From assembly GCA_950295325.1 (NCBI GenBank), contig OX485803.1:64247554-64311553 (forward strand): a stretch of DNA of 64,000 nucleotides. Reading direction: 5' to 3'. The notes under the pieces are model-generated. The model was not told where the DNA came from. It did not search any database and saw only the letters and a program-made list of their open reading frames with translations. This document shows, in pieces, positions 1 to 64,000 of the stretch. The position numbers were made by a program, and so were the translations under genes. Numbering within the stretch: the stretch's first letter is position 1; every line of letters starts with the position of its first letter. Origin of the DNA: Polytrichum commune. Its lineage: Eukaryota; Streptophyta; Polytrichopsida; Polytrichales; Polytrichaceae.

Positions 1-2765
1 AAAAAACAAGAACAAAATATCTTTATCAATGACCTAAATGTGAACCATGCACGATTTTGGCCACACTTGGCAACACCCACCACGTGTCACAATGGTTATG
101 AACCCGTCATTTGAGCAAGTGTTAAGTTAAGGCAACGATGTTATGGATCATGGAATCTACAGTTTGTATGGATATCTTAACATTCTTCATCGTTAAAAAG
201 TATTAGCATGATTAATTCTTTAATTCAAGATCAAATGGTATACATGTACGTGAAGTTGAAAATGTCCACAATAATTACACATATATTTCAGTCCCGTGAC
301 AAATTATATTCTTAATTGTGCCCATTACAACATGTTATCATCGAACCCCCAATGCGTTGAGCCTACGTGCGTTTGATAGCACTTGAAGTCTTCTTTGGTA
401 GGACTCACAATACCTAGGTCCCCACTTTCACATATGGCCAATTCCAATGATAAACTTGAAAGAAGGATTTTTTTGAAGTAGTCGAGTTTCTCAAAAACAC
501 CACAATCACAATCATGCATTCAATGACGTGTCATATACACACACCATTTACACAAATCTATCAACATAAGAAACGATTTGTGGATTACTTTGCATATGGC
601 TTGGTCGTGAACTCCTCTCCTACTCCACATATGGATGAGGTCACTCACACCTTGTTTTTGATTTAAGTGTTTTTCCTTGACTTTTCATTTACATTTGCAT
701 GGAGGTGTGCTTAGAACGGCACATCGGTCTCAATCACCACCCATGCGTTTGGACACAATTTGGTGTGTCAAATGAACCTCCAAAGTTTGAAGGGGAGCCG
801 AATGTGGATTATGTAGTCTTTGGAACCGGAGGTGTTACTAACTTAGTTTTTGTTCGTGGGACAACCCAAGGACCGAATTGCTCTTGCCCATTCTTTCCAC
901 TAGCATTCTTTGGTCCGGAGACGAACTCAACGCTATCATCTCCATGTCACCTTTCAACACTTTAACATATATATATAGGGCACAATTCGTATCAACACTT
1001 TAGCATAACGTTGTACCAACAAGTGACTTTGCATGTGAGTCCCCTCTAAATATGTGTCACCATGCATGTGTTCAAAACTTCGGACCCAAAAAGCTAGATT
1101 GACTTGCACAAAGAATCCTATCCAAGTCATGTAACTTAGATCTTGTCATTTGTCTCCTAATACCGTTTGGTCGGGCACTATTATAAAGTATGTGGTCCAA
1201 CTCCACAAAAACATCTCCAACCATTGGATCGGCTCGGGAACCGATCAACCGTCTCCTCCGGTTAGCAATTGCGGATCACGAAGATTATGATTTCGAGTTT
1301 CAAAGTAAGATACCCACAAGTGCATAATTTCTTCCTCTTTATAACAACCACATAGACCCTCCAATTAATCATGTTCGTTACCAAATCTATAATGGATTGA
1401 TTGTACATATTGTGCACATAGTCCACATGCCTTTTTTTTTTTATGTTTGTTCTCAACTTCAAGCCTTGTCATGTACCACTTTCAAGTGCCATTGATACAT
1501 GCAATCAAGTTGACCTTGCGAAAATCGTAGACATTACAAAAAGTTGTGACTTTGTTTATTCATCCGTACAAACCTTAAAGAATAGGATGGAATGTCGATA
1601 AGTCAACGTGGGTCAACCTAATTGCACATATTAGTGAAGGTGTTCGATTAAGAAGAGTGACCACGTACACACGACTCGTATAGTACCTCAACTTACATCC
1701 ATATATTACCTTGAGTGGATGGGTCTTGATTGGTTACGTCTTTCAACGAGGTCACTTCTCCTAGGATATGAAACACACAATTAGTATGAGATGGTTAGCA
1801 TATCCAAATCCAGGTTGTTAACCGTTTCCCACATAATTTTAAGATTCCGAATGAATATGTCATTCGTGGCTGAGGTGAAGTTTCCCATGCCCACTAAATG
1901 GTCATACGTGCCCCCACCCCAATAAATAAGTTACGTTGACAATCGAACCTAGAATGGTTACCAAAATGTTGAGCACATAGTCTGATCTATATTAAACACC
2001 CGTCTTTCTTGGTTTCTATTCTCGGAGTCACACATGCGGCCATATACACTCTAAATTGTGCAGTATCACACATGTGGCAACCAAAGTGCACGTGATATTA
2101 CAGAGTTTTTGTAGTGTTAACATGGATGCATGATACTATAGAATCAGTGTAGCATGTGACATTATGGAATAACACAAAGAAGATGTGAGGACAATTTGAA
2201 TTTGTTCTCCCGTCACCTACGCTAGTGTCGTCCACTCCACCTGGCCTTCATGAGCCATGTGGCAAATGCATGCACCAACATTCAACAAGTTGCATAAGAA
2301 GAAGAAGGCGACACTCCACATGCTGACACATGATGCAATGCGAGGGTGTGGGTTGACTTCTTTGGTGGTTTGCACCAATGACAACATTCGTGATGTAAGG
2401 GAGAGAAATATGACATTGAGGAGTGAGATTTGAACTACAAACAACCGACCCCTAGGGCTTCGGGGTATTAGAGAGTGTGTGACATTATGGGGGTTGATAT
2501 TACGGAGTGTAGGGTGTGTCAACTCAAGCATAGGTGTCCGATTGAGAAGAGTGACCAAATTAGGCATGTCTATTGACCTTTACGCAGCCTTCTTTGCTTG
2601 ACTAATAAGGTATCGTCGGCCTCGGTGCTCGGTCCCTTGATAGTTGGGCCCAAGGCCCTCGCTCGGACAGCTCGAAGCCCCACAATGATCCATTCCCTTA
2701 TTACACGAATCGGATCCCCACACCACGCATCACACACACACATGTAACCCAAGCTTAGGTGTTCC
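1..2765. other. Intergenic, no gene recognised
   Basis: This AT-rich stretch has only short open frames on both strands (for example a frame at 699-965 on the plus strand and one at 325-519 on the minus strand). None shows a family motif I recognise. There are no clear splice-bounded exons. It could hold decayed transposon coding sequence, but I cannot show it. Confidence 0.5.
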
Positions 2766-3175
2766 TTTCTCCTCCTCCTTCTTCATTGTTGGATAACATA
2801 TATGGCCGCCTTGGAATGAAACCCCATCGTATTGTGGTAACTAGCTAGGGATTGCGTCAATTACAATAGGCTCTTAGCTAGGGCCGGTTAAACATAGAAG
2901 CCCTTCTCCTCCTTCTTCTTCATTGTTGGATAACATATATGCCCGCCTTGGAATGAAATCCCATCGTATTGTGGTAACAAGCTAGGGATTGTGTCAATTA
3001 CAATAGGCTCTTAGCTAGGGCCGGTTAAACATAGAAGCCTTTCTCCTCCTTCTTCTTCATCGTTGGATAACATATATAGTAGCCGCCTTGGAGAAACCCA
3101 TTGTATTGTGGTAACTAGCTAGGGATTGCGTCAACTACGATAGGCTCTTAGCTAGGGCCGGTTAAACATAGACGG
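2766..3175. repeat. Tandem repeat, three copies of about 137 bp
   Basis: Three head-to-tail copies share the anchor TTGGATAACATATAT, whose copies start near 2788, 2926 and 3063, spacing 136-138 bp. Each copy then has a CCGCCTTGGA block, CTAGGGATTG, and a TAGGCTCTTAGCTAGGGCC block. The copies differ at only a few positions, so the duplication is fairly recent. No coding role is visible. Confidence 0.9.
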
Positions 3176-5288
3176 CCGAAGTCTTAAGTCCCCGTTCACT
3201 TTGAGGTCAATCCGTGCAATCCCGGCCGTCAAGAGCACGGAAGTTGGGACTTACCACCTCATACGACCTCACACGGGGTCACGAGTCTCAAGTCCAAGTA
3301 TGACATGGATGTCTACATGGCATCACTTTCTGGAGGTGAGGCTCGGGACTTTGTAATGAGACTTGGGTCGAGCACAAAGCTAGACCCAACTTTCGATGCA
3401 AATCTTCAAATTTTTTTTTGCAGAAAACATCCAAGATCTTGACGTTGTTGGATGTGAGCCATACTTTAATGATGTCTTGAGGTTCAAAAGTCATGGCTTT
3501 GCCTCCATGGTGGGACTTGCTGACATGAGTGGGACTTGGGACCCATGTGAACCAACCCTTCTCATCGTGCATGAATTTTGGACATAGCTAGCAAGAGTGT
3601 ATAAAGTGGATGGGTTTTGAATTCTTCTTCTTCTTCTTCTTTTCCAACTACCCCGCTTCTCCTAGGTTATGAAACACACAATTAATACGAAATGGTTAGC
3701 AACTCCAAATTGAAGCCATAGCCACTTTCCTTCCTCATGATTTTTGGAGCTCGTGTAAAGATCTTGTTCATTACCAAAGTGTAGCTTCTAGTTTTCATTA
3801 GATGGTCAAATGAGTCTCCTAAACTATGTCGAGCATTGAATCTAGAATGACTACCATTGTTTGAGCATGTGGTCCAACCTCTTTTAAGCACATACCACTT
3901 AGATGTAGGTGTCCTAATAATAAAAGTAATTGAACGAGGGTTGTCTACCTTACATGTAAATGCTATGAGTCAAGGGACCATGTGATAAAAATGACAAAAA
4001 TGAATTTAAGATGTGGACTACATTCTTGGACTTGGCAAGGATTTGTGGTGTCTATGTAAACTCATCCATTAGGAAGGTGAAACGCAAATAATTGTTCTAT
4101 AGTTTGGAAATGGTCATTCTTAGATGATTGACTTTATACAAGGTTTCAAACTTGTCTAGTGATGTTTATTTGAAATGAATTGGCCCTCAACATGTAGGGG
4201 TTTGTTTCACTATAGCCCTTTCATCAACAGTGGACAAGTTTGCATCGACACCATGAATCCCAATGCTATATTTGTTGTTATTGTTGTTGTTGTTGAAGTT
4301 GAATGGACATCTATGTTGCATGTAAATTGTTTATTCATATAAGCATACATAGAGAATGGTGTTGCGAGCACATTGCTTTTCAAATTATATATAATGATGT
4401 TTGCCATTGTATGCTCCCAATACTCTTCCTCCAAAGTAAGAGGTTTTGCAATGTGTATGTATTCATAATGCAAGTCATACTCTTTGTATGTGTTATTGTT
4501 ATTTGACCAAAAAAAAAAAAGTATATCCGTTTTGATTTAAATCCTCCTAGCATAGTATCACACAAGCTCAACACTTTGCCAATCAACAGGTGTCAATCAA
4601 TAGGTTTTGTGACACTTGTTTGCACTCTCGTGTTAAAGAGGAAGTAGCCTTTAAAGGTTCAAAGGACCCATTTGGGGCCTCAAGATATCATAAGAAGGTT
4701 GTTCAATGTGAATTCTTGCTTTCCTCAAATTGGAGCACATGTATATTTATATGAAAGACAAAACAAACACTAAGATATTGGGCTTGGGATTCGTGGCATC
4801 TACATAAACTCTTCCATTTTAGATGAAAGGATATAGTAAAATAAGTCCCCTATAAGATTGAGGGCTGGTTCATTCCAACTTAACAACACCATTCTAGTTC
4901 AAGGTCTTTGAGTGTATTTTTGGAGTCAGCTCATCTAGAAATGGTCATTTATAGATTTTAACATATTTCATTGCATTTTCACCTTTGTAATAGATAAGTT
5001 TATGTAGACATCACAAATCTTGAGCCCAAAATTTGGACTTGTATACATGGTTTTTGTACAAATACATGTTGTGTATATTTTATCATTGTTGCCATATATG
5101 ACCATAGTTGAGCCAATCCTAGTTTCACTTCTTCTTTGTAATCGGTTGTGTTAAATATAGTCTAAGGTGCATAGACTAAGGGATGTGTTTGGACTCATAC
5201 AAACTAACTCTTAGACTCCAAGAAGAATAATGGTGTTTTAAAAGACTAATTGGCCTCGAGGTTTCCATTACTGTACATTATCTAACCT
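3176..5288. other. Intergenic, no gene recognised
   Basis: AT-rich sequence with short, uninformative open frames. It contains a CTT microsatellite near 3628 and a TTG-rich tract near 4272. I see no gene, RNA or bounded element in it. Confidence 0.5.
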
Positions 5289-5581
5289 CACTAGTAAAAA
5301 ACTATGCCAAAAAGAACCATAGTTGAAATCAGTTGCGGTTCTTTCTACCAGCTTGATCTACAATCACTAAACAACTGCAATTTTTTTTATTTTTTTATTT
5401 TTTTGGTTTAGCGATTGAAATTTTAGGAATCCCGGGGCGTGTAATATACCGTTGGAAATTCCATTGGTATATTGCATGCCCCAAAAAATTTAAAATTACA
5501 ATTGCAAAATGAGAAAGAAAAATCTACAGTCGTTTAGCGACTACCGATCATGTTGGCTCAAGCTGACATAGTCTTCTAGTG
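5289..5581. mobile_element. Small non-autonomous CACTA-type element (MITE) with internal hairpin
   Basis: The left end reads CACTAGTAAAAAACTATG and the reverse complement of the right end reads CACTAGAAGACTATG, giving CACTA-type terminal inverted repeats. The flanking trinucleotides are CCT (left) and TCT (right), one mismatch from a 3-bp target duplication. The interior folds back: TCACTAAAC near 5366 pairs with GTTTAGCGA near 5531, and 5434-5482 is a near-perfect palindrome around GGGGC...GCCCC. A 10-bp GTCTTCTAGT duplication follows the right end (to 5591). The size, ends and foldback fit a deletion derivative of a CACTA transposon. Confidence 0.6.
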
Positions 5582-5636
5582 TCTTCTAGTGTCTTGTTTT
5601 GTTTAGAGAGGAGGATTATGGGAGGGTATAAAATTA

Positions 5637-6017
5637 AGGTGAGTTTCCATGTAGGTTGTCCGCCCTCTAGATTATACAGAATAGTGGGTTAGAGGTGTTC
5701 ACATGTATTTAAGCACAAGCCATCATCCAACCACGTTTGGGTGGTCCGCTAGAATGTGGAGGGCCATGGACACGGGCAAGTAGACTTCCATGTGCCCACT
5801 AAAGAACCTTTAACTTACAACTGCTAGTCACCGAAGGTTTTGAAGACTGGTTTTAGAAGGAGGATAAGGTTAGTAGGTGGACCTAGATTTGAGAAGATAA
5901 GAGTAGGTACTTGGGACATATGAACCCTACCCCATCATATTTCCTCTACATTTGAGCGGATTTATCCTTATTCACACTAGAATCTAGTGGCCGAGCAACC
6001 TATATGGAAACTCACCC
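5637..6017. mobile_element. Tourist-like MITE (381 bp), TTA target duplication
   Basis: The left end AGGTGAGTTTCCATGTAGG matches the reverse complement of the right end GGGTGAGTTTCCATATAGG. Both ends are flanked by TTA (5634-5636 and 6018-6020). Inverted repeats of about 30 bp with a 3-bp TTA duplication are the hallmark of PIF/Harbinger-derived MITEs. No coding capacity is seen inside. Confidence 0.75.
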
Positions 6018-6416
6018 TTACTCAATTGTCTTGCCATGTTTGTGGGCCCAACAAATAGTCCACAAAACGCCCTTGTTGTTTGCCTATCCACCCAAATTCC
6101 AATTGAATTTAGATATTGTAAATTCCATTTGAGAAGTACACACTATCCTTGTAATAAATAAAAATGGAATCATAAGTCCCAATTGAACAATGCTATGAGG
6201 GGTTTGAGAAGAGTTGCTTAAAAATTAAAAGAGAATAAATGGTTTGTAAATTACAAACAATAAACAAATATATTACAAACCCTATCATGCATAACATTAT
6301 TCAATCTTGTCATGAGGCTTCCTTTCTAAAAGAAAAAGAGGATGAGAGGGTCACATAGGTGGGGGCCTTCATCGAGCTAGTTGCGAGTCAATCACACGGA
6401 CATGCATGGCATGTAA

Positions 6417-6994
6417 GGGCCACTTCACACATGAGCCAAGAGCTGTGACCTTGTAATGGTGAGGACCCTTGACTCTCATCCAAAGGCCGTACCATGGGTG
6501 TTGGGAAAGCCATCTTATGTAGTCTTGGGCCCTCAAGCATAGTGTGAAGTGAGAATGAACCATGTTGCGGGACCATTGCATATTTTGTTGGCGGAAAAAG
6601 AGGGAAGGATTTGGTTTAATATAATATGTCTCCAACTTTATCAATTTAAGATAATTACTTGGTGGTGTTTGTCTGTCTTGGAATTTGCCATGCAGTCTGT
6701 CTTGAAATTTGTCATGCTGGAAAAAATATCAAAAAAATCATGGTCTCCCGGAATTTGTGTCAAGCCCACCTCTTGGAGGTGGGTCTAACACAAATTCCGG
6801 TAGACCATGCACCCTTATCCACAACCAACCATGTAGGACTCCATGTAGACTTTTCATCCACAAACTTTTCTTTGGGCCTTTAGGCCTTCACCTCTTACTG
6901 TGAAGTGAACTTGGACGGTCTCCGCCTTTTCGACCAATGAGAGCTCTTACATTGCCATGGTCAAGGGCCTTCAACCTTGTGTGTGAAGTGGCCC
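6417..6994. mobile_element. Tourist-like MITE, family A (578 bp), TAA target duplication
   Basis: The left end begins GGGCCACTTCACACATGAG and the right end closes GTGTGTGAAGTGGCCC, its reverse complement, with TAA at both flanks (6414-6416 and 6995-6997). Inner arms are also inverted copies of each other. The same ends occur at 8345-8844 and 59560-60631, so this is a multi-copy family. TSD sequence and end structure indicate PIF/Harbinger mobilisation. Confidence 0.85.
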
Positions 6995-7149
6995 TAAGCC
7001 AACACTAAACTATTTGCGTGGATTTCATATTCAACACCGAATTGGTTGTCTTAGATGGTGGAACCATGTCTTAATATTGATTCCCATATTTATTTACAGC
7101 CAATTGCCCTCATTAAATGCAAGAGAACGAACAATACTCATGTTGAGTC

Positions 7150-7870
7150 TACCCAAAATGTGTGTATGTGAGTGGGGGGACCCAAAATATCGGGTCGAGC
7201 ATTTATGCCCCACAAAGCATTGGTACACAATTGAGTGATGTTATGTGATCATCATTGTCATCGATTTGTGGAGACTTCAAGCTCCAAAATAGCAAAGAAA
7301 ATCTCTCGTGACGACAAAGCTCGCTCGTACAAAACTTTGAAAGAAAGGAATGTCCTTGCAAAGTGAACTTGGGGGCCACACAACCATCCTTTAGCCTAAT
7401 TTAAGTTAAACTTCACCTCATTATGTCTACTACTAAGTTAAAAACTATACTCAAGTTGAGTTTACTAAAAAATAGGGGGGGGGATCCAAAATGACATTGG
7501 CATAATGCCCAAAAGATTCATGAGCCCCATGAAGTATTGGTACTTATCTGAGAAATGTTATGTGATCATAATTGTCAATTGTTTGTGGAGGCTTCGAGCT
7601 CCAAAATAGCAAAGCAAATCTCTCATGACGATGAACTATACCCAAAATGTGTGTGTGTGAGTGGGGGGACCCAAAATAATGGGTTGAGCATTTATGCCCC
7701 ACAAAGCATTGGTACACAATTGAGTGATGTTATGTGATCATCGTTGTCATTGATTTGTGGAGACTTCAAGCTACAAAATAGCAAAGAAAATCTCTCGTGA
7801 CGACAAAGCTCGCTCGTACAAAACTTTGAAAGGAAGGAATGTTCTTGCAATGCGAACTTTGGGGGGGGGG
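7150..7870. repeat. Tandem repeat of a roughly 220-bp unit, two close copies and one diverged
   Basis: The block starting CCCAAAATGTGTG with GAGTGGGGGGACCCAAAAT recurs at 7152 and 7641 and runs through CAAAGCATTGGTACACAATT and CTCTCGTGACGACAAAGCTC. A diverged middle copy lies about 7480-7640. A run of G interrupted by one A (7860-7880) ends the last copy. Short open frames in this block are repeats of one another and not genes. Confidence 0.8.
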
Positions 7871-7946
7871 GGAGGGGGGGCACATAACTATGCTTCAAAC
7901 AAGCCTTAGTAAGTCAAGCAATTCAGCTTATCATGTCTCCTACTAA

Positions 7947-8337
7947 GGACATATTTACACCAAAGGCACTAGGCCATGGCTCTTAAGTGACCGTGGTACC
8001 TTACTTTTTGGATGAGACCATAGAGAAGTCCATGGACTATATCCCGAAGTCTTTTGGCGCGCACAAGCTCTTAGTGTAAACCCAAATTCTTGTCACAAAT
8101 TTCGTCAAGCCTACATTCAATAGCCACCCTGATAAAACCCCCTACAGTCCTGGCCAACATCACACATACCGCCATGTGAGATTCCATGTGAATTCTTCAT
8201 CCACTAAAAATGTTGTGTGTTGTGATCCAAAAATACCCTCATGTAAACCGAAAGTGGAAGCTTGGGACACTTACAACCAATGAGAACTTGAGGATTCTCA
8301 AGAGCCATGACCTGATGGCGTTCATGTCAACATGCCC
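7947..8337. mobile_element. Tourist-like MITE, family B (391 bp), degraded ends
   Basis: This block is colinear over its whole length with 22862-23256, a copy with cleaner ends. It shares GACCATAGAGAAGT, AGTGTAAACCCAAATT and a closing ACATGCCCTA. The left flank is TAA (7944-7946); the right flank is TAC, one change from a TAA duplication. It stops 7 bp short of another MITE that starts at 8345. Confidence 0.7.
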
Positions 8338-8344
8338 TACGTTA

Positions 8345-8844
8345 GGGCCACTTCACACACAAGACTGAGAGCCCCTGACCATTACACTTCAAGCACTCTC
8401 ATTGGTGGAAAAGGCAGAGCTGGTCCAAGTTCACTTCACACTACGCTTGAGAGACCAACGGAGCATGTGAATGCAAGATGGATGCAATGTCTACATGGAT
8501 TCCTACATAGCATCGAATGGATCATGTTTCATGGTCACTTGGATCATTTTCAAAAACCACCTCTTGGAGGTAGGCGTACCACAAAACCAGGAGACCATGG
8601 CACTCCGAACGCTCACAACCATTGATTTATTCTATTTTACCATGCGTGAGGACCTACACGAATAGAAAATCCTCAAAATAACATTTGGTTGAGGGACTGG
8701 GCACATATGACTTCACACTACACTTGAGGATCCGTGACCACACAACATGATTTTGAAGATGTCTTGGGACGGCCTTTCGACACTTTTCTTTTGGGCTCTC
8801 ACAATGTCATGGTCACAACTCTTGGCTTGTGTGTGAAGTGGCCC
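8345..8844. mobile_element. Tourist-like MITE, family A (500 bp), TTA target duplication
   Basis: Ends are GGGCCACTTCACACACAAG (left) and its inverse TGTGTGTGAAGTGGCCC (right). TTA flanks both sides exactly (8342-8344 and 8845-8847). The interior has inverted arms that include CCAATGAG/CTCATTGG-type segments shared with the 6417 and 59560 copies. The short open frame 8332-8625 lies inside the element and is not a gene. Confidence 0.88.
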
Positions 8845-8847
8845 TTA

Positions 8848-9305
8848 GCTCATATATATGAGTGAGCAAGTGAGCCAATGATCCGGGAGAACCGGCAATT
8901 AGTTACAAATGAACCAGTTGAGTTTGAGAAACAACCAGTTGAAGCTCAAGACTACAAGAAAAATTACCAATCATTCTAGAGGAATCTAACGAATATACCC
9001 CAATTCAACAAAGGAAAACCGAAAGATGTCAACAACATGTAACCGGTTGGACTTGCATACACTAGGATCTCAAACCGATTATGCCCAAAAAATCTCCCCG
9101 ATCACGGGAGCTAGTGAGCTTTTCACTCTTGACTTGTTGAGGGGGGACCATGGTTTATACTATTCATGTACCTAGTACGGAAATTGTCGTGCAAAAGCCA
9201 ACCTTCCCTTACATCTTTATACCCATGTGAGGAACAAGAGACATATAAACGGTACTTAATCCAAAGGCTTTCGCATGTGTTCAAATCATTACATACATAC
9301 TAAGG
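8848..9305. other. Intergenic; weak dispersed repeat
   Basis: No gene is seen. Part of it (about 8900-9060, with AACATGTAACCGGTTGG) resembles the reverse complement of about 63340-63470 (CCAACCGGTTACATGTT), so it belongs to a dispersed repeat of unknown type. Confidence 0.4.
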
Positions 9306-10835
9306 CCCACCAATGGCCGCTTGTGGGCTCAAGCTCCTAGCTAGTACCCGGGGGTAGAAAATTTGAGCCAACTCGGTCGCTCAAATGCTATTCCTTCACC
9401 CTTAAAGGTCACCGGGATGTTTCTTGAAGCCAAAATATCTAACCCTTAAAGATGTGGGGTCGTGTGTATACACGATGACTACTAATACTACACATGGCAT
9501 AGAATTGTACACTACATTGTACATAGTGTTTGGTTGTACTTTTTCACCATGTTTCAAATGTGTTTCTTTTATTGAAGGAGCTCACTCGAAGGTTGAAGTT
9601 ATTTAGTGATGGTTATTTCTTCAAGAAGAGACTACAAGGGAGTTACCCACAATTTTATTTTTGGATTTTTTTATTTTTGACCTTGGTGATCTTTAAGGGT
9701 TAAGGTAGGTGTGTCTTAGATGGTTATGTTCTAACTGCTTGTCGTGAAATATAATTGCAATTTGCGAACTATGCAGTTTTAATTTATATGTAGATGTGGA
9801 CGGTGAAGCTAAGTTCAATTGCAATGAAATTTGAAGCTCATCTAATATTGATAGGAAAGTGCAAAGGTGACAACTATGGAGCCATAACTAGGTCACATAG
9901 GTCCCTCCCTCTCTCTCTCCCCCACCATTAGGATTGTGATTGAATCTATAATGATTAACATGAATTTGAACACAAAGTCCAAATTCTTTCAGTCACACCT
10001 CTACATATTGGTGTTAGTTATTAGATCCACACCTAACCATGCACCTTTCAAATATTTGTCCAATTCAAATTGCAACCAAACTAGGCATGCTATCCTCACT
10101 ATAAATTGGTTACCAATCACAATAGTTTTGTTTCTTCCTCTTTTCTAACTCTATAAAAAAGAAACGATTGATAATTTATATAGGATAAGATTATGTTTGA
10201 AACCACACACACACACACGCGCGCACTTTAGCTTTAGCTTGTTAAGATAAGATGGTGGCACTTCATATTTACACCTTTCATTATTTGACAAATGCATATG
10301 TTTGCACACAACATTATTTAGTTGAGCGAGGCCATGAATATGTCATGTAAGGTGCTAGAATTATACCTTATGGGTGACTGTCAATGAGTAGATCAAACTT
10401 GGAAAAAATGCTTGAGATTTGGGTGAAGCATTGTCACTGGATACTACTAGAATGGAACGGTTGAGAGCAGTTTATAATGTTATGCCAATTTCCCAGCTGT
10501 ATTTGTCCACACTCTCCCATTGGTATTGCTCAAGGGCTTTATTATTTCACAACCCCCAAAATTGGGTGTTGTGGAGGGTGCCCTACGCACCCATAACTAG
10601 TTGTAAAATGAGACATCTACACCTAAATGTTTCGGGATGCGGTTATTGGATTTGTAAGTGTAAGTGTTCACTACACCAACTTAGCGAAACCCCGGTGGAA
10701 GAGCTTTGCTATTGGGCCATCCATAGGCTTTGCAACATGTTGAGAGTCCCCACAATAGGGAATAAAGGTATTGTGGGCTGCCACTTTGACTCCCACAACC
10801 CTCAAAAGAATCTCAAACACCTCCATAACTCATAA
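9306..10835. repeat. Long dispersed repeat, copy 1
   Basis: About 600 bp (9306-9910) aligns with 27351-27900 (shared landmarks CTTGTGGGCTCAA, CTTAAAGATGTGG, GAATTGTACACTACATTGTAC with small changes), and 10440-10700 aligns with the 247-bp units at 27906-28500 (ATGTTATGCCAATTTC, GGGTGTTGTGGAGGGTG). In this copy about 530 bp separates the two parts. The open frame 10419-10835 is carried by the repeat and has no recognisable product. Confidence 0.75.
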
Positions 10836-10839
10836 GAAT

Positions 10840-12560
10840 TTCCCGGTGCCTAGTACCTACAAAATGATGGCATGTCAAGAATATATTACACATATTTACT
10901 TCACAAAACAACATTTATGAAAGAAAAAGAATGTTGTAAGCGAAATTGCCATTGGCAATGGGTTGCTTTAAATTGCCATGCTTTACCCCGACCAATCGCA
11001 ACCTAAGTTACGTGTCTAGTCCGGAAAGCCATTGACCCCCCCCCCCCCCCGCCCCTCTACTAGGGTCCCACTCTAGGAGTGGGGAGAGGTGGGCAAAAAT
11101 ATCCTAAACTCATTCCATGTCCTTGGTTTCACACTGCAACAATGTGATTGGTGTCTCTTTGGGAAAAGGCACTTAAAAAACAATTTTGTATTGTTGGAGT
11201 GGTGCTATTGAGTGGTATGTGACGTGGATTAGGACTAGACACCAAATAGATATATGTTAAAAAAATATTGGACTATATGCTCATAAAGTGTTATTAATGT
11301 TCCCATGTTCAATAATCCACGTAATTGGGGGACAACCTTTGTAATCATTAAGAAGAAAACAATTCTTCACTTTGATGGTGAACATACCATTCATGTATAT
11401 GAGCTCCAAAATTATATAAAATGGATATGGCATGTATGACTACATAGTATCATTAAGAATCTCATATTAATCGCACATTAAATATTATGGAGATATTACG
11501 AGAGAAGTAGGTGCAAATCTTACACGGGGAGGTGATCACTCCATTGCCAAGTTGAACACCACATGCGAACAAAGTTTGCTACCCCTATATTACACACCAT
11601 AGATTTATGATATTTTTCTACATATACATAACCATTGATAGTATATTTTGTAAATTTTTCTTAAATTTTGAGTCATCTTCATTTTTGTAGTAATTTGTTT
11701 AGTTCAATTCTGCGTCATTCTAGTTAGAAATGGTGTGTTTTTTTTAATAAAAAAGACAAATCATCAAATTTTTATACAAATTTTTATTATGTAACAGGTA
11801 CCGTGTATATCTACTCAAGAAAAAAATATTGATAAAAGTTTGACCCATTGTGGTGATGCTTTGTGTAAAAAGTAGGATTTTTTACATGTAAAGTGTTCGC
11901 ACGTGGTTGTACAATGGAGTGACCTCCATGTGAAATCTTAAAATATTTGTTTTGACCAACTTACACTAGTTAATGGGAATATAATAGTTTACCAAGCAAA
12001 GTCAACTTTATTCTATGTCCGAACAACCTATTGAGTTTTCATTAGTAAAAACCAAACTCACAAGCATGACATTATTGCGCTACGTAACCCCAAATAGTAA
12101 CACATGCTAATTGGGGTGATTTGCATAGTTCATAAATTGGAGGCACATGTGTATTCGTTTAAGGAAGTGACTTATATGCACTTATGATAACATCCATAGC
12201 TAAATAAAGGGAAGTTCTACTTTTGTTGACGGTTCATCTAAAGCAACACAATTTTGAGACGTAAATATGAACAATAGAAGATGGAGAACAAAAAATAGTT
12301 GACTGAATAACACCTGCAAGGCCACTTGGGCCCAACTCTGCGTTGATTTAATGTCCAGGTCATCGGTAGAAAGGTCCCCACCATTCACATGAAGACAGGT
12401 GGCCCTTTGAGGCTTAAATTACGCCAAATCTGATCCGCTTGTAGTGTCCCCATATGTAGGCCGCCTCCTTTTGCGTGGCAGTGTGAACAGGACTCAATGG
12501 GTAGCCCGGGTTCTTGCATGCGTTTGAATCATTACCAAAGGCCCGCCAGCCCCGGGCCAG
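10840..12560. other. Intergenic, no gene recognised
   Basis: AT-rich sequence with a C-run at about 11037-11051 and no supported gene. A few short open frames (for example 12200-12388, minus) lack any family features. Confidence 0.5.
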
Positions 12561-15386
12561 GTGTTAAGAACTCGCGGTGTGAAAGAGGAGATTTGTGAGC
12601 TCGTCCCAGCGCAGGCCAAGGAGGTAGCATAGCTCACCGTGTGAATGGGGGAGTTTTGAGTCTATTAAGTGGTAATATGAGTCTCCGTGTGAACGAGGAT
12701 GTTTGGGAGCCCGTTGCAAAGCAAGAGACAGTGCGGAGGAGTGAGGCGAGGGAGGCAGTTCGCCGCTGGCGGAGTTGGAACTTGGAGGAGTGTGCATCCA
12801 TCGCCGGATTTGGTGTCCGTCTCCGCCACTTTCTCGTCTCCACTTGACTCCCACAGTGCTATTGCCAAGCGGGCTGCATAGCCCGGTGGCGGTGAACGAA
12901 ATGGCGTCCGAAACGGAGTGGTGAGGGAGCATTTGGCTCCAAAAACCGCACAAGAGGAGCGGCTCGGAGTCTTTCGTGCGCGAGACGAGCATCATACTGC
13001 GGAGATTCTGTTCCTACAAGCGAGGTGGCGATTCCTCGCATCCTCTCGTGGCGTTGTGCTTGTGTTCGGTTTAACTGTGAGGACGAGGAGTTGGTTTGTG
13101 GAGGGAGAGTGAGAGGGTGAGAGTGAGGTGATCGGGAGGATTGTAGTCTTTCAGGATGCCGTTGAATTTTAAAGTGGAATAGGAGATGTTTCTTGATGTG
13201 AAGTTTCGCGAGTTCTTTCGCTGTATCTTGAGAGCGAAACCTGCAGAATTTGCGAGGGTGTAGATCCATGTGTGAGGCGAGTAGGCTTTGTGGAGATGTT
13301 TTGAGACGAGAGTTGTCTGGTGTACCTGGTTGTGTGAGCGAAAGAGTTGTGGTGAGAGTTTAATGGCATTACGAAGTTCTTTTGGTGCTCGCTTTCCTTT
13401 CTTTGGCACCGTGGGAAGATCGGAAGGACGGCCAACAGTCGTGATTTGAGAGGACGGTTGTTTGAGTGGACAGGTGATGGTGTTTTGTAACTAATTTACT
13501 ACCAGGGATCTGGATGCATCGAGAATTGATGAAGAGTTGCTTGAATAGATAGCAAGAGTGAACGGAGTGAATCTCTTTCTGTAGACCAAAACATCGATCA
13601 TCACGACGACGCCTATCGTTATTAGCCTCGGTAACTTGCAAAATACTCTTACTACTCCGTGTCAGTTTTCCCTCAGAGATTGCTCTCTATCTTCTCCACT
13701 TTCTCGCTTTATCATCAAGAATTATCGTCTGTTGTGGTTTCCTGCGTCATTGCAGTTTGCCTATCGACCTTGTAGATTATTTGTCGCTGTCCTATCCCCG
13801 GGGAAATTCTTCTCTGCTCATAGTGTAGAACAACACCAAATTAGCCTTCAAATTTGTTTCCAGGAGAATTGTTTGTTCTCGCTAAAGAAGAGGGATATAG
13901 CCGTGAGGTTTCAGTTGCTAATGTGTTGCTTCCTGAGGACCGCGCTTTTGATGCTCGCTGGAATCCTGAAGAATTAGAACGTACATGCTAAAGTAGTCCT
14001 TTGTTTTTCTGATCTCTTCCCTTACCTTTTTCTTCGGTTCTCCCTCTTTGATTCTCGTATTCTTTCACAGATCTATTTTACAGTGGGGAGGAGTTATAAC
14101 TTAGTGCACTTGTGGATAAAAATGTGGATGCAACCTAAAGGAACGCAATGCGAGTTTGTTCATATATCGAAATTATCTATCTTCGTTTATATGGACCGCA
14201 TCCTTGAGGATGTTCAGTCTTTCTTCGGTGACGACGAAGGATATGATTTTGGCACCAGTTGCAAAGCATCGTTTACTTGGAAAAGAAAATTCATTCATCT
14301 TTATCTGGAGTTCACTGCAGATCTTTTGGAATTCGATCGATTTGTATATTGTATATGTTTCAACGGAAGTATTTTCAAGTGTTGTCGTTTATTGCCGGCC
14401 TCAGGCGGCATGGATCTCCTAAATTACTTCATATTTCTCGTTATCTCGGGTTCCACTCGTCTGATTATAAGGTGTTGTCAATTGCTCATGCTGTAGTGGT
14501 GCAGGAGAACGAGATTGCGAAGGCTACGAGGGTGAGTTGGCTGGATATCGAAGCATAACGCGTCAAGAGACAAGTACTTATAGTCTCGTTATTATTACAA
14601 GCACTTCCTGGATACAGCGTGCGGCAAGGATACACTACGGATTTTTATTTGAGGATTTGAAAGCGATAACAGAAGATAGTAATGACCGTGGTGGTGTATC
14701 AAAAGACCACGAGGAATGGACGAAGCCGATTCATGAATTAAGAGATAGATCCAGAGTCACAAAGTCAGAGGGCGCCTGCTGCTCGAAGAGGACATTGGAT
14801 AACGAGCCCGCAATAAGCACACGAATGACCGATCCGTTGCGCAGTAAACCTTGAGGAGGCAGTTTCGACGAAATGAAAACGGGACGCCGAGAAAACCTTT
14901 AGAAATACACTCACTCCCTCATCATTGCTTTTAGGACTGCCTCTCCTGTAAGGCACAAGGATTTAGCAAGTTTTTCTGGAGTTCATGCTACTGGTAGTTC
15001 ACACAAGTAGGCGGAGGAGCAGCTAGACCTTTTATCATTTGTATCAGTCGTTGAGGGCTCCGATTCTCATTTCCTTTCTCGTACAAAGATCGAACCCATC
15101 CGGGACATCCAGACGTCAGCAGCAGCAAAGAAATCGGCGAAGAGAAACTGATTGAGCCCTCAGGGGCTGATCACACCGGCCGCTTCTAGTACCATCCGTC
15201 GGCATCTCCGGCTGTAATAGTGTGAAAAGTGGTGGGCCAACATCTATTTCTCATCATAAGTCCCAGCAATTTCACGGCTAGAACCGGACGGAAAGTTTGG
15301 TTTGATCGGGGCTTGAACGACACTTTTTCTTCGCCGGTAGGGTTCTATTTTCCGATCACCAGTATTTCCAAGAACTCAGCAACGGC
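12561..15386 (+). promoter_or_regulatory. GC-richer leader region upstream of the XBAT-like gene (probable promoter and 5' UTR)
   Basis: Base composition changes sharply at about 12.56 kb to CpG-bearing, GC-richer sequence and stays so up to the start codon at 15387. Many short open frames overlap here on both strands, as expected from higher GC, and none gives a recognisable protein. A degenerate repeated motif around CCGTGTGAA occurs at about 12576, 12638 and 12684. The simplest reading is promoter plus a long, perhaps intron-containing, 5' untranslated leader, but a separate short gene around 14083-14854 cannot be excluded. Confidence 0.35.
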
Positions 15387-18300
15387 ATGGGGCAAACTCT
15401 GAGCTGTGGGAGTTCCGAGGGGCATCGGTTGTGTGCAGCGGTTAGAGATCAGGATGTGGACATCATCGAGTCTCTGGCGAGGGTCGATTCAAATGCTCTA
15501 AACAAGACCGTGAATCATGAACGTCAGACACCGTTGCATCTGGCGTCCTCTCTTGGCCATGTCGAGGTCAGTCAAGTATTATTATAATGGGTGCAATCCT
15601 CGGGTTAGCTATCTCGGTCATGCTCTAGCTTACATGCGTATGTCCACCTTGAACTTCAATTTTGGAGGCCATATCTCGGACTCTGGTATTGCTGTCCTTG
15701 TGGGCCATTGTTGTATGTGGTGGGGTAGTATTTGTACTGAATGTGGATAAAATTGACTTCAATGTTGTTGAATCACACGATTTGTGATGTACTTATATAA
15801 GTGAATCATGTCATTGTTTAATTAGTTTAAAGATGTTGTATGGATGACGATTGAGACTGGAGCTGGCCACTGACGACAGTCATCTGACGGTTACCTTTAC
15901 TTGTCAGGACTTTGCACAAGTTTGATAACTATTGTTGACAGCTATCTTGTATCGATGTAATAGGTATGCTTAGTATTGTTGAAACACGGGGCAAATCCTA
16001 ACTCCACCAACAATCGTGGGCAGGTACGGACAAAAAGTATTCTACAGCGGCTTGACTCTTGTCATTTATCCTCCTTTTGAACGAACTTGTCATTTCTGTG
16101 CTATTTACTCGAAATTTTTAGTGACACGGAATAGATGCTGACATTGTTGGAAAGTTGAATACTATCTGTGGTGAACGTGTTACCGTCCTGGTGTGTGTCA
16201 TATGCACAGTGAATAGATAAACAGTTTTGCCCTTACCCGTATATCAATTTCCACCTGTCATTTGTAATGACTATTGATGCTGGTATTTCCATCTTGGTCG
16301 GGAATTCCAGACACCTCTAATGCTGGCGTGCAAGAGTGGGAAGTGGACGTGCATCGATCCTCTTTTGCAACATGATGCGAATGTAAAATCTCAACGCACG
16401 CTTATTAATTTCAAACTACAAACTTCCTATGTACCTCATCTATGCCACTAGTTAATAATTATACTTCGCTTGTGTTTGCACCGTTGTCTTCTTTTCCTTG
16501 TACGAGATCTTCCTGGACCTGTCCTTCATAGTAATTGCTACGCCTGGTTTTGCAGGTTCTAGCCTTTGATAAAGGCAGTGGACGAACATGCCTGCATCAT
16601 GCTACTAGAGAGGGGCACATTGAGTGTGTGCGCAGAATTATTGGTGTTGCCAAAAATGGGCCAATTGCTACTTCGTGGTGAGCATATTCTGTAACGCTTA
16701 CATATCACGTACTTCTTCTCTTCTGGTGATTTGCTCGCATTGTTAGAGAACAACTGTCCTACCTTCTGCCCTCGTTACGAGTGTTTGAAAGAAGTCGAGG
16801 AGTTTTGGCCTGATGTGACGTTGCACCATTTTCTGAGGAAGTGAATAAACTGAAAGTAGATCTGTTTTTGTTAGAAGGGGGTTAGGTTACCTGAGTTTTG
16901 AAGCAGAATGTCAGCACAAGTAGAGACAAAAAGATCTTCAATCCTGTAAAAGAGTCATTAATTACCGGAGCTTAAGGGTCCATCTGTTTTACATGCTTTC
17001 TTTAGTGTTTTAGTGTTTAGTTTATATATTTTTGGGTCAAAGTTTAATTGCTCAGATTCTTATAATACTCTCTTACCCCTTTTCTGATACATAGGGGATT
17101 TGTAAGATTTCTCAACGTTCGAGATGCCTATGGGGCGACTCCTCTCCACCTAGCTGCACGAGGTGGCCATACTTCAGTCGTGAAGCATCTTCTTGAAAAT
17201 GGGGCGCTTGTATCAGCAACTACCACTACTACTGGAAATGCGTAAGTGAAGTGTGCAACAAATATGTGTCATGTGTATGGAAGTTTATAAGTACCAATTC
17301 TGAAGTATCATATCTATTAGTTTCCACTGAAATGCTTCATCAATGTCACATAAGATGGAATTGTAGTTTAATGTGGTACATGCTCAGTTTCTTCTTGCGA
17401 ATTTAGGTTAATCCTCACCTGTATTTATGTTCTCAATGTACTGGTGTCCTTGCTATCTGTTTGCTTAGTGTCTGGTTTCTTAATATTTGATAGCCACTGT
17501 TACACATGATCTATATTTGTACAAGCCTCCAAGCTCCAGTCTTTACGATACCTTCAAATCAAAACCATACCTCTGGTTTTGGGATCATTGTCATACATCA
17601 ATGTCAATGGATGTTGAATCTCGTTATCCACTTTTGTTGGACAGAACTGTCCATGGCAGCACACCTTTACATTTTGCTGCACGCTCTGGATCAATGGAAT
17701 GTGTGCGGGAGCTTTTGGCTTGGGGTGCTGAGCGCAATGTTCGAGATGTTAATGGGTATCCCTCAACCGTGCTGATTCTCTGACAGCGCATATTCTAATA
17801 TTAGCGGTCCTCTAGTTCTCTCAGAAATATTGTCATGTATGTGAGCCAGTATACTGATGTTGCTATTATATATAGATTCTAGCTGTTAGTTGTTTGTGGA
17901 AACTCCCCTTGTAAAACTAGGATGTATTAGTTGATATTTTTTTTGTGAAAGAGGACCTCTGGGTACAGGAAAAAAATGTTGAAGTGCTGTGTATCTGTTC
18001 TATTGTTACAGATATTCACCGTATGGAATAGCTTTGAAGTACAAGAACACTGCCTGTGCTGCATTACTGAATCCCAATGCAGCAGAGCCTTTAGTATGGC
18101 CGTCTCCCTGGAAATTCATCAGTGAGCTGAATCCTCAAGCAAAGCTTCTTTTGGAAGGGGCACTAGCTCAAGCCAATAGCGACCGTGAGAAAGCATTGCT
18201 GGCACAGGAGGGAGTAACAACTTCCACTTATGCAAAAGGTGAAGAAAACTACACAAACACAGATGATACCTCCGCTGATCAAGATCCTGATGAAGTCCGA

Positions 18301-19272
18301 TTAGAGGTGAGCACTTTTGAAACTAAAAGGTCGTCTTGCCAATCTTTTATGTGGGGCTCAGGGTCTTAAATTCTTTGATAAGATGAACCATATTTGAGAC
18401 GTCATTGAAATCTTCCCATTAAAGTCTACGTTCTTCAAGATCAGCAACTGCGCTTGATATTTTATCAATGTTCTTATCGTATTAAAGTCCTTGGTAGTAG
18501 GTTTTGGGGTAGTGCAGTTGATTGAGTTTCCTATACAATTTAACCCCATTCTCAGTCGAACAAGGGTTCTCACATTGGCCTCTACCCTTGTATGATATGG
18601 GAGATCATATTGATTCCACATGCTGATTGAGCAGTGGACTCGAGCAGGGTTGTCTTTGGTGTTCATTTTCATTCTGACTGTTTGATGAGATTGTGTGGAC
18701 ATACGGGAATCAGCTTCAAGTTGAATGGTTCCTCTATTTTCTAGTATTTTTTCTCTCTTCCCAAGTAATTATATCATTCTCTACTTCTCACATAAGAATC
18801 GTTTTCCAACAATGTGCTGCAGAGAAGCGACAGCATTGGACAGGAAGTGTGCTGCATATGCTTTGAGCAAGTGTGCACAATCGAAGTTCAAGATTGTGGT
18901 CATCAGATGTGTGCTGCATGCACACTAGCACTCTGCTGCCACAACAAGCCTAACCCCTCAGTCCGGGTGTCTCCACCTCCAGCCTGCCCCTTTTGTCGAC
19001 AAGACATTTCTCAGCTTGTTGTGGCCAAACCCAAAACTGCAAGCTGCAAGAGTAAGAGCCGCTGGTCACGGAAGATTTCGTCGATCGACTTGACGGAAAA
19101 AGGCTCATTCAAAATATCATTGAACAAAGAATCCAGTGGCACAAGCTCCTTCAGAAAGCTCGTCGGCAAAGAAAATGGGGCAGGATCGTTCCGAAAGGTT
19201 GTCAGCAGAAGTACAAGTAAAGGTTCAGGGAGGATTGCAGACGTGGATTGGTTAAATCGTTGCCAGGAGTGA
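15387..19272 (+). CDS. XBAT-type ankyrin-repeat RING E3 ubiquitin ligase
   Basis: Eight exons give a 478-residue protein: 15387-15566, 15964-16023, 16311-16382, 16556-16677, 17095-17241, 17645-17755, 18012-18306, 18823-19272. Every junction has GT/AG and keeps frame. Residues 1-235 carry about five ankyrin repeats (TPLHLA, TPLMLACKSGK, TCLHHATREGH, TPLHLAARGGH, TPLHFAARSGS). A linker with LVWPSPWKFISELNP follows, a block typical of Arabidopsis XBAT31/33-like proteins. A C3HC4 RING spans residues 339-387 (CCIC, CGHQMC, CPFC). The family transfers ubiquitin from an E2 to a substrate held by the ankyrin repeats. The start MGQTLSCG fits N-myristoylation at Gly2 with a nearby Cys, suggesting membrane attachment. 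The tail is Ser/Lys-rich with repeated SFRK. Start chosen because it matches the family N-terminus; no upstream in-frame extension is convincing. Confidence 0.93.
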
Positions 19273-20160
19273 GTGACATACATGGTACGGGATGAGAGAA
19301 GACGGCAACTACAAAGGTACAGTAATTTTCCAGCAGGGTCTATTGCCCTACTAGTTTCAATTTCGAAGTACTCTCTAGGTTTATTTGGGCAGTACGAAGC
19401 ATAAACTCATTCAGAAAAAAATTGGAAAAGCATTCTTTGGGAATTTAACACCCTGGATACATAGTGTCGTTGGGCGCATTTGAGGAGATTTGAGGTTACT
19501 CTCTCCCAGTGGCCCTCATGTTAGAAAATTGCTGTGATACAACAGTTAGAGCTTGGCAGGACTCGCTTTGGCAACCACTTTCAAATCACGAAGAGATAGC
19601 TGGATCAGTCTTTCATCTTTTGAGGAATGCCTTCCTTGGGGATTCCGTCCTTAGTATTGTTCATTCCGGATTACATTGAAGTGACAGTCGTGCTCCAGCA
19701 TATTTGCTGGATATAGGATAATTTTGCTGAACATTTTTGGTTATCATCATATTGTGAGCATCGCATATGTCAGGTTTATAGTAATCTTCCAACTGAAAAG
19801 TTGCACATATTGTGTACATTCGAGAGTACGGAGATTGCATCTCTTTCCTGTCTTTTCCATGAAACGGTGTCAAATTTCATAACCAATGTATGTTTGACTC
19901 TGGATCTGTGGGTTTTGTCGTTTGGGCCTTGCTTCTGATTTTGGTTAAAGTGGAATAAGCCATTCTTTCCGTTGACTTATCCAATGACTGGCTTCAAGTT
20001 CCAATGCTGTATTCACTCCACACTCGTTATGAAGACCAATATATAAATTGCCTTGTTATTCTCACCTTTCCAATAAATTAGTCCGAAGAATTTCACAGAA
20101 GAAACATACAAGCTGTATCTTCTTCGTTAGTAATAGTGTAGTGGGAACCCAACCTAAAGA
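19273..20160 (+). other. 3' flank of the XBAT-like gene, likely 3' UTR
   Basis: No coding frame follows the stop at 19270-19272. The sequence is mixed and gradually becomes AT-rich, as expected of a 3' untranslated region and downstream flank. AATAAA-like signals occur (for example near 20074), but I cannot fix the poly(A) site. Confidence 0.35.
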
Positions 20161-21464
20161 GGTGGGCGTCAGACCCTGGGCTACCCGCGTCATTCAGGAG
20201 GCGTGTGGTCGGGCCTAGGAAGATCCTGGCCGTCGATTGCGATTTGACAGATCTAAAGGTCCCTATGCTGCCCCCAGCTTCTGGTTTTTCTTCCCCTAGG
20301 GTAGAGCTTGAAAAACTTCATGGTGGATAAACTCTTCACCTCCATCCACTCACTTTTGGATGAAATTTTCAAGTTAAGTCCTTCATTAAAAGGACATGCA
20401 AAGGAGATGATGCCCACCGCCGGGGGGGGGGGGGTTCAAATTCCTACCTCTTCCTTTTGGAAGGTAGAACCAAGGGTAGCTATCAACTCCATGTCCCTTT
20501 TAATGACCAACCTTGAAATGAAATGAGATTTATCCGGTTGTAGGAGAGCATTTGTGTGGGAATTTGAAGGTACCCACAGGTTTCCAATCTCATACAAATG
20601 CTCTCATACAATTGGATGAACAATCAACCCCTTCATCTTGCAAACATCTATTTTTCATCCACCAAAATTTCATCCATCCAAATCTGTTTTCTGGACTGCC
20701 CAAGATGGATGAATGAAATTACTGATGGATGAAATTACGAAATCCGTAAGATGGGACTCTGTGAATGAACTCCTTGGATGTGCTCTGCCCATGGCCACAC
20801 ACCCCCCATTTACAGCGCATGAGTAACATGGCTAGCCCACTTTTACTGGACTATTTTGGTAACAAGGCCGCCACAAATCCTTGGCCTCTTTGCATTGAAA
20901 GGGTTTGCCTGCCCTTCACATGTATAGGGTTACAAAAGTGGTGCACAAAACGATCATAAAGTGAACTAAAGTGGCTGTGGAGCATGAGCAGAGGAGGGTA
21001 TATAACTACACTAAAATGAGGTATTTATTAGTGTCATATGGTATTTCATCTCACTATGGTGACTTTTTGGATGACACTTTCTTATGAACAAGTGAGCAAA
21101 TATCGTCATGGATGGTGGATGAGTTTATCCATCGGCCAAAACCCTACCGTCTCTTGTCAGCCACTTGTGATGAAATATTGTCATGAATGATTGACATTTG
21201 GATGAAAAATCACTCGGTAAGTGACAGTAATTGCAACACCGTAAATCTATAACCCCCCAATTTTTTTTACAAAGAGTGACAAAGAATGTTAGTTTAACAT
21301 TTTAGTGCTGGTGACACTATACCGCGGGTTACAATTAGAGATGATAACACTAAATAATATCATATTTAATGTAGCTTCAACTAAATGCCGCAAACATATG
21401 GAAACTGTCTGGCCTTGAATTTCAAAGAACTAGTCTTATATGAAAAAGATTTAGGACGTGAGCA
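20161..21464. other. Intergenic with GGATGAAAT-rich repeats and a hairpin
   Basis: No gene is seen. The words GGATGAAAT and GGATGAA recur many times between 20356 and 21210. A G-run lies at about 20421-20434. Region 20538-20611 is an imperfect hairpin (arm GAGAGCATTTGTGTGGGA against the inverse of TCTCATACAAATGCTCTC). It may be a decayed MITE cluster. Confidence 0.45.
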
Positions 21465-21548
21465 GCTGGCTTGCCCGAGTGGTCTAAGGGGGGCGACTTA
21501 AGATCGCCTGTGCTTCAGCACGCGTGGGTTCAAACCCCACAGCCAGCA
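21465..21548 (+). tRNA. tRNA-Leu, anticodon TAA, nuclear type
   Basis: An 84-nt cloverleaf can be folded. The acceptor is GCTGGCT with AGCCAGC plus discriminator A at 21548. The D-arm is CCC...GGG with GAGTGGTCTAA in the loop. The anticodon arm is GGCGA-CTTAAGA-TCGCC, giving anticodon TAA (reads UUA). A long class II variable arm (TGTGCTTCAGCACG) and a T-arm GTGGG-TTCAAAC-CCCAC follow. The T-loop box GGTTCAAAC and A-box-like TGGTCTAAGG are the internal pol III promoter. CTTTTT just downstream (21550-21555) is a pol III terminator. There is no intron and no encoded CCA. Confidence 0.95.
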
Positions 21549-21700
21549 CTTTTTAGGCCGTGCTCTCCGATTGCATTGAAATTGGAGGCAATTTTTGTAT
21601 CGGTGCTTTGGTCCCTTGGCTGGGGTTTTTTAATTTTAATTTTAATTTTTAATATAAAAATTGCGAATAATTAATTATTAGTAAATTAGAATCTTACTTA

Positions 21701-22223
21701 TGCCCCCTTCCCACCTGACTTTAGCTAAGACTAAAAGTTGGTTCTAACAACCCGGCCTTCACACCATCGACATTATCTAGTGCCGAGCCTAATTGGCAAA
21801 TGATGTGGCATGGCTTAAACGTGGAGGTTTTAAAGCCTCAAGCACCGACCTTCCCATCGGTACCTAAACATGAGGCAAGCATGTAGGACCTTTAAGAGTG
21901 TTGCCTCCCGCCCTTGTGATTGGTTGCTTTTTAGTCTTAGCTATGAGGGCATGAGGAGCTTCATTAACAAAAACCGATGGTGAGATAGGTGAGTAGCAAG
22001 GCATTTGGGGATGGGACGAAAACTACCCAACATTCATTGCTTGGTAGATAAAACAATGAACATGTGTGAGAGCTACTTAACTAAAACCTACTTGAAAAGC
22101 CTCCGGAGCAAGTTCTTGTAGGTGCATTCGGATAGCCGGATGCCTTCGCTATAACCGAGGGAGCTTTACCTGGTTTTTAGGAAATACTTTTAGTCTTAGC
22201 TGAAGTCAGGTGGGAAGGGGGCA
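21701..22223. mobile_element. Tourist-like MITE, family C (523 bp), TTA target duplication
   Basis: The left end TGCCCCCTTCCCACCTGACT and right end AGTCAGGTGGGAAGGGGGCA are perfect inverses, and the inverted repeat extends inward through CTAAGACTAAAAG. TTA flanks both ends (21698-21700 and 22224-22226). The near-identity of the arms indicates a young insertion. It lies about 150 bp downstream of the tRNA-Leu gene. Confidence 0.88.
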
Positions 22224-22861
22224 TTATATTGGTACTTGGCTTGAGTGATGTTTTGTGAGCCATGTACGGGGAGAACCGGCTAACTACACTGAACATTGTT
22301 TTTAGTGTTACTGATTTCTTTTTGTTGTGCTCAATACCAATTAAAAACCAACTGTGTAGTGCCATTAACTCTAAATGCGAACCTAACATTATTTGTTATT
22401 GTGAGGTTTTTGGGGCATAATAGATTTAGAGTATTGCAATTGTTGTCGCTCACTAAGTTTTTTTTCATCCAAACTTTAGTCATCCATGACAATATTTCAT
22501 TACAAAAATGTAAGGATGCAGAATATACTAGACTTTCTTTCAATAATCGATACCAAAGCTATTCAGTGAATAAACAAATGATAATGAAGAAGTAAAGATA
22601 GCGACCAAGGTGGCTCAAATTTCTCCATGCTCGTTGCTTTTAAGTACATTAGACAAGTCTTAAATGGTTACTTCTTCTGATTAGTACACTTCTCCTTGGA
22701 TATTAAAACACACTGTCAAATCCAAATTGAGGGGACATCTTTCGGAGTTCATATGGATATTTTGGTCACTGACACTTGATTCAATTTGGAAGAGTGTGCA
22801 TAAATGAATTCATCACAAGATTTCATCTTGTAATTCACGTATTAATTATAACTTAACATAA

Positions 22862-23256
22862 GGGCTTGTTTACACTGAAGGCATATCAACCCATAGCTCT
22901 TAAATGACCAAGGTACCCCGTTTTTTGAATGAGACCATAGAGAAGTTCATGGACTATAGCTGAAGGTCTTTTGGAGGGCACAAGGCCTTAGTGTAAACCC
23001 AAATTTTAGCTACACATTCCAGCCACCCTACTTGCTAGAATTACCCCCAAAATAATGCCCCAAAATCCCTGCCAACGTTATCCATACTCGTCATGTGAAA
23101 TTCCATGTAGATTTTTCATTCACTGAAAATACTAAGGGTTGTGATTTGAATCTACCTTCAGGTAACCCTAAAGTGGAGACCTGCAACATACTCAACTAAC
23201 GAGAATTCAAGGATTCTCAAGAGCTATGGCCTAATGACTTGCGTGTAAACATGCCC
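22862..23256. mobile_element. Tourist-like MITE, family B (395 bp), TAA target duplication
   Basis: The left end is GGGCTTGTTTACAC and the right end GTGTAAACATGCCC; TAA flanks both (22859-22861 and 23257-23259). The whole length aligns with 7947-8337. Ends and target duplication are of PIF/Harbinger type. No coding capacity is seen. Confidence 0.85.
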
Positions 23257-23259
23257 TAA

Positions 23260-25742
23260 TTACATTTCTTTTTGAGATTTCCCATCCTTGACCCCACAGC
23301 CTTGGCTAAGTTGAACACATCAGATTCAAGTCAAATTGGCATTAGCCAAACTAATTCCAAGTTAGTCCAGTAAATTTAATTTTCTCGTTGTTTTCCTGCT
23401 TTCAAATCTTAGTGTTCCAGAGAAACCACATCAATATTTAAAGATAGAATGGCAATAAAGAAGAATTACTATACTTGGTAAGGGTAGTCGTTGTTTCCCA
23501 ATCTGAAGGCTTAACTCTATAACCTTGTGCATAGGTTATATCAAAGAGCTTGAGTTACACTACACTAATTCTAGGACGGATCAACCTAGGAGTGATAGTA
23601 TAATAACTGAACTATAGATTAAGAACACCTATGCATACTTAAGGTAGTTGAATTTATTAAGTGTTGGAATGATGACGGCAATTTTGTTGTCATGGGTAAG
23701 ATGGAGTGAGAATACCGTAATCGGTGTATGGCCTTAAAGAATAATTGTTACTATTAAGTCTGACCATATATCTTGAGACCTAAGGAATGTGGATCGGAAG
23801 CAAAGGATGAGGATCTAAGTGAGTTGCTTTAGATAAGTTTCTGAAGTCGTTTGCATAAGTGAAATAATGAAATGAAATAAATTTAGAGTTTGGGAAGTCG
23901 AAAGGCTTATGGGAGTAAAAATCCATTAAGAAGGTGCCCAACCATCTAATTCCTAAGAATGACATAGTGTGGTGGCCTCCATAAGGTAGAGGCTAATTTC
24001 AACTTGATGGTCTAATTGAAAGAAATACTTGAGACTCCTAATACTATATGTACTGATTAGGTTCCAAAGAGAGTCTCCTCAGCACAGCAACTTCAGGTAG
24101 TAGAAGACCAACTTCCTTGTCAACTTATTAATTTTAGTAGTAGCTAGTAGTAATAGGAACTTCAACAGATTACCTCCTTCAAGTGTTGTTTTTGGAAACA
24201 CACACAAAGACACATTTGGTGTCTCCTCCAACCAAAACCCAAGATCGACCCAGAAAACAACATGGTGAACCAAATGACAAGCAGAAAGAGAAAGCGGAAG
24301 AAGCGATGTTGTGTGAGAGAAGACGCAAGCACTGCGCACATGAGCGCCCACTAGCCACTTAGCCAGGCGGTGGGCGACGTTTTTCATCCGCCTCCGGATG
24401 GCGGCCCTCCCTCCGCCGGCTGTGGGAGGCGGAGCGGACCGTCCGCCCCAGTCCGGAAGGGAGGGGTCCTCCTCCATCAGCCTTGATTAATTAAGTCATT
24501 TGTTCTGGGAAATTTCCTCGGGGATTCCCTTGACCGTCTTCTAATTAACCCCTAAGTGCCCAAGCCTTTTGGAATGCACTTTTCCTAAGAAATATGTGCA
24601 TGGCTTTAATACAATCCCCAATGGAGGAATTTGTCTTTTATCCAAAATCTAACCATATAGATGTTTAAAGAACTTGTTTATTAGTATGCATACCAATTTT
24701 GAGACCGAGATTGCATAAGAGTTGTGAGATTCAACAAGAGAAATGTATACATTCTTTTTTTTGTATGCCGCCCCTCCCCACAATGTTGGTATGATTTGCT
24801 CATAAGTGTTTTGAGGAGTTTGAGGTGACACAAACAACTCCAACATGTGAAAGAATACGAAAATGTGATTCCAAAGACCCTATGTATGCATATAGAGCTA
24901 TCCCAATCATTTCGCAATCCTCCTTGCAATTCTTGAAATGCATTTTCTTTATTTTAACACTTGACGATTTGATATTGCAAATTACTTCACATTGGTAATT
25001 GTGAATACTAATATTCGACGGTCAAAAATACAGAATTTTTTTTACTCTTTCCACTACGACACTTTTCAAAAGAAATGAATAATGAGAACTCTTTGAATGT
25101 CAAAAACAAGTACAATAGTCCAAATAGCTGAAACATTGAGGAAATAGTAAAGCACTTTCTCCACCCATTCCCTACATCACGGACATATATGCCTTTGCCA
25201 CCCTCTCTAAAATCAAATATTTATTCTTTTTGGTCAAAAATGCCTCAATCCAAAAGTTGCCCTTCCATACTGCCCGCCAAAAAAATTTACGTGGTCAAAG
25301 GAATTTACTTGCCCACACACAAACGAGCCAAAATTTTTGGTCAACCATATATGATTGCTCGGGCACTTAGGGGTTAAAGTGGACCAACTCCTTTGCTTTG
25401 AAGTTTAAGAAGAGCTCGTCCACCCTTAAATTCTCACTTCTCATTTTTTGCTCTCCCATTGACAAACGCATATTGGGTGTTTAGTGAGGCACATCACTTA
25501 CAAGTTAGGGCTCTCTAATTGTACCATGGAAAAAGGGTTAGGATTTTTGGGGACCATGGTGCTTGCATCACCTCCACTTTTGGGCACTTTAGGACCTTCA
25601 AATGATGGTCACGTAAAAGGTAACAAGGAAGCAAACCCTCCCATTTTATGCATATCTTGCTCATCCGACATGGCATGAATCACTGAACCTACACTCAAGA
25701 AAGGTTGTGGGTTTAGGGTCACCACCTCTTCTAGCAAGGGAA
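23260..25742. other. Intergenic, no gene recognised
   Basis: Mostly AT-rich. A GC-rich island at 24330-24480 holds one open frame on the minus strand (24079-24477, 132 codons, starting MEEDPSLPDWGG) with no recognised family; it may be composition-driven. Nothing else supports a gene. Confidence 0.4.
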
Positions 25743-26317
25743 TAGACCCATGGAGCTACCAAATACCTGGTAGAGTTGGTAAAGAAGCGCATTGAGAGTT
25801 ATGGCCCAACAGTTTTCAAGCAACAACATTGGGAGAGGATTAGGGAGCAGGTTGTCAAAGATCATCCGAGCGAGGCACGACGAACTTGGACTCAAGTTCG
25901 GGACAAGTGGGACAAGCTCAAGCAGCATTACCACAAGGAGAAGAAATTGCATAATGTCACGGGTGACAATGCGGATTCACAGTGGATTTGGTTCAATATG
26001 ATTGACGAGGTTCTTTCAAGCATGGCCAAGGCTAACGTGATGCCTGATGGTATGGACAATGGTCATAATGTGGGCGTGGAGGACCAACCTCCAAGTCAAC
26101 CGGAAGAAGTAACACAGTAGGTTTAGAGGAGGAACTAGAGTCCCCTAGAACTAGAGCCTCCAATTTGCTTGGAGTTAGAGGGCAACCCGTGATGAAGAGG
26201 AAGTTGGCGGCCTCCTTGGATCGTTTTTGCGAGTCCACTCGTAAAATCGAGGAATTGAAGTTGAAAGCCGCTATCAAACTACATGAAGACAATAGGAAGT
26301 ATCACTATATTCGTTAA
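25743..26317 (+). pseudogene. Myb/SANT-like (trihelix-like) DNA-binding protein remnant with frameshift
   Basis: The frame from about 25746 to 26120 encodes YLVELVKKRIESYG, then HWERIREQVVKDHP, RTWTQVRDKWDKLKQHY and WIWFNMIDEVL. The spaced Trp residues of three helices are typical of Myb/SANT-like or trihelix domains. The frame hits TAG at 26118, but shifting one base back near 26117 continues it as GLEEELESPRTRAS...VMKRKLAASLDRF...KIEELKLKAAIKLHEDN to a stop at 26315, a Lys/Glu-rich helical tail usual for such proteins. No start codon or 5' exon is visible. Such proteins occur as host genes and as ORF1 of PIF/Harbinger elements; the nearby Harbinger-type MITEs make the second idea attractive but unproven. 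Confidence 0.55.
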
Positions 26318-27119
26318 TTGGAGACTTTTTCATGATTTGGAGACTAATCAAAGATTTCAAGTCCGATATCGTGTTTACTGCATGTTTTAATTATGATATA
26401 GATATTTATTATATTTAGAAATATATATACTCCTCATGCATAAAGATGTAGAAAGTTTATTACCAATGTTCCCCACGTTCACAATATTGCATCCCAAACT
26501 ATGAAGTAAGTTTATTTTGAGACTTTCCAAAGTCTCCAATTAGTGAATGTAGTGATAAGTTAGAGTTAGAGATGTTCAAATTGACACAGGTATCACAAGA
26601 GAAGATGGCAAATCTTTTTGCCAATATTCTTCAAGGCTTAAAGAAGTAGTTTTAGCAATGTAGCAATTGCTTATTGTTTTTTTTTTTGTGCAATATAACA
26701 ATATTGTTGTCCCTTTTCACTCTAACAAGTTTTTAAAAACTCAAATACAATTGTATGCTCATCGTGTTGTCCTCTCATTTACATGACAAAGCATAACCGC
26801 CCATCTAATTCTTGTAATTTGAATAATTAATTAATTTTTACCGCCCCCGCAATTTCCAGGCAGTGGGGGCGGGGGGGGGGGGGGGAAGGCGTAGGGCGGA
26901 GGCGGGGCCAGCCAGCTAGGTTGGTCAGCCACCTCCCGGTGGTCTAACCGGGCCCCCCAACGGCCAATTGCGGGGGGCCACTTGGCTTTCGCCAGGCTCA
27001 CAGCTGCAGAGTACCGTGTATCAAGTGGCTTCGCGAATGAATGCAACGAAAAAAAGGATGGATGATAAATCCGAGCGGGCAGGTCGAAAATTACCAAAAC
27101 AAATTGTCTTACCTTGGAC
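26318..27119. other. Intergenic with GC-rich tract
   Basis: AT-rich sequence gives way to a GC-rich tract at 26840-27000 containing a long G-run (about 26871-26885). A minus-strand open frame there (26831-27097) is Pro/Ala-rich and low-complexity, and I do not accept it as a gene. Confidence 0.45.
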
Positions 27120-27335
27120 TACATGTACCCTGGTTTGACCATGGGTGACCTGTGCTTTGGCATGGGTGGCCCGTGCTGGTGGACTCATTATAGAACAAGG
27201 CTCGACCGCGGGTTAACTATGCTTTGGCATGGGTGGTTCGCGCTGGTGGACCCATTACAGAACATGGCTCGACTGTGAGTGACCTGTGCTCTGGCATGGG
27301 TGGCCCGTGCTGGTGGACCCATTATAGGACATGGT
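27120..27335. repeat. Tandem repeat, three copies of 67 bp
   Basis: The unit contains CTTTGGCATGGGTGG, CGTGCTGGTGGACCCATTA and GGCTCGAC. The CATTATAGA anchor falls at 27186, 27253 and 27320, exactly 67 bp apart. Copies differ at several positions. No function is visible. Confidence 0.9.
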
Positions 27336-27350
27336 TTTTTTGTACACCTT

Positions 27351-27900
27351 AAATGGCCTTTTGTGGGCTCAAACTCCTAGTACCTGGGGGTAAAAATTTG
27401 AACCAACTTGGTCAAATGTTATTCTTAACCCTTAAAGGTCATTAGGATATTTCTTGAAGGCAAAATATCTAACATCTTAAAGATGTGGGTCGTGTGTACA
27501 CATGATGGTTACAACTACTAGATATGGCATAGAGTTGTACACTACATTGTACGTAGTATTTTGTTGTATTTTTTAACCATGTTTCAATTGTGTTTTTATT
27601 TTATTGAAGAAGCTCACTAGAAGGTTGAAGTTATTTCAATAATAGTTACTTCTTCAAGAAAGGACTAAAAGGAAGTTACCAACAATTTCATTTTGGGATT
27701 TTATAATTTTTCTTGGACTTCAAAGTCATGTAGGGACCTTGGTGATCTTTAAGGGTTAAGGTAGGTGGGTCTTAAATGGTTATTTTCTAACTGCTTGTTG
27801 TAAATTACATTTGTGATTTGTGAACTATGCAATCTTAATTCATATGCAAATGTGGATGGTGTAGCTAAGTTAAATTGCAATGAAATTTCAGAGCCCATCT
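27351..27900. repeat. Long dispersed repeat, copy 2 (first part)
   Basis: Aligns with 9306-9910 through shared landmarks such as TTGTGGGCTCAAACTCC, GGTCGTGTGTACACATGATG and GATCTTTAAGGGTTAAGGTA. No open frame of note. Confidence 0.75.
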
Positions 27901-27905
27901 TAAAT

Positions 27906-28536
27906 TTGAGAGTAGTTGAATAATATTATGCCAATTTCGCATCTGTAATTGTCCATACTCTCCCATTGGCATTGCTCAAGGGCTTTATTATTTTGTAACC
28001 CCAAGAATTGGGTGTTGTGGAGGGTGTCCCACCAATCCATAAGTAGTTGTAAAAGGAGGCGTCTACACCTAAACGTTTCATGATGCGGTTATTGCATTTG
28101 TAGGTGTAAGTGTTCACTACACTAACTTAGTGAAAACCCGGTGGGAGGACTTTGAGAGCAGTTGAACAATGTTATGCCTATTTCCCCATTTGTATTTGTC
28201 CATAATCTCCCATTGGCATTGCTCAAGGGCTTTATTATTAGATTGCAACCCCAAAAATTGGGTGTTGTGGAGGGTGTCCCAGCAACCCATAAGTAGTTGT
28301 GAAAGGAAGTGTCTACACCTAAATGTTTCGTGATGCGGTCATTGGATTTGTGAGTGAGTATTCACTACACTAACTTAGTGAAAAGCTGGCGGGAGGACTT
28401 TGAGGGCAATTGAATAATGTTATGCCAATTACCCATCTGTATTTGTCCATACTCTCCATTGGCATTGCTCAAGGGCTTTAATATTTTGCAACCCCCAAAA
28501 TTGGCATAACATTATTCAACTGCTCTCAAAGTTCAA
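27906..28536. repeat. Tandem units of about 247 bp capped by an inverted end
   Basis: The unit begins TTGAGAG(C/T)AGTTGAA and contains GGGCTTTATTATT and GGGTGTTGTGGAGGGTG. Copies start at 27906, 28152 and 28400; the third is truncated. At 28500-28530 the start sequence recurs inverted (ATTGGCATAACATTATTCAA), so the whole block is bounded by inverted repeats. A single diverged unit lies at 10440-10700. This looks like an internally amplified inverted-repeat element. Confidence 0.75.
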
Positions 28537-29703
28537 TTGGAATTCTACCCCCCATTGACCCATCTAAAGCGCCCCCTAATCTTCAATAAGAATAAGTAGG
28601 GTGTATTATCACACTGATTAGCTGGAGCTACAGAAAGGAGTCCGCTCATTGCCACGGAAAACCCGGCTCGCAATCTAACGGACAATCTCCTGGCGATGAA
28701 GTCACCGCAACAACCCAGTTCGCAAAATTATGAACAATCTGCAGGCGACAAAGCGAGCGGCAAACGCCATCGCGTTGATGCCCCAGACTCGCTCCAAAGA
28801 CGGTGAAACCGTCACCGATCCTGCTCCTCCGTGCTTCTCCAAAGTACCTCAGATATTCGGCATCAAGTCACACCTTTCCATGCTTTCCATCGAGCCACAT
28901 ATTTCCATAGATGACAATAGTACCAACCTATGCATATCAACAACACATAATTTGGAATTCATTCATTAAATGTATAATGGAAATTGATGTGCAAATCAAA
29001 TATGAAAAGTTAAATGATGATGACTTCCATTGCCGGTCACCTTCATAAAGTGTCATATCTTATCATTCACCATGATTATAGAAGTACCCTTCCATAAAAA
29101 GGCCGACATCACCCATTTTTGGATGATGTCACCCGTTTCTCACCCATTTAAAAAACGGACTGTACATGAAACTTGGCCCTTGGATCCACCTGTGCAGCGT
29201 CTAGCCTAGCACAAGGGCCGTATATTAGACATCCAGTCAACGTGGGAGCCTTCAGGGTGTTCTCTTGAGTGCCATCTGTGCATCACGCCAGTATACATCG
29301 CCTGACTTTCTGTGACCTTCGCATCATCAAGGTATCAGTGGAGAACTGATGTAAGTGAATCAATCACGTGAACCTGGCCGGACTCCTTATGTAGCTGCTA
29401 CGGCATAATTTACCAGAAGCGGAAAGTGCGAGTAAATATCACCCTCCATGCCTTTCTAAGTGGTCAGAGACCTATCTAGATCGAGTGGCACCCTGACATA
29501 CGCAGCACGGCACGAGATTTACATGCCTAGGTCATGATTTAAATGAAATAGAGGCAGTCACTGGTAGATTGTCAACAGAAGAAGTTTGTTTTAACGGCTA
29601 CTACTGCTGCAGTGGATTGCCACATGAGGCAGTGAGTGCGAGTGAGTGCTAGTGAGTGCTCACTGAGCTGCTGGTTGTGGAGGTGAGAGCGAGCTGTGTC
29701 GAG
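28537..29703 (+). promoter_or_regulatory. Upstream region of the ascorbate oxidase gene
   Basis: No supported gene lies here. A GC-richer patch at 28620-28860 holds short open frames that I do not recognise; it could be a decayed exon. The 500 bp before the start codon at 29704 presumably contain the promoter and 5' leader of the oxidase gene. A TCACGTGA motif at about 29365 contains a CACGTG (G-box) core; its use is unknown. Confidence 0.35.
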
Positions 29704-32429
29704 ATGGCCGCGAGGGGTGCTGCTGCGTTGGTGGTGGTGCTCTTGGCCATGGTTGCTGGGACGAGCTTGGTGGGTGCCGCAATTGTTGAGGATACCTGGG
29801 TTGTATCTTACATCAACGCGGCGCCCGACTGCTTCTCCAAGACCATTCTTGGTATCAACGGGTCGTACCCGGGTCCGACCATCACTGCTCGCCAGGACGA
29901 CATTCTGAGGATCACGTTTGTTAATCATGTGGCGACGGAAGGGATTACCATGCATTGGCATGGCATTCGTCAGGTGAGTAGTCACAGTTTGCTCAGCCTT
30001 CTCGAGGCTGGAGTTTAGCTACAGTCGTGATCGAGCCCCAAGAGTTTCTCATTTTTCGCTTTTGAGGATTTTGGGTCAGCTTAGTCGGGTGACGTACTAC
30101 TGGTTTGTATTTGAAGTAGAAGTTTATGAGTGAGTTGGTCAGCCTGCAGCTTGTCTTCGAGTGCTCAATTTCTGGGTTACCTATGACAGCTGATGTATCA
30201 TCTATAGTACTCGGCAACACAGAACTACCTCGATGGATTCAGCTTGATGAGTCCATTTCTCCAGCTCAGCACTGAAACGTCAGGGATGTTTTTAAGTTAC
30301 GCAAGTCTCAATATTCATGATCATGTATACCTGTAAGGCAAATCATACTTTTTGTATGATTTAGTAATAACTCCGAGATTATGAATGTGTTGAATCTCAA
30401 TTGCATATAGATAGATACTCCATGTCGATGCACAGTTCGTAAATCTCTTCAGCATCCCTGAATCAGTCAGGTAAAGGTAATCTTTCAGTAAGCCATCACA
30501 GGGATAAGGTCTTACTCGCCCGGTGTTCATTACTTTTCCGCAGATCAACAGCTCGTGGGCGGATGGCACAGCTCAGGTTTCACAGTGTCCCATCGTTTAT
30601 GGAGAGAGCTTCACGTACGAGTTTGTGGTCGACAGAGTGAGTATTCAACTAAACTCACTGTACGAAAGTTCAATCTATGCATCTGCCGCTCAATAGTGGA
30701 ATTCAATTATCCGTTAGACGGTGAATTATGTGGTTCAACAATTCGTATCTGCTTAGGCTTATCTTCTAACTGGGAATATATGGACAATGTGACCCTGCAG
30801 CCTGGGACCTACTTCTACCATGGTCACTTCGGAGTGCAGCGCGCGGCTGGATTCTACGGCGCTCTCATTGTGAACCTGCCTGAAAACAAGACTGAGCCCT
30901 ACAAATACGATGGCGAGCACATGATCATCGTGAATGATTGGTGGCACAGAAATGTTATGGACCAAGAGCAAGGCCTCGAGGGCGTCCCCTTCAAATTTGT
31001 GGGCGAACCGCAGGTAAATTAGCTGCAGCTACCCTCTCGTGTTACAACTCAACGCCGCCTCTGTGGATGGATTCCTTTTCAGTACCTTATCTGGCAAGGA
31101 AGTGAATATCTGTAACTTCTTGATGTGCAGTCACTCTTACTCGAAGGGCGTGGGCGTTACAACTGCTCTAATGTTCCCACATACTCACCTACAGCCCTCA
31201 GCTGCAACCAGGAAGACTCAAGGTGCACACCCCACATTTGGAGAGTCACACGCGGGCTGACATACAGACTTCGCCTTGCGAGTGTCGCGTCCTTGTCGGC
31301 TCTCAACTTCAAAATCGAGGTAAAAGACCAAGACCAAAGTTAACCGTCCCATAGTGATTGGAGTAATTTCATTTCCCAACCGCACGTGCACCCTTGATGT
31401 GGTTTCTCCAACTAAGTCACAAATGGATTGAGTGATGAATATTTGCAGGGCCACATGATGCAAGTGGTGGAAGCCGACGGGCACAATGTCCAGCCTTTCT
31501 ACACAGACAACCTTGACATCTACTCCGGGGAGACATACTCCGTCCTCGTGGTCTGCAATGAAACACTCGACAATTACCATCTGGCGGTGAACGTTCGTTC
31601 ACGCACAGACAAAGACACGCCGACCGGGCTAGGAATCCTGAACTACAACAACGCAACCGCATACCAACCCCAAACGCCATGGCCGAAGGGCCCCGCATGG
31701 GACAACGTCACCGCCAGCATAGAGCAAGCCAGGAAGTACAAAGCCCTGCAGAACAACACCGACCCAACCTCCCACTACTACAACAGGACCGAGCACGTGG
31801 TGACGCGCCAGCTCGTGCTGCTCAACACGCAGCAAACATGGCAAAACCATACCAAGTGGGCCATCAACAACGTCACGTACGCGCCGCTCACGACCCCGCT
31901 CCTCTCAGCGCTCGTGTACAACATCCCCAACGCGGTCGACCTCACTCCCCCGCCCGACTACCCTGCCCCCGGCTACAGCATCTACGCTCCGCCAGCGAGC
32001 ACCGAGGCGACTGTCGCCAGCGGCGTCTACCAGTTCAACACTGGAGACGTCGTGGAGGTCATCTTGCAGAACGGCGCCATGATCTCGGCGAATCACTCCG
32101 AGGTGCACCCCTGGCACTTGCATGGGCATGACTTCTGGATCATGGGCTACGGCGATGGCGTGTTCGATAACAACACCTCTCCGCTCAGCTTCGAGTACGA
32201 TTACCCGCCCGCCCGCAACAATGTGGCGTTGTTTCCGTTCGGGTGGACCGCCATCCGGTTCAAGCTTGATAATCCTGGCGCTTGGCCGTTCCATTGTCAC
32301 ATCGAATGGCACTTCCACATGGGCATGGGCGTCATGTTCGCGCACGGCATCGACCAAGTGCGTAACCAGACCATTCCATCGTCCACTCTCGGCTGCGGCC
32401 TCACCAAGACGTTGTTCAAGTTGCCTTGA
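29704..32429 (+). CDS. L-ascorbate oxidase, secreted multicopper oxidase
   Basis: Five exons give 581 residues: 29704-29973, 30544-30636, 30801-31013, 31131-31319, 31449-32429, all GT-AG and all phase 0. Residues 1-25 are a hydrophobic signal peptide. Three cupredoxin domains follow. Copper ligands are visible: HWHG (84-87), YHGHFG (127-132), HPWHLHGH (475-482) and HCHIEWHFHMGM (537-548) with Cys538 as type 1 ligand and Met548 as axial ligand. Landmarks SWADGTAQVSQCPI, PGTYFYHGH and VNDWWH are typical of ascorbate oxidases. The enzyme oxidises ascorbate to dehydroascorbate in the apoplast while reducing O2 to water. Many N-glycosylation sequons fit secretion. Length matches the family (about 550-580). 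The last exon is clearly GC-richer than the others. Laccase-like paralogues share the copper sites, but the N-terminal half favours ascorbate oxidase. Confidence 0.95.
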
Positions 32430-34508
32430 TTCCAGAGGCTCAGCTGGACGTTAATATCATTCTTGGAAACCGCGTTTCACATTTGATTTTGAGTTTGGTT
32501 TTGGATTTCCCAGGACTGAGGATTTGTTGTAACGGTTGTTTCGAACCGGAATACATGGATTGGGTCGTCACAAATTACTGGAGAAGATCGCGTCGTCGTA
32601 GTTTCATGCGGCTAGATCGTGGATAGTCTTGGCCCATCGCTGAACAAACAGAACTGGAACAGAACTTTGTAATGTTCTTATACTCTGGGACCTGTAGGCT
32701 ATTGAGGTGTCTGCATCTGAGTCCAAACTGCAGGGACTTCTTATCAGTCTCCCTGATTTTTCTTAAGATTCTTGCTTCAAAAGCTTCGGATCATAATTGA
32801 ATATGCGTGGTGAAGATTGACTCTATTGGCCGCTGCATTGTCTTGATTTTCTATGTGAAAATCGGGGTTTCTTTTAATGGGGGCACCATGAGTGGAGGAA
32901 AATTACAATGTCCTAGTATTGGTTGTTGGTTCATTTAACCATGTGAACTATGGGGAGGAAGTGTCACTTGCAAGTGAATTTGAATCGATGTATGGATAGT
33001 TGACGAAGAAGGAATATGATTCTCAAGTACAGTCCTACCTCTTTAATATGACAAGTGAGAAAACCGTCATCTTATCGAGGTGTTACATATTCAATAATAT
33101 GACAAATTGGACCTCTTTGTCATGATTATAATGAGGCACTTCACGAAAACACACATTAGATATTTTGCCACATACAAAATAAGCATCCTTTCAAATGTCT
33201 TTACAAATATGCAAATTCCTCTCATGAAATCTATGTGGACTTAAAGAAGGAATCAGTAGTTTGTTGGTGTTGCCACTTCAAATTAGCAACATATATCTTA
33301 TTGAGCTTCTCTGATATGGCCTGCAATTTCATTGCGTTGCAAGAGTAAACTCTAATGAACTTGTATTTAAACAAATCTAGACATATTCTCAAATTCTGGA
33401 CTTTTGGGTTGCCTCAATTTTATTGGTGGATCCGTTGATACATGTCCAATATATGTAAATTTCTCAAGAGATATGTGAATCTTCATTGAAAACTTGAATG
33501 TCATGATAATAAAATATGACGAGAAAAATCAATTACCTATTTTTGATGCTAAATCTATATAATTATATGATAAGTAATGAATATATAATGACAACAACTG
33601 CCATAATATTATCATAATCAAATTTGCATATTATATCATAGGATCCTACCGTACAATTCTATTGGAGGATCTTACGATAGAATTTAGCACATTATAATTC
33701 TAGACTTGGACTAAGTCTAGTTTTACTTAAATATCAGATAATGGGTTGTCCATAAAAAATGTAGCTAACGATTCAGCATGATGTTGAGCATCTACCAATT
33801 TTGCAATAGGTGGAGGTCTGTCATCAACATCTAAAGAGTGCAAGCACTCTGCATTAAGTTTAAAACTAGGTGGCTTCATTCTTTGTGCCAAGGCCATATC
33901 AACCCACTCTAACATGCAATACTCACTAGAAATCAGCTATAAAAACTTAATGTGCCTTCAAATGCTCATAACTCTGCCAATACAACTTGGAATTAGACAA
34001 AACTATCACCAAAAGAAGCAAATTTTCAAATCTTTGCAACAATGTGGAGATCAAAGCAATATGATAAATATAGAGTTCAAAAATGCTCAATCAAAATGTG
34101 TACCTTGGTTTAGGGTTTAGGTGAAAAATTGTTGCGATAGAGACAAATGCTAATGAGTATCTTGATTAGCTTTTGAGATAGAGAACCTAGTTCCCCTAAA
34201 TCCATGTTTTAACATCACTTTACACTCAAATTTATTTTATCCACATTTCATAAATTTAATACTAACTATGTACATATACCAATTTGGGACCCACCATATA
34301 TGCATTTATTACCTCTATAATGTGACATTTTGGGGGTCCATGAGTGTTGCATTAACAATATCGCAATCGTATCATAGTAGTAGATTTTAACTAGAAAGTT
34401 TGGTTTACAAAATTTGTGTAATCAAGGTTGTCAAATTATGGAGTGTCATTTAAAAGGTAGGACTGTAGGTTGGTTAGCACAATTTAATGAAAGGCAACAT
34501 ACTAGTAG
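32430..34508. other. 3' flank of the oxidase gene, then AT-rich intergenic DNA
   Basis: The first 300-400 bp are probably the 3' UTR. From 33 kb the sequence becomes very AT-rich. A 65-bp segment (32928-32992) recurs in direct orientation at 34670-34733. No other gene is seen. Confidence 0.45.
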
Positions 34509-34680
34509 GTTAGTCAACACAACATTTAGATGCTTGAGCAATGGAATGCAGTCCTTTTCTAAGTTTGTCAACACAACATTTAGATGCTTGAGCAATGGAA
34601 TGCAATCCTTTTGTAAGTTTGTCAACACAACATTTAGATGCTTGAGAAATGGAAGGGAACTTGTTAGTAGGTTCATTTAA
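34509..34680. repeat. 54-bp minisatellite, three copies, open in both directions
   Basis: The anchor GTCAACACAACATTTAGATG starts at 34513, 34567 and 34621, exactly 54 bp apart. As 54 is divisible by three, the repeat keeps frames open on both strands (an 18-residue period with NTTFRCL on plus), which explains the two overlapping open frames here. A diverged related copy lies at about 35515-35590. Confidence 0.9.
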
Positions 34681-34733
34681 CTATGTGAACCACAGGGAAG
34701 AAGTGCTACTTGCAAGTGAATTTGAATCGATGT

Positions 34734-36199
34734 AACCCAACTCCTCAAAGTTAGGCACATGTCAAGGCTGTAACTCTTTTACCTTGGCTTACCAAACTCC
34801 ATTTCGAAACTGCCATTTTCAAACATGTGTGGGCTCCCCTTGAGGAATTGCAATATGGTTGACTCCCAACACCCTATGGTTGGTGGGCATGAGGAGTGGA
34901 GTGTGATTTTAGATCTTAATGAAAGTCAAAAATACACTTGAATGATGTGGGGCCTCTTATAGCCACTCCAATTCCATCCACAACCAAACATAGTGTAGAT
35001 GCACCCATAACTTAAGAGATTCCCTCCCAAATTAGGAGGAGTATAAGGCGGTGCAAATTTATCTTGTGTAGGAAGATAGAAATCAAGAGGACTGCAAACT
35101 TTTCGGTAATATCGTGTCTTGAATTGAAATTACTTTGGTTTTTATAAGCCAAAATTTGGCCCGAACACATTACTGAGATCTAGAGTTTGCCATTAACCGC
35201 TCATTTGGAGGCGACTTCCTCCTCACTTTAGCACTCAGAACTGGGAACATGAGTCATGGCATTATCAGTTCCCTGATGATACCTAACTGAAGTTGGAGAC
35301 TTAGGGTTGGTTTCCATGTAAGCTGCTTCGCCCACCATACTCTAGTGGGCGAAGCAGCCTACGCAGAAACTAACCGCTAGAAACTATAAGACGTGGAACC
35401 TTATTTTAGCCACCCACAAAAATAAATTACCAAAATCGGTCCCAAGCTTATTGAAATTATGGCACCTGATAATTAACCTTAGCAAGTAAAGAATACATCT
35501 CTCAAATAGGTTAGTAAGCACAACATTCAGATGGTTTGAGAAATTGAAGGCAACTCACTAGTAGATCAACACAACATGTAGATGCTTAAAAGTGAAAGCA
35601 CACATATATGAAAACACTGTCATCTCTTGAAGGGGACTTCTCCTTTGCTTTTATGCCATCACAAGTTTGCACTTGAGCCTTTTGGCCAATGAATACTTCA
35701 CTTTTATCGTGACGTGGATCCCTATTATTTTTTTCCTTTTGCTAACTCCTTTTGACATGGGAGAGGGGTGCTAATGGTAATGAATCAATAGGGGTCTAAC
35801 TAGGTAGCACCGATTGCTCGATGGCCTCCGTGACCTTGATTGCCCAAGCATAAATTTTCCCTCGCAACAAATTGGGTTCTACAGCTGTTGTCGCTAATTC
35901 TGATACCAATGGTCTACGCTCTCTGGCAATTCAATCTACTTCTGAGGGGACACAATCGGTTGACAGGCCTGCAGAAATCTCTTTTTTTGATTGATGCTGG
36001 TGGTGGAAAGAAAATAAATCCTGGTTTGGAAGTAGACTCATGGTAGAAGTTTGTCTCAATATGGTGGTATTGTACAACTACCGGTAGGAGGTTTGCTACC
36101 TCATAATTGACTAACCTTGTCTGAACTATAATGCCCTCGAAATTGAGGGGGAAAGAATGTTTCCAATGAGGAAAGAAGAATGACAAAAGAAAGAATGAA
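34734..36199. other. Intergenic; 3' flank of the PI-PLC-like gene at the right
   Basis: No gene is supported. A strong hairpin lies at 35301-35380 (see its own entry). The last few hundred bases before 36200 are presumably the 3' UTR of the minus-strand gene. Confidence 0.4.
35301..35380. repeat. Strong hairpin, possibly a tiny foldback MITE
   Basis: GCTGCTTCGCCCAC (35322-35335) and GTGGGCGAAGCAGC (35345-35358) form a perfect 14-bp stem with a 9-nt loop. The inverted repeat continues outward less perfectly to GGGTTGGTTTCC and AGAAACTAACC. The outer ends resemble those of the MITE at 5637-6017 (GGTGAGTTTCCATG), so it may be an internally deleted relative. Confidence 0.7.
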
Positions 36200-39100
36200 T
36201 CATTTCAGTAGGAAGAAAGCGATGAGAAGAGCGAGGAAACTCAGTACTCTGCTTGATTGGAGGTGTGCACAGGAGGAGAATTGCTCCGGTCCTGGACTTG
36301 ATTTTGGCGTTGCTGATGTGGTTGATGAAGGTGACATAGCTAGAGCAGATGAGTTCACCGAAGCTGCCTTCGGGGATGTTGGTGCTGCTACCACAGAAGC
36401 GGTGTTTACAGTACAAACTCCTTGTGCATTGTTAGCCTGCACCAAAAATTGGTACGAATTTTGTAAGCGACTTAGGTGACTCGCTAAGTTTGGAGGGTTT
36501 CCAGGATGTAACGAAGAACTCCAGGAGACAATGCAAAAAATTCGATTAGAGAAATGGAGATAGATAGAATCTGCTCATGAGATATGGCACTCAGACAACC
36601 GAATCTGGTCGCACAGTACCAGAAACATATTAACAGAAACATCAACTGCTCTGTGTCCTTCACAATGTCGATATTCGTACAAATCAGCAACCTCTAATCT
36701 GCTTACTACAAAGAGAGTTACCAGATTTTGGCTAGAGTTTACAGAGTTTGCTATTGGGCTGTAATAATTTGTCTCAATTGCGCATGATACAGTTCTCTTT
36801 CTGCTATTGGTTTTCTAACTGCATTCAGTTTAATAGTACCTACACCCATGAAGATGCAGGCCAACCAACACTTATCCTCACAATTAGACGCACACAAGGG
36901 AGCCACCAGAATTTTAGTGTTAGGTGTATATCACTCTACCAACCGATACTTGCATTTGACAGCCCAGAGCGACTTGCTGATCTTATACCCCAAAGACTAT
37001 CCACGCAAAACGTATTTCAGGGTTCATATCTGTAGATCATTTTGACACCTGATATTTCTACATTAGTGCTCAAACCTAGACACACTTAGTGTTTTTATCC
37101 TCAGTTAAGATTATACATGCAATATGATTAACGCTACTACGACCTCTACTCAAAGGAGACATGATTTGTGAAAGAATAGAAGTATCATTATAATCTGGCA
37201 GTGAGGGGATCGAAGAGAAGATAACTAGAAACAAAAGGAAATGGTGAGCTTGCCTGGCAGGCATGCACATCATCACAGCCACAGCGTAATTCCCCATTGA
37301 GTGTGTCAATTGCCTTGAAAACTCCTCTAGAAGTACTTCTCTGGAAAAAAAAGCACACATCATAAATGAGAAACTAAGAATACAGCATGTTTATATCAAT
37401 CAAATTTTTGGTATCAATCTCCAGATCTTCATGACTTCGTAGCTGTTGATCATACTCTGTCCCAAACTACCCCATGTGAATTTGGTGTATTACATGTGGT
37501 GGACATTAAGAACATCAAGAAATCTGGGAGCAAGACATCTGGAGCATGTTGTGATCGCCTTGTAATTACATTCTCAATGACCTCAGGCCGAGCCAAGACT
37601 TTCCCTTATGATTATCAATCAAAAGATTCCAGACCAAAATCCTGAATAAACATTTGAATGAAAACTTGCAGCTGATTCATCCTAAATTGCTTGACTTCTC
37701 GTGCAAACAGATTTGAAGACTTGCCACCTTCACAGTACCAATAATATTTAAACAGTCGTGCTCATCAGTACCTAATATGCATGCTCCACAACTCGTTTGT
37801 TCCTACTCATCAATATACCTTATGAGGTATATATTCGATAATCATACTCTTCGAAGAATCAAAACTTGCATGAGCTTCCAAATCTTAGTTGGAGGTTCCA
37901 AGCATCCAAAATACTTGCCCAATCTTACATTGAGGTGTTACCTTATAAAAGTCAATGGCCAGAAAGTTAGCCCATCGGCCTGCTGCTGTCTGGCATACAG
38001 TGAGTGCCTTAACAAGGCTGTCGGAATTGTCAATACATGCTGTGGTCGGGTCTGGGGCATCGGGGAAATAGTTTTCCAGAAAGAGCGACTTAGTTGTATC
38101 AGTCAAAACAGCAGACTCTGCTCGATTCGGACATGCTTGTGCCAATGATCCATCTGGAGTTTTCAAAAATCCGAATCTCAGCCATACTTGAGTGCACAGA
38201 GGGTCGTTAGTGACAGGTCAATGTTTACTACTTACCCATGACTTGCATGCTCATTGCACACTTGATAGTTGCTTCGAATCAAGTATTTACATATAACCAC
38301 TTCCATTCCATCTATGAGGTGATCAACAACGTTGAACTAGCACATCGTTTGAGAAACCCTGAGAAAGAGATGTCGCATCATTTGTTGTTGCAGACAATTT
38401 ACTTTTCTAAGACTGTCAAGAATGCATGCATGACCACACTTACATTGATTTTCCACTACATAATTCCACTGGTAAGCAATACCCTCACTGGCCTCCTTAG
38501 TCTTGTCCGAAGTGAAAACCAGGAGACGTTGATTGCTTGCAATCATGGAAGCAACAGTTGGCCAATCACCGCCAGTCTTGGGCATGTTGGCTAATGGAAA
38601 CAGGTACTTTGTTAGCCCTGCAGCTGTGAAGGCATTGCTAAGGGCGTTGGGAATGGTAACATAATCCTCAAAGAAGATGGTGACCACTTCGTTGGGATTC
38701 AATGCGAGGAATGTCTCAATCTCTGTCAATGTGCCATTGAGTGGCCGCTGGTGCAAACATCATAGAATGTCAGCCATGTTATCAATTCTTTAACTGTTGC
38801 TGCGGAGAAGCTTCCCAGGATTTTGTTCCTTTTTAGACACCTGTTGGCTAAATCACTGAAGTCTGTCTTATACGAGGATTTAAAGTACACAATGTTTAGT
38901 CATTTAAACAATCGTATGGAAAGCTATGTACAACTGTTGCAGCAAGCTGGACAGGCCACGTCAGGCCCAGCCTAAACCCTAAACCCTAAACGTTATGCAG
39001 TAATCCGCAAAATTTGTAGAATGTAGGGTGGAAGGAGATTAATGCTTCTTTGGTTCACCAATGGCACGCAAAATATTCCATTAAAACCTTACCCAGACTA

Positions 39101-40676
39101 AAAGAGCAACTGCTAACGCTTGTTCTAGGTAACGACACGGCCTTGGTTAAACTTACAAACGCAGTGAAGTCATAACATATGCCATCTGAGTGACATAGCC
39201 ATATATCTCCATTGAACTCGTAGACGTCAAGCATAAGGCCTCTTACACCATTCTGCACATTTCTCAGCAGGGAAAGACATCTGCAAATGTTAGAGATAAA
39301 CAATCTAGTTCTAACCTTACATTTATGGAGAAACAGGAGGGCTATGCTTGTTAAACTTACAGTGATATGCATTATAATGCTTGACTACGTTGGCTCTGCA
39401 TACACAACAGAATGTTGAAGTGGCACTAGAGAAAAATTCGAGAAGATCACAAGAAAAATTAGACTATGGCAATTTTCAAAAGTTGTAAATGTTCAGGGAC
39501 ATTTACATTGAGCTGACTAGTCACACTGTCTTCTTGATTCGTGGGGGAGATGATAACCGATCCCAAAATTGATGATTCACCTCGAATGGCATATGCGTTA
39601 TGAGTGGTGATCCACGAATACTTGTTGAAAGGCAGGGAATAATTCTGTATCACATAGCGACCTGTTAGATGTGTTGCAGGAAATAATTTACCTACTTGTT
39701 GATCAAGTTCATGAAGTAAAACGTTGTTTTCTTAGTTCATCTCCTACTGTATGCAATCTTTTCAAGAAATTCCCGAATAACTTGCTATATATAATGCATC
39801 CTCTGCGTATATGTACTAAAGTTGTACTAAATGTAATTGTTGAGGAGATAAACCTGCGCGAAAGAAGAAACTGGAGTGGCCTGATCTGCGATGCAAACTG
39901 ATGGGGCTCCATCACATGCAAAACAGTAGAGACCTGGCCCGCAGTCTGCGTCTACTGTACAGGCACTTGAAAGCTGCGTATCGACAAAAATTACAAAGTC
40001 AGTCAATAAGACTTAACAATGTCGTCAGTGCTATTATCTTACCAAGGGCTGTCATTATTCGTTTAGGTTACATTCCTGCCTATCCTTGGTCTCCATGCCT
40101 TTCTCTGAGCACTTTCCCTCCGATGCGATTACTCTACGAACAAACGGTTTCACCAGACATTTTCAATCGTGCGTACAAAAAGTAGTTAGACTCGTTCTTT
40201 TTGGGCTGCAAAGCTTCATATCTCAACGAGCTTGGTAGAGCATATACGACGCTCTCCTCGCAAAAATAAAATTCTTTGACTAGTGTCTGGAGTGCATGCT
40301 AGACCTAGAGATACATTTATTGCATAGGGAGAAGAGATTTCTAGCACAATAAATGCACACCTCGGTCACATTGGCGACATACACAAAAGCGAAATGCACG
40401 AAGAAAGAAGGTGCACTTCGAAGCTTAGACAAGAAACAAGACTGCAGTGAGGCACGAAGAAGCAAGGTGCACTGCGTAATAGAGACCGCGCGGAGATTGC
40501 TCTAGGATAGCACCGTACATTGCATCGCCTTACGATGCACCCGCACCTCACACTGTTAAGTACAATACTCGGAGATTCAATACACTTGCCGCACTCACCA
40601 CTCCAAGTGCAGCAACTTCTCTCCGGCAAAAGACGATCAAGATTACTGTAAACACCGTGGCCTCTCGCAACCCCAT
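36200..40676 (-). CDS. Secreted PI-PLC X-domain protein, probably GPI-anchored (At5g67130-like)
   Basis: Eight exons on the minus strand give 423 residues: 40599-40676, 39854-39973, 39507-39644, 39157-39252, 38444-38747, 37942-38153, 37254-37340, 36200-36436. Residues 1-26 are a signal peptide. A Cys-rich segment (CTVDADCGPGLYCFAC) precedes the X domain, with PFNKYSWITTHNAY (His81) and GVRGLMLDVYEF...WLCHS (His133), the two His positions of bacterial-type PI-PLC. EVVTIFFEDYV, LLVFTSDK, GIAYQWNYVVEN and ANFLAIDFYK follow, as in the plant family. The C-terminus has a Ser/Pro/Thr-rich linker and a hydrophobic end (LSFLALLIAFFLLK), a GPI-attachment signal. All junctions keep frame. The intron between 37254 and 36436 starts with GC, not GT. 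Catalytic activity of plant members is unproven. Confidence 0.93.
38966..38989. repeat. Short plant telomere-type tract inside an intron
   Basis: CCTAAACCCTAAACCCTAAA is about three CCCTAAA units, the plant telomere repeat, within the intron between 39157 and 38747 of the PI-PLC-like gene. Short tracts like this (telo-boxes) are common in plant genomes and do not mean a chromosome end. Confidence 0.7.
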
Positions 40677-41142
40677 AGCGGCTCCTCACAAGTCCTCAGA
40701 GCAGTACGTCTGCAATGATGTACGAAGCACGTGAGTGATTCTGACCCGCGCAATGCGATGAAAATGTTGCAGGGAAAGCAAATGATACATCCCTTTTGCA
40801 TCTGCTTTTCGCTTCAGAGACACCTTATTGAAGTCCTCGAGTGCTGCTACTCATTTCTTTTCTGCTCTTCGTAGACAGAGAGGACTGCAGATATCTGTTG
40901 CCAGGGAAAATGATCCGAAGCTCAGATATGGCGCTGTAAGTAAGTGATGCAACGCAGAAATCAAACCCGGGGTCTTATCCAAAAGGCACTGCTCTCATCC
41001 CCTTGAGTATCAACTCCACACTCCCTGATCTAGCAACTTCACCGCTGTGTCAGAAGACATGATTCCTCCCACTTCGAACGTCCTCCTTCCAGATTCTTAT
41101 AGCTTCTCTCTCACTCATTAGCAACACCTCTCCTACAAGACT
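40677..41142 (-). promoter_or_regulatory. Promoter and 5' leader region of the PI-PLC-like gene
   Basis: This is the sequence immediately upstream of the minus-strand start codon at 40674-40676. A CACGTG (G-box) core occurs at 40728-40733, about 50 bp from the start codon, so it could lie in the leader rather than the promoter. No coding frame is convincing. Confidence 0.4.
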
Positions 41143-42075
41143 AATGCGCGAGCTTTTACTGCCGCAATCATGCCTCCACTTTCCGATCCGAATTTTCGCA
41201 TCTCCTTTCCTTTACGTCGGGACTATAAAGGCCACTTCACAGACCACCTAGGACTTCACTCTATCACACAGGACTTGGGTGAAAGTTAATGCACATGCTT
41301 CCACTGCCCCAATCATACTCAACTTTCAGAGGAATATACGCACAGTTCTTTCATTGCCAGCCTTGTCTTTCACATCGCTTTCTCTCTCTCTACTCCGGGA
41401 CTCCTCGTTATTAATTAGCAGGCTCCAAGGTTAATCAAGGCAAACACACTACTTACATATTTTCAAGTAAAAATGGCCACATTCGTCGCACAGAGCACAG
41501 AGCACTTGGGACTTCACTCTTCAAACTCCCACAAGACTCGGTAACTTAATGCACGTGCGTGTTCACTGCCTTCAATCACACTCGGATTTCAGGAATATAT
41601 ATTTACAACTGTTAATCGCCAGCCTTCGAAGTTCGCATTGCTTTATCTCTCTACTTCTGGGACTCCTCTTTTCTTGTTTAGCACGCTCCAAGGCTATCAA
41701 GGCAAAAACACAATACCTACTTATTATTTGCAAGTAGAAATCGTCACAGTCCTCGGATATGGAGGTTGCTACATTTGTTTCAAAGAGCACAGATTACCTA
41801 AGCAGGACTCGGTAACATAATGCACATGCTTTTACTGCCTCAATCATACTCAGCTCTCACAATGTACTCACAGTTCTTAAATCACCAGCCTTATCGCATC
41901 GCTTTCTCTCTCAAAACTTACTACGGGACTTGCCGTTTCTTGATTAGCAAGCTCGCTCGGGATAAGCAAGGGAAACACACACACTAAAAGTTTACTTACT
42001 TATTTCCAAGTAAAGAAGGTCACAGTTCTCGGAAATGGAGGTTGCCACACTCGTTGCACAGAGCACTTGGAAGGG
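41143..42075. repeat. Tandem repeat upstream of the PI-PLC-like gene, about 3.5 copies of about 265 bp
   Basis: Units start with TTAATGCACATGCTT-like sequence at about 41287, 41547 and 41818, with a truncated unit at about 41143. Each carries CAATCATACTCA, CACAGTTCTT, ATCGCTTTCTCTCTC, GGGACTCCTC, GCAAGCTC or GCTCCAAGG, AAACACAC and TTTCAAGTAA. The copies are diverged by many substitutions and small indels. The array sits 0.5-1.4 kb upstream of the minus-strand start codon, so it may lie in its promoter or leader. Confidence 0.8.
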
Positions 42076-44389
42076 AATTCTGGAATGAACGCGGAATGAA
42101 ATCCTACGATCTACCTCATTACTTACCTGCAGCGCTTTTAATTACGTTTCAAAGAGAGCCTGCAGCGAGCGAGCTGCCGAGTTTAATGCCGGCCAGTACG
42201 CACAGGGTGTAGCCACCATTTGCGCAGAGCCTGGGTCGTCTATTGCGAGCTTGGTTTGCCCTCATCTTCTTTCTTTTTGCGTTGTTTGTGGCAAAAGTCC
42301 ACTACGCTTCCGTTCAAATCCCCGCCAAATATAGATCCGAAAGCCCTCGGCCCGGGGCCGTTCGCGAACGGTTCGTGAAGGGGTTGCCATTTTGGGTAGG
42401 ATATGGGTGACATGATAGTTACCGGTAGGCTCTATATTTGATAGGGCGTGTGGTTAAGTGAGGATGAAAGAACACACACCATAAAGACAAACGTTTGAAA
42501 GATTTTATATTACATCTTCACATTTTATAATCATGCTCGCTTACTTTGAATGCACATGGAGACTTATGAAAGTAGAAGGCATTGCCTAAATTATTATGAA
42601 ATATACATATATTAAATCAGCACACTAATTTTAAGTTGCATTTTAGAATGACAAAGACACTTTCAAATGGTAAGTCACAAAAATTATAACCTCAGTGTTG
42701 ATGAGGATTTTGTAATGTCTTTGACCTCCAAGTTAATTACATGTTTTCTTGGTGGTTTCACTTCCATAATGAAATCCCAAATCAATAGCTTCTTTATTGA
42801 TTGGAAGTGCACATATATATTGGATTTCAGACCTTGAAGGTGAAGTAGTGCACTCAACATGGGATTTGTGGACAAGCGGCCTTCAAGAATGCAAGGGCAA
42901 TGTTTTTTTTTCTCGAAGTTGTGCAAAATGGACAACAGTTTTCGGTCGGGTTCAGAAAATCTCCGAAAAAAATTTGCCCTAGCCCGTATATGCCTCCCCC
43001 TACAAGTTCGTAGGGGGTACTTCAGTGTCCACCCAATGATTTGGAAAGTAGGTGCTATGAGGGGCCCACTTGGGGCAACTAGAGCGTTGCCCAAATTATC
43101 CCTCTAATAAGCTTTAACATCCCCAAGTAGAGCTTGTTGGGGTGTTTATCCACTCCCCTCTTCAAAGCATTGATGATCAATATAAAATGTAACATAGGAT
43201 GTAACATAGGATGTATTTAAGAATATTTGAATATAGTTACTTTCATCTCATTTTTTTAATTTTTTTAATGGTCATTGTCATGGTGCAAATAAAAAACTTG
43301 TTTCAGAATTAAATTAGTATTTTGATAATATAATTTTATATAAAGCATAGGGATTTGGTGTCGGTTTAAGAATAAATAGATTGAAGGTTGTTTTGTTTTC
43401 TGAATATAAGAAGCAATATTTAATTTACATAAAATAATTAAAATTTTGTTTTTTGACCAAGTTGTTATGGTAGCTTGTTGTATAGTTTTATTATTCTACA
43501 TTCGTTACGTTGACACTAATAATTATTAAATCCTTGGTATGCAACTCCTATATTATATGGCCTTGATTATAATCACTTATGATGCATTTTAGTCCAATCT
43601 CGAGTGATATAATTTGTTTTAATGTAGGAAATTCTTGTAGCCCTTCTAATAATGAATCCAAGAATGTATTTATATATTAAAAATGAATATTCATTGAAGT
43701 ATATAATTGGATTAAAAGCTAATTATATGAGTTTTTGTAATACATGCAACATAGGCCAAACTACCCAATTTTTTGGGTTTTAAATAAAAATTTAAGAAAA
43801 TTCTATTATAAATCAAACATTACTGATGACTTTTAATTTTAATTAGAGGTAACTACTCATGTGGATATTCTAAAATTATGCATAGGCAACTTATTGATCT
43901 AAGTGTTGAGATAAAAAAGTAATTAATTAATTAATTAATTAAAACTATTAAGTTGTGTTAGGATATGGTTGAGGTATGTGTTTTTTTTAACCATATATGT
44001 CATATGATACCCGAGTATTCTAGGAATATCCCTAGGGTATAGATTAGGATTTTTTAGGGTTGTAGTGTCGTTTCTGTCTCATTTTTTACCTTGGTTTCAT
44101 TTTTCTCAATATTTTTCTCTCATTTATGTGTGCCGTTTCGCTCATTTTTCCTTGAACCATTGATTTTGTTATTTTAAAACCATGAATCCTTGGTCTTTTA
44201 GGGGTTAAAGTTCAACACATGGCTATAAAGATTGACAAAATTTGGATTATATGAAAAACATATGTAGGGACATATCTTAATATCTTGAGGTTTTAAAAGA
44301 GGAGGACCTATGAATTTGTAAAATATATTTGTTTTTTTATGATGCAAATGTGGTGGTTCTTCTGGTATATTGCATATTGGTGATCCTCT
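42076..44389. other. Intergenic, AT-rich, no gene recognised
   Basis: After about 42.4 kb the sequence is very AT-rich, with an (AATT)n tract at 43921-43941. Short open frames around 42684-43107 occur on both strands in the same place and have no known motif. Confidence 0.5.
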
Positions 44390-44730
44390 ATGGATCATCT
44401 GAAATGCCTAGAGTGGAAGTGCTTCACAAGTTGCAATCGAAATGAATATTTGTTCGACCCTTTAGATGAAAATCCTTTGATTTGTGATTGCTATACTTAT
44501 TCTAGAAGTTATCGTTATGTCATTTATAATATACCTTTAGAGAGCGGTGCTTGTGTGAATAATATAATGGTTGGGTTGATGGTTGTTAATTGTCTAATCT
44601 TCATGGGGCCAATGCTCGTAAATATAGTGCATGTGGGTGCCACAAATCATTACATAAGCCTCCACTACCAATATCAACATCATTTTCACATAAGGTTACA
44701 CAAAATTTAGTTGTTAATGTTGTTTTCTTA

Positions 44731-45057
44731 TCATAGGGTGATATTATGTTGATTAATGATGACAACGGATATTTGAAACAACCTCTAACTAAGAGGTTGA
44801 AATTAAATGATGTAGTATCCAATGTTTATATTGCTCCACTTCTTTCTTTCAAGATTAAATTATAATTCCATGTGGATAAGACTAATTTCGAGATTACAAA
44901 CATGAATGTTTGTGATAACTTGGATGTTAATACGATTGCCATACCCAAGAAATTACAAAAGAATTGGAAATTATTAGTAAACAAATATCATGAATGTGAC
45001 TTTGATAGATTTGTTCCACGCCATCCTAGTGTTGTGAAGAAGAGTTTGTCAACTTAG
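44731..45057 (+). pseudogene. Decayed coding-looking frame, unrecognised
   Basis: From about 44750 one frame reads coherently (LINDDNGYLKQPLTKRL, NVYIAPLLSFKIKL), meets a TAA at about 44863, and continues in the same frame as a 60-codon stretch (KTNFEITNMNVCDNL ... RFVPRHPSVVKKSLST) to 45057. The composition is more protein-like than the surrounding AT-rich DNA. I recognise no family; a transposon remnant is the likeliest origin. Confidence 0.25.
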
Positions 45058-48000
45058 ATTATTTGGTTAGAAGAAGATGTGCATTAATCTAGAATAATCA
45101 TTTAACTTGTCTAATTTTGAGATTCGTCTTTAACCCAAAATATCTCTTAAACATAGAGTTGCTATGAATAAATCAAAACATGGGATGATTTTGTTGGAAC
45201 AAATGAGAGTGATTGAGTCCAATCTTGGAAGTTGCTGCAATTATTAAAGTTACCAAACGGAATAAGAGGTTTAAGATGGTAAAACATTCCTCTCAAGCTA
45301 ATCTTTTTATTTTCTTCAATTTGGGACATGATTTACTTTAATTTCATATATATGGGTTTAACGATGACGTCGGATCATGTCTTAGGGACTATGATGATCA
45401 ATGAGAATAATTAGATATGTACAATATATGATTATAAGGATTGATTTGGACAATGAGACACAATCAATGTTCACATAAAAAAACAATACACATATAATTA
45501 AGGAAAAATGAGAATGTTGTTGATACAAAAGGTAGCCAACTTACCATTATTGTCTTCCTATAAATTATTTGTTAAGTCTTCTAAGAATAATATTTTGAGG
45601 ACATTTTGTTGCTCACAAAAACCATTCATAATTGGTCATTGAGTTGTTTACTAGAGAGGAACATGGTTTGTTGGATGAAAATGTAAATATGAATGACAAA
45701 CAAAATTATCATGTTGTATAATGTATTCTATTTCTTCGAGCTTTAACATATATGAAAAAATTACATATTGGAATATTTGTAAATGAAAAATGTAAGATTG
45801 TAGAATAAAAATTAATAATGTCACGACCCTTTTTGGCTCTCCTTAATTTATCTTGATTGTTTCTCAACTTTAGTAGGTGTCACGAGTGCTAACCGAGCAC
45901 ATTCCACACACATGCATGGTTGGTTGCCCATACCTTGGATGTCCAAGCTTATAACTTAGTGACCAACCCTCTTATGCATACATTCGGGATTCTCCCCTTA
46001 ATTGGTAGGCAATTGTTAGATGTGGATTTCCATGAATAGAAGTCCAATCTTTAGTTGATCATCGCGTTGCCAGAATAACATTTCAACAACCCGAAGCATA
46101 TTTGGCAACTATGTCCCACGTTGGCCCAATATCTGTGAAGGCAGTGCCGTTTTGCCTCGAGTGTGATGGGTTGGTAACATCGCCTCACTTATATAGATGC
46201 CGATGAACTCCTCATTTGCCCCATTTTGGCAAGTATTGCGGGTGTTAATCCCATGTTACCGTTGTCTTACCACAACGCTCTCTGGAGTATTGGGTATTGT
46301 CCTTAAGCAATGCCCTCTCTCTAATCGTCATATCTCCTAGCTCAAACCTATGATTGGGGTGTTATTGAACATTCTCAAATGTGAATGTCATAAGCCACTT
46401 AATGTTCATGGCCTTACTCTCGTGATTCTTAATCTCTGTGGGTGGGAGACATTGTCAATGTCCGGGACCCTCACCCACACTAGGATCACTTGGACCCTCT
46501 CAATAATGACACCACAAATCCTGGGTGTCATTATAGGGTCTTTTTTTGTCTATGGTATTGCGGGTACTACTTATGGAGAGATGCCCAACAAACAATCATT
46601 CTACTGATAATGAATATGTTAAAAACCATAATAATTTTATAATTGATATTATTATTTGGTCAACAAAGTGATGATATAGATGGTATGATTTTGAATGTGG
46701 GTTTAAAGAATATTTTGAAATACTACTCTACAATTGAAATACAATGTAAAGGTCAAGTGGACATGATGAGATTAATTTATGAGCTGAACATATACTCTTG
46801 CGAGAAGTTGCATTTAAATAGACTGAGGCATGTGAGATATAAGAACATGGATTCAAATAATTATATGCATAATGACAATCAAGTCCAATATGAAATTATT
46901 TGATGAGGATAAGAAGAAGTTGGTAACTTATATTGGCTTAGTGTAAAAAATAGTTAAGGCTAAAAATCCAAGTGAACATATTTCTGATTACAAAATCAAT
47001 ATATTATTGAAGTGTGACATAAAATAAATACTCATTAGGTTTCCAAGTGATTGGGTGGTCTACACTTACATTAAGTTCACATATAAATTATTATAAAATT
47101 TGAAAGTTTTTGTGAGTGAAAACTTCTTAATTACTCATCCTAAATATTTAATTAGTCCAACAAAAACTCAGTTGTTGTAACGTAGGTAACTTAGAGCCTT
47201 CTAATGTAAGTTTTTTTTTCATTTTAATCTAATGCAAAGTGGTCTACAAACTAAAATAACATTTTAAAATTCCTAACTAATCTCAAAAAAATTAAGAATA
47301 ATTTTTTTTTATGAGTTGCTTCATAAAAATGTCTGTAATTTTATGTGAGATTTACAAAATAAAGCAAAACTAGTAATGTTATAAAGATAATTTTAACTTA
47401 TCTAGAGATATAAATTCATAAAAAATGAACACTCTAGCAAGCCATGTTGAAGCTACAAAGCCAATAATATCAAAACAGAGGTTGTCTCACAGAAATGATT
47501 ATGACTTTTGGAGAAAGTTGAAGATTTTTATAATATTAATAGTTTTGGAAAGAAGAATTTAATGATTAATTACACATAGAAAACATGTTAGAATTGAACT
47601 TAGAAACAAGATGAAGTAGTCTCCTTAGGTTTGATATCATTTTCGGGCCAAAATCACTAACTATAATAATTTTTTACAGAAACTAATCATAATTAACCAA
47701 CAAAGAAAGAAAAATTAGAATGCAACTTTAATATAAAAATCAATAACTAAATAAATTATAAGATCATAATTTTATTAAATGAAGGTAACAACCTTACCTC
47801 CTCTTAAGAATAAATATCAATCAAAATGATTAAATGACTAAGAAATTGGTCTTTTAATTAAAGATGGGGTCGATCGATGTTAAAAGCAGTTAGAGTTGAA
47901 GAAAGAAAACTAAAAATGAAGGAACTTGTACTTCCAAAGGTCTGGGACCAAAAAACAATTGAAATTAGAGAATAAAAGATGTTTTGATGGAAATTTAAGG

Positions 48001-49829
48001 CCTTTAAATAAAATTGCCAGACATGGCCGCGGGGGGGTTGAGTATTTTTATTGACTTTTATTTTATCATGTGTTCCTTGCATTGGATTTTTTTATTAAAC
48101 ACTTAGTCATTGTCGATATTTTTGTCTAAATATTTCATCCATTTTTTACTTAGTAGTATAAAAAAACACTTGTCAAAATAGATCATATACTGCCAAGGCG
48201 AATTGGTTAAGTTTAAAGGCATTTAAACCGTATTCGTCAACTTGTTTGATTATTTTGGTGTTTAATTATTTTAGATACTCATAATATTTAGAATTTTTAT
48301 TCTCATCAATTATTTATTATTTATTTTTAGCTTAATCAACCTTAAAATTTTATTTTATAGATTTTTAACACTCGTTATCTTAGGATTTTACTTATTAAGC
48401 TAATTTTTAAATTTAATTTTTTCTTACCCACTTCTATTCAACTGATAAATAAATTAATTCAACTCTTAATACAATATACTACAAACATATTGCATGATTG
48501 CAATACATATGTCAAAGTTATGAAATAACCAACTATAACTTCATTGGCTTGGAGAGTGTTATATGCATTGTTTCGATAGTCATTGATACAAATAAGGATG
48601 TCTACATATTGACTATAAGGGACTGTGATGTTTTACACAAACATATAGATTGCGAGATGTAGCGTAGAGACTTATATTATAGAGGTAGAGGTAGAGGTCG
48701 GGATAAGAAATGTGCTACACTTGCAATTGCTACAACTCCTTTTAAAAGAGCGAGACCTCCAAAGGGCATTCTAGTATTTGTGAACACTATACCGATATCT
48801 ACTTCTAACATCCCTCTTAGATTCTCTACAATGTTAAGAAAATAGGTGTTTCAATTCTTTATATACGTTGTGGAGTTTTTTTTGGAAATAAATATGCAAC
48901 CCAACTTTTTCTAAATCTCATTTTATTTAATTTGGTCTTACCCAACTTTTTGGTCTTTTCAATTTTGCATTATTAAATATATTTTTTACAAAAGCCATCC
49001 TCTAAGTTGTTTTAATGCCGATGCTCCCAACGTATAATAATGGAGTTGCATACCCGGGGAACATGCAGGTTCTACACCATGACGTTTTAATCAATTAAAA
49101 CCTCTATCATTCTAGCTATAGCAAGAACAAAGTAGCAGAGCATTAAGGATGTGCGATCTACCTATGAGCATATCGCTTAATTTGTTTCACACAAACAATA
49201 CAAATGTATTTTCAATTTTTAATGCGGTATGTCAACTTAGAAGAGTTGAGGACATTGCGTTGTCAATACCCATTCTTTTTTGTTCGTTGTTACAAACGGA
49301 TGGACTCTCTGCGACCAAATTGTTCACAAACTATGCCAAACAAATCCGGAAGTTTGTCCCTTCATCTTGGTCCGTGTTAAGCGTGGACCACAACTTATTT
49401 TGGTAGTTTCTTCGGTTTTCTCCAGTTTTGTGTTTGGTATGTTTGCGCTATGATGATAATGTCGTGAGGTATGTTGTGATGTGCCTAATGCACTATAGGC
49501 AATATCTAAAACAACTTCTTCCACTGAGCACATTGTTTGTGGTATTGACACACCGATGCGGAGAAAATTCATGGGCTCCATCTTAACCTCCAAAAGGAGT
49601 TAATGATGTGTCTATGACACATGATTTCTGAGGTCTCAAGTAATTGCACAGTATGAAGAGATGCTTCACTTCGGGGTGATGATGAAAATATGCTTGCCGC
49701 TTTCTTCGATGCACGATACCGCAAAATAACTCTAATTTTTTGTGGACAGAAGCACAATTTCACTGTTTAAAATATTCTGCACCAGGTCTTCCAAGACAAC
49801 TACAAACCTTGAATCAACCAAACAACCTC
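45058..49829. other. Intergenic, very AT-rich, no gene recognised
   Basis: This stretch is mostly AT-rich with scattered short frames. Region 45820-46600 is less AT-rich and could be an old transposon fragment; 46350-46607 and 46643-46903 are open but unrecognised. A frame with RGRGRGR lies at about 48675. A segment at 48190-48245 looks faintly tRNA-like but does not fold. I see no supported gene. Confidence 0.45.
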
Positions 49830-49853
49830 GACTACAACAAAACATGTCTTTTA
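49830..49853 (+). repeat. Left terminal inverted repeat of the CACTA element
   Basis: GACTACAACAAAACATGTCT and following TTTA pair with the right end at 59271-59296, allowing a 2-nt gap. The usual first base C is G here, and the flanking CTC differs from the right flank CTG. Confidence 0.8.
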
Positions 49854-49943
49854 CAACTGGGTTTTAAATGAAAAAAATGACAAAAAATACTGAAAACCAA
49901 CAAAAGCTCTCCCCAACATCAAAGCATCTTCTGACAAAGTCCA

Positions 49944-50351
49944 CTACGACAAACAAAGCCGTTTCTTCCCTTCGAAAGATCTTCCGGGGATCCTCGCAGA
50001 TCCATCGGAGCATGTCACCATCGCAAACCTCATGTGTTGCGGATTTGAAGAAGGATTTCTCCTCGTTCTTAAGCATTGTCGGCCTAACTCGTTTGCTCTC
50101 CCAAGGAGCATCGTAGACCCATAAAATCCTACAGCACTTATAGTCAAAGTGATTGAGACTACAACTAACAAAACTCCAAAAAGGTTTTTAACAGTAGGCC
50201 AGTAGTACCTGAAGACGAGGTCTTTCTTAAAAGATTCCCGTGACCGCAAGCTTGTGGTATACTCTTGATACATGCCCTTAAATCTTCGTTGCGGAGACAC
50301 ACCCAAAATACCCGCCATCTGTAAAGAGTCCTTTGCAGAGAGAAGATGCAC
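49944..50351 (-). CDS. Unknown open frame with a membrane-like segment, inside the CACTA left arm
   Basis: A 135-codon frame on the minus strand, opposite to the transposase genes. It has a hydrophobic stretch (FGVLLVVVSITLTISAVGFY, residues about 58-77) that could span a membrane, flanked by basic and Arg/Ser-rich segments. I recognise no family. It may be a captured host gene fragment, a small element gene, or chance. Its start and any splicing are not defined by the sequence. Confidence 0.3.
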   Translation of the reverse strand: MHLLSAKDSLQMAGILGVSPQRRFKGMYQEYTTSLRSRESFKKDLVFRYYWPTVKNLFGVLLVVVSITLTISAVGFYGSTMLLGRANELGRQCLRTRRNPSSNPQHMRFAMVTCSDGSARIPGRSFEGKKRLCLS

Positions 50352-51787
50352 GAGAAATAGTCCTCTATGTGGCTATGTTTAAGCGTCGCTAAGTTTGTTG
50401 CTTTCGTGTTCATTAAACAAGATGCTGGGTAGCTTTGCAGGCATAGTCTATCTCTTAAATCCTCCCGTCACTTCACGACTCCCAGCTACTAGTTTTTGCG
50501 AGCATAAAAAAAAATCGACATAAAGAACAAAACAAAACAAAACAAAGAAAGAGCAGACCATAACTACCCAATTAGAAACTGGTTGACGTAACTTACCACA
50601 TCAGAGCAACGCGCACACCGTGTCGACGCCGAGACACGCACATGACTTCCGGGCCTCACAAAAGAGTGTCTCCTAAAACCCTAAGTTTACTATGGATGGG
50701 ATGAGCAAGGATACGTATTCATCCTTGCAGTTCATGTGTCTACTACATACGCTACCACAACCCACGTTTTTGTTCTCATTGCAGGAGCTTCAATCAACAA
50801 TTGAGCACACACACACCGAGAGCATTTGGGGATCAACGTGGAGGCTAAGTGTGAATCAGAAGGTGAAAGCATGCGTACTTGAGGGTGCAAGCATGCATAC
50901 AAGGCTAAGTTTGTAATGCTCTGGAGCTGTGGCACGCGAGCAGGACTCGGGAGATGCTTTTCCTCTTGTCATTCTGATACCCTAAACTAGCAAGACAAAG
51001 TCCTCACAAAGGTTTTACCTGTTCCATCCTCATGTATTGATTTTAGTCCACAATAGGTATTCGCCCTGTACTTGCCAACATGCTTGCATTGCTGAAAAAC
51101 TCGGTAATTTTGGTTGCGTAAGTATGTACACCAGATTGCATATAATAACTATGGTCCCTTGTTTGTCAAGTCAAATACAGCTGGAAGAGGAAGTCGCTGA
51201 GGTGGATATGCGTCAAATTGACTTTTCTACATCTTCCATAACTACCCTAAATATGATATTTAGTGTTTGATGCACTAATACAAACGCAAACACTAAATAT
51301 CACTAACCCTAAGAAAGTAAGCAACATTAAATGTACACTCAAACCCTAAATATCAACTATGGTAATATGTGGAAGTTACATGCACGAATTTGGTGTTTAG
51401 TAAGGATATAGCAGTATAGGGTGGTACCTAATTTCATAATTGATTTTCCAATCAAATTCTATACATTTATTAAATGAATTCCAATTTATGTGTTGTTGAT
51501 ATGCGTAGGTTGGTAATATTGCCATCTATATAAATATGTAAATATGTAAATATTTATATATATTCTTATTTTAGTTGAATCATCATTCTACATTGTTTAT
51601 GAGCCATTTTTGATACAATTATTTTATTTGAACCCGACACGTAACATGGACCATACATTGATGAATTTAAAATCATAATATATCAAAGAATGTCGACCAT
51701 TCTCATTGATGTTGATTAGATTTTAAATTTCAAGTTACAATGATATTTTTAAATGAATGCAAAAGTATGGAACTCGGCCATTTTCAC

Positions 51788-52167
51788 TTTTTTTTGGAAA
51801 TTTTAAGACATAGTGCCGGTTTTTTGGCTCTTAAAATTTCATATAAAGTTCAAAAATTATGTTCTTGGCGTCCACGGATAGGTAATGAAGTCCTCTATAT
51901 GAATATGAAATAGTATTTGTACTGAAAGAGAATGTGCGACCGCAATTCTACGCTGTTCGCTGGAATCTGAAACCTTTCATTTTTTTTTTGAAATTTTCAA
52001 ACATAGTCTCGGTTTTTTGCTTTAAAAAATGCATATGTCCATCCAAAAATTGTGTTCTTGTTGTCCACGGAAAGGTCATGAAGTCCTCTATACGAACTTG
52101 AAATAACATTTGTACTGAAAGAGAATATGCGACCGCAATTCTACGCTGTTCGCTAGAATCCGAGTTC
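51788..52167. repeat. Tandem duplication, two copies of 193 bp, in the CACTA element
   Basis: GTTCTTG(G/T)(C/T)GTCCACGG at 51861 recurs at 52054, and CGCTGTTCGCT(G/A)GAATC at 51951 recurs at 52144, both 193 bp apart. The copies also share GACCGCAATTCTACGCTG. About 10-15 percent of positions differ by eye. Confidence 0.9.
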
Positions 52168-52505
52168 CATGTAACTACTTAGTTTATGCCTGATTATTAT
52201 TTAGATTACCCCTTGGAGGCCACATGCGAAGCCTTGTTTTTTTTTTTCACATGTTGTCTTGTAGCCCTTTCGACTGCATTCATTTGTTGTTCACTGTGTC
52301 AAGTAATGACAATTACTACATCAAGTAAAGCTATGCGCTTTAAGGTAAAGGAATGCACAGTAGAAATTCTCTGGACTACTTAACACAAATGTGGGGCTCC
52401 TGTTATTGTTAATTTGATTTTGCAGCTATGCCAACATCTATGAGTCCATAATTGAAGGTCACATTTGGAGTAACGAGATTTCGTTTTCTTTAATATAGAT
52501 TCAAA

Positions 52506-52583
52506 ATGGATGGATCATCAAGGCGCGCAATGTTGGACTTGGAGCAGTACCAACTACTGCTACTGCTATGGCCATGGGAGTAG
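52506..52583 (+). pseudogene. Truncated duplicate of the transposase-associated exon
   Basis: The frame MDGSSRRAMLDLEQ matches MDATSRHAMLDLEL at 53273, then diverges and stops at 52581. The similarity extends upstream: 52246-52550 aligns with about 52946-53320 (shared CCAACATCT, AATTGAAGGTC, AAAATGGATG). A segment of about 0.7-0.8 kb was duplicated in tandem and this upstream copy has lost its coding part. It could still supply an alternative promoter or first exon. Confidence 0.7.
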
Positions 52584-52973
52584 GAGACTATTTACCGCAA
52601 GAGGGCAGAGTTTTCGGTTGGTGAACTCTGAAGTAAGTTTTCACTTTTCTGCACCCTCAAGTAATTTTTCACTTTACCTGATAACTACATTGTGTTGTGG
52701 AATTAGTGAAGGTTACCATTTGGAGTGATGTGTAGGCTAAAACCTTTTACATGAAGTTATTTTTAGCAACTAAGTTATAGCATATCATTCAGTCTGTAGG
52801 CTAAGTACTTATTTTATTTGTAAGAGAAAAGACACTCTCGATAAAAGCGGCAACAACACGGAATTCCAAGTAGTAGCCCATGTGTATTTGACAATACAAT
52901 GTACACTAAATATAATAAGATTTAATGTGTTGATTTAGGATTCACATGTTCTATAATTGCCCTTTCAACTGTG

Positions 52974-53097
52974 AAGTAATGTCACTATGTGAAGTAATGT
53001 CATTTACTTCATGACGTAATGTTATTTACTCCATGAAGTAATGTCATAGTAATGTGACAATGTGAAGTAATGTCATTTACTACATGAAGTAAAGACG
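52974..53097. repeat. TGAAGTAATGTCA minisatellite in the CACTA element
   Basis: The word TGAAGTAATGTCA and close variants (TGACGTAATGTTA, TTACTTCATGA on the other strand) occur about seven times. Related GTAATG words recur at 54280-54460 and 56330-56460. Clustered short motifs are known as transposase-binding sites in En/Spm-type elements, but there they lie near the termini; here they are internal. Confidence 0.75.
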
Positions 53098-53272
53098 TGG
53101 ACTTTAAGTTAAAGGAACCCATAATTTAAGATCTCCAGACCAATTACAACAAATGTGGTGCAAAGGATGTTGCAGGTGAATTTGATTTTTGAATTGTGCC
53201 AACATCTTTAACCTGCTAATTGAAGGTCGCATTCTTTCTACTATAATTCATTTACTTTGATGCAGAATCAAA

Positions 53273-54156
53273 ATGGATGCAACATCGAGGCACGCAATGT
53301 TGGACTTGGAGCTATGGGACTTGGAAGAAAAAGAAGCGGACAAAAGAAGATTGGTAAAGTATCGTTGCCCTTGTAGTATGTGTGCAGGGGGGAAGGTATT
53401 GTCAAGAGCAACCATACGAAAACATCTTCGTCGATACAAACGTGATTCCACATTTACGAAATCCATATTGGTGAGTAAAATATATAGTCATTTTCGAATT
53501 ATATTATATTGTAAACGAGACAATTGAATTATGACGTAACATTGATTCCCTTCGTGTAGGCACAAAGACGACTCTTTGTTGAGGCCGCGGCCAAGGTGGC
53601 TATTCAATTGTTTTTTAAAGAGTCCACAACCCCAAAACATGTCCCCCAAAAGAGAAATTACACTAAGGAGGAGCTGAAATTGATGAATTGGAGGCGTGAA
53701 GCTTTCGATGGGCAGTGGTGCAATGGGCCCATACCGAAGTTCACTACTTTCAGTTTTCACCAAAGAAACTGGGTGGTGAAAATTTCAAAATTTTCATTTA
53801 TGGGTTGGGGTTTGTTTGCCATGGATTCCGCAAAAGAAGGAAATATTCTCTTGCCATTTGTAGGTCCCCAATATAGCAAGTCAGAATATAGAAAAATGAA
53901 AAGTCTTGTACCAAGCTTCAAGAGTTATGTCCTTAAAGCTGAGGAAGATATTTACATAGACGGGAGTGTGGAGAAGGGCAATGTTGCTGGATTTATCAAC
54001 AGCTCCATAGGGCGAGAGGAAATTGGCAATGTAGTGTGGGAGTATAGTATGCTTCCCAAACCTTGGAAGGAGAATAAGTGGGGTTTTGTTATGACAATTG
54101 CATCAAGGGATATAGAGGCAGGAGAAGAGTTGTATGCGCATTACTCCGTGAATTAA
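53273..54156 (+). CDS. Transposase-associated zinc-finger-like exon spliced to a SET domain
   Basis: Two exons (53273-53470 and 53560-54156; GTGAGT donor, GTAG acceptor, phase 0) encode 264 residues. Residues 1-66 contain YRCPCSMCAGGKVLSRATIRKHLRRY, the Cys-rich and helical core of the transposase-associated domain found at the N-terminus of plant CACTA transposases. Residues about 137-264 look like a SET domain: GWGLFA (148-153) as the cofactor loop, GNVAGFINSS (206-215) at the place of the canonical NHSC motif, and EELYAHYS (255-262) with the conserved Tyr. SET enzymes methylate protein lysines using S-adenosylmethionine. The NHSC His-Ser-Cys is altered to NSS, so activity is uncertain. The frame has no internal stops, unlike the transposase after it. 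A GTGAAT at 54148 could be a donor joining in phase to the transposase exon at 54627. Confidence 0.8.
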
Positions 54157-54279
54157 ATTCCCGTGATTTTGTTGAGATATTTTTCGAATTTAATGCATCA
54201 GCAATTTCACCACTATGTCTTGTACTTGGAGCAGCTAAGAGTTGTGATGGGGTGTCATATATTAATCTCAACTATGTAT

Positions 54280-54460
54280 AGTAATGACAATGTGCTACTT
54301 TTCATAGTAATGGTGCATAGTAATGTGCTATTGTTCCTAGTAATAGTGTATAGTAATGTGCTACTGTTCATAGTAATGGTGCATAGTTGTAGTGCATAGT
54401 AATGGTGCATAGCTTTTAAGCTGCCACAACCCTACTATTACTGTATATAGTAATGATCTA
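54280..54460. repeat. CATAGTAATG-type short repeats in the CACTA element
   Basis: Variants of GTGCATAGTAATG and CTGTTCATAGTAATG occur about ten times between the SET stop codon and the transposase exon. They resemble the arrays at 52974-53097 and 56330-56460. They make part of the intergenic or intronic segment and explain the repetitive open frame at 54163-54399. Confidence 0.75.
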
Positions 54461-54626
54461 CTTACACTCCAGGAATGCTACAGGTCCTGTCCAGTTTACC
54501 GTGCTTGCACAGAAGATTGTTTTTTCCCTTTGGGATGGTCATCAATTATAGATTCTCAAATGTTTGTAAATACATAAGGTTACTAAGAGCAAATGTATTG
54601 TTTTCTTCTTCATGGTGCACATGTAG

Positions 54627-57459
54627 GAGGTCAACAATGACATTTATATTGCCCAAAAAGACATATGTATGGTGACCCAAGAAGGGAGGTATATGACGGC
54701 ACAAGGAAATAATGATATGGAAATAGGAGTAGCCGAAGACATTGTTCCACACGAAAATGCAGAAGTGTTGTAGGATAATAATGAGGAAATGGAGGTAATC
54801 CGGATGGTCCACGAATGTTTCGAGAGGTTTGATGGTTTGCCCGGATATACAAATACCACTCCAAATGAAGAGGGAATTGAGGAAGAACTTCAGGGAACTC
54901 ACGAAGATTTGGATGAATTGGCCAATATACATCCCCATGTAGGTGATAAAGTCAATGACGACATTGCCGACAACACGGAGGACTTATTGAAAGAAGCCAA
55001 CACCCCACTATTCAAGAACAACCCTACCAACCGGTTACAAGCAGTTCTCATGCTCCTTAATGTGTGCATCATTTTTGGAGTTTCCAACGCATGTGTCGAC
55101 GAGTTGTTGAAACTGCTAAAACATGATCTACTCCCAAGAGAAAACACTTGTCCTCAATCACACTACGAGGCCAAAAGATTGGTGAAGAAGTTGGGTTTGA
55201 GCTACAATACTATCCATGCGTGCAAGAATGGCCATTGCTTATTTAGGAACGAACTCAAGGACGCAAAAGTGTGTCCGGAATGCAAGGAATCTCGGTATGT
55301 TCCGAATTCGGATAGTATTCCAGTGAAAGTGTTGCGACACTTCCCTCTTATACCTCGGTTGCTCCGAATGTACCGTTACAAACGACTAGCCAAACTTATT
55401 ACGTGGCATATTGAGGGGAAAAGCAAGGATTCCACCATAAGATCGATTGTGGATTCAAAGGCATGGAAACACGTGGACGCAAGGTGGCCGGAGTTTGCGA
55501 AGGAGCCCCGGAATCTACGTTTGGCACTAGCGTTGGATGGTGTCAACCCTTTCTCTAACCAATCTTTAAGTCACTCTATATGGCCAATTGTATTGCTAAA
55601 CTACAACTTGCCACCTTGGTTGGTCACCAAGCGGTTTTTTGTGATGCTATTCCTAATCATTCCCGGCAAAGAAAGTGTGAAAGAAGAAAACATACATGTG
55701 TACTTAGCACCATTGGTGGAGGAACTACAAAGATTGTGAGAAAGGGTGATTGCAAAGGACGGATCCATTTTAGAGAAGGCATATGAAAGTGTAGAGGATA
55801 CACAGAATACGAACCCAAATTTTAAGCTTGAAGCGATTCTTATGTGAAGCATTCATGACTTCCCGGCATATGGATTGCTTGCCGGGCAAGTCACGAAGGG
55901 GTACTGGGGTTGTCCCCCATGTGGGCCAAATGTGGCAACAAGGAGGTCTAAGTCATTGGGAAAAAATGTTTATCTTGGTCATCGTCGTTATTTGACAATG
56001 AACCATCCTTACAGACGATTAAAAAGTAGTTTCGATGGAAGAGAGGAACGCCGAGGCCCCCCGCAGATATTGTTGCCACGCGATATTTTGCGGTTTGCTA
56101 AACAAAGAGAAGATTGGTTGCTAGAGTCGCCGATCAATAAGGAAGGAAATAAATTGGATCCAATCCACGAGCATGGAGTAAAGAGGAAGAACACACTTTA
56201 TGCGTTACCATATTAGAAGGTGCATACCGAAAACTCGTTTTACCTGAATTGATGAGCATATGTTATGGGTTTTATTTGAACATCAGAAGTTTACGAAGGC
56301 GGTAATTTGATTATATCACAGTCGAAGTAAATGGACACCGTTACTATGGGAAGTAATATATGTCTATCAGAAGTGAATGAACATGATTATTTGAAGTAAT
56401 TGAACATGACTAGTTGTAGTCATGTTCATACTCCATTACTTAACTAAGTAGTGGTATAGTCATATAGGGGAACAATTGTTGTTGCACTTACTATAATTCA
56501 GTTATAAGGAATGCAACACAATGCAATCCAGTTAACCTGTAGTTTTTTGGTACAACTGGGCCTTCTTATACGCAACACCCTGGATGTAATGCATTGCGAG
56601 AAAAACATAACGGAAAGTCTCATGAAATTTCTATTTGGGGAGAAGGATACAGTAAAGGTTCGCATGGACCTGAAAGAAGCCAACATAAGGCCGCATTTGT
56701 GGCCCATACCGGGGAAAAAACAAGGAAGCTTGACATTGCCGCAAACCCCATATGTGCTGACAAAGAGAGAAGGAGGTGTTCGTGGATGTTGTGCGGCAGC
56801 TGAAAACTCCTACTCACTATGTTGGCCAATTGAGAAAAAAAGTCCACGTGGATGGGAGTCTGAAAGGATTGAAATTCCATGATTACCATGTCCTTATGCA
56901 GCAAGTCTTGCCTCTCTATGTACGCACGATCATGAGAAAGGAGGTTCGTATATGTATAATAAGATTGAGCCGGATATTCAAACGATTGTGCGCCAAAACT
57001 ATCAACCCATTAGAAATGAGCGACTTGCGAGAGGATACAGCCATCACATTGTCCATGATCGAAAAAGAGTTTCCACTGGCATTTTTTGATGTCATGACGC
57101 ACATTTTGGTGCACTTGGTGGAGGAACTAGATATTTGTGGGCCAGTACATGTCCGTTGGATGTATCATATGAAGAAGAACCTGAAAATATTGAAGGGCTA
57201 TGTTCGAAATCGCGCAAGACCCGAAGCTAGTATGACTGAAGGATATGCCATAGATGAAGCTATTGGCTTTTGCACAGAGTATATACAATCATATACCGTT
57301 ACAAGTCGTAGGGTATGGGATGATAAAGAAGACCCTACAATGAACGACGAAATACTCGAAGGTGTTGGGCGACCAATGATACTAACACCAAAGATACGCG
57401 ATTGGATACACGAATTTGTGGTCAATAATGTGGCTCCCTTACAGCCGTGGAGAGAGTAA
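54627..57459 (+). pseudogene. CACTA tnp2 transposase with DUF4218 domain, disrupted
   Basis: An exon opening after TAG at 54626 runs in one frame to 56216. It contains CPQSHYEAKRLVKKLGLSY, CKNGHCLFRNEL, CPECKESRY, LRLALALDGVNPF, SIHDFPAYG, LGHRRYLTMNHPYRR and the start of LPYWK, in tnp2 order. In-frame stops occur at 54771 (TAG), 55737 (TGA), 55845 (TGA) and 56214 (TAG). The last three sit where the family has Trp. After a probable intron, the frame from about 56540 gives LLIRNTLDVMHCEKN, PHLWPIPGKKQ and LTKRE, then a +1 frameshift at about 56770 leads into the DUF4218 frame (HDYHVLMQQVLPLYVR, EEFLDI-like VEELDICGPVHVRWMY, EGYAIDEAIGF) to 57459, where GAGAGTAAGT looks like a donor. It would excise and insert the element; this copy cannot make a full product. 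Confidence 0.9.
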
Positions 57460-58015
57460 GTTACTTCATCACACATGCATAATGCATTGATACTTACAAA
57501 TAAAAAGTCCATACCAAATGAATGTGATCTAATTGTTTGTTATGCCCATAGGAATTGAATGTCATCTGAGAGGAAAAAAAAAAATATTGTGCCACCAATG
57601 TAGATCACTTACTAATGCTCAGAGTATGTGTCAACAAAGAAAGTGTAAGACACGAATAAATTGTTTTATTTTACAGGCACCACATTGCAATTGTGAAATT
57701 CTTGCACTTACAAACATTTGCATCTCACTACACAAAGTCAACTTACAAGAAGATCACTGCCTCTAGTAATCTCGATTAAAAACTCAGTATATTCATAATT
57801 GTACGTAGTAACTGTACATGTCATATCACAATAGTTAAATTTTAAACTCTATGCAGTAACATGACAAAGTCATATTACAAAACATTACTGCCTCTAGTAT
57901 TCTTTGACAATAACGAATGAGAATCATAACTCTATGTAGTATCTGTATAAGTCCTTCATGTACGCACTGAGTTAGTGTTTCGCGTAAACATGTAAGGCAT
58001 CACAGAAACGTTTTA

Positions 58016-58912
58016 ATGTACAAGCGTCACATTGTAAGTATGGCACAACGCAAACTGGAACGTGCAGAATATTGGAGGAAAAAACGAAATGGCCGAATTC
58101 TTTATTCTGAAGACCTTCGAGATGAAGGGTTTCCCAAGTGGTTCAAATCGGCTGTTTCTTGCGCTAAAGAAGCGGGAGAGGCGATTGATGAAGATGTGCT
58201 GGTATTGTCTCTTCCACCCTCCAACCAAGCAGCATCGTACCGCTCTATGTATGCCTTCAGAAATCATATCCGCGTGCATAGTGCGGAAGGAACTTTGACC
58301 ACGGTTGACTCTGGCGTGGCCGCCACATTCTCCCAACATTGCCGGTCTAGTGTACATGCCAGGAACTTCAAGGCGGCAAACTTGGAGTATGTGGGATGGG
58401 TGGAGGAAACATTGGCCGTGAACTATGATAGGTATGAACTAATTGTGTTGTATTGCAATTGGGTGATGACAAACATGGTTGGGCATAATGCTACCATGAA
58501 GCGAGACGATTATGGCTTTAGCCTAGTGAATTTTAATATATTAGTGCCACTATCAGCCGAATCTTTCGCATTTCCACTACACGTTGAGCAAGTATTCTTT
58601 GCGGACGATTTGAACAATTATGGATGGAAGGTGGTTCTACGAAAAGAGCCAAAGGGAGCAAGAGTCATTTCTACAAAAGATTCTATACTAGATATAGGAT
58701 GCCTATCTTTAGGCAATATGAGAAACCATTGTAGATTGAAACCAACATCATTAGATAATGATGCAACCCCAACTGACCCAATATTAGATGAGGTTGTGGC
58801 TCTAAGCAGTGACGAGGTGCTCGCAGCTTTGAACACAGACAACCATAAACCGTCTTCTGAAGACAAGGATGAAGTTGCATTTGAAGAAGATGGTCATGCT
58901 CCTCTAGATTAA
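58016..58912 (+). CDS. CACTA transposase C-terminal part, DUF4216 domain
   Basis: An intact 298-codon frame. YRSMYAFRNHIRVHSAEGTL, DSGVAATFSQ, LEYVGWVEE, YELIVLYCNWV, RDDYGFSLVNFN, SFAFPLHVEQVFFADDL and GWKVVLRKEP are landmarks of DUF4216, the last domain of plant CACTA transposases. The N-terminal part (MAQRKLERAEYWRKK) is basic and the C-terminus acidic (SSEDKDEVAFEEDG). ATG at 58016 may be internal to a larger spliced transposase rather than a true start, since the upstream exon at 57459 ends at a donor-like site. It lacks stops, unlike the tnp2 part. Confidence 0.8.
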   Translation: MYKRHIVSMAQRKLERAEYWRKKRNGRILYSEDLRDEGFPKWFKSAVSCAKEAGEAIDEDVLVLSLPPSNQAASYRSMYAFRNHIRVHSAEGTLTTVDSGVAATFSQHCRSSVHARNFKAANLEYVGWVEETLAVNYDRYELIVLYCNWVMTNMVGHNATMKRDDYGFSLVNFNILVPLSAESFAFPLHVEQVFFADDLNNYGWKVVLRKEPKGARVISTKDSILDIGCLSLGNMRNHCRLKPTSLDNDATPTDPILDEVVALSSDEVLAALNTDNHKPSSEDKDEVAFEEDGHAPLD

Positions 58913-59270
58913 ATTATAATATCTTGAGTATGTGGTAATCTCATATTGTGGTCGAATATATATATTTCATTATATGTTAGCAAAAATAAATGGGCCATTC
59001 TTTTGTGAGCATTCTATGGAAAACCCAAAAACACATAACATTTTGAAGTGACATAGTGAAGTCGACCACTTTACTATCCGTAGTAATGAACGTTCTCTGA
59101 TGTTCTTGAACACGTTCTCAAATGCGTTCCCAAGCACATTCTTGTCCCACATGACTACCATGACACCCCGAAGTTAACTCAGACATGAGGACAATAAAGG
59201 TGGATTTCAACAATTTCAACCGTTCACTGTTTATGGTAATAAAAGACATGCAGTGAAGTGGGTGCGGGAA

Positions 59271-59296
59271 TAAAAGACGTGTTTTGTTGTAGTGCT
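59271..59296 (-). repeat. Right terminal inverted repeat of the CACTA element
   Basis: Ends in TTTTGTTGTAGTG. Its reverse complement starts with the canonical CACTACAACAAAAC and pairs with the left end at 49830. Confidence 0.85.
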
Positions 59297-59559
59297 GATA
59301 TTGTGAGGGTATTTCACATGAATTCCTGATGCAAACCTAATGACAATTGGATATAATATCTGATGATTGAAGAAATTTAAATTGAATTTGAAACTCACAG
59401 GCGCCTTTGTGGCGATCTTCCCTTGGTAAGGAGTCTAGAGATTCCGAATCGTCACTTCAACATAAGTGCCGAGAGTTGAAATTGGTGAATTTAGTTTGAC
59501 AACGAGAGAGATACAAAACTACAGTCCTGGAGAAAAAGCCCAGTATCCCATGTGACCTA
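59297..59559. other. Short spacer between the CACTA element and a MITE
   Basis: AT-rich sequence with no gene or structured element visible. Confidence 0.5.
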
Positions 59560-60631
59560 GCACCACATCACACACGAGCCAAGAGCCGTGACCATGAAAT
59601 TGTGGGAGCCTAAAAGGAGTGTCCAAAGGCCATCCCAAGGCACTTCCAGAATCATGTCGTGTAGTCATGGGCCTTCAAATGTAGTGGGAAATCATACGTG
59701 ACCGGCCCTCAACCGAATGCGATGTCAATGAATTTCTATTCATGTGGGGTTCTCACACATGATAAACTATAAAAAATCAACGGTTGTGAGATTTTGGAGT
59801 GTCATGGTCTTCCGGTTTTGTGTTAGGCCTAAAAATTTAGACCAAAGAATTTTGAATTGTTGAAATTGAAGGTGTTCATTGAGGCTCTGAAATCAAAGAT
59901 TCTCAACTTCTCAATTTGGTGTTATAGGGGGGAATTCTTTGATCGTTCAATGTTGTGTAAGTGGTCGACATCATTAGCAAAATTCCACATGGATCATTTG
60001 CCAATGAAAACCAAGTTTAATGTCAATTATATTGGTTGTGTTCATGGGTAAGATGAATGTTGCTGAATTGGCTTATTGCTACAGAATATCCATAATACAA
60101 GTTGGTCAGCACCTCACAACCACATGATGCCTCCTAATTTGGCCAAGTTGTTGCCTCCTATTTTGCCCACCTTGCCCACAAAAATTAAGTGCATCATAGC
60201 TCAATGAATAGCACTCCTAATTATGAAGGATGGTGGGTGTGGTTTGATTTATGCAAAAATGACTAACCCAAATATCATCAAGGTGACAACTAAAATCACC
60301 GTGGATTACTCATCCACTGAATTAGAGCGATCATACCGCCGATTAGGAACCAAAACCAGGTATCCGAGTAAAGAAGCTAACCGAATTAGCCTCATCTACC
60401 TTGCCTCCAAGCAGTGGTTTTTGAAAATAGTCCAAGTGCCCATAAAATAAAATCCATTTGATGCCATGTAGGAATCTAGATAGACTTTACATCCATCTTG
60501 CATTCATTTGCTCTGTTGGTCCCTCAAGCGTAGTGTGAAGCAAACTTGGACCGGCTCCGCCTTTTCCACCAATGAGAGTGCTTGAAGGGCAATGGTCACG
60601 GGCCCTCAGTCTCGTGTGTATGAAGTGGCCC
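59560..60631. mobile_element. Tourist-like MITE, family A, long member (1072 bp), degraded ends
   Basis: The left end GCACCACATCACACACGAGCC and the right end GTGTATGAAGTGGCCC are diverged versions of the family A ends at 6417 and 8345. Inner segments CCAAGAGCCGTGACC, GGAGTGTCCAAAGGCC and CACCAATGAGAG are shared with those copies. Flanks (CTA and CTG/TGA) no longer show a clean target duplication. The extra internal length (short unrecognised frames at 59857-60051 and 60223-60450) could be retained sequence of a longer parent element. Confidence 0.7.
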
Positions 60632-63600
60632 TGAGCCTATGAAGGCCATCACAAATATGTCCCCGGAAACTGATACTGGACCCTGGCACGTAAGATTAAA
60701 ATGTACAAGGACGTTGAGACCCAGAGAGTGCATTCTCATGCGATTCAAAACTTACTCAGCGAGTTGTTGAATGGTGTTCACCTTCAATTGAGAATTTTTT
60801 TGTTTCGGTACAAGATGGAAAAAATGCACGAGGAAATGCTGGCACTCTGTGTTCATGCATCCACAGTTTAGGATGTCGAGGCGGACGAATCCCTGTTCAC
60901 CTAGAGCGGCCCACATGGCGTCTGGATGTAAGAGAGGTGAAGAAAACAAGAAAGACACATGCACGCCTCACCACAGTATCTTGGAAGACACTGGTGGTGC
61001 GGGGGATGGCATCTAGATGCTTGACTTCCAGACAAGGTTTAATCGTTTGAATTGTGACATCAACAACTAGCAAAGCCTGAACTTGCTCGACCACAATGCA
61101 GTCATTGCAATCTGTCAATCGGGAATCCAAAGTACTCGTCGAAAGAGGGCTGGATCGGGTTACAGAATCACGTGCAATCTAGAGTGGAGCCAAATCAGTA
61201 GACTGGATAGCATGTCGACGTCCAAAGGCACACCTAGTACTCTTGGAATAATGTTGTTTAAAATGCTATTGAATGATTGAAACCTCAAAACCCAAAAGTG
61301 TCGACGTCCTGGATCGACAGCTTCAAACCACCATTGAAACTTGAAAGCATCCCAGTAACACCGGACTAAATTACAGAGGCGAGGAGGTGCCGGGTGGACA
61401 TACAGCTTAATTACTGCATTCCAACGGTAAATTCATCTCCTCGAATGGGTCATTGCACGTTCATTCGATCGGTGCTCCTCCTCCTTCAACCTCGTGATTC
61501 TTGATGGACAAATCCAATGAAATGAGCCATCTACAGTATGAGCTTGATGATTCTTCATTTTGATCCGAGGTAACACGATTAGGTCCTGATCTTGAGGGCC
61601 TTTTTTCGTCCACCATGGGCTTGAGTGGCTAGTTTTGTATTTCAACACTTTGGAACATCTCTTTTAAATATTAAAATGTTAAAGTCTACAACTCTAGCAA
61701 TTTATTACACATCAATGTCTATCAAAGCTTTTCATTCAAAGTTCTAAGTCAATGAATAGCCCCTTTATCATATTGCATACACCCTATATATATATATATA
61801 TGTATAGTTTTTCACACTCTCAATTTGGGCACTTCAAATTATTCCTGCTACTTCTCTCATTAAACTCATGAGAAGGTACATAACATTATTCATATGTTAT
61901 CAACTATTACATTCTAATAAAATTCAGTCATGATGCTTCACCAGAGTTTATCAAGTGGAATCTTAGGTACCAATGTTGGTAAGAGAATAACCATGGTATA
62001 GATTCAGAATAGCATTTGACTTATTCCTAGCCTCACCCACTCTCCATACTCGATCAACTACATAATGTTATGTAACACAACAAAACATGACATAGGGGAA
62101 GAGAAGTGTGGGTGCCTACAAGCTTCAATTCTTGATAGGGAGCAAGAAGCAATCGCAGAGGGCATGGAGACGGCCTAGAGGCGGTGCTGAAGGCTATCAT
62201 GGGATTTGCAAATGTCAACATCCGGTCGGTTAGCATACAACAAGATGCAGACCTAGGGGTTGGACTCTTCATACCATGTACGGACTAACGTGAGTGTAAA
62301 AAGGGGTATTACTTGAGGCATTAGCATACACATTATACATAAGGTATTGTTTTTGTCTAGTGTGTACATTTAAAAAGGGCTATTAAGAATATTGAAGTAT
62401 GAAAAGTAGATGTACAAAAGGGGGCCCTAAGGTCTAAAAATAATATTCACACTAGATGTGCAATTTCATTCATTATTATTATTGCCTTAACTTCAATGAC
62501 GTGTGTTTTAAGGTCATATTATTATCAGATACATCCTACAGATGAAAAAGTGTTCAATGACTTTCTGACTAGAAATGTGAAAGTAGATTGCATATTTAAG
62601 GAACGCCTATTTGTTTCATGATTTAGATTTTGTGATTGTATGATTGTAATGAAGATATTTCTAACATCAAATTGAAAAGCTTGATACATATACAAGAGTC
62701 CATTTTTCTAGCCTACTGTTAATATGTATAAATTTGTTTTTATCTATAAATTTCTCGTGTGTAGGGGGTTTTATTTTATAGTCACCCACGCACATCATTA
62801 ATATCCCCGGTGAAGAGTCCACCCCTCCGGAATGCAAATTGCCAAGAGTTTTTGAGGGCTACAATTATAAATCATGGCACTTCGATTAGGATTGAGCTTC
62901 GTTTTCGGATTTATGATGCCTGGTAAACCTGTGAAGCTCTAAGTCTTGATAGAATCCTGGTCAAGCATGGGCGAAGTTAGAGCTTCTAAACATCTCTCCA
63001 AGGAATTTGGAACCAACAAGAAATTTCTTTATAGTAGTCTTTACTGGATGGATTATTGCTGGACGACCATGCCTGTTTCAACACTGTGCATGTTGAATCA
63101 TAAATTATATTTCGCCACCTCAACTTTGTCATAGGCTTCAATCGATATATAGTCATGTGACAAGTGATGACTGTCATTTCAATAATCGATTATATCAGTC
63201 TCAAAGCTACCGCGGTTTATCATGTCCTTGGTATTTGGACTTTCAGGAATGTTAATGTCCCCTGTTCATAAGAAAGAAAGATATAACATCGAGAATTTAG
63301 ACGAAACGGCCACAGAACAGTTGAATTCCACAACTTCACAAAACCAACCGGTTACATGTTGATTTCTTTTGGTTTTTCTTTGATCTTTTATGGCATATTG
63401 GGTGAGATGCTTTGGTTAAACAGGCGAATTTGCCTGTAGTCTTGAACATAAACCAGTTATAATCTCAATCTCCATGTCCGTAGATGGAAACAACATGTGT
63501 GTGCACACAAGAACATCAATTACCAACACCTAAAAGGATATCCACAAATCTGTGTTCTTTGTTATTTTTGCTTCTACACTATTGTAGAGCTAAATGTCAC

Positions 63601-64000
63601 ATGATTACAGCAACTTAATTTGTTTGTTTTTACACAATGAAGAGTTGCTCTCGAGAGGATATTGGACAAACTCACACTATAGACTACTCCATTTCTAAGG
63701 TTGTTGCTTGTCAAGTCTAAGATTTCATATTCTAAACTGGTAATGCTCATCGAATTTCTCCCCCTTCAACCTCCACACATGGAAGGGTGGTTTTTGAATA
63801 ATCAATCGTCAAAACTGTGAACCCTCACAACTTTTGGATAGAATCCAGATTAAGACATAATTTGTTATCATTCTGATATCTGAAAGTAGTACCTATACTC
63901 AGCGCTTAAAAATGACGGTCTTAGCACCCTCTACCTTAGAGTTGTTGTCACAGCATGTATGTTCTTATTTATTGCAGTCGTCATCATCATCAAACCATTT
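60632..64000. other. Intergenic, no gene recognised
   Basis: Region 60740-61640 is less AT-rich and carries overlapping minus-strand frames (60752-60964, 60897-61130) of unknown nature; it may be a decayed gene fragment. A (TA)n tract lies at 61785-61803. From 62.3 kb the sequence is ordinary AT-rich DNA, with a dispersed repeat near 63340-63470 related in inverse to 8900-9060. Confidence 0.45.

Follow-up and report, generated by a model that had tools for sequence, protein, structure and literature searches.

The presence of an exon resembling a SET methyltransferase domain inside a CACTA transposon raises the question whether this exon is a part of the transposase, a captured fragment without function or a gene product in its own right. 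The window analysed is a stretch of 64,000 nucleotides of DNA from the moss Polytrichum commune, and the SET-carrying element in it is a CACTA element of 9.5 kb. Its terminal inverted repeats (TIRs), with 23-nt arms at 49831-49853 and 59271-59293 that are 96% complementary, bound the element, which bears out the location within such repeats proposed by an initial annotation made from the sequence. The left TIR (49830-49853, plus strand) starts with G instead of C in the window copy, giving the terminus GACTA and not CACTA, and 13 of the 14 terminal bases match; the right TIR (59271-59294, minus strand) reads CACTACAACAAAA inwards. The ends of the window element are GACTACAAC on the left and CACTACAAC on the right, and the element at locus L014 has CACTACTACAAAA at both ends (14/14). 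The flanking triplets are CTC and CTG for the window element and AAA on either side for L014; as CTC and CTG differ, the window element is without an exact target duplication. A left TIR was not found in the fetched DNA of L007, L009, L012 and L013, further upstream DNA included, nor in that of L011. Subterminal repeats, to which an element-encoded protein might attach, were sought as exact copies; within the 600 bp at each end of the window element, no 9-mer reached three occurrences. The heptamer AGTAATG was counted 14 times on the plus strand of this element and three times on the minus strand.

The coding parts all lie on the plus strand. The transposase-associated (TA) exon (53273-53470) has a Met start, 66 codons and a C-x-C-x2-C...H zinc-finger-like motif. 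It is followed by an intron of 89 bp with GT...AG borders (53471-53559; donor GTGAGT at 53471, phase 0) and by the SET exon (53560-54156), which consists of 198 codons and its own stop TAA (54154-54156). The DNA between the SET exon and the tnp2 exon (54157-54626) ends in a phase-0 acceptor (TGTAG), after which the sequence continues with GAGGTCAAC at 54627. The tnp2 transposase matched PF02992 in two parts, at 54774-55736 (E 4.2e-36) and 55848-56213 (E 3.9e-22). The DUF4218 part of the CACTA transposase gene lies at 56761-57456 (E 2.3e-32) and the DUF4216 part at 57971-58909 (E 1.1e-6; 29.5 bits, just under the cut-off of 30.6). The element thus has both tnp2 (Transposase_21) and CACTA-type TIRs. 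The tnp2 frame is broken in the window copy and open in several relatives. The beginning of the TA exon is partially duplicated on the plus strand at 52473-52545, 767 bp upstream of the matching segment 53240-53312 (82% match), and among the loci compared only the window copy has this duplication; the adjoining segment 52555-52700 is held by L008. Repeat clusters of AAGTAATG and ATAGTAATG at 52973-53092 and 54278-54449 flank the TA and SET exons, and ATAGTAATG is absent from L009, L012 and L013.

The identity of the two exons was analysed with domain profiles. The open reading frame at 53560-54156 matched the SET profile PF00856 with E 3.3e-10 and 40.7 bits (cut-off 22.4) over positions 1-104 of 105, so the SET-like domain reported by the initial annotation is real. 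The profile was also matched at E 0.1 or better by all 21 aligned element SETs, with a best value of 1.2e-11, and a sequence search of the PDB with the SET exon gave a Set1-type H3K4 methyltransferase as best match (E 3.8e-5). Two of the 21 SET proteins weakly matched Ntox17 (best E 0.00089). For the first exon, described earlier as a transposase-associated zinc-finger-like exon, the motif was found and its C-x-C-x2-C...H pattern is also present in relatives; the match to Transpos_assoc PF13963 stayed at 20.6 bits (E 4.9e-4), below the curated cut-off of 27.7. The exon coordinates and the product length of 264 residues (66 + 198) were right.

The splice sites gave insight into how the parts are joined. 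The donor TTG|GTGAGT and the acceptor TGTAG|GC agree in phase 0, in accordance with the in-phase joining of TA and SET exons described earlier. A survey covered 54 of the 62 SET records, L005 and L026 being one place, and omitted four duplicates, the deep L015-L017 and L063, which has no TA-exon match. The donor GT of the TA exon was present in 50 of these 54 records, the four misses being the decayed L021-L024, and the acceptor AG of the SET exon in 53 (miss: L055); reading through the intron met a stop in all 54. In families A and C the acceptor of the tnp2 exon has phase 0 as well; that of family B was sought and not pinned down. With phase 0 at both acceptors, the TA exon of families A and C can keep its frame on joining the SET exon and equally on joining the tnp2 exon, and two proteins from alternative joining of the TA exon are predicted for these families, one of them a separate TA-SET protein of 264 residues. 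The initial annotation had instead taken the SET as a domain fused into the transposase protein, and this part did not hold, since the SET exon carries its own TAA. A single TA-SET-tnp2 transposase would agree with the common strand, the one gene region and the adjacent exons, and is nevertheless the least credible of the readings weighed here, because the intact copies that were translated have the SET exon stop, and inspection by eye of the families compared gave no common donor ahead of it.

The distribution of the SET exon was studied in the moss's own 408-Mb genome, which has seven large contigs (C1-C7). The 198-residue SET protein gave 150 scored matches among 204 first-look candidates, and after merging at least 136 SET copies remained; with so many copies in the genome, the SET exon is not a random insertion present only in this element. 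For at least 88 of the 136 copies a tnp2 match follows downstream on the same strand at a distance of no more than 8 kb, against about 0.19 expected by chance, and none has a scored tnp2 match on the wrong side or strand. This count used 145 tnp2 matches, namely 125 listed and 20 hand-picked from further lists, and is a lower bound. The examination of unlinked copies covered nine of 48, including five (L065-L069) that were chosen and are not a random sample; four of the nine have a tnp2 that had not been scored earlier, one is an internal-deletion derivative and four are decayed. The TA exon, SET, tnp2, DUF4218 and DUF4216 are all present in L065, L066 and L067, and L069 holds SET, tnp2 and DUF4218 with no TA-exon match. 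In L068 (C3:18187400-18194700) an internal deletion lets the SET frame continue into DUF4216 in a 336-codon open frame with one TAG. The decayed L021-L024 have kept TA exon, SET and DUF4216, and L023 and L024 also gave short matches to tnp2; they are old non-autonomous derivatives in which the SET exon is kept. Two sets of candidates for host genes were rejected: the long SET copies without a scored tnp2, whose downstream DNA gave CACTA parts (L065-L069), and the 326-codon SET frames of 42% identity at C3:52945326 and C5:1795605, considered as host ancestor, which have tnp2 downstream. Of 65 locus records, 63 gave a match to the TA exon, among them L018 and L020, which have no SET; the two without a match are L063 and the likewise SET-less L019. 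This survey used four queries (window, L012, L013 and L015) and some records are one place taken twice; the deep lineage needs the L015 query, and the match of L015 to itself is no test. The SET-carrying CACTA is therefore a family-wide feature and not an accident.

The comparison of copies revealed several families. Identity of the SET to the window copy is about 75-100% in family A, 53-58% in family B and about 41-50% in families C and D. The deep lineage L015-L017 has 37% identity to the window element in SET and 29% in tnp2. The order TA exon, SET exon, tnp2 is common to the window copy, families A-D and the deep lineage, in agreement with the placement of the SET exon given at the outset. 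L015 has a TA-like exon (by eye), a SET in a 326-codon frame with terminal stop and then tnp2, and its later frames resemble the remaining transposase by eye. This deep CACTA lineage (L015-L017, with L078) comprises three near-identical copies and looks recently active; its SET exon is long and rich in proline, and one of its frames, of 629 codons, is DUF4218/DUF4216-like by eye. The closest SET exons differ at one of 606 bases, and the SET proteins of L015 and L016 are identical over 197 residues; some copies of the SET element are young.

The selection acting on the SET exon was estimated from dN/dS on 46 of the 62 SET locus records, 16 being left out as duplicate, interrupted, truncated, decayed or too deep. 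For 70 pairs between groups A1 and A2 the SET exon gave a median dN of 0.119, dS of 0.696 and dN/dS of 0.17. In three A1-A2 pairs the ratio was 0.16-0.22 for SET, 0.13-0.14 for tnp2 and 0.12-0.14 for the TA exon, and in the same pairs 26-34% of aligned sites differ in the first intron and 50-54% in the second. The A1-A2 comparison shows purifying selection on the SET exon at a level close to that on the transposase. The medians for SET within groups were 0.21 (A1), 0.42 (A2), 0.44 (B) and 0.84 (C), in a set of intact frames only, which biases young copies toward low ratios more than it does the between-family values; the single pair L009-L010 gave 0.63 for SET, 0.29 for tnp2 and 0.03 for the TA exon. 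Selection within the young groups looks weaker, a number of SET copies have internal stops and many copies probably decay after insertion.

These results bear on the view that the SET exon is a functionless passenger. A Pack-CACTA passenger is a host fragment carried by an element without its own transposase and is under no selection. Here tnp2 is present in 88 of the 136 copies and in four of the nine further ones, and purifying selection acts between families. The internal stops and the dN/dS of up to 0.84 in the young groups would fit a captured fragment, and CACTA elements are described as capturing host genes in the available text of PMC8616336 and PMC13317346. Against this stand the exon, place and orientation, which are constant across families whose synonymous sites are, beyond A1-A2, mostly saturated, along with the A1-A2 selection and the absence of wrong-way copies among those scored. 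A passenger origin of this kind is consequently very improbable.

The relation to CACTA elements without a SET was examined next to that of the families. A search with an alignment-built profile at E<=10 in 3.3-4.2 kb of fetched DNA each found no SET in L018, L019, L020 and L070-L077 (0/11). The TA and tnp2 parts lie in one frame in the SET-less L070, L071, L074 and L075, and in L018 and L020 the TA exon is followed by the tnp2 exon with no SET between. Since TA lies next to tnp2 in SET-less elements, the SET exon fills the TA-tnp2 gap, and as all 11 of these CACTA elements of the same genome are without it, SET is dispensable for CACTA transposition in general. A tnp2 tree was built from 17 of 22 intended rows (L069, L070, L071, L074 and L075 are out, the motif search having given no frame). 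Three changes of the SET label are needed on this tree, and starred branches force at least two. The SET-less L018-L020 formed a group with families A and B that leaves out C, with support of 88/93, which is below the starred level, and L015 and L072 sit on long branches that make their placement unsure. One early gain with losses and transfer between CACTA lineages both fit this history of SET. In a SET tree, 11 of the 21 aligned element SETs form one clade against MLL1, EZH2 and six of the eight fetched host SET pieces, with support of 100/100 and in all 200 bootstraps; the stem is long, long branches meet at the split between element and host, and the host sample is small beside the 29 listed PF00856 matches that lie outside elements.

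The catalytic residues of the SET were then considered. G82, G84, L85, D134, G135, N147 and Y195 are invariant in the 21 element SETs, and Y123 is present in at least 90% of them. The histidine of the NHS motif is missing in all 21 aligned proteins, being Ser in 20 and Asn in one (L060); the position reads NSS in 17 rows, NST in L015 and L017, NSF in L063 and NNS in L060. The eight host SET pieces read all keep NH. Loss of this histidine inactivates several SET enzymes. The 21 aligned element SETs have no post-SET cysteine cluster, and the chain ends 3-8 residues after Y195. Active SET methyltransferases usually, though not universally, have post-SET cysteines or another C-terminal closure of the pocket. 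The AlphaFold2 prediction made from the SET exon as a single sequence was not usable as a model (mean pLDDT 34.8). The missing histidine and cysteines, set against the NH of the host pieces, would be explained if the element SET were a pseudo-enzyme, that is, a fold kept as an AdoMet- or protein-binding regulator with no methyltransferase activity, which might, for instance, pair with the transposase or compete with host SETs. The retention of G82, G84, N147, Y195 and mostly Y123 as invariant or nearly so, in families only about 32-56% identical to the window protein, points the other way. Animal PR/SET proteins also have no NHS histidine and some of them are active; one of the 21 element SETs weakly matched PRDM2_PR (E 0.009). 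A pseudo-enzyme is on balance rather unlikely, and its likelihood overlaps with that of the explanation favoured below, as those of the other alternatives do, a pseudo-enzyme being compatible with the two-product reading.

The explanation that we favour, with slightly better than an even chance, is that the exon encodes an alternatively spliced TA-SET protein serving as an anti-silencing regulator, a second gene product that a plant CACTA clade has long had and that selection has kept. A single transcript would start with the TA exon, probably a zinc-binding module that contacts DNA. Splicing of this exon to the SET exon would give the 264-residue TA-SET protein, terminated at the stop of the SET exon, and splicing past SET to the tnp2 exon would give the transposase. 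Because the N-terminal module would be common to both proteins, we propose that TA-SET is recruited to the DNA of the transposase's own element, where the two may meet as TnpA and TnpD do on Spm. TA-SET would then be the element's own chromatin regulator, most likely methylating lysine on histones or on a bound protein, by which the promoter would be kept active and silencing countered. The data suggest that SET-carrying elements may edit their own chromatin. A more specific version is offered tentatively, at less than an even chance: an ancient CACTA clade with a built-in pair, in which the TA zinc finger has two splicing partners, the transposase and a divergent PR/SET-like lysine methyltransferase. 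As a writer of chromatin marks, the latter would be directed to precisely the DNA recognised by the transposase and would open the element's own promoter, the SET arm having been gained before the split of L015 or moved between CACTA lineages and since then probably lost in L018-L020.

The closest parallel for the two products is maize Spm, where alternative splicing of one unit yields TnpA and TnpD, and TNPA restores the activity of a methylated promoter, according to the available text of PMC1636069. In Spm/En too, one CACTA unit gives a tnp2 transposase and a shorter second protein. The difference is that TnpA is not described there as a SET protein (PMC1636069), and that the splicing of the moss element is predicted from its sites. 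The same text states that TNPA also represses the unmethylated Spm promoter (PMC1636069), which is of interest for the opposite direction of action, namely an active methyltransferase that marks the element's own chromatin repressively, limiting copy number, or that methylates the transposase. A PDB search with the 21-member profile gave MLL1 (E 1.3e-6), then ASH1L, EZH2 and others, so the relatives include the repressive EZH2 beside the activating MLL1, Set1 and ASH1L. The best matches are MLL1 and ASH1L, which would speak against repression, but at marginal scores that leave the SET class unfixed. A repressive or transposase-methylating enzyme is judged unlikely, and an anti-silencing TA-SET protein is preferred.

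Transposons with SET cargo are known. HarbingerS and MuDR transposons of Phytophthora encode a SET histone methyltransferase (Kojima and Jurka, Repbase Reports 2014, cited in PMC12730594), and they are similar to the present case as DNA transposons having a SET-domain gene as their own cargo. They differ in belonging to other transposase superfamilies and to an oomycete, and they are likened here by description and not by SET sequence; the transposase of HarbingerS is of Harbinger type and that of the window element is tnp2, and the available text of PMC12730594 makes no mention of an exon common with the transposase. The four architectures of plant CACTA elements, types 1-4, comprise TA, Transposase_21, a DUF4218-type part and DUF4216, in the domain order of the window element; the extras described in the accessible part of PMC8978399 are Peptidase_C48 and Transposase_24 in ORF2, and no SET is listed there, the underlying database search having given 671 matches. 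TET/JBP dioxygenases in fungal transposons including EnSpm have been proposed as anti-silencing factors (PMC12730594, in the text available) and share with the moss case an epigenetic enzyme aboard a DNA transposon that is thought to counter silencing. They are DNA-base oxidases passed between superfamilies in fungi, whereas the moss case is a SET within CACTA. SETMAR of primates likewise combines a SET domain with a transposon-derived DNA-binding part, but, as far as the text of PMC6326780 at hand describes it, it is a single host gene that gained a transposase, unlike a mobile multi-copy element with a SET exon. In wheat, transposable elements, mainly En/Spm and retroelements, were reported in 25 of 130 SET genes in the portion of PMC7471321 available.

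Anti-silencing by an element's own product has a further parallel. The VANC proteins of Arabidopsis VANDAL (MuDR) elements are anti-silencing proteins that act for their own element. TA-SET, which would likewise be an element-encoded protein directed against its own silencing, is set beside them by description, VANC being another protein from another transposon superfamily. The VANDAL anti-silencing work is cited in the available text of PMC12730594 and PMC13317346. In the open-licence literature searched, at the level of titles and the starts of abstracts, no report of a SET within CACTA was found. As far as this search extends, what is new is that, in a CACTA clade, a SET exon under selection lies next to the transposase's first exon.

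In the prevailing view, plant transposons are above all sequences that receive histone methylation. The genome studied here has at least 136 element copies with a SET-type exon, linked to the transposase through a TA exon that both would share. Should TA-SET prove to write a mark, the escape from silencing or its tuning by a transposon could be tested with a protein of 264 residues, and the element would be a natural example of a SET domain directed to chosen DNA. There is also a consequence for annotation, as 90 of the 119 SET-profile matches listed for the genome fall on element SET coordinates and 29 outside, and the element SETs would inflate counts of histone methyltransferase genes. Among the other SET domains of the genome, a trithorax-like one at C4:32137945-32138265 lies in one open frame of 1952 codons, which seems unusually long for a single exon of a gene of this kind. 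LEAFY-type (SAM_LFY) matches were seen at four places, C1:40569930, C7:8639033, C1:62297762 and C7:14030880, three of them strong; in angiosperms LEAFY is usually a single gene, and the four matches hint at a land plant without flowers. In the window itself, a unit of 137 bp is repeated in three tandem copies at 2767-3172 with 93% matching.
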